DNA of 59,238 bases from contig NZ_JAEKFT010000028.1 of the NCBI RefSeq assembly GCF_018524365.1, positions 1-59,238 on the forward strand, written 5' to 3'. This document shows, piece after piece, positions 1 through 59,238 of this stretch (position 1 is the stretch's first letter; each line of letters starts with the position of its first letter). The translations under genes and the position numbers were made by a program. The stretch is from Denitromonas iodatirespirans (GTDB taxonomy: Bacteria; Pseudomonadota; Gammaproteobacteria; Burkholderiales; Rhodocyclaceae). Below the pieces are notes generated by a model. The model searched no databases. It had not been told where the DNA came from and was given only the letters and a program-made list of their open reading frames with translations.

Positions 1-63
1 GCGGCGATGAACCAATTCGCGATCCTCTACGAGGACCGCTTCACGGATCATCGCCTAAAATGA
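1..63 (+). CDS. 3' end of an unidentified gene (partial)
   Basis: The reading frame beginning at base 1 stays open to a TGA at 61-63 and encodes the last 20 residues of a protein (ending FTDHRLK). The start lies outside the window. The fragment is too short to assign to a family, and I cannot exclude that it is a chance open frame. Confidence 0.3.
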   Translation, partial: AAMNQFAILYEDRFTDHRLK

Positions 64-183
64 AAACCGCGTTTCCAACTCAGGAAGCGATTCAGAGCGC
101 CTCACACACAGAAATTCTGACACTCCCCCGGTGAATCCATCAGGCCCATTCGCCTCAGTGCCCGGCCTGGCCGTCTGCTCGCC

Positions 184-1119
184 ATGTCGAACGATCACAG
201 GACCATCGCTGTTGGTCAGGAAGGCTGGCTAGTTCTGCAGTCCGTCGACAGCGCTGGCTTTGCCTCCGCCTTGTCGATTCCGCTGCCTGGTCAGTGGCCG
301 CGTTACCTAGCCTTTTCCAGTGATGGACAGTTCGCGGGGGCGCTAGTGGAGGGAGAAAACACTGCAGCCATCCGAACTTGGCGCGTTTCGGATGGATCTC
401 CCGTGGCCGAGCAACCCGTGGACAAGGACGACCGCCTTTTCTCGGTACTGGATGGCCAGACCGTCATTGCTACGGTAAAGGAGGGCGTCGCCAGATTCGA
501 TCTCGTATCGGGTAGCAAGTACGTCCTGACTGATAAAAGGTTATGGCCATCTGTCACCATTGGTGACACTTTTTTAGCACCAGAACAGGGGATGAAGCAA
601 ACCTGGGCTATCCGCATCGGCAGCGCACCACAGCTCTGGGGCAAGCCGGACTTCATGCGCGACAAGCATGTCATCGCCACGACAGCCGATGGAAGGTTCG
701 CTCATATGGTGGATTCCCATCGTAGCTACCTCGTGAATCTCAGTACGTGGGAAAGCCAGCCGATTCCCGTGAGTTCTGGAATCAGTGCCTTCTCTCAGGA
801 TGGCAGTCGGCTAGCCATTGCCGCCGGTGATCAGGACATCCAGATATGGTCAACGCTCAATGGTACGAAGGTTACAACTCTGAGCCGCAATAGCAGCAAT
901 CTACTGAAGATTTGGTTCCTTGCAGGCAAGGATGAGTTGTGGGCTGTGGACAGCATCGGCAAAGTGCGCCAGTGGAAACTGCGGCCCAACTATGCCGAGG
1001 CTCGAGGTCAGGCCTGCGCGCTGCTGCGGGCCGCAAATTCGCGGATGGAGTTCACTGCAGCTGAGCTCGCGCGATTTCCCGTGTTGAGAGCATCCGAAAC
1101 TCGGCCCTGCAATTATTGA
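184..1119 (+). CDS. WD40-like beta-propeller protein, probably the C-terminal part of a larger protein
   Basis: The 311-residue product has irregular blade-like repeats such as LAFSSDGQ, AFSQDGSRLAIAAG, IQIWSTLNG and VRQWKL, typical of WD40/beta-propeller domains. It has no signal peptide and no catalytic motif. The C-terminal tail, with a Cys-containing helix followed by a segment ending in RPCNY, resembles the tail that follows the last blade in long bacterial WD40 proteins fused to caspase, TIR or NTPase domains. The ATG at 184 is the only good start in a frame that opens after a TGA at 118-120, and no clear ribosome site precedes it. It may therefore be a truncated remnant rather than a complete gene. 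The frame is clean, so it could still be expressed as a small propeller. Function unknown. Confidence 0.6.
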   Translation: MSNDHRTIAVGQEGWLVLQSVDSAGFASALSIPLPGQWPRYLAFSSDGQFAGALVEGENTAAIRTWRVSDGSPVAEQPVDKDDRLFSVLDGQTVIATVKEGVARFDLVSGSKYVLTDKRLWPSVTIGDTFLAPEQGMKQTWAIRIGSAPQLWGKPDFMRDKHVIATTADGRFAHMVDSHRSYLVNLSTWESQPIPVSSGISAFSQDGSRLAIAAGDQDIQIWSTLNGTKVTTLSRNSSNLLKIWFLAGKDELWAVDSIGKVRQWKLRPNYAEARGQACALLRAANSRMEFTAAELARFPVLRASETRPCNY

Positions 1120-1465
1120 TAGTTGGAAAGCGCCCGGCGACCAGCGATTGCTCATGGGCGGTGGCCCAACGGCGCCATCCTACCCTCGCTGACCGGTCCG
1201 ACCTCAAAACTGCCGCTCACTCGATCAAAGACGCTCCGGTGAATCGAACGGCCGCTTCCGTCGTGTCCGTTGCTGGGGCGAATGGCCGCTTAGAAAATGC
1301 TCGACGGGCAAGTTTGGGTCGATAACCGCCGAAATTCAGCGCATCACCCAGCAAGAAGGGCTCCCTCTGGAGCCCTTCAGCATTTGCACTCATTTTCTGC
1401 GTCAGAAAGATCTCACCTGTTCGGCACAGATCTCTCTTTTGGTGGCACCCGACCGACGCTCTACC
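1120..1465. other. Intergenic region without a convincing gene
   Basis: These 346 bases lie between the converging propeller gene and fliN. Short open frames exist on both strands, but none shows a ribosome site or recognisable protein. The only clear element is the hairpin at 1355-1378. Confidence 0.5.
1355..1378. terminator. Hairpin between converging genes
   Basis: GAAGGGCTCC and GGAGCCCTTC form a perfect 10-bp stem with a CTCT loop. It lies about 90 bases downstream of the fliN stop on the minus strand and downstream of the propeller gene on the plus strand. No long T-run follows on either strand, so intrinsic termination is likely but not certain. Confidence 0.55.
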
Positions 1466-1972
1466 TCAGTGGCGCAGTTTTCGCATGCGCTCGGCGGGGG
1501 TGATGATGTCGGTGAGGCGAATGCCGAACTTTTCGTTCACGACAACCACTTCACCCTGGGCGATGAGGGTGCCGTTGACCAGCACGTCCATCGGCTCGCC
1601 GGCCAGGCCGTCGAGTTCGACGACCGAGCCGTGGGCCAGTTGCAGCAGGTTGCGGATCGATAGTTTGGTGCGGCCGAGCTCGACGGTGATCTGCACCGGG
1701 ATGTCGAGGATCATGTCGAGGTCGTTGTTGCCGCCCGCGCCGCTGCGCTCTGCGCCGAAATCGGGGAAGAGCTGGCTGGCCGGTTTGGCCTGGTAGGGCG
1801 ATTCGCCTTCTGCGGCGGCCGCGGCGAGGTCGGCGGCGGCTTGTTCCTGCATGGCGGCTGCCCAGGGGTCGTCGTCCTCGGCTGGCTTTGCTTCCGCGTC
1901 GGTCTGCTCTTCCATGGCGGCAGCCCAGTCGTCGTCGGAGACCTGGTTTTCGTCGGTGTCGGTGTCAGCCAT
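1466..1972 (-). CDS. fliN: Flagellar motor switch protein FliN
   Basis: FliN forms the C-ring of the flagellar motor with FliM and FliG and helps dock the FliH-FliI export ATPase. The 168-residue product ends with a SpoA/FliN domain (about residues 85-165, containing IPVQITVELGRTKLSI and VNEKFGIRLTDII). Its N-terminal half is acidic and Ala-rich and carries two copies of a DDxWAAAMxEQ motif (around residues 14-23 and 35-44); one such helix is usual in the family, so the doubling is unusual. The start overlaps the fliM stop by 8 bases, showing translational coupling at the end of the fliL-M-N block. No fliO, P, Q or R follows, unlike the common order. Confidence 0.96.
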   Translation of the reverse strand: MADTDTDENQVSDDDWAAAMEEQTDAEAKPAEDDDPWAAAMQEQAAADLAAAAAEGESPYQAKPASQLFPDFGAERSGAGGNNDLDMILDIPVQITVELGRTKLSIRNLLQLAHGSVVELDGLAGEPMDVLVNGTLIAQGEVVVVNEKFGIRLTDIITPAERMRKLRH

Positions 1973-2975
1973 TGTTGGCTCCCGTTATCAGGGGGTCGGT
2001 GGTGTCTTCAGAAGAGATCATGCGTTCGACCTTGACGGCGTACTGCCCGTTGTGGATGCCGTAGTGGCCTTCCAGCACGGGGACGCTATCGACATAGGCC
2101 CGGACCATCTCTTCAACGTCGATGGGGATCACGTCGCCGACGCGCATGTTGACGATGTCGCGCAGCGTGACCGTGGCTTGCCCGAGATTGCAGGTGAGCT
2201 TGACTTCGGCAGTCTTCAGCTGCTTGGTCATGGTGCCGATCCAGCGCTTGTCCTGCGTGATGTGATCGCTCTGCATGGTCGAGTAGAGCGTTTCGCGGAT
2301 CGGCTCGAGCATGGAGTAGGGGAAGCAGATGTGCATGTCGGCCTGCGCACCGCCCAGTTCGAGCGAGAACACGGTCGACACGACGATCTCGGAGGGGGTG
2401 GCGATGTTGGCGAACTGCGAGTTCATCTCCGAGCGCAGGTAGTCGAGCTTGAGCTTGAACACCGGCGCCCAGGCGCGCTCGTATTCGGTAAACACGGTGT
2501 TCAGCATGCCCATGATGATGCGCTGCTCGGTGGCGGTGAAGTCGCGCCCCTCGACCCGGGTGTGGAAGCGCCCGTCGCCGCCGAACATGTTGTCCACCAC
2601 CAAGAACACCAGGTTCGGGTCGAAGACGATCAGCCCGGTGCCGCGCAGCGGCTTGGCGGTGACCAGGTTGAGGTTGGTCGGCACCACCAGGTTGCGCACG
2701 AATTCGCTGTATTTCTGGACCTTGATCGTGCCGACCGAGATCTCGGCGTTGCGGTGCATGTAGTTGAACAGGCCGATGCGCAGGTAGCGGGCAAAGCGCT
2801 CGTTGATGAGCTCCATGGTGGGCATGCGCCCACGCACGATGCGCTCCTGCGTGCCCAGGTTGTAGGGGCGAACGCCGCTGCCGTCGTCATCGTCGGCCTG
2901 GGATTCCTCGACTTCCCCGGTGACGCCGCGCAACAGTGCGTCGACTTCGTCCTGGGAGAGAAAATCCGATGACAT
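1965..2975 (-). CDS. fliM: Flagellar motor switch protein FliM
   Basis: FliM is the C-ring protein that binds phosphorylated CheY and links FliG to FliN. The 336-residue product begins with the CheY-binding peptide (LSQDEVDALL at residues 6-15). A middle CheC-like domain follows, containing GGDGRFHTRVEGRDFT and the switch-region ITQDKRW segment. The C-terminal SpoA domain includes LGQATVTLRDIVNMRVGD. Length is normal for the family. It lies 20 bases downstream of fliL and overlaps fliN, so it is part of one transcript. Confidence 0.97.
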   Translation of the reverse strand: MSSDFLSQDEVDALLRGVTGEVEESQADDDDGSGVRPYNLGTQERIVRGRMPTMELINERFARYLRIGLFNYMHRNAEISVGTIKVQKYSEFVRNLVVPTNLNLVTAKPLRGTGLIVFDPNLVFLVVDNMFGGDGRFHTRVEGRDFTATEQRIIMGMLNTVFTEYERAWAPVFKLKLDYLRSEMNSQFANIATPSEIVVSTVFSLELGGAQADMHICFPYSMLEPIRETLYSTMQSDHITQDKRWIGTMTKQLKTAEVKLTCNLGQATVTLRDIVNMRVGDVIPIDVEEMVRAYVDSVPVLEGHYGIHNGQYAVKVERMISSEDTTDPLITGANNG

Positions 2976-2995
2976 GGTCTGCGGCTCCTGAGTGC

Positions 2996-3553
2996 TTACT
3001 GCACGATGAGAGAGTTGAACAGCACCGAGGTGATCGGCCCCCAGGGGGCCTTGTCGCGGCGGCGGTCGGCATCTTTGGGTTTGTCGAAGCCCAGCACGTA
3101 GTTGGTGCGCACCATGATCTCGTCGGCCAGCGCTTCGCGTCCCTCGACGGTGGCGATCTCCGAGGGCAGCTTGCTCGACAACAGCAGGTTCACCTCGTGG
3201 CGGATCTCGGGCATGTAGACCTTGAGCTGATCGGCAACGGTCTGGTCGACCACTTTGAGCACCAGCACCACTTGCAGATAGTGGCTGCCTTCGGCCGGCG
3301 CCAGGTTCACCGTGAACGGGTCGAGATTGACGAAGGTCGGCGGCTTGGAGGTATCCATCGTCAGCTTCGGGGCTTCGGCTTCATGCGCGTTGTCGTCATG
3401 GTCGCCCTTTTTCTTGCTCATCAGCAGAAAGGCCGCGGCGCCGCCGGCGACCACCAGCAGCAGAACCACCACGAGGATGATGATCAGCAGCTTCTTGCTC
3501 TTCTTCGGGGGGGCTTCGCCTTCCGCTGCTGCCGGGGCGGGTGCTTTCGACAT
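2996..3553 (-). CDS. fliL: Flagellar basal body-associated protein FliL
   Basis: FliL is a single-pass inner-membrane protein surrounding the stator units and supporting torque under load. The 185-residue product has a short Lys-rich cytoplasmic N-terminus, one strong transmembrane helix (about residues 24-46, LLIIILVVVLLLVVAGGAAA), a charged linker (KKKGDHDDN) and a periplasmic FliL domain with VNLDPFTVNLAP and a RHEVNLLLSSK segment. It precedes fliM in the same orientation by 20 bases. The 95-base gap from fliK may hold an internal promoter, but I see no strong consensus. Confidence 0.95.
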   Translation of the reverse strand: MSKAPAPAAAEGEAPPKKSKKLLIIILVVVLLLVVAGGAAAFLLMSKKKGDHDDNAHEAEAPKLTMDTSKPPTFVNLDPFTVNLAPAEGSHYLQVVLVLKVVDQTVADQLKVYMPEIRHEVNLLLSSKLPSEIATVEGREALADEIMVRTNYVLGFDKPKDADRRRDKAPWGPITSVLFNSLIVQ

Positions 3554-3648
3554 GCGTCAATCTCCAATTTCGACCGGTTCATTATCGATCACGCATTGCA
3601 CCCCGGATGCGCGGAATAGCGGTAGCCAAAGCCCGCTATTTCTCGTCC

Positions 3649-5025
3649 TCAGGCGAATGTGTCGATCAGTCCTGTGCCCCGTTGCAGCCAGGGGCCGCTG
3701 CGCGACATCACAGCTTCCTGAGGGTTATCGGCCGAAATACGTCCGCCTGAATGGCGAAATCCCTGTCCGGTGTCGCCGCGGTTGTCCTGCGGCGCGGTGT
3801 TCACATTGCTGTCGGCCAGCATCACGCCGGCCTGTTCGAGCATTTCTCGCAAGCGCGGCATGGCCTGCTCGAGCGCTTCGCGGGCCGCCGGTGTGGCGGC
3901 GGTGAATTGCGCGGTGGTGGTGTCGCCGCTCACGGTGAGCGAGATCTCCAGCTTGCCCAGGTGCGGCGGGGTGAGGATCAGCTCTGCCTTGCTCTCGTTG
4001 CGCCCGGCCAGCCACAGCACCCGGTTGCCGACCGCATCGCCCCAGGTGGCCTCGCTGGCCGGCGTGTTCACATGAATCGGCAAGGCGGCCTGGCTGGCTT
4101 GCGGGCGGTCGGTGGCGGGCGCGTGCAGGCCGGCCATGGCGGTGTTCAGGCCCGGCGCGCCGGCCTGGCCGGGCAGGGCCGGGGTGTCGCCGCTCAAGGG
4201 CGTGCCGCGCTCGCCGCGTGCGGCGGTGTTGGCGGCTAGCAACTCGGCGAAATTGGTGGGGCGGGCCTTGGCCACGGTGACCGGGGCTGCGTCGTCGGCG
4301 GCCGGGGCAGTCAGGCCGGTGGCGGGTTCGCGGCCGGTGGCGGCGGCGCCGGGCTGGCCTTTGCCAGCCGCCAGAGCCAGGCCTTCGGCGGATGTCTGGC
4401 GAAGCGGTCCCGATTCGGTAGTCGGGGCGGTGGTGGCGCCGGGCAGGGTGACCGGTGCTGCGGCGGGGCTTGCCGTGGCGGCGGCAAGCGCTGCCGGTGT
4501 GCCGGCAAGGGCTGCCGGTGTGCCGGCAAGGGCTGCCGCCGGGTCGGCCGTGGTGTCGGTGGCGAGCGTGGCCTCGGCGTCCATGGCCTGGGCATCGGCG
4601 GCAGCCGTGGCCGTGGTTTGGGGGGCGGTGCCGGTGGTGGCGTCGCTCGCCGAGGTGTCGCTGGCGGCGTCGGCCGGGGCCTGCGCTGGCGATTTCGCCG
4701 TGGTGTCGGTGGCCTCGGGCCGGCGGCTTTCGGCCGGCGCGGCGGGCTTTGCGGGCGCTTGCGGGGCGCGTGCCGGCGGCTGCGCCTGGGACTGGGCCGG
4801 ATGGCAGCGCTCGGCCGGGCGCTCAGGGCGACGCTCGGCGGAGCGCTCGACCGGGCGTTCGGCCGGACGCTCGGGGGCGTTCATCTTCTGATCGAGGGTG
4901 CGGGAAAAGACGTCGGGCTGGGCGCCGTTGTCGGCTGCGTGGCGCTCGCGGGCGGCACTGCCGCGCGGCGCGGCGGCGCTGAGCAGCTGGGTCAGGGGGG
5001 ATTGGGCCATTTGCGGCATCGCCAT
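3649..5025 (-). CDS. fliK: Flagellar hook-length control protein FliK
   Basis: FliK measures hook length and switches export specificity by contacting FlhB. The 458-residue product has a long low-complexity N-terminal and middle region rich in Ala, Pro and Thr (about residues 20-320), which serves as the ruler. A conserved C-terminal Flg_hook domain follows (about residues 335-415) with the family signature LTPPHLGKLEI and an AREALEQAMPRLREMLEQAG helix. A short tandem repeat coding for (A)LAGTPAA occurs near bases 4478-4540. The sequence begins MAMPQM, and either Met could be used. Confidence 0.93.
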   Translation of the reverse strand: MAMPQMAQSPLTQLLSAAAPRGSAARERHAADNGAQPDVFSRTLDQKMNAPERPAERPVERSAERRPERPAERCHPAQSQAQPPARAPQAPAKPAAPAESRRPEATDTTAKSPAQAPADAASDTSASDATTGTAPQTTATAAADAQAMDAEATLATDTTADPAAALAGTPAALAGTPAALAAATASPAAAPVTLPGATTAPTTESGPLRQTSAEGLALAAGKGQPGAAATGREPATGLTAPAADDAAPVTVAKARPTNFAELLAANTAARGERGTPLSGDTPALPGQAGAPGLNTAMAGLHAPATDRPQASQAALPIHVNTPASEATWGDAVGNRVLWLAGRNESKAELILTPPHLGKLEISLTVSGDTTTAQFTAATPAAREALEQAMPRLREMLEQAGVMLADSNVNTAPQDNRGDTGQGFRHSGGRISADNPQEAVMSRSGPWLQRGTGLIDTFA

Positions 5026-5077
5026 GTTCCTTGGAGGGACGTTTCAGGCGACTAGATGCAAACCCCGTGCCAGTGCT

Positions 5078-5527
5078 TCAGTGGTCGGAATGGCGCTCGC
5101 GGTGCTGTTTGATGGCGTGCTCGTCGGTCTGGCGCTGTTCGCGGCGGAAGTCGTTGCGCGCTTCTTTGGCCTCATGGCGCTGCGACAGTGTGTCGAAGGC
5201 CTTGACCTTGTTGCGCTGGTCGAGCCACACCTTCTGGCCGTGCGCGGTGCTTTGCCGGGCCTGCTCGACCACGGCGCGCTGGGCGGCGATGGCATCGTCG
5301 AGCTTGCCGATGAACAGGCTGAAATTGCGCCATGCATCGGGGCCGATGCCTTCGCGGCAGGCCTCCTGGAAGCGTTGCTGGTACTCGGCGCGATAGTTTT
5401 CGAGCAGCTCGAGCTTGCGGCAGTCTTCGGATTCGCCCGCGATCAGCTCGCCCAGGCGGCGCGCGGCGCCGTCCATGCGGTTGTTGGCCAGATCCAGCAG
5501 GGGCTTGAGGGGAAACGGTTTGCTCAT
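5078..5527 (-). CDS. fliJ: Flagellar export chaperone/stalk protein FliJ
   Basis: FliJ is the central stalk of the FliI ATPase ring and an escort for export chaperones. The 149-residue product is almost wholly helical and coiled-coil, beginning MSKPFPLKPLLDLANNRMD and rich in Arg, Gln and Glu. An upstream in-frame Met exists, but the chosen ATG has a strong AGGAG site six bases away and gives the usual family length of about 147-150 residues. It follows fliI by 97 bases on the same strand. Confidence 0.93.
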   Translation of the reverse strand: MSKPFPLKPLLDLANNRMDGAARRLGELIAGESEDCRKLELLENYRAEYQQRFQEACREGIGPDAWRNFSLFIGKLDDAIAAQRAVVEQARQSTAHGQKVWLDQRNKVKAFDTLSQRHEAKEARNDFRREQRQTDEHAIKQHRERHSDH

Positions 5528-5624
5528 CGAGGCTCCTCTCCGATGTGCGGTCGGCGTATGGCATGCCGCGCCGCGTGGCAACACGTTCGGGGGGCAAACG
5601 CTTTAAGGGCGTCGCCCATACATA

Positions 5625-7028
5625 TCACACTTCGCTGCCGAACAGGGCGTGCAAATTTGCCACGGCGCCGTCGAATCCCTCGCGTTCGTCGATGCCTTGC
5701 TGGAGAAAGGCCTCCAGCGCGGGATAGGCTTCGACGGCCTGATCGAGGACCGGATCGGAGCCGGCCTGGTAGGCGCCGACGGCGATCAGGTCGCGCGAGC
5801 GCTGGTAGCGCGAGAACAACAGCTTGAAGCGGCGCACCTGCTCGAAGTGGGCGGGTTTGACCAGATTGTGCATGGCGCGGCTGATCGATTGCTCGATGTC
5901 GATGGCCGGGTAGTGGCCCTGGTCGGCAAGCGTACGCGACAGCACGATGTGGCCGTCGAGAATGGCGCGGGCGGCATCGGCGATCGGGTCCTGCTGGTCG
6001 TCGCCTTCGGCCAGCACGGTGTAGAAGGCGGTGATCGAGCCGCCTTCTTCGGGGCCGTTGCCGGCGCGTTCGACCAGCGCGGGGAGGCGGGCGAACACCG
6101 AGGGCGGGTAGCCGCGAGTGACCGGCGGCTCGCCGATGGCCAGGGCGATTTCGCGCTGGGCCATGGCGTAGCGGGTGAGCGAATCCATGATCAGCAGCAC
6201 CTGCTTGCCCTGGTCGCGGAAGTACTCGGCGATGGTGGTGGCATAGGCGGCGCCCTGCAGGCGCATCAGCGGGCTGGTGTCGGCCGGCGCGGCGACCACC
6301 ACCGAGCGGGCGCGGCCTTCGGCGCCGAGGTTCTGCTCGATGAATTCCTTCACCTCGCGGCCCCGTTCGCCGATCAGCCCGACCACGATCACGTCGGCCT
6401 GGGTGTAGCGCGCCATCATGCCGATGAGCACCGATTTGCCCACGCCCGAGCCGGCGAACAGACCCATGCGCTGGCCGCGGCCGACGGTGAGCAGGGCGTT
6501 GATGGCGCGGATACCGACATCCAGCGACTGGCTGATCGGGGCGCGCTGCAGCGGGTTGACCGGCCGGCTTTGCAGCGAGCGGGTGTCTTCGGTGGTGATC
6601 GGGCCGAGCCCGTCGAGCGGCCGGCCGGCGCCGTCGACCACGCGGCCGAGCAGGGAGTCGTCGATCGGCAGGTGCTTGGCGCGGTCGGAGGCGCGGCGGC
6701 GCGGGGCGGTGTGCTGGCCGGCCACCAGCTTGGGCTGGGTCGGCTCCATCGGCAGCACCTGGGCGCCGGGGGCCAGGCCGAAGATGTCGTCGGTCGGCAT
6801 CATGAAGATGCGCTCGCCATGGAAGCCGACCACCTCGGCCTCGACCGAACCGCCGCCGGGCACCACGATGCGGCAGCCCGAGCCGAGCGGCAGCTTGAGG
6901 CCGGCCGCTTCCATCACCAGGCCGTTGATGCGGGTGAGCCGGCCGGAGAGCTGGAAGGCGCTGTTGCTGGCGGCCAGCCGCTTGCCGTCGGCCAGCACCT
7001 GGCGCCAGGTGTCGGTGTGGCGTTCCAT
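5625..7028 (-). CDS. fliI: Flagellum-specific ATP synthase/export ATPase FliI
   Basis: FliI is the hexameric ATPase of the flagellar type III export gate. The 467-residue product carries the Walker A segment [15 protein letters not shown], a Walker B strand ([18 protein letters not shown]), and the arginine-rich, F1-beta-like core. The open frame runs far upstream antisense to other genes, but the real start is the ATG at 7028, whose A-T-G overlaps the fliH stop (TGATG arrangement) and gives the normal family length. Its position within fliH-I-J is canonical. Confidence 0.96.
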
Positions 7029-7699
7029 CAGGGCTTGGGCTCCCAGCGGGTGTCTTCGGCGTTCATGGTTTCCATGATGCGCCGCCAGCGGGTCTGCACG
7101 GTGGCGTCGACGGTAGCGCCTTCGGCCTCGATGGTGCAGCCGCCGCGGGTGAGCGATTCGTCTTCGAGGATGCGGTGTTCGTGGTGGCTGAACTGCTCGC
7201 CGAGATAGTCGCGCAGCAGGGCGGCGTCGTCGGGATGGACGCGGATCATGGCCCGCGCCTGCGGCAGTTGCTGCAGCGCTTCGCGCACGATGTCGACGAT
7301 GCCTTCGGGGTGGGCGGCCAGCGAGCGTTTGACCACTTGCCCGGCCACTTCGATGGCCAGGGCGACGATCTCCTCGGCCACGTCCTGGTCGATCTGCTTG
7401 AGGGCGGTGTCGAGGTTTTCGAGCAGGGTGTGCAGTTGCAGCGCTTCCATGCGCCCGCGCGCGGTGCCTTCCTCGTAGCCGGCGGCGTAGCCGTCCTTGT
7501 GGGCGGCGTCGTGGATCTTCTCGATCTCGTCGGCGGTGGGCAGCTTGAAGGCCGGCGCCTCGGGTTCGGCGCTCGGGGCCGGTTCGGGCGGGGTCTCGTC
7601 GACCGGTGCGGCCTCGGGTTCCGGCTCGGGCTCGGGCGCATCGAAGCGCGGCGGCTCCCAGCGGCGGTAGGCGCCGACGGCCTGGTGGCGAAAGCTCAT
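7028..7699 (-). CDS. fliH: Flagellar assembly protein FliH
   Basis: FliH is the peripheral stalk and negative regulator of the FliI ATPase. The 223-residue product has an N-terminal peptide with conserved Trp ([10 protein letters not shown]), a Pro/Glu-rich linker (about residues 20-50), a GxxxG-type helix ([16 protein letters not shown]) and a C-terminal globular domain that binds FliI. It overlaps fliI by one base and lies 12 bases after fliG. Confidence 0.94.
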
Positions 7700-7711
7700 G
7701 CGCGCGATTCC

Positions 7712-8710
7712 TTAAACGAAGGCATCGTCGCCTCCCTTGCCGCCGAGCATGATCTGGCCTTCCTCGGCGAGGCGGCGCACGATCTTGAGGATTTCCTTCT
7801 GCTCGCCCTCGACTTCCGACAGGCGCACCGGCCCGCGCGATTCGAGGTCTTCGCGCAGCATCTCGGCGGCGCGTTGCGACATGTTCTTGAAGATCTTCTC
7901 GCGCAGCTCGGCCTGGGCGCCCTTGAGCGCGACCACCAGGGAGTCGGACTGCACCTCGCGCAGCAGCGTCTGGATGCCGCGGTCGTCGATGTCCATCAGG
8001 TTGTCGAAGACGAACATCTCGTCGAGGATCTTCTGCGCCAGGTCCGGATCGTATTCGCGCACGTTGTCGATGATCGCCGTTTCGGCCGCAGCGCCGACGA
8101 AGTTGAGGATGTCGGCAGCGTGACGCACCCCGCCCATGGCGGCCTTCTTGACGTTGGAGGTACCCGACAGCGTGCGGGTGAGGGTGTCGTTGAGTTCCTT
8201 GAGCGCGGCCGGCTGCACGCCGTCGAGCGTGGCGATGCGCAGCAGCACGTCGTTGCGCAGGCGGTCGGTGAAGTGCTTGAGGATCTCGCCGGCCTGGTCG
8301 TTTTCGAGGTGCACCAGGATGGTGGCGATGATCTGCGGGTGTTCGTTCTTGATCAGGTCGGCGGCGGTGGCCGCGTCCATCCACTTCAGGCTTTCGATGC
8401 CGGCGGTGTCCGAGCCCTGCAGCACGCGCGAGATGATGTGCGCGGCGCGGTCGTCGCCCAGCGCCTTGGTGAGCATCTGGCGGATCTGCTCTTCGTCGGC
8501 CTCGATCGGCGAGCCCTTGTCGCAGTGCGCGTCGAGCTCGTCGAGCAGCGGCTCGACCTTGCTGCGCGGATGCGAGGGCAGCTTGGCCATCGCCATGCCG
8601 AGCTTCTGCACCTCTTTCGGGCCGAGAAACTTGAGCACCTCGGCCGCCTCGTCCGACCCGAGCGAGAGCAGCAGCAGGGCGCTTTTCTCCAGTCCTTCTT
8701 CCGGGCTCAT
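7712..8710 (-). CDS. fliG: Flagellar motor switch protein FliG
   Basis: FliG is the rotor protein that contacts the stator and sits on the FliF ring. The 332-residue product begins [18 protein letters not shown] (FliF-binding N-domain). It contains the EHPQII motif of the middle domain and a C-terminal charged torque helix ([18 protein letters not shown]). A longer in-frame start exists, but the ATG at 8710 overlaps the fliF stop by four bases (ATGA), matches the usual start and gives the normal length. Confidence 0.97.
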
Positions 8711-10389
8711 TTGCGTCCCTCCTCGTTGGCGCCGAGCCATTCCTTGATCAGATTGGCGACCAGTTTCGGGTTGTCCTTGGCCGTTTCGCGCGCCCGCGCC
8801 AGCTTGGCTTCGTAGCTGCTGGCCTGACGTGCGCCGGACGACAGGCTGACTTCCGCGCCTTCTTCATCGTAGCCGGTTTCGCCTTCGCCGGCGGCGGCAG
8901 CGCCACCGGCTTCTTCCCCGGCCGGCTTGGGTGCCAGCGTCTTCATCAGCGGCTTGATCACGCCGAAGGCCACGTAGGCCAGCACGGCGATGACCAGCAG
9001 GTAGCGCAGTGCCTGTTTGCCGAGGTCGATCATCTCGGGGTCTTTCCACAGCGGCAAGTCGGGCAGGGCCTCGGTGGCGCCGGCGGCGAAGGCGCTGTTG
9101 GCCACGTTGAGGCTGTCGCCGCGCTCGGCATTGAAGCCCATGGCCTCGCGCACCAGGTTGTTGATGCGGGCGATCTCCTCGTCCGACAGGGCCTCGGTCG
9201 TCTCCTTGCCATTCTTGTCGGTGACGGTGCGATGGTTGATGACCACCGCCACCGACAGCCGGCGGATGGTGCCCATCGCGCGCTTGGTGTGCTGGATGCT
9301 GCGGTCCACCTCGTAGTTGGTGGTGGCGTTGGTGTTGCGGGTCAGCACATTGCCGTCGGCGCCGGTGGCTGCACCATTGGCTTCGGGCGTGGTGATCGGC
9401 GCGGTGGCCGGCACCGGCGGCTGGTTGCTGAGCGCGCCGGGCACGCCCTGGGCGCCCGGGTCGCGGGTGAGCACCTCGCTGGTTTGCTGCGAGCGGATGG
9501 CCTGCTGCGGCGAGGGGTTGGGCTTGTAGATCTCATCGGTCTGCTCGACCCGGTTGAAGTCGACATCCGCCGTTACCTGGGCGCGGAAGTTGCCCTTGCC
9601 GACCATTGGCTCGAGGATCGTCTCGATGCGCCGCACATAGGTCGATTCGAGTTCATCCACATAGCGCAGCTGGGTCGGATCGAGCCCCGCGGCGCGCAGC
9701 GGGTCGTTGGTGTTGGTGAGCAGCTTGCCGGTCTCGTCGATCACGCTGACGCTGCCGTTGTCCATGTTGGGCACGCTGGAGGACACCAGGTGCACGATGC
9801 CGGCCACCTGGGCCCCGTTCAGGTCGCGGCCGGCGCGCATGTTCACGAACACCGAGGCGGTGGGTTTTTGCTGGTCGCGCAGGAAGGCGCTGCGCTTGGG
9901 AATCGCCAGATGCACGCGTGCATTGGCCACCGAGCCGATGGCCTGGATGGTGCGCGCCAGCTCGCCTTCGAGCGCGCGCTGGTAGTTCACCTGCTCATGG
10001 AACTGCGAGACGCCGAGCTTCTGGTTCTCCATCAGTTCGAAGCCGACCATGCCGCCGCGCGGCAGGCCCTGGGCGGCCAGCTGCAGGCGGATGTCGTGCA
10101 CCCGCTCGCTCGGCACCATGATCGCGGCGCCGCCCGGGGTGAACTTGTAGGGCACGTTCTGCTGCTGAAGCGCCGTCACGATGGCGCCGCCGTCGCGCTC
10201 CTCCAGATTGGAGAACAGCACGGCGTAGTCTGCCGACTTGCTCCACAGCAGCACCCCGACGATCAGCGCGATGCCGGCGGCCAGCGCGGCCATCAGCGCC
10301 AGCTTCTGGCGTGCCGACATGGCGACGAAGTTGTCGATCACTTGCTGTATCGGTGAGCCGGGGGCGGCGGCTTCTTGCGCGGTGGCCAT
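8707..10389 (-). CDS. fliF: Flagellar MS-ring protein FliF
   Basis: FliF builds the MS ring in the inner membrane, the first structure of the basal body. The 560-residue product has an N-terminal transmembrane helix (about residues 31-49), the ring-building motifs and periplasmic domain ([31 protein letters not shown]), and a second membrane helix near residues 453-475. A C-terminal acidic tail that binds FliG follows. It is the first gene of the minus-strand operon fliFGHIJKLMN. The 172-base region shared with flrB holds only a weak -24/-12-like sequence on the minus strand. Confidence 0.97.
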
Positions 10390-10561
10390 GCTGTCGGTCC
10401 TTGACGGAATCGCTTTGACGGATGAGACGCATTGTCTGCGCCGCGCCGCAAAAGCTTAGGCAGAATAAGCGGCAGTTTTTGCCGCCTATTTGCCGCCTGT
10501 AAACTCAAGGTCCACCCGTAGGCTTCGCACTGTGGAAAAGCGTCTACCTAACGAGCCCGCC

Positions 10562-11681
10562 ATGACCGAGACCGCCGCGCCGTCGCTCGACGCCGCCCAG
10601 CTGGCCGAAGCCTTTGCCCTGTTCAACCGCGCCTCGGCCGAGTTGACCGATGCCTACGCCGGCCTGCAAGGGCAGGTGGCCCAGCTCAACGAGCGGCTGA
10701 CGGTGCTGATGACCGCGCTGCCGGCCGGGGTGCTGGTGCTCGACCGGCAGGGCGTCGTGGTGCAGGCCAACCGCGCGGCGCAGAACTGGCTCGGCGACTC
10801 GGTCGAGGGCACCGCCTGGGCCACGCTCGGCCAGCAACTGCTGCCCACCGAAACGCCGGGCGAACTCAAACTGGGGGAGGGCGACGAGGCGCGGCGCATC
10901 GCCTTGTCGTCGACCAGCCTGGAGTCGGGCGAGGGCAGCATCGTGCTGATGCACGACGTGACCCACACCCACCGCATGCAGCGCGAGGCCGAGCGCAACG
11001 CGCGCCTGGCCGCCATGGGCGAGATGGTCGCCGGCCTGGCGCACCAACTGCGCACGCCGCTGTCGGCCGCCTTGCTGTACACCGCCACGCTCGGCAAGGC
11101 GCAGCTGGCCGAATCCGAGCGCGGGCGCATCGCCGAGCGCGCCGTCGAGCGCATGCGCCATCTCGAACGCCTGATCCGCGACATGCTGCTGTTCGCCCGC
11201 GGCGATTGCCTGGGCCGCGAACCGGTGCCGGTGTGTGCACTCACCGAAGAGCTGACCCACACCCTGGAACCCATCGCCCGCCAGCGCGACATCGTGTTCA
11301 CCCACGCCTGCGAATGCGGCACCACCCGGCTGATGGCCGACCGCAAGGCGCTGGCCGGCGCGCTCACCAACCTGCTCGAAAACGCCCTGCAATTCACTCC
11401 CGCCGGCGGCCGCGTCAGCCTGCTGGCCACCTGCGACGCGCGGAAGGTGAGCTTTGTGGTCGAAGACACCGGCGCCGGCATCTCGGCCGACCAGCAGGAG
11501 CGTTTGTTCGAACCCTTTTTCACCACGCGCGCCGAAGGCACCGGGCTGGGCCTGGCCATCGCGCGCGGCGTGGCCCGCGCCCACGGCGGCGACATCGACC
11601 TGGTGTCCCACCCCGGCGAGGGCACCCGTTTCCGGCTGGTGGTCCCGCTGACCGCCGGCCACATTGCCGAAGAGAACGCCC

Positions 11682-11689
<8 letters not shown>
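10562..11689 (+). CDS. flrB: Flagellar two-component sensor kinase, FlrB/FleS type
   Basis: This soluble histidine kinase probably phosphorylates FlrC to activate middle flagellar genes. The 375-residue product has no membrane segment. It has an N-terminal coiled coil, a PAS domain (LPAGVLVLDRQGVVVQANRAA), and an H-box with the phosphoacceptor in GLAHQLRTPLSAA. The ATPase boxes follow: N (LTNLLENALQF), G1 (VEDTGAGIS) and G2 (GTGLGLAIARG). The start chosen is the ATG at 10562 (MTETAAPS); an in-frame start 72 bases upstream is less likely. It overlaps flrC by eight bases and diverges from fliF. Confidence 0.92.
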
Positions 11690-13046
<1,357 letters not shown>

Positions 13047-13057
13047 ACCCGCCGGCT

Positions 13058-13073
13058 TGGCACGTGCCTTGCT
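13058..13073 (+). promoter_or_regulatory. Sigma-54 (-24/-12) promoter of fliE
   Basis: TGGCAC-GTGCC-TTGCT matches the consensus TGGCAC-N5-TTGC(A/T), with exactly ten bases between the invariant GG (13059-13060) and GC (13071-13072). It starts 12 bases after the flrC stop and ends about 40 bases before the fliE ATG, placing the expected start of transcription near 13084. Confidence 0.85.
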
Positions 13074-13114
13074 GATATAACGCCACCGATCAAGCAGGAA
13101 TTGCTGGAATTCTC

Positions 13115-13441
13115 ATGGACAGTCGCGGCATCGACCAAGTACTGAGCGAACTGCGTGCCACCGCCACTCAGGCGGCCGGCGGCAAGAGCGCGTCCGCGCC
13201 CACCGAAACCGCCGACGGCGTGAGCTTCAACGACGCGCTCAAGAACGCGCTGGCCGACGTCAGCGCCGCCCAGCAGGACGCACAGCAAATGGCCCAGTCC
13301 TTCTCGGCCGGCGACCCCAACGTCAACTTGCAAGACGTGATGGTCAATCTGCAAAAGGCCAACCTCAGCTTCCAGCAGATGACCCAGGTGCGCAACCGGC
13401 TGGTTTCCGCCTACCAGGACATCATGAACATGCAGGTGTGA
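13115..13441 (+). CDS. fliE: Flagellar hook-basal body protein FliE
   Basis: FliE is the adaptor between the MS ring and the rod. The 108-residue product shows the family C-terminus with NLQDVMVNLQKANLSFQQM followed by RNRLVSAYQDIMNMQV, and a variable N-terminal half. It has its own sigma-54 promoter and is transcribed alone, followed by a strong hairpin. In many relatives fliE leads the fliEFGHIJ operon; here it is separated from fliF by flrBC and faces the other way. Confidence 0.96.
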   Translation: MDSRGIDQVLSELRATATQAAGGKSASAPTETADGVSFNDALKNALADVSAAQQDAQQMAQSFSAGDPNVNLQDVMVNLQKANLSFQQMTQVRNRLVSAYQDIMNMQV

Positions 13442-13506
13442 TGGCGGGTTGATTGTCGGCCGGGGGCTCGTTCGATCGAGTCATCCCAGGCTGGATGCCA
13501 GACGTG

Positions 13507-13531
13507 AAGAAGGCCCCGAGTGGGCCTTCTT
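13507..13531. terminator. Intrinsic terminator after fliE
   Basis: AAGAAGGCCC and GGGCCTTCTT form a perfect 10-bp stem with a five-base loop. It lies between the converging fliE and thioesterase genes and could serve both strands (A/T-rich stem ends on each side). Confidence 0.8.
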
Positions 13532-13555
13532 GCTGTTCACCACTGTTCAGATCGT

Positions 13556-14110
13556 CTATATCGCCGGATCAAAGACCAGACACGTCGTGCTCGCGTGGGC
13601 GTAGAGCTTCCCGTCCGGCCCGACAATCCGGCCTTCGGCGGTCGCGACCTGGCGGCCGCCGTGAACCAGCCGGGCTTCCGCGCGGACCAGCGGCACCGCA
13701 TCGGTGAGGGCGCGGACCAGGTTGAGTTTCAGTTCCAGAGTCGTGTAGGCCTTGCCCGCGGGCAGCGTGGAGTGCACGGCACATCCCATGGCGCTGTCGA
13801 GCAGGGTTGCGAACCAGCCGCCGTGCACCGTGCCCATCGGGTTGTAGTGGTTGAAGCGGGGCTGTCCCTGGAATACGGCGAAACCGCGTTCGATGTGAAG
13901 CAGGGTGAAATCGAGCGTGGCGGCCATCGGTGGTGGCGGGATCTCGCCGGCGAGAAGCGCCTGGAAGATCTGCAACCCGCTGCGCCCGGCAACATGGGCA
14001 GACGAGACAACGCCGGGCGCCGTCTGGAGACGGGCGCGTACGGCGGCTTCTTCGTCCCGCCAGCGGGTAAGCGTTTCTTCGGGAGTCGTTGCGTCACTTG
14101 GTGCTGTCAT
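13556..14110 (-). CDS. PaaI-family hotdog thioesterase
   Basis: Probably hydrolyses an acyl-CoA thioester. The 184-residue product carries the 4HBT/hotdog signature NPMGTVHGGWFATLLDSAMG, with the HGG segment and following acidic residue expected at the active site, and a strand pair TTLELKLNLVRAL. The ATG at 14110 has an AAGGAG site seven bases upstream; the frame stays open upstream but without a better start. It shares its strand with the methyltransferase gene upstream. Its first 72 bases closely match a truncated copy at 16212-16283. Substrate unknown. Confidence 0.88.
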   Translation of the reverse strand: MTAPSDATTPEETLTRWRDEEAAVRARLQTAPGVVSSAHVAGRSGLQIFQALLAGEIPPPPMAATLDFTLLHIERGFAVFQGQPRFNHYNPMGTVHGGWFATLLDSAMGCAVHSTLPAGKAYTTLELKLNLVRALTDAVPLVRAEARLVHGGRQVATAEGRIVGPDGKLYAHASTTCLVFDPAI

Positions 14111-14187
14111 GGGGCTACTCCTTGCTGTAGGTTTCCTGGTGAGCGTTTGATGGGTGCCAGAAGGGACATCAATCTGACCGGCCAAAG

Positions 14188-14218
14188 ACGCCCCGCTCCA
14201 CCGAGCTGGGGCGTCTCC
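14188..14218 (-). terminator. Hairpin after the methyltransferase gene
   Basis: AGACGCCCCGCTC pairs with GAGCTGGGGCGTCT, leaving one bulged T and a four-base loop. On the minus strand it follows the methyltransferase stop by about 15 bases and is followed by TTT, so it probably separates that gene from the thioesterase downstream. Confidence 0.65.
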
Positions 14219-14232
14219 CTTGTGAATCCCCG

Positions 14233-15096
14233 TCAGCTTGCCGGATTGCGCGCCATGACGACCCACGCCGCGCCGTCGATCATCACCGACCGCTCGCAGG
14301 GGAGGCCCGCGAAGGCGGCACGAACCGCCGCCGAGGCGCGGGCGCGGATGTCGTCGGGCTGATCAGCAAGCGCGTGCGACAGCGGGCCGACCTCGATCGC
14401 CATCTTCACCGCGTCGTCGATCGCAGCGTCTCGCGTCTCGCCCTCGCCGAAAGGGACGGAAGCATCGAAGGGCTCGATAGCGATATCGGTAAAACCGGCT
14501 GCCGCCAGGATGCGAGCCACCCGCCCCCGGTCGCCGAACGAAAATGGACCAGGCGCTTCGGGATCGGGCGGCGCGGTCGGGGGGACAATGCCCTTGAGCG
14601 CACTTATTGGCAGGCGCACCCAGTCGTTTTCGGCGGCAGCGCGCCAGCAGACGAACGCGACCCGTCCGCCCGGCCGGAGCGCGCGTCGCATATGGGCGAA
14701 CGCCCCTGTCGGATCGTCGAAGAACATCACCCCGAAACGCGAGAACAGGATGTCGAATGCGCCCTCAGGCAGCTCGGCGCTGCTGGCGTCGGCCACCTGG
14801 AACAGCGCCGACGTGTCCTGTGGCGCAAGCGCGCGCGCTCGGCCGATCAGTGGTTCGGATATGTCCACGCCCAGCACTTGTCCCCCCGCACCGACGCGGG
14901 CGGCCAGAGCCAGACTCGACGCGCCCGCGCCGCAGCCGACGTCCAGCACGCGCTCGCCCGTCGCTGGCGCGACGGCTTCGATCGCGGCCTGGCCGAACAC
15001 TGCTGCCACGGCGTCGAGTCGGGCCTGGTTGGCGACCCAGCGCTCCCCGCTTTGACCATTCCAGTCGGTGATCTGATAAGTATTTTTCTCTGCCAT
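14233..15096 (-). CDS. Class I SAM-dependent methyltransferase
   Basis: The 287-residue product has the SAM-binding glycine motif I (RVLDVGCGAGASSLALAARV), an acidic residue after the next strand (GVDISEPLI), and the motif IV to VI region (FDILFSRFGVMFFDDPTGAF, ALRPGGRVAFVCWR). It begins MAEKNTYQITDWNGQSGERW, which places it with small-molecule methyltransferases of the UbiE/Methyltransf_11 kind. The methyl acceptor cannot be deduced. It lies between the thioesterase and a flavoprotein on the same strand, about 100 bases from the latter. Confidence 0.87.
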   Translation of the reverse strand: MAEKNTYQITDWNGQSGERWVANQARLDAVAAVFGQAAIEAVAPATGERVLDVGCGAGASSLALAARVGAGGQVLGVDISEPLIGRARALAPQDTSALFQVADASSAELPEGAFDILFSRFGVMFFDDPTGAFAHMRRALRPGGRVAFVCWRAAAENDWVRLPISALKGIVPPTAPPDPEAPGPFSFGDRGRVARILAAAGFTDIAIEPFDASVPFGEGETRDAAIDDAVKMAIEVGPLSHALADQPDDIRARASAAVRAAFAGLPCERSVMIDGAAWVVMARNPAS

Positions 15097-15196
15097 GCCA
15101 TCTCCTCGCTCTTAACTAGCTACCCTTTGATCGAGACAAGGGAAAGCCGAACCAATGCCAAAGCGACGACGCAACCGGCAAAGGGAATCTGTGCTC

Positions 15197-16090
15197 TCAA
15201 ACCACCATCGACTGCTGGGCGAAGATGCCCGCCATTGCGCCTTGCCATGATGCGGTGGTGACCGAGGGCAAGAGAGGGTTGGTGAGGTCACCGGCGGCGT
15301 AGATGCCGGGCATGCTGGTTTCGCGGCGCTCGTCAACCTTGAGGACGATGCCAAGAGGCGTGCCTACCGTGGCGAGACCCAGTGATTCATGGAGGGTTGT
15401 GGACGGCTTGTTGCGCGGCTGCGCGAACAGGATGTCGACCGCGACATTGCTGCCGGTATCGAGCTGGAGCGTGGCGCTATGGCCTTCGCGATGTGCCACC
15501 TCGATGATCCGGCCCTCGACGACAGGTTTGTTGCGCTGTGCCAGGTCGGCCCGGATATCGGGTGGAATGTCGTGACCGTCGGCGAAGACCGTCAACCTGT
15601 CGGTCCAATCGTGGAACAACCTGACCTGATTGTGCGATTGCGGGCCGGACCAGACGAGCCCCCAATGCTGGTCGGCGACTTCAAAGCCGTCGCAATAGGG
15701 GCAGGGCACGATGGAGGTGCCCCAGCCTTTGGCAAAGCCCGGTACATCAGGTATCTGGTCGACGACGCCATAACTCAGGATCAGTCGGCGCGCCTTGACG
15801 GTTTCGCCATCGCCGGTGAGGATGGAGAAATCGTCGATGGCGCCGGAGATGCTGTCGGCCCGGGCATTGACCAGTTTGATCGCGGGATAGCGCGCCAGCT
15901 GCTGCCGCGCCTCGGCCAGAATGTCCAGCGGCGGCTTGTGATCGTGGCCGAGCAGGCCATGCGAATGGCCGGCGAAGCGATTGCGCGGCAGGCCGGTATC
16001 GAGAACGGTGACCTTGCGGCGGGCACGGCCGAGCTGCAGGGCGGCGGCGAGGCCGGCAAAGCTGCCGCCGATGATGATGACGTCATTCAT
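15197..16090 (-). CDS. Thioredoxin-reductase-like FAD/NAD(P) oxidoreductase
   Basis: The 297-residue product has an N-terminal FAD dinucleotide-binding fold (VIIIGGSFAGLAAALQLG), a redox-active CxxC (VPCPYCDG, about residues 131-138) and a C-terminal flavin motif (PGIYAAGDLTN). This order is that of TrxB-type enzymes. The NADPH-binding part lacks the classical GxGxxA/G pattern (it reads LVWSGPQSHNQV), so the electron donor may differ or the enzyme may be ferredoxin-linked or an oxidase. The chosen ATG at 16090 begins directly at the FAD motif. The region upstream is the remnant of a thioesterase gene, so its original promoter may have been replaced. Confidence 0.85.
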   Translation of the reverse strand: MNDVIIIGGSFAGLAAALQLGRARRKVTVLDTGLPRNRFAGHSHGLLGHDHKPPLDILAEARQQLARYPAIKLVNARADSISGAIDDFSILTGDGETVKARRLILSYGVVDQIPDVPGFAKGWGTSIVPCPYCDGFEVADQHWGLVWSGPQSHNQVRLFHDWTDRLTVFADGHDIPPDIRADLAQRNKPVVEGRIIEVAHREGHSATLQLDTGSNVAVDILFAQPRNKPSTTLHESLGLATVGTPLGIVLKVDERRETSMPGIYAAGDLTNPLLPSVTTASWQGAMAGIFAQQSMVV

Positions 16091-16283
16091 GGTGGTGGGC
16101 TCCGTGCTCCGTGCTGTGGATGGAGGGGGATGGGCTGGGCTCGGCGCGCAATATTTGCCGTCGGAATGTGGGATTTTCCGATAATTCCTGGTTCGAGGTT
16201 TGGCGGGTGCGTATGGCCGCTTCCTCGGCCCGCCAGCGGGCAAGCGTTTCTTCGGGGAGCGTTGCGTGAGTCAGTGTTGTCAT
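16083..16283 (-). pseudogene. 5' fragment of a second PaaI-type thioesterase gene
   Basis: An open frame starting at the ATG at 16283 encodes MTTLTHATLPEETLARWRAE and then AAIRTR. This matches the N-terminus of the thioesterase at 14110 (MTAPSDATTPEETLTRWRDE, AAVRAR). The DNA of the two starts is nearly the same over about 75 bases, including CGCCAGCGGG and AAGCGTTTCTTCGGG. After about 28 codons the similarity ends and the catalytic hotdog domain is missing, so it cannot be an enzyme. The remnant reaches into the start of the flavoprotein gene. Confidence 0.7.
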
Positions 16284-16385
16284 GAGATTGACGTCCTTGA
16301 TGAAGATGTCTTGCGGCAAGCGATGGCGGTGACCAGACACGCCGGGCTCGACCGCACACCATGGTGTTGAACGAGTGACTCCGGT

Positions 16386-16700
16386 TTAGCCACGGTTTCC
16401 GAGAATGGTGCGGCGGGCACGCTCCAGCGGGTCGATCGTTGGCTGCGATTCCGGTGCGGGGCTGAGCGTGGCGTGCGTTTCGGTCGAGGCGAGAATTCGC
16501 TGGCGCGCGAGTTCCTGCGGATCGGTAGGCACCTGCGCCGCGCTCGCCGTCGTGCTACGAATGACCGCCGGATGCGGGGTGGTACTCAATATCAGCTGCC
16601 GCGCTTGCGCGTGGGGGTCCAGCGGGCGAGCGGAATCCGCCAGTGCGCCGTGGGCGGAAAGAATGAGGGCGATGCCGGACAACGCCAGGATCGGTTTCAT
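16386..16700 (-). CDS. Small secreted protein with three DP-x-x-x-AR-x-x-IL repeats
   Basis: The 104-residue product begins with a clear Sec signal peptide (MKPILALSGIALILSAHGALA, cleavage after about residue 21). The mature part holds three imperfect repeats: LDPHAQARQLIL, TDPQELARQRIL and IDPLERARRTIL, spaced by about 32 and 30 residues with Ser/Thr/Pro-rich linkers containing His. No family is recognised. The start is the ATG at 16700, preceded by an AGGAG-like sequence (CAGGAGACTC). It is monocistronic by spacing. A periplasmic or surface function is plausible from the signal peptide only. Confidence 0.65.
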   Translation of the reverse strand: MKPILALSGIALILSAHGALADSARPLDPHAQARQLILSTTPHPAVIRSTTASAAQVPTDPQELARQRILASTETHATLSPAPESQPTIDPLERARRTILGNRG

Positions 16701-16936
16701 GATGAGTCTCCTGTTGAGGTGAAACAGTTGGCGGACGGTAGCGTCTGGCTTCGCCCGACCGGTAACGCGTGTCATCCGTTCGTGGTACGCGACAAAAAAG
16801 GCCTGTGGAGGCAGCGCGGCGTCGCCCAGGTCACAGCGTCGTCACCGCGTCGAGTGCGTGATGCAGCGCTTTGCCCGCACGGGCGAAGTCCTGCATGCCC
16901 TGGTCGGCCAGCGGGCGAGCCGACAGCCCTATGCCG

Positions 16937-17875
16937 TTAGTTCCTGGCGGGTTTCGCACCGCGCGAAAGAATGATGTTGACGACTTCGTCGGGCTGATCC
17001 AGTGATCCGAAATGCCCAGCGTCGCGAATGGTCAGAACCTCAGGATTGCGCAGCGCGCGGCGGGTCTGCTCCCGGTCTTCCGGGCTCGACCAGTCGTTGT
17101 CCGAGTAGACGAGCGTGACCGGCGTCGCGATACGCGGATAGACTTGGCGGGCTTCGATCCAGCTCTGCCAGTTCTTGAACACTGAATATTCCACACGCCG
17201 GTAGCCCGGACGCAGGCCGGTACGGTAGAACTCGTGCAGCAACTCCGGTTGCAGATAGTCCGGGTTCTGAGATCCGCCTTTCAGGACGGTGTTCAGCAGG
17301 AATTCGGGCTCGATGGTATAGGCGCCGAACACATCGAACAGGCCGATGATCCAGCCGCTCCGGCTGTTGCGTATGCCGCCACCGAAACGGTCGCCGTAGT
17401 CGTAGGGATTCAGCGCTATGGCATGGCTGACGCGGTTCGGCAATTCACTGGATACCGTCAGCGCCAGCGCACCTCCGATGGACTCGCCGGCCAGGGTCAC
17501 GTCGTGCAGATCCAGCCGCGTGATGAATTCGGCGACGGAATCGCGGAACAGCTTTTCGGTGTATTCGACCGGCAAAATGGTGGATTGACCGTGCCCGGGC
17601 AAATCCAGGGCGAAGACCTGATAGTGCTTCTTGAGCACGGGCACCAGTTTCTCGAAATAGTCGAGCTGCGTTCGAATCGTGTGCAAGAGGACCAGGGGCG
17701 GCCCCTCTCCGGTCTGTAGATAACGGATGGAAAACCCGTTGCTCAACGGCAAGGTCCGTGGGGGATCTGCCTTGTTCCAAACCGCGCTGTATTCGCCGGT
17801 GCTCATGGAGGTGCAACCGAACAATACCGTGCTGGCCATGCAGAGTACGGCCAACAATGATGTGCTTGCTTTCAT
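16937..17875 (-). CDS. Lipoprotein alpha/beta-hydrolase
   Basis: The 312-residue product starts with a lipoprotein signal (MKASTSLLAVLCMASTVLFGC, lipobox Cys at about residue 21). An alpha/beta-hydrolase domain follows with oxyanion segment LLHTIRTQ, nucleophile elbow AGESIGG, an acidic strand (VYSDNDWSSPED) and catalytic His in DAGHFGSLDQP. The ATG at 17875 follows the efflux outer-membrane-factor stop by 16 bases, so the two are probably co-transcribed. Substrate unknown; it may detoxify the compound the pump exports or be an esterase of the cell envelope. Confidence 0.83.
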   Translation of the reverse strand: MKASTSLLAVLCMASTVLFGCTSMSTGEYSAVWNKADPPRTLPLSNGFSIRYLQTGEGPPLVLLHTIRTQLDYFEKLVPVLKKHYQVFALDLPGHGQSTILPVEYTEKLFRDSVAEFITRLDLHDVTLAGESIGGALALTVSSELPNRVSHAIALNPYDYGDRFGGGIRNSRSGWIIGLFDVFGAYTIEPEFLLNTVLKGGSQNPDYLQPELLHEFYRTGLRPGYRRVEYSVFKNWQSWIEARQVYPRIATPVTLVYSDNDWSSPEDREQTRRALRNPEVLTIRDAGHFGSLDQPDEVVNIILSRGAKPARN

Positions 17876-17891
17876 GCTTGCGATCCCCCGC

Positions 17892-19355
17892 TTATTTGGC
17901 TGCCATGGCTTCTGCTTGCGGCGCATCCCATCCCCCGCCCAGCGCCCGGAAGGAGGCGATGGCGGCGCGTGCCGCCTCGGTCTGCGCCTGCGCCTTGGCG
18001 TCGCGCGCCTGCAGCAGCCTGCCGTCGGCATCGAGCACCTCGATCAGGCTGACGATGCCGCCCTGGTAGGCGGAAAACGAGTTTTCGCGTGCGCGGGCAA
18101 GCGACGCTTCACCCCGTGTCAGGATGTCGACCTGGGCTTCGCGTTTGACGAGGGCCGAAAAGGCGTTCTCGACATCCTCGGTCGCCCGCAACACCGCCAG
18201 GCGCCAGGCCGCCAGGGTTTCGGCCTCCTGGCCGCGGGCGGCGGCGATCTGGGCGTCGACGCGGCCGAAGTCGAACAGGCGCCAGCGCAGCCCGAACACG
18301 CCCTGGGCCTGGCTGGCGGCCCCGCTGAAGAGATTGCCGCTGGCGATGGTGGTCGCGCTGCCCAGCAGGGCGGCGAGCGAGAACTTGGGGTAGTACTCCG
18401 ACATTGCCACGCCGATGCGCGCATGGGCCGCCGCCAGGCGCCGTTCGGCGACGATCAGGTCGGGCCGGCGCCGGATCATGTCGGCCGGGGTGCCGGTCTC
18501 GGCCAAGCCGGGCGCGACCGGAATCGGCGCCGCCGCGGCGAGTTCCGTGCGGGTGGTGCCCGGCTGCATGCCGAGGAGCACGTCCAGCGCGTTCATGGCC
18601 GCATCGAGGCCGGTTTGCAGCACCGGGATCTGTGCCTCGGCCTGGGTGAGCGAGCCCTCGGCCTGGTTCATCTGGAGTTCGGCGGCGATCCCTTTTTCGT
18701 ACTGGCGCCGGACCATGTCCAGCAGCCGGCGGCGGGTCTCCACCTGCCGGGTGGCGATGGCGATGCGCGCCTGCAGGCCGCGGATCGTCACGTACACGTC
18801 CGCCGTCTGCGCCGCCACGGCCAGGCGCGTCGCCACCGCGCCGGCCTCGGAGGCTTCATACTCGGCACGTGCGGCCTCGCGTCCGCGCCGCAGGCCGCCG
18901 AACACATCGATCTCCCAGCTCGCACCGAGATTGGCCTCGTAGGCGCTGCCGCTGCGATCGAAGCCGGGGTTGGCGTCGAGCACCTGCCCCAGCGGGGTCT
19001 CGACCGATTGGTAGGCGCGCGCAGCGCTTATACTCGCGTTGCCCGCCGGCAACAGCGCCGCATCGGCAAAGCGCAGCGATGCGCGCGCCTGGGCGACGCG
19101 AGCCGCCGCTTGTGCGATGTCCAGGTTCTGTTCGAGGGCCAAGGAAACGAAGTGCGCCAGTTGCGGATCATCGAAGGCGGCCCACCAGCGCTGGAGGTCT
19201 GCCTTGCCTTGAACCTGACGTTGCTCGACGCCCGCCTGCCCAAGGAAGCTGGGCGACAGCGCGATCTCGGGCTGCCGGTAGTCGGGCCCGACGGCGCAGC
19301 CCGTCAAGACGCTGACGCTCAGAGCAAGGGCGAGAAAGTGGGGATGGGCAAACAT
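17892..19355 (-). CDS. Outer-membrane factor lipoprotein, NodT/OprM family
   Basis: This is the outer-membrane channel of a tripartite efflux system. The 487-residue product has a lipoprotein signal (FLALALSVSVLTGC) followed by AVGPDYRQP, the typical start of mature NodT-family channels. It contains two repeated TolC-like halves with long helices (LALEQNLDIAQAAARVAQAR; DMIRRRPDLIVAERRLAAAH). The ATG at 19355 has a GAAGGA site; an upstream in-frame start is less likely. It diverges from tetR, and a 24-bp operator-like site overlaps the shared promoter region, suggesting joint control with the adaptor and pump. Confidence 0.93.
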   Translation of the reverse strand: MFAHPHFLALALSVSVLTGCAVGPDYRQPEIALSPSFLGQAGVEQRQVQGKADLQRWWAAFDDPQLAHFVSLALEQNLDIAQAAARVAQARASLRFADAALLPAGNASISAARAYQSVETPLGQVLDANPGFDRSGSAYEANLGASWEIDVFGGLRRGREAARAEYEASEAGAVATRLAVAAQTADVYVTIRGLQARIAIATRQVETRRRLLDMVRRQYEKGIAAELQMNQAEGSLTQAEAQIPVLQTGLDAAMNALDVLLGMQPGTTRTELAAAAPIPVAPGLAETGTPADMIRRRPDLIVAERRLAAAHARIGVAMSEYYPKFSLAALLGSATTIASGNLFSGAASQAQGVFGLRWRLFDFGRVDAQIAAARGQEAETLAAWRLAVLRATEDVENAFSALVKREAQVDILTRGEASLARARENSFSAYQGGIVSLIEVLDADGRLLQARDAKAQAQTEAARAAIASFRALGGGWDAPQAEAMAAK

Positions 19356-19384
19356 GGCAGTCCTTCGGGGTTGGATCATTTGGT

Positions 19385-19408
19385 GTGACTATAGTCCAAA
19401 ATGGTCAC
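19385..19408. promoter_or_regulatory. Candidate TetR operator 1 (tetR / outer-membrane factor)
   Basis: A 24-bp site begins GTGACTAT and ends ATGGTCAC. It has the same length and the same two arms as the site at 20085-20108. It lies between the divergent outer-membrane factor and tetR genes. GTGAC and GTCAC form the symmetric outer arms. Confidence 0.7.
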
Positions 19409-19447
19409 TGGTTGTCAAGCGATAAATTACGAGGTAGAGTTTTTTCC

Positions 19448-20065
19448 ATGAACGAAATCGAATCTTCCTCCCCCCAGTCCCGCGGCCCTGCCGACCACAA
19501 CGTTCGCGATCAGATCGTCGCGGCGGCCGATGAACACTTCAGCCGCTACGGCTACGACAAGACCACGGTCTCTGACCTGGCCAAGGCGATTGGCTTTTCC
19601 AAGGCCTATATCTACAAGTTCTTCGACTCCAAACAGGCGATCGGCGAGGCCATCTGCGCCCAGTGCCTGAGCAAGATCATCGCGGCGGCTGATGAGGCGG
19701 TGGCCGGTGCCACAACGCCGACTGAAAAAATCCGCCAATTATTCAAGGCGCTGGTAGCGACGAGCGTGAGCCTGGTCTTCAATGATCGCAAGCTGCACGA
19801 CATCGCCGCGCGTGGCGCCGGCGAAAAATGGCCGTCTGTCCGCGCCTACGCCGAACACATCCGGCAGTTCCTGACGGAGATCGTCCGCGAAGGGCGCGAA
19901 TTTGGCGAGTTCGAGCGCAAGACACCGCTGGACGAGACGGTGCATGTCATCTATCTCGTCATGCACCCCTATGTGAATCCGCTGCTGCTCCAGTACAACC
20001 TCGACCACGCCGAGGAGGCGCCGGCGCAACTTTCCAGCTTGGTGCTGCGCAGCCTGGCGCCATAG
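19448..20065 (+). CDS. TetR-family transcriptional repressor of the efflux genes
   Basis: The 205-residue product has an N-terminal TetR helix-turn-helix (about residues 18-64: RDQIVAAADEHFSRYGYDKT, TVSDLAKAIGFSKAYIYKFF) and a ligand-binding C-terminal domain. The ATG at 19448 matches the usual spacing before the DNA-binding domain. A TTGTCA/TAGAGT promoter pair with a 17-base spacer lies at 19412-19440, next to operator 1. It sits between the two arms of the efflux locus and probably represses both. Confidence 0.9.
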   Translation: MNEIESSSPQSRGPADHNVRDQIVAAADEHFSRYGYDKTTVSDLAKAIGFSKAYIYKFFDSKQAIGEAICAQCLSKIIAAADEAVAGATTPTEKIRQLFKALVATSVSLVFNDRKLHDIAARGAGEKWPSVRAYAEHIRQFLTEIVREGREFGEFERKTPLDETVHVIYLVMHPYVNPLLLQYNLDHAEEAPAQLSSLVLRSLAP

Positions 20066-20084
20066 CGGCGCAACAATCTTTTTG

Positions 20085-20108
20085 GTGACTATTGACAGTA
20101 TTGGTCAC
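20085..20108. promoter_or_regulatory. Candidate TetR operator 2 (adaptor-pump promoter)
   Basis: A 24-bp site begins GTGACTAT and ends TTGGTCAC, the same layout as operator 1. It includes TTGACA at 20092-20097, a plausible -35 box, so binding would block the promoter of the adaptor gene directly. Confidence 0.7.
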
Positions 20109-20148
20109 TAGGTACAAGATGGAGGCCTTCGCGTTATCGGAGGTCACC

Positions 20149-21375
20149 ATGTTCAAGCGCCGCACAATTTCCTTCCTCGCCGTCGCCGGTCTGCTGCCCT
20201 TGGTTCTTGCGGCATGTAGCGACGCCACGTCTTCAGTCGATCCGCGGACCGAGACGCCTCTCGTACGGGTTGCGTCAGTGGCCACTGCCGCCCAGACCGA
20301 GCGCGCCTTTACCGGCGTCGTCGCGGCGCGGGTGCAGAGCGATCTCGGTTTCCGTGTTCCGGGCAAGATTCAGGAGCGCCTGGTCGATACCGGACAGGCC
20401 GTCAAGCGCGGCCAGCCGCTGATGCGTATCGACCCCACCGACTTGCGGCTCGCCACCCGCGCCCATGACCAGGCCGTTGTCGCCGCCACGGCGCGTGCGC
20501 ACCAGACCGCCGAAGACGAAGCGCGCTATCGCGACCTCGTCGCCACCGGCTCGGTGTCGGCCTCGGCCTACGACAAGATCAAGGCGGCCGCCGATTCGGC
20601 CCGAGCGGAGCTCAAGGCGGCCCAGGCTCAGGCCGACGTGGCCCACAACGAAATGGGCTACGCCGTGCTGCTTGCCAACTCGGATGGCGTGGTGGTGGAC
20701 ACCCTGGCCGAGCCGGGTCAGGTCGTCGCTGCCGGCCAAGCCGTTGTGCGTGTTGCGCATGCCGGGCAGCGCGAAGCGGTGGTCGAGCTTCCCGAAACCC
20801 TGCGCCCGGCGGTCGGCTCCGTGGGCCGTGCGACGCTGTATGGCAACGGGCTGACGGGCGCGGCGAAACTGCGCCAGTTGTCGGATGCCGCCGATCCGCA
20901 GACGCGTACCTTCGAGGCGCGCTACGTTCTGGCGGGCCGCCTGGCCGATGCGCCGCTGGGCTCGACGGTCTCCATCGAGATTTCGAATGGCCGCGCCGCC
21001 CCGACGCTGCAGGTGCCGATCGGCGCGATCTTCGATCCGGGCAAGGGGCCTGGTGTCTGGCTGCTCGAAGGCGAGGGCGCCGGGGGCGTCAAGGTCACCT
21101 GGCGTGCAGTGCAACTGGCCGGCCTCGGTGAAGATTCTGCGCGGATCGTCGGCGGCCTGGCGGCGGGCGATCGCGTCGTCGCGCTCGGCGCGCATCTGCT
21201 GCGCGAAGGCGAGCAGGTGCGAGTCGCCGGGGACGAAACGGTGCAGAAGATGGCGGTGGCCGCCGGTGTTGCGAGCGTGGGGGCCGACCAAGCGCACGCC
21301 GGGCCGCCCCAAGTAAGCGCCAGCCCCCTTGGGGGGCAGCGAGCCGGTGTTGCGAGCGTGGGGGCCTCTCAATGA
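20149..21375 (+). CDS. RND efflux periplasmic adaptor (membrane fusion protein)
   Basis: This lipoprotein adaptor joins the RND pump to the outer-membrane channel. The 408-residue product starts with a lipoprotein signal (LAVAGLLPLVLAAC). It contains the lipoyl/barrel-sandwich halves (RVQSDLGFRVPGKIQERLVD; LLANSDGVVVDTLAEPGQVV) around an alpha-helical hairpin (about residues 100-165), then beta-barrel and membrane-proximal domains. The start has a GGAGG site. Its last roughly 35 residues do not look like an adaptor: GVASVGA occurs twice and is encoded by a DNA direct repeat flanking a CCCCCTTGGGGGG palindrome. The stop overlaps the pump ATG (ATGA). Confidence 0.92.
   Translation: MFKRRTISFLAVAGLLPLVLAACSDATSSVDPRTETPLVRVASVATAAQTERAFTGVVAARVQSDLGFRVPGKIQERLVDTGQAVKRGQPLMRIDPTDLRLATRAHDQAVVAATARAHQTAEDEARYRDLVATGSVSASAYDKIKAAADSARAELKAAQAQADVAHNEMGYAVLLANSDGVVVDTLAEPGQVVAAGQAVVRVAHAGQREAVVELPETLRPAVGSVGRATLYGNGLTGAAKLRQLSDAADPQTRTFEARYVLAGRLADAPLGSTVSIEISNGRAAPTLQVPIGAIFDPGKGPGVWLLEGEGAGGVKVTWRAVQLAGLGEDSARIVGGLAAGDRVVALGAHLLREGEQVRVAGDETVQKMAVAAGVASVGADQAHAGPPQVSASPLGGQRAGVASVGASQ
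21260..21368. repeat. Direct repeat with internal palindrome inside the adaptor 3' end
   Basis: The sequence CCGGTGTTGCGAGCGTGGG followed by GGCC occurs at about 21262-21284 and again at about 21343-21366. Between them lie CCGCCCCAAGTAAGCGCCAG and CCCCCTTGGGGGGCAGCGAG. The palindromic part resembles a short dispersed element that I associate with intergenic regions of betaproteobacteria, here read in frame. Confidence 0.6.
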
Positions 21376-24300
21376 GCGCATTGAACCTCTCCGCCCTCGC
21401 CGTACGCGAGCGCGCGGTCACCCTGTTCCTGATGCTGGCGATCTTTGTCGCTGGTGTCGTGGCCTTCCTGACCCTGGGCCGGGCGGAAGACCCCGCCTTC
21501 ACCATCAAGCAGATGACCGTGGTCACCGCCTGGCCCGGAGCCACGGCCAAGGAGATGGAAGAACTGGTCGCCGAGCCGCTCGAAAAGCGCATGCAGGAAC
21601 TGCGCTGGTACGACCGAACCGAGACCTTTACGCGACCGGGCCTGGCCTTCAGCACCGTGTACCTGCTCGACAGCACGCCGCCCGCCGATGTCCCCGATCA
21701 GTTCTACCAAGCGCGCAAGAAGCTCGGCGACGAGGCGCCCAAGTTGCCGCGAGGCGTCATCGGGCCGATCGTGAATGACGAATACGCCGACGTGACCTTT
21801 GCCCTGTATGCCGTGAAAGCCAAGGGCGAGCCGCATCGCAAGCTGGTGCGCGACGCGGAGACCCTGCGCCAGCGCTTGCTGCATGTGCCGGGTGTCAAAA
21901 AGGTGAACATCATCGGCGAGCAGGCCGAACGGATCTTCGTCGAGTTCTCCCATGACCGCCTGGCGACGCTGGGCGTGTCCCCGCGCGAGCTCTTTGCTGC
22001 GCTCAACAGCCGCAACGTGATGACGCCCGCCGGTTCGATCGAAGCCAAGGGCCCGCAGGTTTTTATCCGCCTTGATGGCGCCATCGACGACCTGGAGGCG
22101 ATCCGCAATACGCCGGTCGCGGCGCGCGGCCGCACGCTGAAGCTCGGCGACGTCGCCGAGGTGAAGCGCGGCTACGAGGACCCGGCCACCTTCCTGATTC
22201 GCAACAACGGCGAGCCGACCCTGCTGCTCGGCGTGGTCATGCGCGAGGGGTGGAACGGGCTCGATCTGGGCACGGCGCTGGAGGCGGAAGCGGTGAAGAT
22301 CAACGCCGAGATGCCGCTCGGCATGAGCCTCTCGAAGGTCACGGACCAGTCGGTCAATATCCACTCGGCGGTCGATGAGTTCATGGTCAAGTTCTTCGTC
22401 GCCCTCGGCGTGGTCATGCTGGTCGGCTTTCTCAGCATGGGCTGGCGCGCCGGCATCGTGGTGTCGGCCGCGGTGCCGCTGACCCTGGCGGCGGTCTTCA
22501 TCGTCATGGCGGCCACCGGCAAGAACTTCGACCGGATCACGCTGGGTTCCTTGATCCTGGCGCTGGGCCTGCTGGTCGACGACGCCATCATCGCCATCGA
22601 GATGATGGTCGTGAAGATGGAGGAAGGGTACGACCGGATTCGCGCCGCGGCCTACGCCTGGAGCCACACCGCCGCGCCGATGCTGGCCGGCACCCTGGTG
22701 ACCGCGATCGGCTTCATGCCCAACGGCTTCGCCAAGTCGACCGCTGGCGAGTACACCAGCAACATGTTCTGGATCGTCGGCATCGCCCTGATCGCCTCGT
22801 GGATCGTTGCCGTGGTGTTCACGCCCTACCTGGGCGTGAAACTGCTGCCGAACTACAAGCCGCACGAGGGCGGGCACGGAGCCCTCTACGCCACGCCGAA
22901 CTACGAGCGCTTCCGCCGGCTGCTGGGCGGGGTGATCCGGCGCAAATGGCTGGTCGCGGCCGGTGTGATCGGCGCCTTCGTGGTCGCCATCCTGGGCATG
23001 GGCGTGGTCAACAAACAGTTCTTCCCGACCTCGGACCGGCCGGAAGTGCTGGTCGAGGTGCAGATGCCGTACGGCACCTCGATCGATCAAACCAGTGCCG
23101 CTACGGCGAAGGTCGAAGCCTGGCTGGCGCAGCAGGAGGAGGCCCGGATCGTGACCGCCTACATCGGCCAGGGCGCGCCGCGCTTCTTCCTGGCGATGTC
23201 GCCTGAATTGCCTGATCCTTCGTTCGCCAAGATCGTGGTGCTGGCGGGCAACGACCAGGAACGCGAAGCGCTCAAGTTCAGGCTACGCCAGGCGGTGGCC
23301 GACGGCCTGGCGCCCGAGGCGCGGGTGCGCGTGACGCAGATCGTGTTCGGCCCGCCGTCGCCGTTTCCGGTGGCCTTCCGCGTCATGGGGCCGGACCCGG
23401 ACAGGCTGCGCGAGATCGCGGCCGAGGTGCGTGCCGTGATGCAGGCCAATCCCCAGATGCGGACGGTCAATACCGACTGGGGCGAGCGCGTGCCGACGCT
23501 GCACTTCTCGCTTGACCAGGATCGCCTGCAGCGCATCGGCCTGAGTTCCACCGATGTGGCCCAGCAGTTGCAGTTCCTGCTCAGCGGCATCCCGATCACC
23601 GATATGCGCGAGGACATCCGTTCGGTGCAGGTCACCGCCCGTTCGGCCGGCAACACGCGCCTCGATCCGAGCCGGATTGGCGACTTCACCCTGGTCGGCG
23701 CCGCCGGTCAAAAGATTCCGCTGTCGCAGGTCGGCAAGGTCGAGGTGCGCATGGAAGACCCGATCCTGCGCCGTCGCGACCGCACGCCGACCATCACCGT
23801 GCGCGGCGATATCGCCGAAGACCTGCAGCCGCCGGATGTCTCCACCGCCGTGTGGAAGGACCTGCAGCCCATCGTCGCCAAATTGCCGGCCGGCTACCGG
23901 ATCGAAATGGCCGGCTCCATCGAGGAATCCGGCAAGGCCAATCGCGCCCTGGCGCCATTGTTCCCGATCATGATCGCGCTGACGCTGATCACCATCATCT
24001 TCCAGGTACGCTCGATCGCCGCGATGCTGATGGTGTTCGCCACCGCGCCGCTGGGCCTCATCGGGGTCGTGCCCACGCTGCTGATGTTCGGGCAGCCGTT
24101 CGGCATCAACGCGTTGGTCGGCCTGATCGCGCTGTCCGGCATCCTGATGCGTAACACGCTGATCCTGATCGGCCAGATCCGCGACAACGAGAAGGACGGG
24201 CTGGCGCCCTTCGATGCCGTGGTCGAGGCTACCGTGCAGCGCGCGCGCCCGGTCATCCTGACCGCGCTCGCCGCCATCCTGGCGTTCATCCCGCTCACCC

Positions 24301-24473
24301 ACTCGGTGTTCTGGGGAACGCTGGCCTACACCCTGATCGGCGGCACCTTCGCCGGGACGATCCTGACGCTCGTGTTCCTGCCGGCCATGTATTCCATCTG
24401 GTTCAAGATCAGGCCGGCGGCGAGGGACGGGCAATCCGCTCCCGCGATGCGAGTTGAATCCGTCGAAGCCTAG
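21372..24473 (+). CDS. RND multidrug efflux pump, inner-membrane subunit
   Basis: This is a proton-driven exporter of the AcrB/HAE1 superfamily. The 1033-residue product has the RND layout: an N-terminal membrane helix (VTLFLMLAIFVAGVVAFLTL), a large periplasmic loop, a block of six membrane helices, a second loop and a final block. The proton-relay pair of Asp is visible in LALGLLVDDAIIAIEMM. The last helices include [20 protein letters not shown]. It overlaps the adaptor by four bases. Bases 24126-24420 recur as a truncated copy at 25018-25312. Confidence 0.95.
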   Translation: MSALNLSALAVRERAVTLFLMLAIFVAGVVAFLTLGRAEDPAFTIKQMTVVTAWPGATAKEMEELVAEPLEKRMQELRWYDRTETFTRPGLAFSTVYLLDSTPPADVPDQFYQARKKLGDEAPKLPRGVIGPIVNDEYADVTFALYAVKAKGEPHRKLVRDAETLRQRLLHVPGVKKVNIIGEQAERIFVEFSHDRLATLGVSPRELFAALNSRNVMTPAGSIEAKGPQVFIRLDGAIDDLEAIRNTPVAARGRTLKLGDVAEVKRGYEDPATFLIRNNGEPTLLLGVVMREGWNGLDLGTALEAEAVKINAEMPLGMSLSKVTDQSVNIHSAVDEFMVKFFVALGVVMLVGFLSMGWRAGIVVSAAVPLTLAAVFIVMAATGKNFDRITLGSLILALGLLVDDAIIAIEMMVVKMEEGYDRIRAAAYAWSHTAAPMLAGTLVTAIGFMPNGFAKSTAGEYTSNMFWIVGIALIASWIVAVVFTPYLGVKLLPNYKPHEGGHGALYATPNYERFRRLLGGVIRRKWLVAAGVIGAFVVAILGMGVVNKQFFPTSDRPEVLVEVQMPYGTSIDQTSAATAKVEAWLAQQEEARIVTAYIGQGAPRFFLAMSPELPDPSFAKIVVLAGNDQEREALKFRLRQAVADGLAPEARVRVTQIVFGPPSPFPVAFRVMGPDPDRLREIAAEVRAVMQANPQMRTVNTDWGERVPTLHFSLDQDRLQRIGLSSTDVAQQLQFLLSGIPITDMREDIRSVQVTARSAGNTRLDPSRIGDFTLVGAAGQKIPLSQVGKVEVRMEDPILRRRDRTPTITVRGDIAEDLQPPDVSTAVWKDLQPIVAKLPAGYRIEMAGSIEESGKANRALAPLFPIMIALTLITIIFQVRSIAAMLMVFATAPLGLIGVVPTLLMFGQPFGINALVGLIALSGILMRNTLILIGQIRDNEKDGLAPFDAVVEATVQRARPVILTALAAILAFIPLTHSVFWGTLAYTLIGGTFAGTILTLVFLPAMYSIWFKIRPAARDGQSAPAMRVESVEA
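24126..24420 (+). repeat. 295-bp direct repeat, copy A (inside the RND pump gene)
   Basis: This segment of the pump gene, coding from IALSGILMRN to FKIRPA, is repeated with a constant offset of 892 bases at 25018-25312. Differences are few and mostly silent (for example GATCCTG versus GATTCTG, GACGGG versus GCCGGG). Confidence 0.9.
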
Positions 24474-24631
24474 CAGAAGGAATCGGCGCGCCGGCCGCGC
24501 AGCGGATTGCCGGCGTGTCGCCAGTATTACGACGAGAAATCGAGCTTGCCCATTTTCGACTGTAACTGGTGAATAAGCCGACAGTGGGACAACGTGGTGG
24601 TCAACATGAACGAAAGAAATTGGAGAAAGCG

Positions 24632-25039
24632 ATGATTTGGTTTGCACGTATTGGGGTTGCTCTGGCGGGTCTCTTTTCACTGGCGATGGGCCTTGTGTCA
24701 TATTTTTCGCCTGAACAGCTCGAGATGGCTTTGGGGGTTGGCGCCTTGTCGCCGATTGGCCTGAGCTCGATCCGAGGCGATTTTGGTGCTTTCTTTCTTG
24801 CCAGTGCTCTTGCTGCTGGTCTCGCGCTTTTCGCCGGACGTCCTTCGTGGCTCTGGGTTGGCACCTGGCTCTACGGCATCGCCGTTATTGGTCGCTTCCT
24901 CGGCCTCGCTCTGGCCGGCGTACCGGAAGGCATCGCACAGCCGATCATCATCGAACTTGTGATGATCACTCTCTTCACATTCGGTGCCCGGACGCTTTCG
25001 AAAGACGATTCGACCGTATCGCGCTATTCGGCATCGTGA
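24632..25039 (+). CDS. DUF4345-like small membrane protein
   Basis: The 135-residue product has four predicted membrane helices ([74 protein letters not shown]) and a Ser-Pro/Arg-Gly-Asp loop (IRGDFG) seen in DUF4345-type proteins. The ATG at 24632 follows a GGAG site. Its last seven codons and stop lie within the duplicated pump fragment, so the native C-terminus was probably altered. Its base composition is lower in GC than the flanking genes, which suggests transfer. Function unknown. Confidence 0.75.
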
Positions 25040-25320
25040 TGCGCAACACGCTGATTCTGATCGGCCAGATCCGCGACAACGAGAAGGCCGGGCTGGCGCC
25101 CTTCGATGCCGTGGTCGAGGCCACCGTCCAGCGTGCCCGCCCGGTCATCCTGACCGCGCTCGCCGCCATCCTGGCGTTCATCCCGCTCACCCACTCGGTG
25201 TTCTGGGGAACGCTGGCCTACACCCTGATCGGCGGCACCTTCGCCGGGACGATCCTGACGCTCGTGTTCCTGCCGGCCATGTATTCCATCTGGTTCAAGA
25301 TCAGGCCGGCGGTGGCATAG
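25018..25320 (+). pseudogene. Truncated copy of the RND pump 3' end
   Basis: An open frame of 100 codons ending at a TAG at 25318-25320 encodes the last two membrane helices of an RND pump ([18 protein letters not shown] to FKIRPAVA). It matches copy A (24126-24420) almost base for base, but lacks everything upstream. It cannot form a pump. It lies eight bases after the end of the unique DUF4345 body and 47 bases before the SDR gene. Confidence 0.88.
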
Positions 25321-25367
25321 CGCTGATCTGCCGTTCTCCCAACCCCTCCATACAGAAAGGAACTGCC

Positions 25368-26174
25368 ATGTCGAATTCCAAAGTTGTCGTCATTACCGGC
25401 GTGTCATCGGGCATCGGGCGCGCCACCGCCACCAAGTTCGCCCAGCAGGGTTGCCGGGTATTCGGCACCGTGCGCAATGCGGAAAAAGCCCAGGCCATAC
25501 CCGGCGTTGCACTCATTGAGATGGATATCCGGGACGAAGCGTCGATTGCGCGCGGCATCCAGAGCGTCATCGCTCAAGCCCAGCGTATCGACGTGCTGGT
25601 CAACAGCGCGGGCGTGACCCTGCTGGGCGCGACGGAGGAGACGTCGATTGCCGAAGCTGAAGCGCTGTTCGACACCAACCTCTTCGGCCTCCTGCGCACG
25701 ATCAAGGCCGTGCTGCCGCACATGCGCGAGCAGCGTTCCGGTCGCATCGTCAACGTCAGCTCGGTGCTGGGCTTCCTGCCTGCGCCTTACATGGCGCTCT
25801 ATTCGGCATCGAAGCACGCTGTTGAGGGGCTTTCCGAAACCCTGGATCACGAGGTGCGCCAATTCGGCATCCGCGTGGCGCTGGTCGAACCCTCATTTAC
25901 CAAGACTAACTTGGATCTCAACGCACCCCAGACCGTTTCCCGAATCGCCGACTACGACAAGGAACTCGGCGTCGTCTCCCAGGCGATCCAGAACAATGTC
26001 CGGAAAGCGCCCCAGCCCGAAGGCGTCGCCGCCGCGATTGTCGGTGCGAGCCTGGGCGCATGGAAGATGCGCCATACGCCCAAAGGCGAGGCCTCTCTTC
26101 TGGCCAAGTTGCGTCGCTTCATGCCTGCCGGCCCGGTCGAGAAGGGCCTGAGGAAGACGTTTGGGCTCGCCTGA
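25368..26174 (+). CDS. Short-chain dehydrogenase/reductase
   Basis: The 268-residue product has a Rossmann nucleotide motif TGVSSGIG (residues 10-17), the structural NSAG motif, catalytic Ser in NVSSVLGF and the YSASK active site (Tyr and Lys). This is a classical SDR that reduces or oxidises a carbonyl with NAD(P). The ATG follows AAAGGA. It may be the first gene of a small unit with the MFS exporter 14 bases downstream. Substrate cannot be deduced. Confidence 0.9.
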
Positions 26175-26187
26175 AGCAAGCACCGTC

Positions 26188-27609
26188 ATGTCCTCGCCGA
26201 CCACCATGGCACAGGCTTTGCCAAGCATGCCGCCCAGCGCCGCCTCACCATGGCCGGTGTTCTGGGTGGCCAGCATCGCGGTGTTTCTGGTCTCCATGGA
26301 CGGCACCATGCTGTTCGCCGCCTTCAGCGCCTTGCGGGCCGGTTTCCCGCAGGCGACGGCGGCAGACCTCTCGTGGGTGCTCAATGCCTACACCGTGGTC
26401 TATGCCGCGATGCTGATTCCGGCTGGCGGCTTGGCAGACAAGCACGGGCGCAAGCGCGTGTTTCTCGTTGGCGTTGGGCTGTTTCTGGCGGCCTCCGTCG
26501 CCTGTGGTCTGGCGGTGAGCGTCGAGTGGCTGGTCGCGGCAAGAGTGCTGCAGGCCCTAGGCGCGGCATTGCTGACGCCGGCATCGCTCTCGCTCGTGCT
26601 GGCCGCGTTCCCAACCAACAAACGTGCCGTCGCGGTCAGCCTATGGGGCGCGGTCGGCGGTCTGGCTGCCGCGGTAGGCCCCAGCCTGGGCGCGTTCGTG
26701 ATCGCCTCGCTCGGGTGGCAATGGGCGTTCTACCTGAATGTGCCCTTGGGCATGCTCGCCATTTGGCGTGGCGCAGCGCTGCTGAGCGAATCAAGGCAGC
26801 CAACCCGGGGGCGCCCGCTGGACCTGGTGGGGATGGGCTTGCTGATCGTCGGCATCGGCGCCTTGGCGCTGTCCATTGTGCAGGCGGAATCACCGGCCTG
26901 GTCGCGCGATGAGCTGCAGGGCATTGCCGGGGTCGGATTGGCGAGCATCATCGGATTTGTCGCCTGGGCCCGGGTTGCCACGGCGCCCTTGGTCGACTTG
27001 GGTCTGTTTCGCAACGCCACCTACCGCTACGTCAATCTCGCAACCTTGAGCTTCGGCATCGCGTTCGCGATGATGTTCTTCGCCTTCTTTTTCTACATGA
27101 ATTCGATCTGGCACTATTCGCTGCCACTGGCCGGGCTGGCAATGGCACCCGGGCCGCTGCTGGTGGTTCCGGTGGCTGCTCTATCGGGTCGATTGGCGAG
27201 TCGGTACGGTCACCGCCCCTTGTTGATCGTGGGGTGCCTGATCTACGCGGCCAGTGCATTGTGGTTTTTGCGGGTGCCCGGCACCGAGCCCGCGTATCTG
27301 ACGCAATGGCTGCCGGGCATGCTATTCAGTGGCATTGGCGTGGGCATGGTGTTGCCTTCGCTGTCGGGTGCTGCGGTCAGCCACTTGCCCTCAGACCATT
27401 ACGCGGTAGGCAGCGCCATCAATCAGGCGATACGGCAGATCGGCTCGGTCATGGGGGTCGCCCTCACCGTGCTGTTGCTGGGCGGTGCCGGCTTGCAACG
27501 AGCGGATTTCGATGCAGTCTATCTATGTCATATGAGCCTGGCGCTCTTGACCGCAGCCCTGTGTCTTCCCGTCAACACGTTGAACAAAAGCGTCGTCAAA
27601 AATTTGTGA
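26188..27609 (+). CDS. MFS drug transporter, DHA2/EmrB-like
   Basis: The 473-residue product is a 12-14 helix major-facilitator exporter. Motif A appears as GGLADKHGRKRVFLVG. Motif C-like sequence for antiporters appears in the fifth helix (GAVGGLAAAVGPSLGAFVIA). Helix 1 contains VFLVSMDGTMLFAAF, like the DHA2 branch. The start chosen is the ATG at 26188, because it falls after the SDR stop; a TTG at 26161 overlapping the SDR is also possible. No strong ribosome site is seen for either. Likely exports a toxic compound; the third export-related system in this block. Confidence 0.88.
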   Translation: MSSPTTMAQALPSMPPSAASPWPVFWVASIAVFLVSMDGTMLFAAFSALRAGFPQATAADLSWVLNAYTVVYAAMLIPAGGLADKHGRKRVFLVGVGLFLAASVACGLAVSVEWLVAARVLQALGAALLTPASLSLVLAAFPTNKRAVAVSLWGAVGGLAAAVGPSLGAFVIASLGWQWAFYLNVPLGMLAIWRGAALLSESRQPTRGRPLDLVGMGLLIVGIGALALSIVQAESPAWSRDELQGIAGVGLASIIGFVAWARVATAPLVDLGLFRNATYRYVNLATLSFGIAFAMMFFAFFFYMNSIWHYSLPLAGLAMAPGPLLVVPVAALSGRLASRYGHRPLLIVGCLIYAASALWFLRVPGTEPAYLTQWLPGMLFSGIGVGMVLPSLSGAAVSHLPSDHYAVGSAINQAIRQIGSVMGVALTVLLLGGAGLQRADFDAVYLCHMSLALLTAALCLPVNTLNKSVVKNL

Positions 27610-27791
27610 CGCTATCGCAAACCAATGTCGCCCCAAGAACCTGATGGGCGCTGCGCTCGCATTGTTCTCCAAGAAAGGCTTTGTTGGCACGCGCGCCGTG
27701 AGTCGCCCCGCACCCAAGTAGACACCCTCTTGCCTACTGAAAGACCGCTGTCCTGCGTGGGCGCTTGTTCTGATCTGCCGCAGTAAAAAAC

Positions 27792-27816
27792 CACAGGCCC
27801 CAAATCGGGGCCTGTG
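27792..27816. terminator. Bidirectional terminator between MFS gene and aceF
   Basis: CACAGGCCCC and GGGGCCTGTG form a perfect 10-bp stem with a five-base loop. On the minus strand it is followed by GGTTTTTTACTG, a good T-run for terminating aceEF; on the plus strand it is followed by TGTTTT. Confidence 0.85.
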
Positions 27817-27839
27817 TGTTTTGGGGCACTTCGGCGGTG

Positions 27840-29165
27840 TCAGCCGTGTTCCAGCCCGATGCGGCGGAAGTCGCCGAGGATCTGCTGCAGATAGACCAAA
27901 AAGCGCGCAGCCATCACGCCGTCGATGACGCGGTGGTCCCAACTCAGGCACAGCGGCAGGATCAGGCGGGGGATGAAGGCCTTGCCGTCCCACACCGGTT
28001 TCATCTGCGCGCGGGTGACGCCGAGGATGGCCACTTCGGGGGCGTTGATGATGGGCGTGAAGCCGGTGCCGCCGACGCCGCCGAGGCTCGACACGGTGAA
28101 GCAGCCGCCGCTCATGTCGGCCGGGCCGAGTTTGCCGTCGCGCGCCTTCTTGGCCAGCGCGCCGGCTTCGGCGGCGATGGCGTAGATGCCTTTCTGGTTG
28201 GCATCGCGGATCACCGGCACCACCAGCCCGTTGGGCGTGTCGGCGGCAAAGGCGATGTGGAAGTACTGCTTGAGGACGAGGTTGTCGCCGTCGAGGCTGG
28301 CGTTGAACTCGGGGAATTTCTTCAGCGCGGCGACGCTGGCCTTGATCAGGAAGGCGAGCAGGGTGAGCTTGGCGGCTTCCGTATTCTTGGCGTTTTCGGT
28401 GTTGATCTGCTGGCGGAAGGCCTCCAGATCGGTGATGTCGGCCTCGTCGAAGTTGGTGACATGCGGGATCACCACCGAGTTGCGCGACAGGTTGGCGCCG
28501 GAGATCTTTTTGATGCGCGACAGCGGCTGGGTGTCGATGGGGCCGAACTTGGCGAAGTCGACCTTGGGCCAGGGCAGCAGGTCGAGCAGCGTGCCTGGCG
28601 CGGCCTGGGCGGCCTTGCCCGGCGTGGCGCCGCCCTTCATGGCGGCCTTGATGTGCGCGGTGACGTCCTCGCGGGTGATGCGCCCGTTGCGTCCGCTGGC
28701 GCTCACGCCGGCCAGATCGACGCCGTGTTCGCGCGCATAGTGGCGCACCGAGGGGCTGGCGTGGGTGCGCTTGCCCGAGGCGGGCGGGGCGGAGACGGCT
28801 TCGGGCGCGGCCGGGGGTGGCACCACGGTGGCGGGGGCCGGGGCGGCTGCGGCAGGCGCGGGTGCCGGTGCGGTGGGGGCGGGCGCCGGGGCCGGCTCGG
28901 GGGCCGCGGTGGCGCCGGCCGTATCGGCGGCTTCGATGCGCGCCAGGGCGCTGCCTTCGGACACGCGATCGCCGACCTTGACCAGCAGCTCGCGCACGAC
29001 GCCGGCCTGTGGGCTGGGCACGTCCATGGTGGCTTTGTCGGATTCGAGCGTGACGATGGCGTCGTCGGCGGCGACGGTGTCGCCGACCTGCACCAGCAGC
29101 TCGATCACCGGCACATCGTTGTAGTCGCCGATGTCCGGCACATTCACATCAATCAGTCGGCTCAT
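27840..29165 (-). CDS. aceF: Pyruvate dehydrogenase E2, dihydrolipoamide acetyltransferase
   Basis: E2 transfers the acetyl group from lipoamide to CoA in the pyruvate dehydrogenase complex. The 441-residue product has one N-terminal lipoyl domain (lipoylated Lys in ESDKATMDVP, about residue 45), an Ala/Pro-rich linker, a peripheral-subunit-binding domain (ASPSVRHYAREHGVDLAGV) and a catalytic domain ending with the DHRVIDG active-site motif. Many beta- and gammaproteobacterial E2 proteins carry two or three lipoyl domains; here there is only one. It follows aceE by 68 bases. Confidence 0.95.
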   Translation of the reverse strand: MSRLIDVNVPDIGDYNDVPVIELLVQVGDTVAADDAIVTLESDKATMDVPSPQAGVVRELLVKVGDRVSEGSALARIEAADTAGATAAPEPAPAPAPTAPAPAPAAAAPAPATVVPPPAAPEAVSAPPASGKRTHASPSVRHYAREHGVDLAGVSASGRNGRITREDVTAHIKAAMKGGATPGKAAQAAPGTLLDLLPWPKVDFAKFGPIDTQPLSRIKKISGANLSRNSVVIPHVTNFDEADITDLEAFRQQINTENAKNTEAAKLTLLAFLIKASVAALKKFPEFNASLDGDNLVLKQYFHIAFAADTPNGLVVPVIRDANQKGIYAIAAEAGALAKKARDGKLGPADMSGGCFTVSSLGGVGGTGFTPIINAPEVAILGVTRAQMKPVWDGKAFIPRLILPLCLSWDHRVIDGVMAARFLVYLQQILGDFRRIGLEHG

Positions 29166-29233
29166 GTCTCTACCTCGAACGGAGTGGGGCGGCGGGCACG
29201 GGGATGCACTCCCGTGCCCGCGTCAATGTGGGA

Positions 29234-31924
<2,691 letters not shown>

Positions 31925-32012
31925 GGCCCTCGGGCTCCTTGAATAGACCGCACGCGTGGTGAGGCAAGACGCGGTGATGGGGGTGGCAGGTTGCGATTCA
32001 GTCTAATGTGCT

Positions 32013-32048
32013 GATCCAGTGAATCGATTGTCCTAGTTCACTGGGATC
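32013..32048. promoter_or_regulatory. Inverted repeat upstream of aceE
   Basis: GATCCAGTGAA (32013-32023) and TTCACTGGGATC (32037-32048) are inverted repeats with one extra G, separated by 13 bases that include TTGTCCTAG. It lies about 90 bases upstream of the aceE start and is a candidate operator in the aceE/lrp divergent region. Confidence 0.55.
32027..32042. promoter_or_regulatory. CTAG-centred motif upstream of aceE
   Basis: ATTGTCCTAGTTCACT shares 13 of 16 positions with the motif upstream of the TRAP binding-protein gene (45881-45896). It overlaps the right arm of the inverted repeat. Its significance is uncertain because only the core CTAG and flanking TTG/CA are common. Confidence 0.4.
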
Positions 32049-32227
32049 GATTTTTTGGACGGAGGCGCCCACGGCCGGCGCGCCTGGCCGTCGCACCGCC
32101 GGGCGCACTGCAAACTGTAGCGTCAGAGTGCGGTTGATTTGTTGCTAAATGGGCTGAAGAAGTGCTTGAATGAGCAATAAAATCACTTCTGGATCACGCA
32201 TTGCGCAACAAAAAAAACGCTGCAGCG

Positions 32228-32689
32228 ATGGATCAGACGGATATCGCACTGCTCAACCGCCTGCAGACCGATGCCCGCATCACCAACGTGGCGCTGGCCG
32301 AGAGCGCCCACCTGTCGCCCGCGCCCTGCCTGCGCCGGGTGCGCGACCTGGAAACCTCGGGCGTGATCCGCGGCTACGTGACCCTGCTCGACCCCGAAGC
32401 GGTCGGGCTGGACATCTCGATGTTCATCCAGGTGAGCCTGGAGAAGCAGGTCGGCAGCGCGCTGCGCGTGTTCGAAGAAACCATCGACAGCTACCCAGAA
32501 GTCATGGAGTGCTACCTCATGACCGGCGACTCGGACTACCTCTTGCGGGTGGTGGCGCCCGATCTGAAAGCCCTGCAAAGCTTCATCGTCGACCGGCTGG
32601 CGCGCATCCCGCACGTGTCGAACATCCGCTCGAGCATGACGCTCAAGCAGGTCAAGTACAAAACGGCGCTGCCGATCGAACTGGCCTGA
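32228..32689 (+). CDS. Lrp/AsnC-family transcriptional regulator
   Basis: The 153-residue product begins [20 protein letters not shown], the family's N-terminal helix-turn-helix (second helix [20 protein letters not shown]), and ends with an amino-acid-sensing RAM domain (about residues 60-145). The ATG at 32228 fits the family start; an upstream TTG is in frame but less typical. It diverges from aceE and converges on lpdA, so control of the pyruvate dehydrogenase genes is a fair inference. Ectoine clusters often also encode an AsnC-type regulator, and the present gene lies 3.3 kb from eutE, so that role is an alternative. Confidence 0.9.
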
Positions 32690-32707
32690 GTGGGCGATGG
32701 CCGGGGC

Positions 32708-32793
32708 GTAGCCCGGATGCAGCGCAGCGGAATCCGGGGCAGGGGTGGATCAGCCGCCATCCCGGATTCCAGCCTGCGGCCTGCATCCGGGCG
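32708..32793. repeat. REP-like palindromic element pair
   Basis: GTAGCCCGGATGCAGCGCAG followed by CGGAATCCGGGG (32708-32739) is a well-known type of repetitive extragenic palindrome. A second, inverted unit at 32761-32793 begins CCCGGATTCC and ends CTGCATCCGGGCG. The two face each other between the lrp stop and the terminator. Confidence 0.75.
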
Positions 32794-32814
32794 AATCCAC
32801 CAGTGCCCGCGAAC

Positions 32815-32846
32815 GAGAAACGGCGACCTCGCGGTCGCCGTTTCTC
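32815..32846. terminator. Bidirectional terminator between lrp and lpdA
   Basis: GAGAAACGGCGACC and GGTCGCCGTTTCTC form a perfect 14-bp stem with a TCGC loop, followed by TTTGG on the plus strand. It lies between the converging lrp and lpdA genes. Confidence 0.88.
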
Positions 32847-32883
32847 TTTGGTGCCGCCCCGGTCGAGGCGGCGCCGTTGTTGC

Positions 32884-34677
32884 TTACTTCTTCTTCCGTG
32901 CCGGTGGCACGTCGGTGCAACTGCCGTGGGCGACTTCTGCGGCCATCCCTACGGTTTCTCCCAGTGTGGGGTGGGGGTGAATGGTTTTGCCGATATCGAC
33001 GGCATCTGCACCCATCTCGATGGCGAGGCAGACCTCGCCGATCATGTCGCCCGCGGACGGGCCGACGATGGTGCCGCCGATGACGCGGTGGGTTTCCGCA
33101 TCAAAGATCAGCTTGGTAAAGCCGTAGTCTGCGCCGTTGGCAATGGCTCGGCCGCTGGCGGCCCAAGGGAACTTGGCGGTTTCGACCTTCTTGCCCTCAA
33201 GCTTGGCTTGCGCCTCGGTGTAGCCGACCCAAGCCACTTCGGGGTGCGTGTAGGCCACGCCCGGAATGACAGTGGCGTCGAAGGCAGACTTTTCGCCGGC
33301 AGCGACTTCTGCGGCCACGTGGGCTTCATGCACCGCCTTGTGCGCCAGCATGGGCTGGCCGACGACGTCGCCGATGGCGAAGATGTGCGGCACGTTGGTG
33401 CGCATCTGCGCGTCGACCGGGATGAAGCCGCGATCGGTGACGATCACGCCGGCCTTGTCGGCTCCGACCTTCTTGCCGTTGGGCGCGCGGCCTGCGGACT
33501 GAAGAATCATGTTGTACTTGACCGGTTCGGCCGGGGCGCCATCGCCTTCGAAGCTCACGTAAAGACCGTCGTCCTTCGCCTCAACGGCGGTGGTCTTGGT
33601 CTTGAGCATGATCTTGTCGAAGCGGTGGGCGTTCTGCTTCTCCCACACCTTGACCGCATCGCGGTCCGGGCCGGCCATGAGCACGTCCATCATCTCGACC
33701 ACGTCGATGCGTGTGCCGAGCGAGGAGTACACCGTGGCCATTTCCAGACCGATGATGCCGCCGCCGATGACCAGCATCTTGGCCGGCAGCTGACGCAGTT
33801 CCAGCGCGCCGGTTGAATCGACGATGCGCGGATCTTTCGGGATGAAGGGCAGATGCACCGCCGCCGAACCGGCGGCGATGATGCACTGCTTGAAGCGGAT
33901 GACCTTCTTCTCGCCGGTCTTGTCCTGGCCGTCGCCGGTGGTGACTTCGACCTCGACATGATTCGGGTCGAGGAAGTGGCCGTAGCCGCGCACCATGTCA
34001 ACCTTGCGGCCTTTGGCCATGCCGGCCAGACCGCCGGTGAGCTTGCCGACCACGCCGGCCTTGTGCTTGCGCAGCGCATCGATGTCGACCGTGGGCTTGG
34101 CGAAGCGGATGCCGGCCGTGCCCATGTGCTGGGCCTCGTCCATCACCGCAGCCACATGCAGCAGCGCCTTGGAGGGGATGCAGCCGACGTTCAGGCACAC
34201 ACCGCCGAAGGTGGCGTAGCGCTCGACGATGACGGTCTTGAGGCCGAGGTCGGCGGCGCGGAAGGCGGCCGAGTAGCCGCCCGGGCCGGCGCCGAGCACC
34301 AGCATGTCGCACTCGATGTCGCTGCCGCCGCCGTAGGCAGCGGCGGATATTGGTGATGGGTGATGGGTGATGGGGGCCGGGGCGGCGGCCTCGGGTTTTC
34401 CACTTGCCAATACCTCTTTACCCCTCACGGCGGCGCCAGCCGCCTCGACCACGATCAGCACGCTGCCCTCGGCCACGCGGTCGCCCAGGGCGACCTTGAC
34501 TTCCTTGACCACGCCGGCGACCTCGGAGGGTACGTCCATGGTGGCCTTGTCGGATTCGAGCGTGACGATGGCGTCATCGACCGCGATGGTGTCGCCGACC
34601 TTGACGAACAGTTCGATCACCGGCACATCGGCGTAATCGCCGATGTCGGGGACTTTGACTTCCTGCAGTTCACTCAT
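32884..34677 (-). CDS. lpdA: Dihydrolipoamide dehydrogenase (E3) with N-terminal lipoyl domain
   Basis: E3 reoxidises dihydrolipoamide in the pyruvate dehydrogenase complex. The 597-residue product has an N-terminal lipoyl domain (ESDKATMDVP), a linker, an FAD motif (LGAGPGGYSAAFRAADLG) and redox disulfide (GGVCLNVGCIPSKALLH). An NAD motif (VIGGGIIGLEMATVYSSLG) and catalytic HPHPTLGE follow. Fusion of lipoyl domain to E3 is common in betaproteobacteria and Neisseria. The linker includes an odd segment (PAPITHHPSPISAAAYGGGS) encoded by tandem GGTGATG units. The ATG at 34677 has a GGAG site. It is separated from aceEF by lrp. Confidence 0.96.
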   Translation of the reverse strand: MSELQEVKVPDIGDYADVPVIELFVKVGDTIAVDDAIVTLESDKATMDVPSEVAGVVKEVKVALGDRVAEGSVLIVVEAAGAAVRGKEVLASGKPEAAAPAPITHHPSPISAAAYGGGSDIECDMLVLGAGPGGYSAAFRAADLGLKTVIVERYATFGGVCLNVGCIPSKALLHVAAVMDEAQHMGTAGIRFAKPTVDIDALRKHKAGVVGKLTGGLAGMAKGRKVDMVRGYGHFLDPNHVEVEVTTGDGQDKTGEKKVIRFKQCIIAAGSAAVHLPFIPKDPRIVDSTGALELRQLPAKMLVIGGGIIGLEMATVYSSLGTRIDVVEMMDVLMAGPDRDAVKVWEKQNAHRFDKIMLKTKTTAVEAKDDGLYVSFEGDGAPAEPVKYNMILQSAGRAPNGKKVGADKAGVIVTDRGFIPVDAQMRTNVPHIFAIGDVVGQPMLAHKAVHEAHVAAEVAAGEKSAFDATVIPGVAYTHPEVAWVGYTEAQAKLEGKKVETAKFPWAASGRAIANGADYGFTKLIFDAETHRVIGGTIVGPSAGDMIGEVCLAIEMGADAVDIGKTIHPHPTLGETVGMAAEVAHGSCTDVPPARKKK

Positions 34678-34743
34678 GCGGGCTCCTGCCCCTGCCACGC
34701 CACACGGGCGGGGCAGGGGTGACGGAATGGATCGGAAGGCGGA

Positions 34744-35925
34744 TCAGATCTTGGCCAGCGCTTGCTCCAGATCGGCCACCAGGTCGTCGCCGTTCTCGAT
34801 GCCGGCCGAGTAGCGGATGAGGCTCTCGGGGATGCCGGCGTTGGCGCGTTCCTGCTCGGTCAGCTCGACATGGCTGGTGGTGCGCGGCGGGCCGACGAGG
34901 GTGCCGACCGAGCCGAGGCTGGCGGCCTTGTGGGCGTACTTGAGGTTCTCCAGCACGGTCACCACGCTGGGGAAGCCGCCCTTGAGCGAGAAGCTCAGCA
35001 TGCCGCCGAAGCCGCGCATCTGCTTTTTCGCGATGGCGTGGTTCAAATGCGTTTCCAGGCCGGGGTAGAAGACCTGGTCGACCTTGGGGTGCTGCGACAG
35101 GAAGGTGGCGACCTTCATGGCGTTTTCGTTGTGGCGCGCGATGCGCAGCTCAAGCGTCTTCATGCCGCGCAGGATCATGTAGGCCGACTGCGGGTGCAGG
35201 GTGGCGCCGGTGATCTCGCGGTAGTGGAAGATCTGGTCGATCAGCGCCTTCTTGCCGACGGCCAGGCCGCCCATCACGTCCGAGTGGCCGTTGAGGTACT
35301 TGGTGGCGCTATACACCACGACGTCGGCACCGAGGCTGATCGGGCGCTGGTTGATCGGCGTGGCGAAGGTGTTGTCGACCACCACGATGGCGCCGTTGTC
35401 GTGGGCCACCTTGGCGAGGCGCTCGATGTCGACGATCTTCAGCGTGGGGTTGGTCGGCGTCTCGAGGTAGAGCACCTTGCAGCCCTTCTTGACCTCGCGC
35501 TCGATGGCGTCGAAATCGCTGGTGTCGACCATGCATACGTCGACCTTCATCTGCGGCAGGAACTTGATGAAGATCTTGTTCGAGCCGCCATAGGTATCCT
35601 TGATCGCCACCACGCGGTCGCCCGGCCCGAGCAGGGTGAACAGCGTGTTGCTGATCGCTGCCATGCCGGTGGAGAAGCTGGTGGCTTCTTCGCCGCCGTC
35701 CATCAGGCGGATCTTCTCTTCGAGCGGGCGCACCGTGGGGTTGGTGTTGCGCGAGTAGATGTGGCCTTTCTTCTTGCCCATGCCGACCTGGTGCCATTCC
35801 TCCATGTCGTCGTAGCCGAAGGTGACGGAGTTGTAGACCGGCACGCAGATGGCGTTCTCGGCGAACAGGTGCTCCTCGCCGGCCCAGACCGAGGCGGTTC
35901 CGGTGTTGGTGTCGTAGTCGTTCAT
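34744..35925 (-). CDS. Cys/Met-metabolism PLP enzyme (cystathionine gamma-synthase family)
   Basis: The 393-residue product is a fold-type I PLP enzyme of the cystathionine gamma-synthase / methionine gamma-lyase family. Visible features are the substrate-loop SRNTNPTVRPLEEKI, the cofactor strand ETPTNPTLKIVDI, the PLP Lys in YSATKYLNGHSD, and the C-terminal SLGSVGTLVGPPRTTSH. It could synthesise cystathionine, or perform gamma-elimination; the family does not resolve from sequence alone. The ATG has an AAGGAG site. It lies 76 bases after eutE and 66 bases before lpdA on the same strand, so it may be transcribed with the ectoine genes. Confidence 0.88.
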   Translation of the reverse strand: MNDYDTNTGTASVWAGEEHLFAENAICVPVYNSVTFGYDDMEEWHQVGMGKKKGHIYSRNTNPTVRPLEEKIRLMDGGEEATSFSTGMAAISNTLFTLLGPGDRVVAIKDTYGGSNKIFIKFLPQMKVDVCMVDTSDFDAIEREVKKGCKVLYLETPTNPTLKIVDIERLAKVAHDNGAIVVVDNTFATPINQRPISLGADVVVYSATKYLNGHSDVMGGLAVGKKALIDQIFHYREITGATLHPQSAYMILRGMKTLELRIARHNENAMKVATFLSQHPKVDQVFYPGLETHLNHAIAKKQMRGFGGMLSFSLKGGFPSVVTVLENLKYAHKAASLGSVGTLVGPPRTTSHVELTEQERANAGIPESLIRYSAGIENGDDLVADLEQALAKI

Positions 35926-36001
35926 TGCTGCTTCTCCTTGGTCGGAAGTGTGTCCCGGCCGGTGCCGTTTGGACGGTGTTGAATGGGTTGGCGTATCGGC
36001 C

Positions 36002-36994
36002 TCAGCCGACCACCTCGGCAATTACCGCGAGGGTGTCGCCGCCGCTGATGAGTCCGGGAAAGTGCCGTGCCGCGAGGATGCCGCTGCGGCTGGCGCGATA
36101 CTCGACCGGCGCGCTGCCGGTACGGGTCACGTCATAGACCCGTCCGACGACATCGCCGGTGCTTACGGTGTCGCCCAGATCGACGCACATCTCCAGCAGG
36201 CCGTCATGGGTCGAGGCGACGTAGCAGTCGCCATCGGGCATGTCGAGCTTGATCGACTGGCGTGGCGAGACCTCGCCCTGGCAGATGCCGCAATGGATCA
36301 GGAAGTCGCGCACGCCGCGCTCGGCGATGGCGATGCTCCTGGCGGTGGCCGTGCCGCCGCCGCCCAGTTCGGTGGAGACGAACACCTTGCCCGCCTCTTC
36401 GGCCGCGGTGTCGAACATGCCGACGCTGTCGAGCTCGAGCATGTGCATCGAATAGGGCGCGCCGAAGGCCGCCATCGCCGCCTGGCAACGCGCTTCCTGG
36501 GCCTTGTCGTCGAGCACATGGATGGCCGCGAAGGGCAGGAAGTCGAGCGTCTTGCCGCCGGAGTGGATGTCGAGCACATAGTCGGCGCGCGGCAGCAGGT
36601 GGCGCTGGATGTAGTCGGCGATCTTCTCGGTCACCGTGCCGTCCGGCTTGCCGGGAAAGGCGCGGTTGAGGTTGCCCTTGTCGATCGGCGAGGTGCGCGT
36701 GCCGGCGCGAAAGGCCGGATAGTTGAGAAAGGGCACGATGATCACGCAGCCGCTGACCTGCTCCGGCGTGAGGCTGTTGGTGAGTTTGCGCAGCGCCACC
36801 GCGCCTTCGTACTCGTCGCCATGGTTGGCGCCGGTGAGCAGCGCGGTGGGGCCCTTGCCGTTGCGCACCACGGTGACCGGAATCATCACCGCGCCCCAGG
36901 CCGCGTCGTCGCGCGAGTAGGGCAGCTTGAGAAAGCCGTGCTGGACGCCGTCGCGGTCGAAGTCGACGGTCGGGCTGATCGGTGAGGGTTTCAT
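36002..36994 (-). CDS. eutE: N-alpha-acetyl-diaminobutyrate deacetylase (EutE/DoeB), ectoine degradation
   Basis: EutE (DoeB) deacetylates N-alpha-acetyl-2,4-diaminobutyrate made by the ectoine hydrolase, giving acetate and diaminobutyrate. The 330-residue product belongs to the succinylglutamate desuccinylase/aspartoacylase zinc-peptidase family. The zinc ligands are visible in GANHGDEYEG (His, Glu) and DIHSGG (His), and the catalytic Glu probably in STELGGGG. The ATG at 36994 lies five bases after the eutD copy-1 stop, indicating tight coupling with the hydrolase, its biochemical partner. Confidence 0.9.
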   Translation of the reverse strand: MKPSPISPTVDFDRDGVQHGFLKLPYSRDDAAWGAVMIPVTVVRNGKGPTALLTGANHGDEYEGAVALRKLTNSLTPEQVSGCVIIVPFLNYPAFRAGTRTSPIDKGNLNRAFPGKPDGTVTEKIADYIQRHLLPRADYVLDIHSGGKTLDFLPFAAIHVLDDKAQEARCQAAMAAFGAPYSMHMLELDSVGMFDTAAEEAGKVFVSTELGGGGTATARSIAIAERGVRDFLIHCGICQGEVSPRQSIKLDMPDGDCYVASTHDGLLEMCVDLGDTVSTGDVVGRVYDVTRTGSAPVEYRASRSGILAARHFPGLISGGDTLAVIAEVVG

Positions 36995-36999
36995 GACAC

Positions 37000-38187
37000 T
37001 CACTCCTTGACGAACAGTTTGCGCGGCGTGTTGCACAGGGGCTCGACGCCGGTGTCGGTGATGAGGATGCTTTCAGTGATCTCCAGGCCCCAGTCGTCCT
37101 GCCACAGGCCGGGCATGAAGTGGAAGGTCATGCCGGGCTGGAGCACGGTGGTGTCGCCGGGGCGCAGGCTCATGGTCCGCTCGCCCCAGTCGGGCGGGTA
37201 GCTCGCGCCGATGGGGTAGCCGCAGCGGCTGCTCTTGTCGATGCCATAGCGCTTGAGCACGGCGAAGAAGGCATTGGCGATGTGCTCGCAGGTGTTGCCG
37301 GGCCTGGCCGCGTCGAGGCCGGCCTCGATGCCTTCGATGATGGCTTTTTCGGCCTCGATGAAATGCTTGGGCGGGCGGCCCAGATACACCGTGCGCGACT
37401 GCGGGCAGTGATAGCGGCGGTAGCAGCCGGTGATCTCGAAGAAGGTGCCCGAGTCGGCCGGCATGGGCGAGTCGTCCCAGGTCAGGTGCGGGGCAGCGGC
37501 ATCGGCGCCGGTGGGCAGCATCGGCACGATCGAGGGGTAGTCGCCGCCGTGGCCCTCAGCGCCGAGGATGGCGGTCGAATAGATCTGCGCGACCAGTTCG
37601 TTCTTGCGCATGCCCGGCTCGATCACTTCGACGATCTTCGCGTGCATCTGCTCGACGATGCGCGCGGCGATGCGCATGTAGGCGATCTCCTGCGGCGACT
37701 TGACGGCGCGCTGCCAGTTCACCAAGCCGTTGGTGTCGACAAAGGTGGCCTGCGGCAGATGTTTTTGCAGCGAGGCGAAGGCGGCGGCGCTGAAGTAGTA
37801 GTTGTCCATCTCCACGCCGATGCGCTTGGCCTGCCAGCCGCGCGCGGCGATCACCTCGGTGGACAGGTAGTCCATCGGGTGGCGCTCGGTCGACATCACA
37901 TAGTGGTCGGGGTAGCGCAGGATGTTCTCGGGCGCGATGTAGGCGGTGCGCGCCGCGCCGTTGCCGTCCATGCCGCGGCCGAACCACAGCGGCTCGCCCT
38001 CCAGCGCGACCAGCACGCACTGGTGCACATAGAAGGACCAGCCGTCATAGCCGGTGAGCCAGTTCATGTTGGCCGGGTCGGTGACGATCAGCAGGTCCAC
38101 ACCCTTTTTCGCCATGGCGGCGCGGGTCTTGGCCAGGCGCTGGGCGTATTCGCTGCGCTCGAAGGGCAGTTTCACGTCGGGGGTCAT
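37000..38187 (-). CDS. eutD: Ectoine hydrolase EutD/DoeA, copy 1
   Basis: EutD (DoeA) opens the ectoine ring to N-acetyl-diaminobutyrate. The 395-residue product has the creatinase-type N-terminal domain (about residues 1-150, TDPANMNWLTGYDGWSFYVH) and an M24 pita-bread domain (GAEGHGGDYPSIVP, DSGTFFEITGCYRRYHC, YPIGASYPPDWGE, PGMTFHFMPGLW, LEITESILIT). From about residue 101 onward it is almost identical to copy 2, but residues 67-100 differ strongly (GRGMDGNGAARTAYIAPENI here). It lies 47 bases after copy 2 and five before eutE. Confidence 0.9.
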   Translation of the reverse strand: MTPDVKLPFERSEYAQRLAKTRAAMAKKGVDLLIVTDPANMNWLTGYDGWSFYVHQCVLVALEGEPLWFGRGMDGNGAARTAYIAPENILRYPDHYVMSTERHPMDYLSTEVIAARGWQAKRIGVEMDNYYFSAAAFASLQKHLPQATFVDTNGLVNWQRAVKSPQEIAYMRIAARIVEQMHAKIVEVIEPGMRKNELVAQIYSTAILGAEGHGGDYPSIVPMLPTGADAAAPHLTWDDSPMPADSGTFFEITGCYRRYHCPQSRTVYLGRPPKHFIEAEKAIIEGIEAGLDAARPGNTCEHIANAFFAVLKRYGIDKSSRCGYPIGASYPPDWGERTMSLRPGDTTVLQPGMTFHFMPGLWQDDWGLEITESILITDTGVEPLCNTPRKLFVKE

Positions 38188-38234
38188 CTCGCTTGTCTCC
38201 CTTGATCGGTATTGTTCGATTCGTCCGCCGGCGA

Positions 38235-39422
38235 TCAGGGCTTGACGAAGAGTTGGCGGGGCGTGTTGCACAGGGGCTCGACGCCGGTGTCGGTGATGAG
38301 GATGCTTTCGGTGATCTCCAGGCCCCAGTCGTCCTGCCACAGGCCGGGCATGAAGTGGAAGGTCATGCCGGGCTGGAGCACGGTGGTGTCGCCGTGGCGC
38401 AGGCTCATGGTCCGCTCGCCCCAGTCGGGCGGGTAGCTCGCTCCGATGGGGTAGCCGCAGCGGCTGGCCTTGTCGATGCCATAGCGCTTGAGCACGGCGA
38501 AGAAGGCATTGGCGATGTGCTCGCAGGTGTTGCCCGGTTTGGCCGCCGCGAGGCCGGCCTCGATGCCTTCGATGATGGCCTTTTCGGCCTCGATGAAATG
38601 CTTGGGCGGGCGGCCCAGATACACCGTGCGCGACTGCGGGCAGTGATAGCGGCGGTAGCAGCCGGTGATCTCGAAGAAGGTGCCCGAGTCGGCCGGCATG
38701 GGCGAATCGTCCCAGGTCAGGTGCGGGGCGGCGGCATCGGCGCCGGTGGGCAGCATCGGCACGATCGAGGGGTAGTCGCCGCCGTGGCCCTCGGCGCCGA
38801 GAATCGCGGTCGAATAGATTTGCGCCACCAGCTCGTTCTTGCGCATGCCCGGCTCGATCACTTCGACGATCTTCGCGTGCATCTGCTCGACGATGCGCGC
38901 GGCGATGCGCATGTAGGCGATCTCCTGCGGCGACTTGACGGCGCGCTGCCAGTTCACCAGGCCGTTGGTGTCGATGAAGCTGGCTTGTGGCAGATGCTTT
39001 TGCAGCGAGGCGAAGGCGGCGGCGCTGAAGTAGTAGTTGTCCATCTCCACGCCGATGCGCTTGGCCTGCCAGCCGCGCGCGGCGATGACCTCGGTGGACA
39101 GGTAGTCCATCGGGTGGCGCTCGACCGACTGCACATAGTGGTCGGGGTAGCCGATCATGTTGTCGCGAGACAACCAGCTGGTGAGCTTGGCGCCGTTGGT
39201 GTCCTGCCCGCGGCCGAACCATACCGGCTCGCCTTCGAGCGCGACCAGCACGCACTGGTGCACATAGAAGGACCAGCCGTCATAGCCGGTGAGCCAGTTC
39301 ATGTTGGCCGGATCGGTGACGATCAGCAGCTCGACGCCGCGCTGCGCCATGGCGGCGCGGGTCTTGGCCAGGCGCCGGTCGTATTCGGCGCGCTCGAAGG
39401 GCAGGCGGGCGGTGTGCGTCAT
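38235..39422 (-). CDS. eutD: Ectoine hydrolase EutD/DoeA, copy 2
   Basis: A second 395-residue M24-family ectoine hydrolase of exactly the same length as copy 1, in tandem with a 1235-base offset. Residues from about 101 to the end differ from copy 1 at only a handful of positions (for example FIDTNG/FVDTNG, LRHGDTT/LRPGDTT, RQLFVKP/RKLFVKE). The stretch from 67 to 100 reads VWFGRGQDTNGAKLTSWLSR and then DNMIGYPDHYVQSV, and the first 30 residues also vary. It starts five bases after the eutC stop. The duplicate could serve a different ring substrate such as 5-hydroxyectoine; this is inference. Confidence 0.9.
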   Translation of the reverse strand: MTHTARLPFERAEYDRRLAKTRAAMAQRGVELLIVTDPANMNWLTGYDGWSFYVHQCVLVALEGEPVWFGRGQDTNGAKLTSWLSRDNMIGYPDHYVQSVERHPMDYLSTEVIAARGWQAKRIGVEMDNYYFSAAAFASLQKHLPQASFIDTNGLVNWQRAVKSPQEIAYMRIAARIVEQMHAKIVEVIEPGMRKNELVAQIYSTAILGAEGHGGDYPSIVPMLPTGADAAAPHLTWDDSPMPADSGTFFEITGCYRRYHCPQSRTVYLGRPPKHFIEAEKAIIEGIEAGLAAAKPGNTCEHIANAFFAVLKRYGIDKASRCGYPIGASYPPDWGERTMSLRHGDTTVLQPGMTFHFMPGLWQDDWGLEITESILITDTGVEPLCNTPRQLFVKP

Positions 39423-39427
39423 GGGGC

Positions 39428-40417
39428 TCAGGCCTCGAAGCTCACGCCCAGCCCGCGTTCGGTGGCGCGCGTGTAGGCGAAGTTGGCGATGGCGGTGTCC
39501 TGGGCGCCGGTGCCGGTCAGGTCGCACAGGGTGACGTCGTCGGCATGCGAGCGGCCCGGGCGCTGCCCGGCGATCACCTGGCCGAGCTCGGCCGGCTGGG
39601 CGTCGGCAGCGATCGTGCCGGCGTCGATGGCGTGATGCAGCTCGCCGAGCACGCGGACCTGGGCGAGCCGGTCGCACACATAGGTGCAGGCGGCCAGGGC
39701 GTCGGGGGCGATCTCGTTCTTGTGCTCGGCGTCCGAGCCCATGGCGGTGATGTGCAGGCCGGGGCGCAGGTGGCGCGCCTGGATCAGCGGCTCGCGGCTC
39801 GGGGTGGTGGTGATGGCGACATCGGCCTCGGCCATGGCGCGATCGATGTCGGTGCACGGCGTGATGGCGATGCCCAGCTCGCGCCCCATGGTGTCGGCAA
39901 AGCGTTGTGCGGCGTCGGCATGCGGTGCCCACACGGTGGCCGACGTGATGTCGCGCACCAGCGTCAGCGCCGTCAATTGCAGGCGGGCCTGTTCGCCGGC
40001 GCCGATGATGGCGGCGCGATGCGCGTCCTCGCGGACCAGCCAGCGCGCGGCGACGGCACCGGCGGCGGCCGTGCGCACCGCGGTGAGGTAGCCGTTGTCG
40101 AGCAGCAGGGCTTCGAGGATGCCGGTGCGCGCCGACCACAGCATCATCATGCCGTTGAGGCTCGGCAGGCCGAGTTTGGGGTTGTCGAAGAAGCCCGGGC
40201 TGACCTTGATGGCGAAGCTGTCGAGGCCCGGCAGGTAGGCGGTCTTGACGTCCACTTCGCCGTTGTGCGCATGGATGTCCAGACGCAGGATCGGCGGCAT
40301 GATGACTTCTTCGGTGGCGAGGATCCGAAAGGCCTGCTCGATGCAGTCGATGGCCGCCAGGTCCAGCGTGATGCTGGCGCGCAGATCCTTTTCGTTCAAC
40401 AAAATGACATTCGACAT
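39428..40417 (-). CDS. eutC: Ectoine utilisation protein EutC, ornithine cyclodeaminase family
   Basis: EutC acts with EutA and EutB in hydroxyectoine conversion; the exact step is not firmly established. The 329-residue product is of the ornithine cyclodeaminase/mu-crystallin family, with NAD-binding IIGAGEQARLQL, the substrate loop AFAIKVSPGF-like sequence (DSFAIKVSPGFFDNPKLGLP) and ITTTPSREPLI. It is the first gene of eutC-eutD2-eutD1-eutE after enuR, with a 136-base gap in between that carries a candidate regulator site. Confidence 0.88.
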   Translation of the reverse strand: MSNVILLNEKDLRASITLDLAAIDCIEQAFRILATEEVIMPPILRLDIHAHNGEVDVKTAYLPGLDSFAIKVSPGFFDNPKLGLPSLNGMMMLWSARTGILEALLLDNGYLTAVRTAAAGAVAARWLVREDAHRAAIIGAGEQARLQLTALTLVRDITSATVWAPHADAAQRFADTMGRELGIAITPCTDIDRAMAEADVAITTTPSREPLIQARHLRPGLHITAMGSDAEHKNEIAPDALAACTYVCDRLAQVRVLGELHHAIDAGTIAADAQPAELGQVIAGQRPGRSHADDVTLCDLTGTGAQDTAIANFAYTRATERGLGVSFEA

Positions 40418-40498
40418 ACCGCCCTCTTCGATTCACCGGCCTGAAAGAAAGGATTCGGGCCATGGCAATCAAGTGTAGGGCGTGGAATTTCGCTTTCT

Positions 40499-40514
40499 TT
40501 TGTCCTAGTGCATT
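40499..40514. promoter_or_regulatory. Candidate EnuR-type site between enuR and eutC
   Basis: TTTGTCCTAGTGCATT matches the site before the TRAP binding-protein gene (45881-45896) at 14 of 16 positions. It lies about 80 bases upstream of the eutC start. Confidence 0.55.
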
Positions 40515-40553
40515 GCCGCGGACATTGGCTTTGGCGGGGCCGCGAGGGGGCGC

Positions 40554-41948
40554 TCAGAGCGTGGCGTGGACATGGGGATATTGCTGAAACACGCTGCGCA
40601 GGGTCCACAGCGCGGTGTGCATGCGCACGTCGCTGCCTTCGGCGCCGAGGCAGATGCGGATCGCCTCGGGCCGCGGTGTGCCGAGCACCATGAAGGGGTC
40701 GGGCAGGGTGACGGCGATATGGCTGTTGCGCAGTTGCTGCGCCAGGCTGTCGAGCCGCCAGTGCTCGGGAATGCGCAGCCAGGCCGAGAGAGATTCCGGA
40801 TGGCTGCCGAGGAGGTAGTCGCCCAGCACGTCGAGCACCATGGCGTGGCGGCGCGCGAGGCGTTCGCGCTGGATGTCGATCAGCTGATTGGCAGTGCCGT
40901 CGGCGATCCAGCGGGTGGCCACTTCGGCCATCAGCGGCGTGGCCATCCAGCAATTGACACGCAGGATGCTCTCGACGCGCAGGGCCATCTTGCGGGGCAT
41001 GCTCAGGTAGCCGGTGCGCAGGCCGGTGAGCACCGATTTGGTGAAGCTGGTGGCATAGAAACCGAGCTCGGGGAGATGGTTGGCGATCGGTTGTATGCGC
41101 TTGGACAAAAGCGGGCCGAAGACATCGTCCTCGATCACATACACGCCGTAGCGGTCGGCAATGCGGGCGATCGCGCGGCGGCGCGCATCGGGCATGATCG
41201 ACGAGGTCGGGTTGTTCAGGTTGGGGGTGGTGACCAGCGCGGTGATGCGCTCGCTGGCGCACATCTCTTCGAAATGATCGGGGTGGATGCCGTATTCGTC
41301 GGTGTCCAGCCCCTTGAGCGTGAAGCCGAGCACCTGGGCGATGCCGATCACGCCGTGGTCGGTGATGTTCTCGCTCAGCACCACGTCGCCGGGGCTGACC
41401 AGCGAGGCCAGCGCCAGGAAGACGGCATGCGAGGCGCCGTTGGTGATCAGCGTGGTTTCGACCGCCGCATGGTGGCCCAGTGTGGCCATCCACTCGACGC
41501 CGGCCGCCCGGTGGTATTCGAAGCCGGCGATCGGCCGGTAGGCGCGCATCCACGGCTGGTCGACCTGGGTGGCCAGATCGGCGCAGGCCTTGCGCCACAG
41601 GCGGCCGTGCTCGGCGGTGTGCACGATGCGCACGATGGAGAAATCGATCAGCGCGCGCTCGGCCCGGTCGAGCATGTAGGTGGCGACCTTCTCGGTGACA
41701 CGCTGGGCGACAAAACTGCCGCGGCCGACCTCGCAGCGGATCAGGCCGTGCTGCTCCAGTTCCTTGTAGGCGTTGGTGACGGTCTGCACGCTGATGCCCA
41801 GCGCCTGGCTGACCTGGCGCTGCGGCGGCAGGCGCGTGCCTTCGGCCAGCGCGCCGCTGTCGATGTCGCGGGAGATGGCCTCGACGAGCACCTTGTACTT
41901 CGACTCCCCGCCGCGAACCGCTTCGAGTGCCTTGCGCCAGTGCTCCAT
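40554..41948 (-). CDS. enuR: MocR-type PLP-dependent regulator EnuR
   Basis: EnuR controls ectoine catabolism; in characterised relatives it senses diaminobutyrate derivatives through its PLP. The 464-residue product has an N-terminal GntR winged helix (about residues 15-80: GTRLPPQRQVSQALGISVQT, then VTNAYKELEQHGLI), a linker, and an aminotransferase-like domain with PLP Lys in YATSFTKSVLTGLRTGYL. It begins 35 bases after the eutB stop, so it is in the transporter-eutAB transcript and would be autoregulated if the candidate site at 45701-45716 is its operator. Confidence 0.9.
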   Translation of the reverse strand: MEHWRKALEAVRGGESKYKVLVEAISRDIDSGALAEGTRLPPQRQVSQALGISVQTVTNAYKELEQHGLIRCEVGRGSFVAQRVTEKVATYMLDRAERALIDFSIVRIVHTAEHGRLWRKACADLATQVDQPWMRAYRPIAGFEYHRAAGVEWMATLGHHAAVETTLITNGASHAVFLALASLVSPGDVVLSENITDHGVIGIAQVLGFTLKGLDTDEYGIHPDHFEEMCASERITALVTTPNLNNPTSSIMPDARRRAIARIADRYGVYVIEDDVFGPLLSKRIQPIANHLPELGFYATSFTKSVLTGLRTGYLSMPRKMALRVESILRVNCWMATPLMAEVATRWIADGTANQLIDIQRERLARRHAMVLDVLGDYLLGSHPESLSAWLRIPEHWRLDSLAQQLRNSHIAVTLPDPFMVLGTPRPEAIRICLGAEGSDVRMHTALWTLRSVFQQYPHVHATL

Positions 41949-41983
41949 GCTGATGCCCCCCTGAGCGATGTGATGGCCGTGCG

Positions 41984-42958
41984 TCAGATCTCCTGCGCGC
42001 AGACGATGCGGCGGTGAAGCGCCATGTCGATGTTCGACCCGCTCACCAGCACCGCGGTGGTGCCCGGCGCTGTGAGGCGGCCGGTGAGCAGGGCGGCGAT
42101 GCCGACGGCGCCGCTGCCTTCGATGACGATCTGTTCGCGCGCATAGGCATGGCGGATGGCGGCCGCGATCTCATCCTCGCCCACCAGCACCACATCGTCC
42201 ACCAGCGTCTGCGCCATGTGGAAGGTGTAGCGGTTGTCCAGGCCGATGCCGCCGCCGAGCGAGTCGGCCAGCGTTTCGAGCTCCTCGACCTGCACCGGTT
42301 TGCCGGCGGCGAGGCTGGCGTGCATGGCGCAGCCGCGCTCCATGGTGACGCCGATCACGCGGATCTGCGGCGATGCGCGCTTGAGCGCCAGCGCCACGCC
42401 GGCCAGCAGGCCGCCGCCGGAGAGCGGCACCAGCACGGTGTCCAGGCTCGGCAGATCGTCGAGCAGCTCGAGCCCGACCGTGCCCTGGCCGGCGATGATG
42501 TCGGGGTGGTCGAAGGGCGGCAGCAGGGTCAGCCCTTCGTCGCGCACCAGGCGCGCCACTTCGACATCCGCTTCGTCCTGGCTGTTGCCGACGATATGCA
42601 CCTCGGCGCCGAGCGCGCGGATCGCCTCGACCTTGTTCGACGGCACCAGCTTCGACATGCAGATCACCGCGCGCACGCCGAGGCGGTGCGCGGCATAGGC
42701 CAGCGCACGGCCGTGGTTGCCGGTGGACACGGCGATCACGCCGCGGGCGCGGGCATCGTCATCCAGGCAGAGCAGCGCGTTAGTGGCGCCGCGCAGCTTG
42801 AAGCTGCCGGTGATCTGCCGGCATTCGAGCTTGAGATGCACCTCGCCGCCGGTGTGCTCGGAGAGGCTGGGCGAGTGGAGCAGCTGGGTGTGCAGCACGT
42901 GGCCGCGCAGCCGGTGGCGGGCGCGGTAGATGTCGATGGGGCGGATGTCGTCAGTCAT
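41984..42958 (-). CDS. eutB: Ectoine utilisation protein EutB, threonine dehydratase family
   Basis: EutB is a fold-type II PLP enzyme implicated in the conversion of hydroxyectoine to ectoine. The 324-residue product has the PLP Lys in GSFKLRGA (about residue 50), the SGGGLLAG phosphate-binding loop and the serine/threonine dehydratase core (STGNHGRALAYAAHRLG). Start: the ATG at 42958 overlaps the eutA stop by eight bases. Together with eutA and eutC this arrangement is diagnostic for hydroxyectoine utilisation rather than generic threonine catabolism. Confidence 0.88.
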   Translation of the reverse strand: MTDDIRPIDIYRARHRLRGHVLHTQLLHSPSLSEHTGGEVHLKLECRQITGSFKLRGATNALLCLDDDARARGVIAVSTGNHGRALAYAAHRLGVRAVICMSKLVPSNKVEAIRALGAEVHIVGNSQDEADVEVARLVRDEGLTLLPPFDHPDIIAGQGTVGLELLDDLPSLDTVLVPLSGGGLLAGVALALKRASPQIRVIGVTMERGCAMHASLAAGKPVQVEELETLADSLGGGIGLDNRYTFHMAQTLVDDVVLVGEDEIAAAIRHAYAREQIVIEGSGAVGIAALLTGRLTAPGTTAVLVSGSNIDMALHRRIVCAQEI

Positions 42959-43721
42959 GGGTGAAACCTTGTGCGGGGGTTCGGAACAGTCGTCCGGGCG
43001 CCGACGGGCCGGCGGCCAGACCGGTGAGATGCAGCGCATGCCAGGCAATGGCCTGGTTGCTGGTGACCACCGGGCGGCCGAGCTTCGCTTCGAGGCGCTC
43101 GACGGCACGGCTCGCGCGCAGCGCGGTGCAGGAGATGAACAAGGCATCGGCCTCGTCGGCCATGGCCGCCACGCCGGCGTCCACCAGCGTGCCGGGGTCG
43201 AGCGCGGTCATGGCGTAGTCGTCGTCCATGTCGAGGCCCGACACATTGAGCACCTCGAGGCCGCGGCTGGTGTAGTACTCGCCCAGCGCGCGATTGACCT
43301 CGGTCCGGTAGGGCGTGAGGATCGACACCCGGCGTGCGCCCAGGTGGGCGAGCGCCGCCAGGCTGGCGGTGACCGGCGTGGTCTGGTGGTGGCAGGGGCG
43401 CGCGCGGGCGATCAGCGCCAGCGTCTCGGCCTCGCCCAGGGCGATGGTGCCCGAGGTGCAGCCATACACCACCACGTCGAGCCCGAGCCCGGGCAGCAGA
43501 TCGCGGCCGGCGCGGGGCAGGTCGTCGGCGACCCGGCGCAGCGCTTCGAGGCTCATCGGGTTTTCATGGCGCACCCGGTTGCTGTACAGGCCGACCGTGT
43601 CGGGCAGCATGCGGCGCAGGTCGGCCTCGCTGCACAGGTCGGTGGCCAGCGCCAGCAGGCCGATGCGCGCCTGCTCGGCAGGCGTCATCGGGTCGTGGTG
43701 CGGGAGGGTGTCAATTCTCAC
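42951..43721 (-). CDS. eutA: Ectoine utilisation protein EutA, Asp/Glu racemase family
   Basis: EutA belongs to the Asp/Glu racemase / maleate isomerase superfamily and is thought to act with EutB and EutC on 5-hydroxyectoine. The 256-residue product keeps both active-site cysteines (VVYGCTSGTIA and LFISCTALRAS). It starts with GTG at 43721, with a GGAG about eight bases upstream, 15 bases after the TRAP permease stop. Its overlap with eutB shows co-translation. Confidence 0.86.
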   Translation of the reverse strand: MRIDTLPHHDPMTPAEQARIGLLALATDLCSEADLRRMLPDTVGLYSNRVRHENPMSLEALRRVADDLPRAGRDLLPGLGLDVVVYGCTSGTIALGEAETLALIARARPCHHQTTPVTASLAALAHLGARRVSILTPYRTEVNRALGEYYTSRGLEVLNVSGLDMDDDYAMTALDPGTLVDAGVAAMADEADALFISCTALRASRAVERLEAKLGRPVVTSNQAIAWHALHLTGLAAGPSAPGRLFRTPAQGFTHD

Positions 43722-43736
43722 TTCGGGCTCCGAAGG

Positions 43737-45017
43737 TCAGTGGAAGGCCAGCCGTGGCAGCAGCAGCGCGATGTCGGGCACCAGCACCAGCAGCAGCGTG
43801 GCGAACAGCAGGATGATGATGAACGGCGGCGTGCCGGCGATGACTTCCAGGTAGGGTTTTCGGAAGATCGCGCAGGCCGTGAAGATGTCGCAGCCGAAAG
43901 GCGGTGTGCACGATCCGATCGCCATCTGCAGCGTGACCAGCGTGCCGACCAGCACCGGATCGATGCCCGCGGCATTGACCAGCGGCATGAAGATCGGCGT
44001 GAGGATCAGCGTCACCACGATCGGGTCGACGAACATGCAGCCAACGAAGAACGATAGCGAGATGACGAACAGGATCGTGTAGGGGCCGGCGTCGGCCAGA
44101 CCGATCGCGGCGATCAATTGCTGCGGCAGCTGGGCGAAGGAAATGATCCACGAGAAGGCGGCGCCGGTGCCGACCAGCACGAACACGATGCCGGTGATCA
44201 GTCCGGTGGAGTAGGCGATGCGTGGGATGTCCGAGAGCTTGACGGCGCGGTAGATGCACACTTCGAGGATGAAGGCGTAGAGCACCGCGATGGCCGCCAC
44301 CTCGGTGGGGCTGAAGTAGCCGGCATACAGCCCGCCGATGATCAGCACCGGGAACATCAGCGCGAGCGCCGCCTTGCGCGAGGCGCGAAAGCGGTCGGCC
44401 CAACCGATGCGCGGGGCGAGCGGAATCTTGTAGTGCCACGCGTACCACACCGAGTAGACGCTGAACAGCAGCAGGATCAGCAGGCCCGGCCCGATGCCGG
44501 CCAGGAACAGTTCGCCGATCGACACCTTGCCGACGATGCCGAAGACGATCATGCCGATGCTGGGCGGGATCAGGAAGGCGATGTCGGAGGCGTTGATGAT
44601 CAGTGCGGTGGTGAAGCGGTCGTCGTAGCCGGCCTGCAGCATGCGCGGGCGGATTGGTCCGCCGATGGCCACCACGGTGGCCTGGGTGGACCCCGAGATC
44701 GCGCCGAACAGCGTACACGCCACGGCGGTGGTGACGGCCAGGCCGCCCTTCAGGTGGCCGAAGAAGGTCATCGCCAGATCGAGCAGCCGGTTGGCGGTAT
44801 GCCCGCGGGTGACGATGTCGGCGGCCAGAATGAACATGGGCACCGTGATCAGCGCCACCGGGCTGATGCCGCTGATCATCTGCTGCACGATGATGTCCGA
44901 CTTGAGCATCGGGAAGTAAACGAAGAAGCCGACGAAAGTCGCCACCAGCATCGGGACGATCATCGGATAGCCGAGCAGCAGCAGGACGAGCATGACGAGA
45001 ATGATCGTGAGAGCCAT
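43737..45017 (-). CDS. TRAP transporter large permease (DctM family), likely ectoine uptake
   Basis: This is the sodium-coupled large membrane subunit of a TRAP importer. The 426-residue product has about 12 helices with the DctM family features (PMIVPMLVATFVGFFVYFPM; GSTQATVVAIGGPIRPRML; IPPSIGMIVFGIVGK; CTPPFGCDIFTACAI). It follows the small subunit by 11 bases and precedes eutA by 15, so its cargo is very probably ectoine or hydroxyectoine, as for UehABC/TeaABC systems. Confidence 0.92.
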   Translation of the reverse strand: MALTIILVMLVLLLLGYPMIVPMLVATFVGFFVYFPMLKSDIIVQQMISGISPVALITVPMFILAADIVTRGHTANRLLDLAMTFFGHLKGGLAVTTAVACTLFGAISGSTQATVVAIGGPIRPRMLQAGYDDRFTTALIINASDIAFLIPPSIGMIVFGIVGKVSIGELFLAGIGPGLLILLLFSVYSVWYAWHYKIPLAPRIGWADRFRASRKAALALMFPVLIIGGLYAGYFSPTEVAAIAVLYAFILEVCIYRAVKLSDIPRIAYSTGLITGIVFVLVGTGAAFSWIISFAQLPQQLIAAIGLADAGPYTILFVISLSFFVGCMFVDPIVVTLILTPIFMPLVNAAGIDPVLVGTLVTLQMAIGSCTPPFGCDIFTACAIFRKPYLEVIAGTPPFIIILLFATLLLVLVPDIALLLPRLAFH

Positions 45018-45028
45018 AGTCGAACTCC

Positions 45029-45598
45029 TCAGACGGTAGGCATGTCGACGTCGTCCTGCTCACGCACGTGGGGTGCGAGGTAGACGTCGTCTTTGCTGCG
45101 CAGATTGGTGGCGGAGGCGAGCACGAACTGCAGCGCAGCAATGCCGAGGCCGAGCGGCAGCCACACCAGCGTGATCCACATGGGGACCTGCATGGCCGGC
45201 GTCACCCGGCCGAGCCCCTGGACGCGCAGGATGTAGGTGGCGGCGTACCAGGCCAGGGCGGCCAGGACGATCGCCGTGGTGGCCTGAATGAAGGCGAACA
45301 TCCAGCGCCGGTACTTGATCGGCAGCATGTCGGTGATCGCCGACATGCGGATGTGGCGCCCCTGGCGGGCGGCGGCACTGGTGCCGACGAAGGTGACGAC
45401 GATAATGAGGAACTGGTTGAGCTCCTCGGCGAAGAACAGACTGGAACTGAAGCCCAACCGGACGAAGACGTTGGCGATGGTATTGACCGCCATCAGGATG
45501 ACGGCACCGGCAAGCAGTATTTTTTCCAGGCGGGCAAGCAGGCGGTCGATTTGGCGTGCGCCGCGCAAAACGATGCCGCCTTCGGACGTGGGGTCCAT
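45029..45598 (-). CDS. TRAP transporter small permease (DctQ family), likely ectoine uptake
   Basis: The small four-helix membrane subunit partners the DctM protein. The 189-residue product has helices at about residues 25-47, 57-77, 97-117 and 138-160, and the family signature RQGRHIRMSAITDMLP. The ATG at 45598 has a strong AAGGAGG site. It is the first gene of a long minus-strand unit (small permease, large permease, eutA, eutB, enuR) and faces away from the binding-protein gene. Confidence 0.9.
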   Translation of the reverse strand: MDPTSEGGIVLRGARQIDRLLARLEKILLAGAVILMAVNTIANVFVRLGFSSSLFFAEELNQFLIIVVTFVGTSAAARQGRHIRMSAITDMLPIKYRRWMFAFIQATTAIVLAALAWYAATYILRVQGLGRVTPAMQVPMWITLVWLPLGLGIAALQFVLASATNLRSKDDVYLAPHVREQDDVDMPTV

Positions 45599-45700
45599 GG
45601 GGGTTCCTCCTTCGGCGTTAAGCTGCAGGTCAAGCTGGCGGTCACAGCGCTTTTTATTGTGGTGACCGAAGCAGTCTAGCGGCGCGGGCAAGAGGCGCCG

Positions 45701-45716
45701 ATTGCTCTAGAACAAT
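45701..45716. promoter_or_regulatory. Candidate EnuR-type site upstream of the TRAP permease operon
   Basis: ATTGCTCTAGAACAAT is a near-perfect palindrome (seven of eight pairs) around CTAG. Read on the minus strand (ATTGTTCTAGAGCAAT) it agrees with the 45881-45896 site at 14 of 16 positions and points at the permease gene. Confidence 0.6.
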
Positions 45717-45880
45717 ATTGTTCCGGGACGGATTGGCCATCGTCCTGCCACGTCGTGGCGGCGTCCTGCCGGTGGCAATGGCGCGTATCCGCCCCGAAAC
45801 AAGGGGGAGCGACATGCGCGCGCGGAGTTCTCGCGGCTCGCCACCGGCCTGGCGCCGGCCGTGCGTCGGCTGGCCGCTAT

Positions 45881-45896
45881 ATTGTTCTAGTGCATT
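45881..45896. promoter_or_regulatory. Candidate EnuR-type site upstream of the TRAP binding-protein gene
   Basis: ATTGTTCTAGTGCATT is preceded by TAT, giving ATATTGTTCTAG. This 12-mer is also present in the opposite orientation at 45707-45718. It lies about 100 bases before the start of the binding-protein gene. Confidence 0.6.
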
Positions 45897-45997
45897 CTTC
45901 TGCGTATCGCGACGCTTGTAACCTGAGCTTCGAGTCGCCACGCGCCACATCGTGCCCGACCGACCGATTGCCCGATAACGAGGAGGAGACACCCACC

Positions 45998-47020
45998 ATG
46001 GCATTCACCGTAAATATCAAGCAGCTGACACTGGGCGCCGCGCTGGCGCTGGCCGCGATGGGCAGCGCCAGCGCTGCCGAATGGAAGTTCGCCGTCGAGG
46101 AAAGTCCGGGCGACGTCCAGACCCTCTATGCGGAAGAGTTCAAGCGCATCATCGAGAAGCGCACCGGCGGCAAGACGACCGTCACGGTGTACACCTACGG
46201 CCAGCTCGGCAACGAGAACGACCTGACCGAACTGACGGCGGGCGGCGCGATCCAGTTCTCCAACGCCTCGCCGGGTCACCTCGGCACCTTCGTGCCCGAA
46301 GTGCAGGTGCTCAGCCTGCCGTTCCTGCTGCCCGAGTCCGACGCGGCGAAAGCCAAGGTGCTCTCCAGCAGCCCAGCGCTCTACGATTCGCTGGCCAAGG
46401 ATTTCGCCAGCAAGGGGCTCAAGCTGTTCACCGTCTATCCGGAAGGAGAGATGGTGTGGACCACCAAAAAGGCGGTGCGCAAGCCCGAAGATCTGGGCGA
46501 CGTGAAGTTCCGCGTGATGACCTCGCCGATCCTGATCGAACAGTTCAAGCTCTATGGCGCCAATCCGGTCGCCCTGCCTTGGGGCGAGGTCTATAGCGGC
46601 CTGCAGATGAACGTGATCCAGGCGCAGGTGAATCCGCCGTTCTTCATCGAGAGCGCCAAGTTCCACGAAGTCACCACCCATCTGATCTATCCGGGCGACG
46701 TCGAATACACCACCACCGTGGTGGCCAATGCCGATTTCTGGAACGGTCTGAGCGACCAGGACAAGACCATGCTCAAGGAGGTGCGCGACGAACTGCAGAC
46801 CTTCATCATCGCCAAGCAGAAAGAAAAGAACGCGGCAGCGCTGGAAAAGATGAAGAAGGACAACCCCAAGCTCGAGGTCATCAAGCTCACCGATGCGGAG
46901 CGCGAGGTGTTCCGCAAGCGCGTCGAGCCGCTGAACGCCAAGCTGGTCGAGATGGTCGGCGGCCGCAGCGGGAAGATTCTTGAGCAACTCAAGGCGGATG
47001 CCGCGGCGGCAGCCAAGTAA
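45998..47020 (+). CDS. TRAP transporter substrate-binding protein (DctP family), likely ectoine
   Basis: The periplasmic binding protein delivers the solute to the DctQM permease. The 340-residue product has a Sec signal peptide (LTLGAALALAAMGSASA, mature AEWKFAVEES). DctP-family motifs follow: FKRIIEKRTGGKTTVTVYTYGQLG, the solute-carboxylate Arg region GDVKFRVMTSP, and NVIQAQVNPPFFI. The ATG has an AGGAGGAGA site. Unlike the usual order it is divergent from its permease genes. A strong terminator follows. Confidence 0.92.
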   Translation: MAFTVNIKQLTLGAALALAAMGSASAAEWKFAVEESPGDVQTLYAEEFKRIIEKRTGGKTTVTVYTYGQLGNENDLTELTAGGAIQFSNASPGHLGTFVPEVQVLSLPFLLPESDAAKAKVLSSSPALYDSLAKDFASKGLKLFTVYPEGEMVWTTKKAVRKPEDLGDVKFRVMTSPILIEQFKLYGANPVALPWGEVYSGLQMNVIQAQVNPPFFIESAKFHEVTTHLIYPGDVEYTTTVVANADFWNGLSDQDKTMLKEVRDELQTFIIAKQKEKNAAALEKMKKDNPKLEVIKLTDAEREVFRKRVEPLNAKLVEMVGGRSGKILEQLKADAAAAAK

Positions 47021-47071
47021 GCGGCCGCGACCTCCGCAGGTGGCGGGCGCGAGTCGTCAGCCGCTGATGAA

Positions 47072-47098
47072 CAAAGGCGCCGCAGTCGGGCGCCTTTG
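47072..47098 (+). terminator. Intrinsic terminator after the TRAP binding-protein gene
   Basis: CAAAGGCGCC and GGCGCCTTTG form a perfect 10-bp stem with a seven-base loop and are followed by six T's. Confidence 0.92.
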
Positions 47099-47224
47099 TT
47101 TTTTGGCCTTGCGCCAAGTGCGGCCAATCCGTTCGCGAGACCCGGTGGCAGTATACGGAGCATTGCCGGGCATGCCGTCGCTACCGATGGCATCCTCTGC
47201 CGTTCCGAACCAGGAGAATCCCCC

Positions 47225-48025
47225 ATGCGCCAGTTCACGCTCGAGGCCCTGTATCGCTATCCGGTGAAGTCCCTCGCCGGTGAATCGTTCGGCGCGCTCG
47301 AGGTGGACGCGCGCGGCTTTCGCCATGATCGGCACTGGATGGTGGTCGATCCCGCAGGGCGCTTCATGACGCAGCGCGAGCAAGCCCGCATGGCCCTGAT
47401 CGGCACGCATGTCACCGCGCAGGGTGAATTGCAGCTGAGTGCGCCGGGGATGCCGGCGCTGAGCCTTCCCGTGCGGCGCGATGGCGGGCGAATCGCGGTC
47501 GACGTGTGGGGCGACACGGTCGACGCCGTGCCCACTGACCCGGCCGCCGATGCGTGGCTGAGCGCTTTTCTCGACACGCCATGCCGGCTGGTGCATATGG
47601 CCGACGACGGCGTACGCCCGGTCGACCCCGATTTCGCCGGGCCGCAGGACCAGGTCGGTTTCGCCGATGGCTTTCCGTTCCTGCTGATCTCGCAAGCCTC
47701 GCTCGACGACCTCAACAGCCGCCTCGACGAGACGCTGTCGATGCGCCGCTTCCGGCCGAACCTGGTGGTCGCGGGCTGCCCGCCGTACGCGGAGGACACG
47801 TGGCGCGTCATCCGCATCGGCGACATCCGTTTCCGCGTCGTCAAGCCCTGTGCCCGCTGTGCCATTCCAACTGTCGATCCCGACACCGGCAAACGCGGCA
47901 AGGAACCCTTGCGCACGCTGGCGAGCTTTCGCCGACGGGGCCGTGAGGTGATGTTCGGGCAGAACCTGGCGCATGATGGCCGCGGCCGCCTTGAAGTCGG
48001 CATGACGGTCGAGGTGCTCGAATAG
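47225..48025 (+). CDS. MOSC-domain protein, YcbX-like
   Basis: The 266-residue product has an N-terminal MOSC beta-barrel domain (LYRYPVKSLAGESFGALEVD, RGFRHDRHWMVVDPAGRFMT) and a C-terminal MOSC domain with the conserved Cys that binds the molybdenum cofactor (KPCARCAIPTVDPDTG). It is most like YcbX/mARC proteins that reduce N-hydroxylated compounds, but it lacks the C-terminal 2Fe-2S ferredoxin domain of YcbX. The ATG has a GGAG site. Cofactor binding is inferred from family. Confidence 0.88.
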   Translation: MRQFTLEALYRYPVKSLAGESFGALEVDARGFRHDRHWMVVDPAGRFMTQREQARMALIGTHVTAQGELQLSAPGMPALSLPVRRDGGRIAVDVWGDTVDAVPTDPAADAWLSAFLDTPCRLVHMADDGVRPVDPDFAGPQDQVGFADGFPFLLISQASLDDLNSRLDETLSMRRFRPNLVVAGCPPYAEDTWRVIRIGDIRFRVVKPCARCAIPTVDPDTGKRGKEPLRTLASFRRRGREVMFGQNLAHDGRGRLEVGMTVEVLE

Positions 48026-48064
48026 CGCGTGCGACGCCCGGCGGAAGGGGGCGGCGCGGAAATG

Positions 48065-48092
48065 AAAAATCCCCGCCGGAGCGGGGATTTTT
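48065..48092. terminator. Bidirectional terminator
   Basis: AAAAATCCCCGC and GCGGGGATTTTT form a perfect 12-bp stem with a CGGA loop. The A- and T-runs make it functional on both strands, ending the MOSC gene and the converging TRAP binding-protein gene. Confidence 0.92.
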
Positions 48093-48113
48093 CTGCTTGC
48101 GGGATCCGATGGA

Positions 48114-49196
48114 TCAGCGCTTGCGGGTCTGCATGAAGCGGTCGAAGTTGGCTTCGGACACGCTGTGCCACAGGTTCTGGTCGTCGCGGAACTTGACCAT
48201 GGCTTCGTAGATCTTCTTGAACGCCGGGTGTGCCGCGTTGGTCTCGGCGTACACTTCCTGGGCTGCCTTGTAGCAGGCTTCCATGACGTCGCGCGGGAAG
48301 GGGCGCAGCTTGGCACCGCTGGCCACCAGGCGCTTGAGGGCGTCCGGGTTCTTGGCGTCGTACTTGGCCATCATGTCCACGTTGGCTTCGGCGGCCGCGG
48401 CTTCGACGATGTTCTTGTACTCTTCCGGCAGGGCCTTCCACTTGTCCTGGTTCACATACAGCGACAGGTTCGGACCACCTTCCCACCAACCCGGGTAGTA
48501 GTAGTACTGGGCCACTTTCTGGAAGCCGAGCTTCTCGTCATCGTAGGGGCCGACCCACTCGGCCGCATCGATGGTGCCTTTTTCCAGCGACGGGTAGATG
48601 TCGCCGCCCGGAATCTGCTGCGGCACGGTGCCCAGCTTGGACATGACCTTGCCGGCAAAACCCCCGACGCGGAACTTCAGGCCGTCAAGATCCTTGACCG
48701 ACTTGATTTCCTTGCGGAACCAGCCGCCCATCTGGGCGCCGGTGTTGCCCATCGGGAAGTTCATGATGTTGTAGGTGCCGAAGAATTCGCGCAGCAGTTC
48801 CTTGCCGCCGCCGTGCATGAACCAGGCGTTGTACTCGCGGGCGTTCAGGCCGAAGGGCACTGCGGTGTCCAGCGCGAAGGCCGGGTCTTTGCCGAAGAAG
48901 TAGTACGAGGCGGTGTGGCCGCACTCGACGGTGCCGTCCTTGACGGCGTCCATGACCGAGAAGGCCGGGACGATTTCACCGCCCGCGAACACGCGGATCT
49001 GGAACTTGCCACCGGTGGCAGCGGCCACGCGGGACTGGAACACCTCGGCGGCGCCGTAGATGGTGTCAAGGCTTTTCGGGAAGCTGGAGGCCAGACGCCA
49101 CTGGATCTCGGGCAGACCTTGGGCGATGGCGGGGGCTGCGACTGCACCGGCGGCAAGGCCGGCACCCGTTTTTTTCAGAAAGGAACGGCGTTCCAT
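48114..49196 (-). CDS. Orphan TRAP transporter substrate-binding protein
   Basis: The 360-residue product has a Tat-type leader (MERRSFLKKTGAGLAAGAVA) and a DctP-like fold with EIQWRLASSFPKSLDTIYGA, GLKFRVGGFAGKV and TIDAAEWVGPYDDEKLGF. The last motif is typical of the binding proteins for 2-oxo acids, lactate or mannitol-like solutes that dimerise. No TRAP membrane subunits are adjacent, so it must share a permease elsewhere. The ATG at 49196 has a GAGGAGA site. Flanked by terminators, it is a single-gene unit. Confidence 0.92.
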   Translation of the reverse strand: MERRSFLKKTGAGLAAGAVAAPAIAQGLPEIQWRLASSFPKSLDTIYGAAEVFQSRVAAATGGKFQIRVFAGGEIVPAFSVMDAVKDGTVECGHTASYYFFGKDPAFALDTAVPFGLNAREYNAWFMHGGGKELLREFFGTYNIMNFPMGNTGAQMGGWFRKEIKSVKDLDGLKFRVGGFAGKVMSKLGTVPQQIPGGDIYPSLEKGTIDAAEWVGPYDDEKLGFQKVAQYYYYPGWWEGGPNLSLYVNQDKWKALPEEYKNIVEAAAAEANVDMMAKYDAKNPDALKRLVASGAKLRPFPRDVMEACYKAAQEVYAETNAAHPAFKKIYEAMVKFRDDQNLWHSVSEANFDRFMQTRKR

Positions 49197-49324
49197 ATGT
49201 CTCCTCGCTATGACGTGGGCGGATGTGATTCGTGGTTCGTTAGACCGCGACAAATTATAGGAATCGCTGCGCGGCGTAAGGAATAGGGGTTTTCCCGTCG
49301 CCTCCCGCGGCGGGTTTTTTGCGC

Positions 49325-50665
49325 TCAGGTGCCGGCAATCGTCATGCGGTTGACGAGCAGGGAGCCGCTCTGTTTGGCGCCGCGGCGATGCACATCGCTG
49401 CCCACCGCTTCGATGCCGAGCAGCATATCGCGCAGGTTGCCGGCGATGGTGATTTCCTCTACCGGATGGGCGATCTGGCCGTTTTCGACCCAGAAACCCG
49501 CGGCACCGCGGGAGTAATCGCCAGTGAGGTAGTTGATGCCATGACCGAGCAATTCGGTGACGATCAGGCCGCGACCCATGCGGCGAACGAGTGCGTCGAA
49601 GTCGTCCGTGCCCGGTGCGACCAGCAGGTTGTGGGCGCCGCCGCCGTTGCCGGTGGTCTGCATGCCGAGCTTGCGGGCCGAATACACGCTCAGAAAATAG
49701 CCTTGCAGCACGCCGTCGACGATCACCTCGCGGTCGCGGGTCTGCACGCCGTCGTCGTCGAAGGGGCCGGAGCCCAGGCCTTTCTTGATGTAGGCCCGCT
49801 CGGAGATGTTCACGCAGGGCGAGAACACCGGCTTGCCGAGGCTGTCGAGCAGGAAGGTGGATTTGCGGTACAGCGCGCCGCCGCTGGCCGCGTGTACGAA
49901 GCTGCCGATCAGGCCGGCGGCCAGCGGCGCTTCGAAGATGACCGGCACCTCGCCGGTGGGCACGCGCCGGGCGTTGAGCCGCGCCACGGCACGGTCGGCG
50001 GCGGTCTGGCCGATATGGCGGGCGGCTTCCAGGTCGGCCGCGTCGCGCTGGCTGTCGTACCAGTAGTCGCGCTGCATGCCGTCGCCTTCGCCGGCGATCA
50101 CCGAGCAGGACACGGAGTGGCGGGTGGTGGCGTAGCCGCCCATGAAACCCAGGCTGTTGGCCGAGACGAATTGCGATTCCTGGCGCGACACGTTGGCGCC
50201 CTCGGAGTTGCTCACCCGGCGGTCGCGTTCGAAGGCGGCGGTTTCGCACTCGCGCGCCAGGTCGATGGCTTGCTCGACCGACAGGTCCCACGGGTGGTGC
50301 AGGTCGAGATCGGGGAATTCGGTGGCCAGCAGCTCGGGGTCGGCCAGGCCGGCGTATTCGTCGGCGGCAGTGAAGCGGGCGATGGACAGCGCTGCGTCCA
50401 CGGTGGCGCGCAGGGCGGTGGGCGAGAAGTCGGAGCTGCTGGCGTAGCCGCGCTGCTGGCCGACATAGACCGTCACGCCGATGCCTTTGTCGCGGTTGTA
50501 CTCGATGGTGTCCACCTCGCTGCGGCGCACGGCCACCGACGCGCCGACCCCTTCGGACACATCGGTTTCGCAGGCGGTGGCGCCCTTGTCGCGGGCGTAT
50601 TTGAGAATGTCGCTGGCGATTTCGCGCAGCGCGTCCTGGGAGTAGCTGAAGCCGTTTGCGGACAT
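49325..50665 (-). CDS. pmbA: TldE/PmbA-family metalloprotease subunit
   Basis: PmbA (TldE) forms a heterodimeric protease with TldD that degrades unfolded peptides and matures some ribosomal peptides. The 446-residue product shows family segments VRRSEVDTIEYNRDKGIGVT, GGYATTRHSVSCSVIAGEGD, TGNGGGAHNLLVAPGT and GHGINYLTGDYSRGAAGFWV. The ATG at 50665 gives the normal length. It diverges from darP with a 63-base shared promoter, an arrangement conserved in proteobacteria. TldD itself is not in the window. Confidence 0.95.
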   Translation of the reverse strand: MSANGFSYSQDALREIASDILKYARDKGATACETDVSEGVGASVAVRRSEVDTIEYNRDKGIGVTVYVGQQRGYASSSDFSPTALRATVDAALSIARFTAADEYAGLADPELLATEFPDLDLHHPWDLSVEQAIDLARECETAAFERDRRVSNSEGANVSRQESQFVSANSLGFMGGYATTRHSVSCSVIAGEGDGMQRDYWYDSQRDAADLEAARHIGQTAADRAVARLNARRVPTGEVPVIFEAPLAAGLIGSFVHAASGGALYRKSTFLLDSLGKPVFSPCVNISERAYIKKGLGSGPFDDDGVQTRDREVIVDGVLQGYFLSVYSARKLGMQTTGNGGGAHNLLVAPGTDDFDALVRRMGRGLIVTELLGHGINYLTGDYSRGAAGFWVENGQIAHPVEEITIAGNLRDMLLGIEAVGSDVHRRGAKQSGSLLVNRMTIAGT

Positions 50666-50728
50666 GGGCGGTGAGGGCCGGTGCGGGAAAGCTATAATCT
50701 TAACCGTTTCCGCCAACCGCCTACTTAT

Positions 50729-51253
50729 ATGACCGATCACGATCCGATCGACCTGCAGGACGACGTGCCCGAAGGGCCCAGCAAGACCCGCCGCAAGAAG
50801 GATTCGGACGCCCTGCAGCGCCTTGGTGCCGAGCTGGTGGCGTTGTCTGCCGACCGCCTCAAGAAGGTGCCGCTGCCCGACAATCTGCGCGACGCGGTGC
50901 GCGACTGCCAGCGCTTCAAGATGGAAGCGCGCCGCCGCCAGCTGCAATACATCGGCAAGCTGATGCGCCACATCGACCCCGAACCGATCCAGGCCATGCT
51001 CGACGTGTTCAACGGCGTGTCGGCCGAGGAGATCGCCCGCCAGCACCGCATCGAGCGCCAGCGCGACCGCCTGCTGGAAGACGAAGCCATGCTGTTCGAA
51101 CTGGCCGAGCAGCACCCCGGCGCCGACCTGCAACGCTTGCGCGTCTTGCGCCGCAATGCCCTGAAAGAGCGCGAGACTCAGAAACCGCCGCGCGCCTATC
51201 GCGAGATCTTCCGCATCCTGCGCGAGATCGACGAATCCACGAACGACGAGTGA
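50729..51253 (+). CDS. darP: Ribosome-associated protein DarP (YjgA)
   Basis: DarP (formerly YjgA) assists late 50S subunit assembly. The 174-residue product has the DUF615 features SADRLKKVPLPDNLRDAVRD, RRRQLQYIGKLMRHIDPEPI and a basic C-terminal part (RNALKERETQKPPRAYREIF). The ATG at 50729 is preferred over an in-frame start 48 bases upstream that overlaps a TATAAT box (50693-50698). The mog gene follows after 12 bases. Confidence 0.93.
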   Translation: MTDHDPIDLQDDVPEGPSKTRRKKDSDALQRLGAELVALSADRLKKVPLPDNLRDAVRDCQRFKMEARRRQLQYIGKLMRHIDPEPIQAMLDVFNGVSAEEIARQHRIERQRDRLLEDEAMLFELAEQHPGADLQRLRVLRRNALKERETQKPPRAYREIFRILREIDESTNDE

Positions 51254-51265
51254 GAGCCGCCTGAC

Positions 51266-51859
51266 ATGAGCACCGACACCCTGCGTATTGGCCTGGTTTC
51301 CATCAGCGACCGCGCCTCCAGCGGCGACTACGAAGACAAAGGCGTGCCCGCGCTGCGCGACTGGTTTTCGCAGGCGCTCAGTTCGCCCTGGGAGATGGAG
51401 GCGCGGCTGATTCCCGACGATCAGCCGGCGATCGAGCGCACGCTCATCGAGCTGTGCGACGAGGCCGCGTGCGACCTGGTGCTGACCACCGGCGGCACCG
51501 GCCCGGCGCCGCGCGACGTGACGCCCGAGGCCACGCTGGCCGTGGCGCACAAGGTGATGCCCGGTTTCGGCGAGCAGATGCGTCAGATCAGCCTGCAGTT
51601 CGTGCCCACCGCGATTCTCTCGCGCCAGGTGGCGGTGATCCGCGGCAAGAGCCTGATCATCAACCTGCCCGGCCAGCCCAAGTCGATCAAGGAAACCCTC
51701 GAAGGGCTGAAGAACGCCGAGGGCGAATCGGTGATGGACGGCATCTTCGCTGCCGTGCCGTATTGCATCGATCTGATCGGCGGGCCGTATGTCGAAACGC
51801 ATAGTGCGGTGGTGAAGGCGTTCCGCCCCAAGTCGGCCATTCGTCCGCCGTCTCGCTGA
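51266..51859 (+). CDS. mog: Molybdopterin adenylyltransferase
   Basis: Mog activates molybdopterin with ATP before molybdenum insertion. The 197-residue product has the MoCF-biosynthesis motifs VSISDRASSGDYEDKGVPAL, TTGGTGPAPRDVTPEATLAV and NLPGQPKSIKETLEG. Length agrees with the family. It follows darP by 12 bases. Its product would be needed by the MsrP encoded at 54613-55551, which depends on molybdopterin. Confidence 0.94.
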   Translation: MSTDTLRIGLVSISDRASSGDYEDKGVPALRDWFSQALSSPWEMEARLIPDDQPAIERTLIELCDEAACDLVLTTGGTGPAPRDVTPEATLAVAHKVMPGFGEQMRQISLQFVPTAILSRQVAVIRGKSLIINLPGQPKSIKETLEGLKNAEGESVMDGIFAAVPYCIDLIGGPYVETHSAVVKAFRPKSAIRPPSR

Positions 51860-51966
51860 AAACATCACGCAGCATCCATGCTTGCTGAAAATTACTACGA
51901 CCTTGTATATAGAATCGGGTAAATATTCCGATAGCGGTATTACGCGAGGGTCGAGGTTTGTCGGGC

Positions 51967-53886
51967 ATGAGCTCCTGCCGCTGCTTGTCGAGATGGTTGC
52001 GCATCGGTGTCTGCATCGGGCTGACGCTGGTGGCGGTGGGCGTGCGCAGCGCGGCCGACGCGCCGGCCTTTCGGAGCGTCTTCGAGGCGCATGGCGCGGT
52101 GATGCTGCTGATCGCACCGGACAGCGGGCAGATCGTCGATGCCAATCCGGCGGCGGCGCGTTTCTATGGCTACTCGCGCGAGACCCTGCGCGCGATGCGT
52201 ATCGACCAGATCAACACCTTCACCCCTGAGCAGATTGCCGAGGAGCGCCGCCTGGCGGCCAGTCGCGGCCGCAATTACTTCGTCTTCCGCCATCGCATGG
52301 CCGATGCGTCGCTCAGGACCGTGGAAGTCCACTCGCAGCCATTTTCCTTCGCCGGCCGACCGCTGCTCCTGTCGATCATCAACGACATCACCCCGGGGCG
52401 GCTGAGCGACCAGGGGTTGTGGCACTACCAGAGCCTGCTCGAAGCGCAGGTGGCAGACCGGGTGCAGGCGGCCAATGCCGCGCGGCAGCGCGAGCAGACG
52501 CTGCTGATCGTCGGTCTGCTGCTGCAGGCCGGCGTGATCGTGCTCCTAATCTTCAATATCCGTCGGCGCAAGCGCCTCGAACGGGCGCACGACGCGCTGA
52601 CCCGGGCCGTGAGCGAAGAGCGCCAGCGGTTGGTCGACATCCTGTGGGGCACCGGGGCCGGCACCTGGGAGTGGATCCTCGATACCGGCCACATGCGGGT
52701 CAACAGCCAGTGGGCGAGCCTGGTCGGCCGAGCGCCGGAGACGCTGGCGGGGCTGACCGAGTCGCAGTTTCGCGATTTCATCCACCCCGACGATCTGGCG
52801 CGCTACCTGGCGGCACGGCGGCGGCATCTGGATGGTGAGAGTCCGGCCTACGAATGCGATCTGCGGGTGCGCGCCGGCAGCGGCGACTGGATCTGGGTGA
52901 TGGATCGCGGCCGGGTGGTGGCGCGCGACACGCACGGGTACCCACTTCGCATGGCCGGCACCTGGCTGGAGATCACCGGCAAAAAGCAGTATGAAGACAA
53001 GCTGCGTCTGGCGGCCAGCGTGTTCACCCATGCGCGCGAGGCGATCATGATCACCGCCGTCGACGGCACCATCGTCGAAGTCAATGACGCGTTCTGCCGC
53101 ATCACCGGTTTCGATCGGGACGATGTGCTGGGGCGGACGCCCAAGGTGCTCAGCTCCGGCCGGCATGACGAGGATTTCTACGCTCTCATGTGGCAGGCGC
53201 TGAACGAAAAGGGCCACTGGGAGGGCGAGGTCTGGAACCGGCGCAAGGACGGTGAGCTGTATGCCGAAATGCTGACCATCAGCGCGGTGCGCGACAATCA
53301 CGGCAATGCGCCGTACTTTGTGGCGCTGTTCTCCGACATCACCGACCAGAAGCAGCATCAGCGCGAACTGGAACAGTATGCGCACTACGACATGCTGACC
53401 GGTCTGCCCAACCGCCTGTTGCTGTCCGACCGCCTGCGCCAGGCGATGGCGCTGGCGCTGCGCCGTGGGCACCGTCTGGCCGTGGCCTATCTCGACCTGG
53501 ACGGTTTCAAGGCGGTCAACGACACGCACGGCCATGCGGCCGGCGACGAGGTGCTGACGCTCCTGTCGGCGCGCTTCCGCCTGGCGCTGCGCGAGGGCGA
53601 CACCATCGCGCGGCTGGGCGGCGATGAGTTCGTCGCCTTGCTGGTGGACCCCGGCGAACCGGCGGCGATGCAGACCATCCTGCAGCGCCTGCTCGATGCG
53701 GCCGCCGCGCCGCTGGAATGGAAGGGGCTGCAGCTTCAGGTGTCGGCCAGCGTGGGGGTGGTGTATTTCCCGCAAAGCACACCGGTCGATCCCGACGCGC
53801 TGATCCAGCTGGCCGACGAGGCGATGTATCGGGCCAAGATGTCCGGCAAGAACCGCTTCTATATCGCGCCCGCAGCGACGACATAG
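51967..53886 (+). CDS. Membrane-bound PAS-PAS-PAS-GGDEF diguanylate cyclase
   Basis: Probably makes cyclic di-GMP. The 639-residue product has an N-terminal hydrophobic segment (LRIGVCIGLTLVAVGV), a PAS domain (VMLLIAPDSGQIVDANPAAA) and a membrane helix (TLLIVGLLLQAGVIVLLIFN). Two more PAS domains follow (WEWILDTGHMRVN; IMITAVDGTIVEVNDAFCRI), then a C-terminal GGDEF domain with intact active site (RLGGDEFVALL) and an RxxD inhibitory site five residues before it (REGD). No EAL domain is present. The ATG at 51967 is favoured because GAGG lies ten bases upstream. Confidence 0.92.
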   Translation: MSSCRCLSRWLRIGVCIGLTLVAVGVRSAADAPAFRSVFEAHGAVMLLIAPDSGQIVDANPAAARFYGYSRETLRAMRIDQINTFTPEQIAEERRLAASRGRNYFVFRHRMADASLRTVEVHSQPFSFAGRPLLLSIINDITPGRLSDQGLWHYQSLLEAQVADRVQAANAARQREQTLLIVGLLLQAGVIVLLIFNIRRRKRLERAHDALTRAVSEERQRLVDILWGTGAGTWEWILDTGHMRVNSQWASLVGRAPETLAGLTESQFRDFIHPDDLARYLAARRRHLDGESPAYECDLRVRAGSGDWIWVMDRGRVVARDTHGYPLRMAGTWLEITGKKQYEDKLRLAASVFTHAREAIMITAVDGTIVEVNDAFCRITGFDRDDVLGRTPKVLSSGRHDEDFYALMWQALNEKGHWEGEVWNRRKDGELYAEMLTISAVRDNHGNAPYFVALFSDITDQKQHQRELEQYAHYDMLTGLPNRLLLSDRLRQAMALALRRGHRLAVAYLDLDGFKAVNDTHGHAAGDEVLTLLSARFRLALREGDTIARLGGDEFVALLVDPGEPAAMQTILQRLLDAAAAPLEWKGLQLQVSASVGVVYFPQSTPVDPDALIQLADEAMYRAKMSGKNRFYIAPAATT

Positions 53887-53907
53887 GCGAACCGCCTGGG
53901 CGCGCCG

Positions 53908-54609
53908 TCAGCGCGGCAGAATCGGGATGATCCGGCTGCGCCCAGTGGCCAGGGGCGGCGGTGCCGACTGCTGGCGCCGGCGTTCCTGCTCGCGCCACCA
54001 GGCGCGCAGGCTCAGCAGCACGGCCAGGATCAGCGCGTAGATCAGCGGCTCGAACACATCGGCCTTGACCAGCCACCAGAAGTGCAGCACGCCGAGGATG
54101 GCGATGGCGTACACCGAGCGATGCAGCGCCTGCCACCGCCGGCCGCCGAGGCGGCGGATCATGGCGTTGGTGCTGGTCACCGCCAGCGGCACCATCAGCA
54201 CGAAGGCCGAAAACCCGACGGTGATGTAGGGCCGCTTGAGCACGTCGAGCACCACCGCGTTCCAGTCGAAGAACTGGTCGAGCACGAGGTAGGTGGCCAG
54301 GTGCAGCGTGCCGTAGAAGAAAGCGTACAGCCCCAGCATCCGTCGCAGGCGCACCAGCCAGTGCCAGTGGGTGAGCTTGCGCAGCGGCGTCACGGCGAGG
54401 GTGATCAGCAAGAAGCGCAGCGTCCAGTCGCCGGTGGCGTGGGTGATGGTCTCGATCGGATTGGCGCCGAGCGCATCCCGGAAGAACGCGCTCGCCAGCA
54501 GGGCGAGCGGCACCAGACAGAGGCAGAAGATCAGCCCCTTGAGGGTGGCGATCTGCGTGTTCGACAGCATGCGCAGCGAGGCGGTGTGTGAGCTTGGCGT
54601 GGTGGTCAT
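53908..54609 (-). CDS. msrQ: Haem membrane subunit MsrQ of periplasmic methionine sulfoxide reductase
   Basis: MsrQ passes electrons from the quinone pool or cytoplasmic flavin to MsrP. The 233-residue product has six membrane helices and the ferric-reductase-like His residues (LRRMLGLYAFFYGTLHLATY; WQALHRSVYAIAILGVLHFW). It starts three bases after the msrP stop, so the pair is one operon. Confidence 0.93.
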   Translation of the reverse strand: MTTTPSSHTASLRMLSNTQIATLKGLIFCLCLVPLALLASAFFRDALGANPIETITHATGDWTLRFLLITLAVTPLRKLTHWHWLVRLRRMLGLYAFFYGTLHLATYLVLDQFFDWNAVVLDVLKRPYITVGFSAFVLMVPLAVTSTNAMIRRLGGRRWQALHRSVYAIAILGVLHFWWLVKADVFEPLIYALILAVLLSLRAWWREQERRRQQSAPPPLATGRSRIIPILPR

Positions 54610-54612
54610 GGG

Positions 54613-55551
<939 letters not shown>

Positions 55552-55792
55552 GGGAATCTCGTCGGTGGGCAGGTCATGGGATCAGACCTGCGAAGGGCGG
55601 CGATGCTTACACGTTGATGCGTTTGGTGCGCGAAGGTTCGACCCCGGCCGGGGGTGTCGACCCGTCTGACGGCCGGGCGACATGCCGATCGATACCGGGT
55701 GGCGTGCAGCGCGCCGCGTTGCAGCATTTGCATGAGGATTGGGCTACACTTTAAAGCTTGATTTCATTCGAAAAGCCACACGGAAAGCCATT

Positions 55793-56872
55793 ATGCCTGC
55801 GTCAATCCTGCTTCATATCGACGATGTCCGCATCAAGGAAATCAAGGAACTGGTGCCGCCCTCCCATGTCCTGCGCGAATTTCCGGCCACCGAGCGGGCT
55901 GCGGCCACGTCCTATGAAGCGCGTCAGGCCCTGCACCGCATCCTCTACGGCGCCGACGACCGCCTGCTGGTGATCATCGGCCCCTGTTCGATCCACGACT
56001 ACGAAGCGGCGATGGAATACGCCCGCCTGCTCAAGGAAGAGGCCGACCGGCTCAAGGACGATCTGCTCATCGTCATGCGCGTGTACTTCGAAAAGCCGCG
56101 CACCACGGTGGGCTGGAAAGGGCTGATCAACGACCCCTACCTCGACAACAGCTTCAAGATCAACGAAGGCGTGCGCCTGGCGCGCAAGCTGCTGTGGGAC
56201 ATCAACGAGATCGGCCTGCCCTGCGGCACCGAATTCCTCGACATGATCACCCCGCAATACATCGGCGATCTCATCAGCTGGGGCGCCATCGGCGCGCGCA
56301 CCACCGAAAGCCAGGTGCACCGCGAGCTGGCCTCGGGGCTGTCCTGCCCGGTGGGCTTCAAGAACGGCACCGACGGCAACATCCGCATCGCCGTGGACGC
56401 CATCAAGGCCGCGCAGTCGCCGCACCATTTCCTGTCGGTGACCAAGGCCGGGCACTCGGCCATCGTGTCCACCCGCGGCAACGAGGACTGCCACGTGATC
56501 CTGCGTGGCGGCAAGAACACCAACTACGACGCGGCCAGCGTCGACGCCGCCTGCAAGGAGCTGGCCGCCAGCTCGGTGCCGGCGCGGGTGATGATCGACT
56601 TCTCTCATGCCAACAGCCGCAAGCAGCACCAGCTGCAGATCGAGGTGGCCGAAGACGTGGCCGGCCAGATGGCCGCCGGCGACGATCGCATCATCGGCGT
56701 GATGGTCGAATCCCACCTCAAGGACGGCCGGCAAGACCTCAAGCCCGGCGTCGAGCTGGAATACGGCAAGAGCATCACCGACGCCTGCATCGGGTGGGAA
56801 GACAGCGTGCGGGTGCTCAACCTGCTCGCCGAAGCGGTGCGCAACCGCCGCGTGCAGCGCGCCAGCGCCTGA
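55793..56872 (+). CDS. aroG: 3-deoxy-7-phosphoheptulonate (DAHP) synthase, class I
   Basis: The first enzyme of the shikimate pathway joins phosphoenolpyruvate and erythrose 4-phosphate. The 359-residue product has the class I AroFGH motifs LLVIIGPCSIHDYEAAMEYA, MRVYFEKPRTTVGWKGLIND, GARTTESQVHRELASGLSCP, RGGKNTNYD and IDFSHANSRKQH, with metal and substrate ligands in place. The ATG at 55793 agrees with the family; the frame is open 54 bases further upstream. It is followed by a hairpin terminator. Confidence 0.95.
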   Translation: MPASILLHIDDVRIKEIKELVPPSHVLREFPATERAAATSYEARQALHRILYGADDRLLVIIGPCSIHDYEAAMEYARLLKEEADRLKDDLLIVMRVYFEKPRTTVGWKGLINDPYLDNSFKINEGVRLARKLLWDINEIGLPCGTEFLDMITPQYIGDLISWGAIGARTTESQVHRELASGLSCPVGFKNGTDGNIRIAVDAIKAAQSPHHFLSVTKAGHSAIVSTRGNEDCHVILRGGKNTNYDAASVDAACKELAASSVPARVMIDFSHANSRKQHQLQIEVAEDVAGQMAAGDDRIIGVMVESHLKDGRQDLKPGVELEYGKSITDACIGWEDSVRVLNLLAEAVRNRRVQRASA

Positions 56873-56893
56873 GCGGCATCGCTGTTTGCGAGG

Positions 56894-56917
56894 AAGCCCG
56901 CCGCGTGCGGGCTTTTT
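56894..56917 (+). terminator. Intrinsic terminator after aroG
   Basis: AAGCCCGC and GCGGGCTT form an 8-bp stem with a five-base loop, followed by a T-run (TTTTT counting the stem end). Confidence 0.85.
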
Positions 56918-56935
56918 CATGGCCGGGCTGTGTTG

Positions 56936-57005
56936 ATCCCCTGCAAGGGTTAACTTGATTTAATCCCCTGCGGGGAATAAATTGCAGCTATCCCCTGTAG
57001 GGGGT
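56936..57005. promoter_or_regulatory. Three tandem palindromic operators of hipBA
   Basis: ATCCCCTGCAAGGGTT (56936-56951), ATCCCCTGCGGGGAAT (56963-56978) and ATCCCCTGTAGGGGGT (56990-57005) are three palindromes with an exact 27-base period. They end 16 bases before the hipB start. The layout and ATCC/GGAT-type arms are like known HipB operators. Confidence 0.75.
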
Positions 57006-57021
57006 TTTTGGGGAGTGCTGC

Positions 57022-57270
57022 ATGTCCTTCGTCATGACCTCGCCCGACCAGCTCGGGCCCATCCTCAAGGGGCTGCGCAAGGCGCGCGCGCTGACCCAGC
57101 TGGAGGTCGCGCGGCAAAGCGGGCTCACGCAGAAAACCGTGTCGCTGCTCGAAACCGACCCGGCGCGCTGCCGGGTCGACACCCTGGCGCGCTACCTGGC
57201 CACGGTGCAGGCCACGCTCAGCCTCGACCTGAACGCGCCGGCCGCCGCCCCCGACGACGAGGCCTGGTGA
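57022..57270 (+). CDS. hipB: HipB-like antitoxin and transcriptional repressor
   Basis: HipB neutralises HipA and represses the operon. The 82-residue product is a single Cro/C1-type helix-turn-helix domain (LRKARALTQLEVARQSGLTQ, KTVSLLETDPARCRVDTLAR) with a short tail (LSLDLNAPAAAPDDEAW). A GGGGAG sequence precedes the ATG. Its stop overlaps the hipA start by one base. Three operators lie directly upstream. Confidence 0.88.
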   Translation: MSFVMTSPDQLGPILKGLRKARALTQLEVARQSGLTQKTVSLLETDPARCRVDTLARYLATVQATLSLDLNAPAAAPDDEAW

Positions 57271-58586
57271 TGGGGCGGCCGCGCGCCTCGACGGCGCTCG
57301 GGCTGTGGATGAACGGCCAGCATGTCGGTCGCTGGGCGGTGAGCGCCCGCGGCGAGCACCGCCTGAGCTATGCGCCGGCCTGGATCGACGCGCCGCTCGG
57401 GCGCCCGGTGTCGCTGTCGATGCCGCTGCGCCCGGCAGACGCGCCCTACACCGGCGAGGTGGTGCGCAATTTCTTCGAAAACCTGCTGCCCGACAACACC
57501 GCCATCCGCCAGCGCATCGCCCGCCAGTTCGGCACCACCACCGAAGCCTTCGGCCTGCTCGCCGAAATCGGCCGCGATTGCGTCGGCGCCCTGCAACTGC
57601 TGCCCGAGGGGCAAACGCCCGACGACACCGCGGCGGTGCGCGCCGAGCCGCTGAGCGATGCGCAGGTCGAGGCGCATCTGGCCCGCCAGCGCAGCGCGCC
57701 CGCCTTCGGCGCCGACGAAGAAAACACCTTCCGCATCTCGCTCGCCGGCGCGCAGGAAAAGAGCGCCTTCCTGTGGCACGACGGCGCCTGGTGCCGGCCG
57801 CTGGGCAGCACGCCGACAACCCACATCTTCAAGCTGCCGCTGGGGCAGGTGCCCGGCGGCATCGACCTGAGCACCTCGGTGGAAAACGAATGGCTGTGCC
57901 TGCGCCTGCTGGCGGCCTTCGGCGTGCCGGTGGCCGAGTCGCAACTGCTGCGCTTCGGCCAGCAGCGCGTGCTGAGCGTGACCCGCTTCGACCGGCGCCG
58001 CAGCGCACAGGGCCGCTGGCTGCGCCTGCCGCAGGAAGACTTCGCCCAGGTCTTCGGCATCGACCCCAACCTGAAATACGAAAGCCACGGCGGCCCCGGC
58101 GTGCGCGACATCCTCGACCGCCTGCTCGGCTCGACCCAGGCCGCCACCGACCGCGCCGACTTCTTCCGCAGCCAGGTGCTGTTCTGGATGCTCGCCGCCA
58201 TCGACGGCCACGCCAAGAACTTCAGTGTGTTCATCGAGCCGCGCGGCCGCTACCGGCTCACGCCGCGCTACGACGTGCTCTCCGCCTACCCGGTGATGGG
58301 GCACGGCGCTGGGCGGCTGTCGCCGCACAAGATCAAGATGGCCATGGCCGTGTGGGGGCGCAACCGCCACTACCGCTGGTCGGAGATGCGCCGCGCGCAC
58401 TTCGAGCAGACCGCCACCGATTGCCGCGTGCCCGACGCCGCCGCGATCATCGACACCCTGGTGGCCCGCACCCCGCAAGCCATCGCCGACGTGTCCGCCG
58501 CCTTGCCCAAGGGCTTCCCCCCGGCGCTGGCCGAGGCCGTGTTCGACGGCCTCGCCCGCGCCGCGCAGACGCTGGCGGCGGGCTGA
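57270..58586 (+). CDS. hipA: HipA-like serine/threonine kinase toxin
   Basis: HipA kinases inactivate translation factors such as glutamyl-tRNA synthetase, causing growth arrest. The 438-residue product has the N-terminal couple-hipA domain (FFENLLPDNTAIRQRIARQF) and the kinase core with RISLAGAQEKSAFLW, IFKLPLGQVPGG and ENEWLCLRLLAAFG. The catalytic loop is FWMLAAIDGHAKNFSVF and the metal-binding segment LTPRYDVLSAYP. Catalytic Asp and Asn are intact. It is co-translated with hipB. Confidence 0.9.
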   Translation: MGRPRASTALGLWMNGQHVGRWAVSARGEHRLSYAPAWIDAPLGRPVSLSMPLRPADAPYTGEVVRNFFENLLPDNTAIRQRIARQFGTTTEAFGLLAEIGRDCVGALQLLPEGQTPDDTAAVRAEPLSDAQVEAHLARQRSAPAFGADEENTFRISLAGAQEKSAFLWHDGAWCRPLGSTPTTHIFKLPLGQVPGGIDLSTSVENEWLCLRLLAAFGVPVAESQLLRFGQQRVLSVTRFDRRRSAQGRWLRLPQEDFAQVFGIDPNLKYESHGGPGVRDILDRLLGSTQAATDRADFFRSQVLFWMLAAIDGHAKNFSVFIEPRGRYRLTPRYDVLSAYPVMGHGAGRLSPHKIKMAMAVWGRNRHYRWSEMRRAHFEQTATDCRVPDAAAIIDTLVARTPQAIADVSAALPKGFPPALAEAVFDGLARAAQTLAAG

Positions 58587-58598
58587 GCGATTGCGCGG

Positions 58599-58886
58599 CT
58601 ATTTGTGCGCGATCGCCTTCTTGGTGAACAGGTAGTCCTTCATCTCTTTAGAGAAGGCCGGGTCCTTGCGCCGGATCCACTCCAGCACCATCGCCGCGTG
58701 CTCCTTCTCCTCGTCCCGGTTGTGCTCCAGGATGGCTTTGAGCTCCTTGTCCTTACAGGCATCGGCGCGCTGGTTGTACCAGTCGACCGCCTCCAGCTCT
58801 TCCATCAGCGAGACGATCGCCCGGTGCATGTCGCGGGTCTCGTCGGACAGCTCTTCAATCGGTTCGTGATAGCCAACACTCGACAT
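58599..58886 (-). CDS. Encapsulated-ferritin-like (EncFtn) protein without targeting tail
   Basis: EncFtn proteins form ring-shaped decamers with a ferroxidase centre at the dimer interface and normally sit inside encapsulin shells. The 95-residue product matches the family in its two helices (SLMEELEAVDWYNQRADA; HNRDEEKEHAAMVLEWIRR). Glu30, Glu32, Trp36, Glu60 and His63 occupy the positions of the known iron ligands and gate. It ends at YLFTKKAIAHK, lacking the C-terminal extension and loading peptide of encapsulated members, and no encapsulin gene is near. It converges on hipA. The start is the ATG at 58886, preceded by AAAGGAGAC. Confidence 0.87.
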   Translation of the reverse strand: MSSVGYHEPIEELSDETRDMHRAIVSLMEELEAVDWYNQRADACKDKELKAILEHNRDEEKEHAAMVLEWIRRKDPAFSKEMKDYLFTKKAIAHK

Positions 58887-59011
58887 CTTGGTCTCCTTTC
58901 CGGTGGACGGGGGCGTTTCAGTTTGCCAGTGGGCGGGGCGTCGGGGAAGGGTGGGGGCGTCGTCGGGGATTCAGATGACGGCGGAGCAAGTCAAGATAGT
59001 TGTCGCCTGAT

Positions 59012-59238
59012 TCATGCAACTAACGCGAGTATGCCTTCAGCATGTAGTGTCGCATTGACGACAGCGTCTCGCTCCGGATTGAGCGTCACGAGGCCGATAT
59101 GCGACCAATCGCGCGTGTGGCGCGACCAGCGCCGCGGGTTGCGCTCGCGAGCGTGCAGGTAGGTCTGGTGACGCGCGGCCAGGATGTTGCGATCTTCACC
59201 CGCGTGGCGCTGCGCAGGGCTCACGTACCGGATGCCAC
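59012..59238 (-). mobile_element. IS3-family transposase, C-terminal fragment (runs off the window)
   Basis: The frame is open from the window edge to a TGA at 59012-59014 and encodes RYVSPAQRHAGEDRNILAAR, then RERNPRRWSRHTRDW and VTLNPERDAV. This is the typical C-terminus of IS3-type OrfB integrases, after the last catalytic Glu region. Whether the element is complete upstream cannot be seen. No terminal inverted repeat is recognised downstream in the 125 bases before the EncFtn gene. Confidence 0.8.

Follow-up and report, generated by a model that had tools for sequence, protein, structure and literature searches.

Hydrolases of the DoeA/EutD family (TIGR02993), represented in the PDB by H. 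elongata DoeA (6twj, 6twk, 6yo9), are the closest known relatives of the enzymes considered here, with which they share the fold (modelled for one of our two copies) and an operon comprising eutE, eutC, eutB and enuR. Unlike the known DoeA/EutD systems, the locus described in this work carries two tandem eutD copies that differ in a copy-specific segment, codons 67–100. Such a pattern is known from the primate red and green opsins, duplicates which are homogenised by gene conversion while the functionally divergent part escapes it. A similar pattern is found here, but in a bacterial catabolic enzyme and with a functional difference that is as yet putative. In the main text of PMC13188858 the EutD proteins of Aromatoleum and Denitromonas are placed on "two divergent branches" and the UehPQM transporter is noted; this text makes no use of the terms tandem, two copies, paralog or gene conversion. 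These branches are probably the same genes as the pair studied here.

The eut operon and its two eutD genes

The window, that is, the whole stretch of 59,238 nucleotides analysed, holds the eut operon of a Denitromonas-like bacterium (Table 1). Re-reading of the sequence confirmed the initial annotation as to two eutD genes of the same length lying in tandem, each of 395 codons plus stop and offset by 1235 bp. Both the upstream copy (u) and the downstream copy (d), which is followed directly by eutE, score above the NCBI equivalog cut-off of TIGR02993 (741.4 and 743.0 bits against 613), and their products differ at 34 of 395 residues (91% identity).

Table 1. Features of the eut operon, in positions of the window
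Feature	Position	Strand	Remarks
cystathionine-gamma-synthase-family PLP enzyme	34744..35925	-	after eutE in this lineage
eutE/doeB, N-acetyl-diaminobutyrate deacetylase	36002..36988	-	TIGR02994, 591 bits (cut-off 402.7)
eutD downstream copy (d)	37000..38187	-	395 aa; adjoins eutE; derived motif GRGMDGNG...RYPD
d homogenised part, codons 101–395	37003..37887	-	
d diverged segment, codons 67–100	37888..37989	-	codons 73, 75, 79, 91 fixed between copies across 9 genomes
eutD upstream copy (u)	38235..39422	-	395 aa; adjoins eutC; motif usual in EutD: GRGQD...GYPD
u homogenised part, codons 101–395	38238..39122	-	
u diverged segment, codons 67–100	39123..39224	-	strand 67–71, helix 72–81, strand 89–92 (AF2 model)
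eutC	39428..40417	-	over profile cut-off
enuR/ehuR, MocR-type regulator of ectoine use	40554..41948	-	NF052286
eutB, hydroxyectoine utilisation dehydratase	41984..42955	-	over profile cut-off
eutA-like	42951..43721	-	224 bits, below curated cut-off 318
TRAP transporter large permease	43737..45017	-	

The pair is present in eight genomes besides the source, and in all nine genomes with a fully readable pair, which belong to four genera, it lies between eutC and eutE. Four of the eight other genomes (G075, G156, G237 and G298) consist of a single contig, which rules out an assembly artefact. In four further genomes eutD is broken, by contig ends in G002 and G208 and by runs of N in G122 and G332, as would be expected of a repeat not spanned by short reads; these genomes were excluded from the pair statistics, and only one of their sequences, the intact d copy of G208 (L017), entered the comparison with EutD of other lineages. 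Of the 13 eutD-bearing genomes of the family (nine readable pairs, four interrupted), none showed an intact single-copy eutD. Outside the family, no tandem pair was found among the EutD-bearing genomes drawn from the order (2), the phylum (60) and the class (22), sets which partly overlap and in which, as in the family draw, the best few candidates per genome, mostly four or five, were scored.

Distribution of the differences

The concentration of the differences in the N-terminal part, as initially annotated, stands, with some correction of the counts: after residue 101 there are 8 differences and not about ten, and within residues 67–100 they occupy 16 of 34 positions rather than most of them. 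The remainder comprises 9 differences in residues 1–30 and 1 in residues 31–66, or, put otherwise, 10 in residues 1–31 and none in residues 32–66, an identical stretch that the initial annotation does not mention. The corresponding dS/dN values of u against d are 0.33/0.24 (1–30), 0.13/0.012 (31–66), 0.23/0.40 (67–100) and 0.12/0.016 (101–395). This clustering goes beyond chance, the best count in 34 residues being matched by none of 2000 shuffles of the differences in each of the nine pairs; the best window starts within residues 58–67 in eight pairs, G237 being the exception with a start at residue 2.

Residues 3–6 separate u from d within the five Denitromonas-type pairs. As no position of residues 1–30 separates the copies in all nine genomes, the differences in this N-terminal stretch do not, as judged from the alignment, constitute a conserved specificity feature.

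Gene conversion along the gene

Trees built from the two parts of the gene contradict each other. In the tree of codons 67–100 the u and d copies separate with support of 99/96, whereas in that of codons 101–394 the copies group largely by genome. There the copy split is rejected: a tree constrained to unite the u copies loses 799.6 log-likelihood units (p-AU 0.0004). In G237 and in G298 the two copies form a clade with support of 100/99 or better. The variable nucleotide sites behave likewise: genome grouping is favoured by 208 of 289 sites in codons 101–394, against 3 that favour copy grouping, and by only 7 of 55 in codons 67–100, where 30 favour copy grouping. The step-count trees used for this site comparison have an arbitrary order inside clades, of which the likelihood tree test is independent.

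Synonymous and non-synonymous divergence was compared between parts of the gene over the nine pairs, uniform synonymous divergence having been set beforehand as the refuting result, and the divergence was found to be non-uniform. The paralog dS is 0.01–0.17 in codons 101–394 and 0.23–0.67 in codons 67–100. For the former codons, the ortholog dS between the two clades amounts to 0.39–0.40; the genes eutC, eutE and enuR have a between-clade dS of 0.40–0.83 (six genomes). Homogenisation is weaker in the Denitromonas type, with a paralog dS of 0.11–0.17 against an ortholog dS of 0.17–0.18 in codons 101–394 and only some pairs forming clades. G298 has 842 identical bases in a row from codon 92, right after the last fixed difference.

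The copy split in codons 67–100, set against the genome grouping in codons 101–394 with the synonymous sites in agreement, shows that the duplication predates the genera compared and that the rest of the gene has been repeatedly homogenised by gene conversion, which the initial annotation had proposed, with selection as the alternative, for a pair with retained divergence in this segment. Simple purifying selection on the catalytic part is ruled out as the only cause by the homogenisation of synonymous sites as well. Independent duplications in each genus are disfavoured by the copy split in codons 67–100 and by the common site between eutC and eutE.

Fixed residues and selection

Five nucleotide differences are fixed between the copies over the nine pairs, all of them nonsynonymous and located at residues 73, 75, 79 and 91; in the catalytic part no difference is fixed over these pairs. 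At the four residues u retains those ordinary in EutD, except for Thr75 in the Denitromonas type, and Arg91 occurs in all ten d copies, in none of nine u copies and in none of 51 EutD of other lineages, a set in which single-copy status is not proven for each and several are mutually close relatives. By this comparison of residues, it is d that has changed. Met73 is also found in 20 of the 51 and in H. elongata DoeA, so that this change alone need not alter activity. All residues that are invariant in a 48-row alignment are present in both copies.

Selection likely keeps codons 67–100 apart, to judge by their substitutions. Among the five Denitromonas-type pairs, 15 nonsynonymous and 0 synonymous differences are fixed, while the corresponding numbers of variable differences inside the copies are 19 and 10 (Fisher p 0.009), although the same test, a polymorphism test applied across species, gives p 0.41 in the remaining four genomes and p 0.31 in the full set of nine. 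In codons 67–100 dN exceeds dS in part of the pairs only, with about 23 synonymous sites behind this comparison. Part of the persistence of the segment could be passive, because a diverged segment resists conversion.

The N-terminal domain as a proposed cap

The AF2 model of u (pLDDT 87.8) has the creatinase-type two-domain fold, like DoeA, and its top PDB match is H. elongata DoeA 6twk with a TM of 0.95; d is 91% identical. The creatinase residues that touch the substrate from the partner subunit align, in a weak match, with about residues 50–56 of EutD, which are identical in u and d, a point against the cap reading given below.

In passages of PMC4108388, PMC4213023 and PMC5723419 the N-domain of the partner subunit is described as shaping or reaching the active site of M24-fold enzymes, which supports the role initially ascribed to this domain for relatives, not for EutD itself. 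By analogy, segment 67–100 would belong to an N-domain that caps the active site of the partner, and the copies would thus differ in the cap. A passage of PMC5723419 reports that in aminopeptidase P (PepP) the S1' site is extended by Trp88', which comes from the N-domain of the adjacent subunit, and that its replacement by Ala eliminates activity. PepP has an FxRxxD motif ahead of Trp88', as EutD has at 69–74, but the hhalign match of the two N-domains is not significant (probability 0.11 of 100) and the equivalence is a lead only.

Interpretation and alternatives

At the level of the genes, the comparisons demonstrate the age of the duplication, the conversion and the retained residues; taken together, the pattern suggests that the two enzymes may do slightly different jobs. 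We think it fairly probable that the pair is an old tandem duplicate with a core homogenised by conversion and a segment 67–100 kept different, so that the caps differ in function. The in-place duplication of eutD took place before the Denitromonas-type genus parted from its relatives of the Azoarcus and Aromatoleum kind, and both copies were kept. Recurrent conversion overwrites the catalytic domain along with most other codons, leaving one catalytic scaffold common to u and d, and probably one dimer interface, while selection would hold codons 67–100 apart, chiefly at residues 73, 75, 79 and 91. If EutD is a head-to-tail creatinase-type dimer, with each active site capped by the N-domain of the partner subunit, u and d would cap a common catalytic core differently, and mixed dimers would be expected because of the common scaffold. 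The difference would concern substrate or product handling, or the docking of EutE, rather than the chemistry.

The initial annotation proposed that one copy acts on ectoine and the other on 5-hydroxyectoine, which we regard as unlikely. The operon does have eutB and eutC over the cut-off and a eutA-like gene, and the segment lies in the domain that shapes the active-site mouth in relatives; however, a plasmid cluster of Shinella has eutB and eutC with a single doeA. Moreover, one EutD is described, in a passage of PMC8739950, as opening both the ectoine and the hydroxyectoine rings, so that a second enzyme would not be needed. A mere gain in dosage, with two working copies raising the EutD level and 67–100 as a neutral island too diverged for conversion, seems to us rather improbable. 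It accords with the clear conversion, with a catalytic part free of fixed differences and with a selection test that fails in the four genomes outside the Denitromonas type as well as in the full set of nine, and sequence divergence itself hampers recombination. Yet all fixed differences over nine pairs change amino acids, and it is at the same residues that the copies differ across four genera. Besides, the paralog dN of the segment (0.20–0.40) is above the between-clade ortholog dN (0.18–0.19), whereas its paralog dS (0.23–0.67) is not clearly above the ortholog dS (0.41–0.54), and each segment is constrained in the Denitromonas type (dN/dS 0.033/0.176 for d and 0.088/0.271 for u).

The diverged block is rather sharply delimited, and Met73 recurs jointly with Met98 in EutD of Acidimicrobiia-like records; both points would suit a d segment acquired from a foreign EutD by recombination, the mosaic being kept afterwards. 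We hold this to be very unlikely, since no donor appears in the comparison set of 51 EutD from other lineages: the identity of the d segment to any of them reaches at best 0.71–0.76 (five genomes), and its best match varies from genome to genome. An obligate heterodimer, in which u and d need each other's cap and neither homodimer works, would explain why no intact single copy occurs among the 13 family genomes, as near-identical tandem repeats are easily deleted. It is, in our opinion, highly doubtful, given that both copies have every residue found invariant over the 48 rows aligned and that genomes with one EutD match only are common outside the family.

Returning to a homogenised core with differing caps, an extended version, which we put forward tentatively as a rather unlikely one, would have one core with two exchangeable caps, giving two homodimers and a mixed dimer from one operon. 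The cap would set the substrate, the product isomer or the hand-over to EutE. Such an arrangement would go with a distinct ectoine route in these bacteria, where the cystathionine-gamma-synthase-family enzyme encoded nearby cleaves diaminobutyrate and an adjacently encoded dehydrogenase complex oxidises the resulting 2-oxoacid.

Gene conversion may be seen here as a natural filter, by which dispensable differences are repeatedly erased while a few residues (73, 75, 79, 91) are kept apart in four genera; the retained residues would point to sites that matter for an N-domain function. The copies u and d may also serve as ready-made variants for testing how the partner N-domain tunes creatinase-fold enzymes.

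A role of one copy in recycling gamma-ADABA to ectoine is disfavoured by the absence of EctC (PF06339), which was found in none of the 13 genomes with this eutD, nor in any of 14 control genomes in the same search. In a second search EctC was found in two of three other genomes, not Shinella but both Billgrantia.

The tandem eutD genes and their occurrence

The two eutD genes lie where the initial annotation had placed them, in tandem on the minus strand, with 395 codons apiece and an offset of 1235 bases, and both are ectoine hydrolases according to the NCBI equivalog model. The pair is surrounded by eutC, eutE, enuR, eutB, a eutA-like gene and a TRAP permease. The eutA-like gene may be a divergent EutA, since its score of 224 bits stays under the cut-off of 318 (TIGR02990). 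A third close eutD copy was not found in the window genome, in which the sole other match (28%) is a protein scoring as PepP. The upstream and downstream copies differ at 34 residues, distributed as 9 in residues 1-30, 1 in 31-66 (residue 31), 16 in 67-100 and 8 in 101-395. Block by block, dS/dN amounts to 0.33/0.24, 0.13/0.012, 0.23/0.40 and 0.12/0.016, respectively.

Features of the window, and eutD codons with a difference between the copies fixed over nine pairs
Feature	Position	Strand	Upstream copy	Downstream copy
eutD, upstream copy (adjoins eutC)	39422-38235	-
eutD, downstream copy (adjoins eutE)	38187-37000	-
Cystathionine-gamma-synthase-family PLP enzyme, lipoyl-domain dihydrolipoyl dehydrogenase, E1 and E2 genes	27840-35925
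Lrp-type regulator gene, between E1 and E3 genes	32201-32689	+
eutA-like gene	42951-43721
eutD codon 73			Gln	Met
eutD codon 75			Ala or Thr	Gly
eutD codon 79			Lys or Arg	Ala or Asp
eutD codon 91			Gly	Arg

A match to this eutD was obtained in 6 of 10 genomes of the genus and in 13 of 395 genomes of the family (4 of 68 genera). Two complete tandem copies are present in nine of the 13 (G000, G004, G005, G008, G009, G075, G156, G237 and G298), always between eutC and eutE; in the other four (G002, G208, G122 and G332), eutD is cut off at a contig end or gapped by N, and an intact single copy was seen in none of the 13. Beyond the family, draws from the order, phylum and class yielded no tandem pair; these draws are overlapping samples of larger groups with the best few candidates scored per genome. 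There were matches in 2 of 398 other genomes of the order (both single), 60 of 397 of the phylum (eight with two to four non-adjacent EutD-like places) and 22 of 368 of the class (in one of them at two places, each on its own contig).

At five loci (L099, L100, L101, L008 and L053), the assemblies stop or carry runs of N within the tandem genes, and the second copy would therefore be under-reported in databases. Five genomes of one genus (G830, G834, G850, G899 and G1037) have three or four EutD-like genes each, in separate places; the extra ones are only 35-51% identical to the downstream copy and may act on different substrates. Klebsiella plasmids also bear a doeA-type ectoine hydrolase, with a match in 28 of 343 plasmid records and a doeA annotation on 20 of 21 plasmid records among the matches listed (H18, H21-H40).

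Gene conversion along the pair

The nine pairs, five of the Denitromonas type and four from another clade of Azoarcus- and Aromatoleum-like genera, were aligned by codon. In codons 101-394, each copy resembles its tandem partner more than its counterpart from the other clade: dS between paralogs is 0.01-0.17, versus 0.39-0.40 between orthologs of the two clades. For the single-copy neighbours eutC, eutE and enuR, the between-clade dS is 0.40-0.83 (6 genomes). The homogenisation is weaker among the Denitromonas-type pairs (0.11-0.17 for paralogs versus 0.17-0.18 for orthologs). The pattern is reversed in codons 67-100, where paralogs differ on average at 24-27% of bases and between-clade orthologs at 19-22%. 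The earlier proposal that gene conversion kept the catalytic part alike is thus upheld both by the uneven synonymous divergence, homogenised in codons 101-394, and by trees that conflict between gene parts.

The tree of codons 67-100 places upstream and downstream copies on opposite sides of one branch (support 99/96), whereas in that of codons 101-394 the copy label changes nine times, with at least five changes forced by well-supported branches. In the latter, the log-likelihood falls by 799.6 when the upstream copies are held together (p-AU 0.0004). There, the G237 and G298 pairs are fully supported clades and those of G000 and G004 are clades with 84/94 and 91/95, the remaining pairs being unresolved as pairs. 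Three of the nine pairs were held together in codons 67-100; the test rejected this constraint in G000 (p 0.003) and in G298 (p 0.007), and did not reject it in G237 (p 0.16). Grouping by genome is favoured by 208 of the 289 variable sites in codons 101-394 and by 13 of 33 in codons 31-66 (grouping by copy: 3 in each case), by 7 of 55 in codons 67-100 (by copy: 30) and by 14 of 51 in codons 2-30 (by copy: 15, practically even). The clearest recent conversion among the pairs is that of G298, with a run of 842 identical bases from codon 92, directly past the last fixed difference at codon 91.

Residues 1-30 differ in all pairs, inconsistently: residues 3-6 separate the copies in the Denitromonas type, no position among the 30 does so in all nine genomes, and the amino-acid difference is small in G298 (0.10) and G156 (0.07). 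We infer that this front-end divergence is an edge effect of conversion tracts ending where homology stops, and not a function.

Residues kept apart between the copies

Over the nine pairs, in codons 2-394 without gaps, only five nucleotide differences between the copies are fixed, all of them nonsynonymous and none beyond the four codons of the table. This 5:0 ratio of nonsynonymous to synonymous changes compares with 36:15 for sites variable within copies (p 0.31). The corresponding figures are 15:0 versus 19:10 in the five Denitromonas-type pairs (p 0.009) and 7:1 versus 25:14 in the other four genomes (p 0.41). Selection probably maintains a few residues of the segment 67-100, and a passive resistance of the diverged sequence to conversion may contribute.

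At position 91, the 51 EutD compared from other lineages most often have Gly (30/51); Ala75 occurs in 44 of them and Lys or Arg79 in 35, while residue 73 is Gln in 31 and Met in 20. Arg91 is found in 10 of 10 downstream copies, in no upstream copy and in none of the 51. Judging from these sequences, the downstream copy is the changed one, since upstream-type residues prevail in the other lineages and Arg91 is absent from them. The upstream copy has also drifted in the Denitromonas type (Thr75, Leu80).

Structure and proposed function

In an AF2 model of the upstream copy (pLDDT 87.8), whose best solved-structure match is substrate-bound H. elongata DoeA (TM 0.95), the segment forms a strand (67-71), a helix (72-81) and a second strand (89-92). 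The differing helix positions 73, 75, 79, 80 and 82 alternate with 71, 74, 77, 78 and 81, which are invariant in 48 rows, so that one helix face is fixed and the other free to differ. In relatives with this fold, according to the accessible portions of the respective papers, the N-domain of one chain walls the tunnel to the active site of the other in RdDddP (PMC4108388), Asp45 from the N-domain of the other monomer reaches the active site of E. coli prolidase (PMC4213023), and the S1' site of P. aeruginosa PepP is extended by Trp88 from the neighbouring subunit, an Ala substitution of which abolishes activity (PMC5723419). Counted on the alignment, Trp88 is residue 81 of the PepP of the window genome (P0003), six after the Asp of the motif FxRxxD, which EutD has at 69-74. 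Its equivalent in EutD might lie at about 80-83, inside the segment, which we take as a lead only because the EutD-PepP alignment is not significant. The creatinase residues touching the substrate from the partner presumably correspond, by a weak alignment, to about EutD 50-56; these are identical in both copies, which counts against the lead.

We think that a shared core with two caps is probably the best-fitting reading: conversion would leave the copies interchangeable in their catalytic domain and shared interface, and they would differ in the cap. The division of the copies between ectoine and hydroxyectoine put forward in the initial annotation is possible, but it is not called for, as one EutD is described, in the portion of PMC8739950 consulted, as opening both rings. 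Recycling of gamma-ADABA was also considered as a role and is unlikely, because ectoine synthase was found in 0 of the 13 genomes with this eutD, in a family search that does detect it in two Billgrantia genomes. Two EutD branches have already been noticed in print; the tandem pair, its conversion and the segment are without account in the literature searched, as far as the partial texts go, and the terms 'tandem', 'two copies', 'paralog' and 'gene conversion' are absent from the main text, as available, of PMC13188858, the one paper traced that deals with these genes and mentions the branches.

Genes past eutE

All seven lineage loci read past eutE (L013, L014, L015, L102, L105 and, from gapped genomes, L100 and L101) continue with a cystathionine-gamma-synthase-family enzyme and a lipoyl-domain dihydrolipoyl dehydrogenase, and an aceE-like E1 comes next in the four reaching further (L100, L101, L102 and L105). 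Six genomes of other lineages supplied eight stretches for comparison (three of only about 4 kb), and in these eutE adjoins none of the three genes. After eutE, G841, a genome with one eutD match, has a semialdehyde-dehydrogenase-like gene and an aminotransferase, which we read from its gene place as a diaminobutyrate aminotransferase; it has a 77% relative in G510, also after eutE, and matches of at most 38% or none in the nine tandem genomes. This absence of a close aminotransferase, together with the gene set past eutE, suggests that the tandem lineage uses diaminobutyrate in a different way. Such a route could convert diaminobutyrate to 2-oxobutyrate by gamma-elimination and oxidise the product to propionyl-CoA; a single literature search brought up no paper on it. 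Against it, the E1 and E2 encoded in the window exceed the pyruvate dehydrogenase cut-offs, so these genes may belong to a normal complex of that kind. Of 101 genomes sampled from the family, two (G000 and G075) have a close relative of the PLP enzyme, and both of them also carry eutD.
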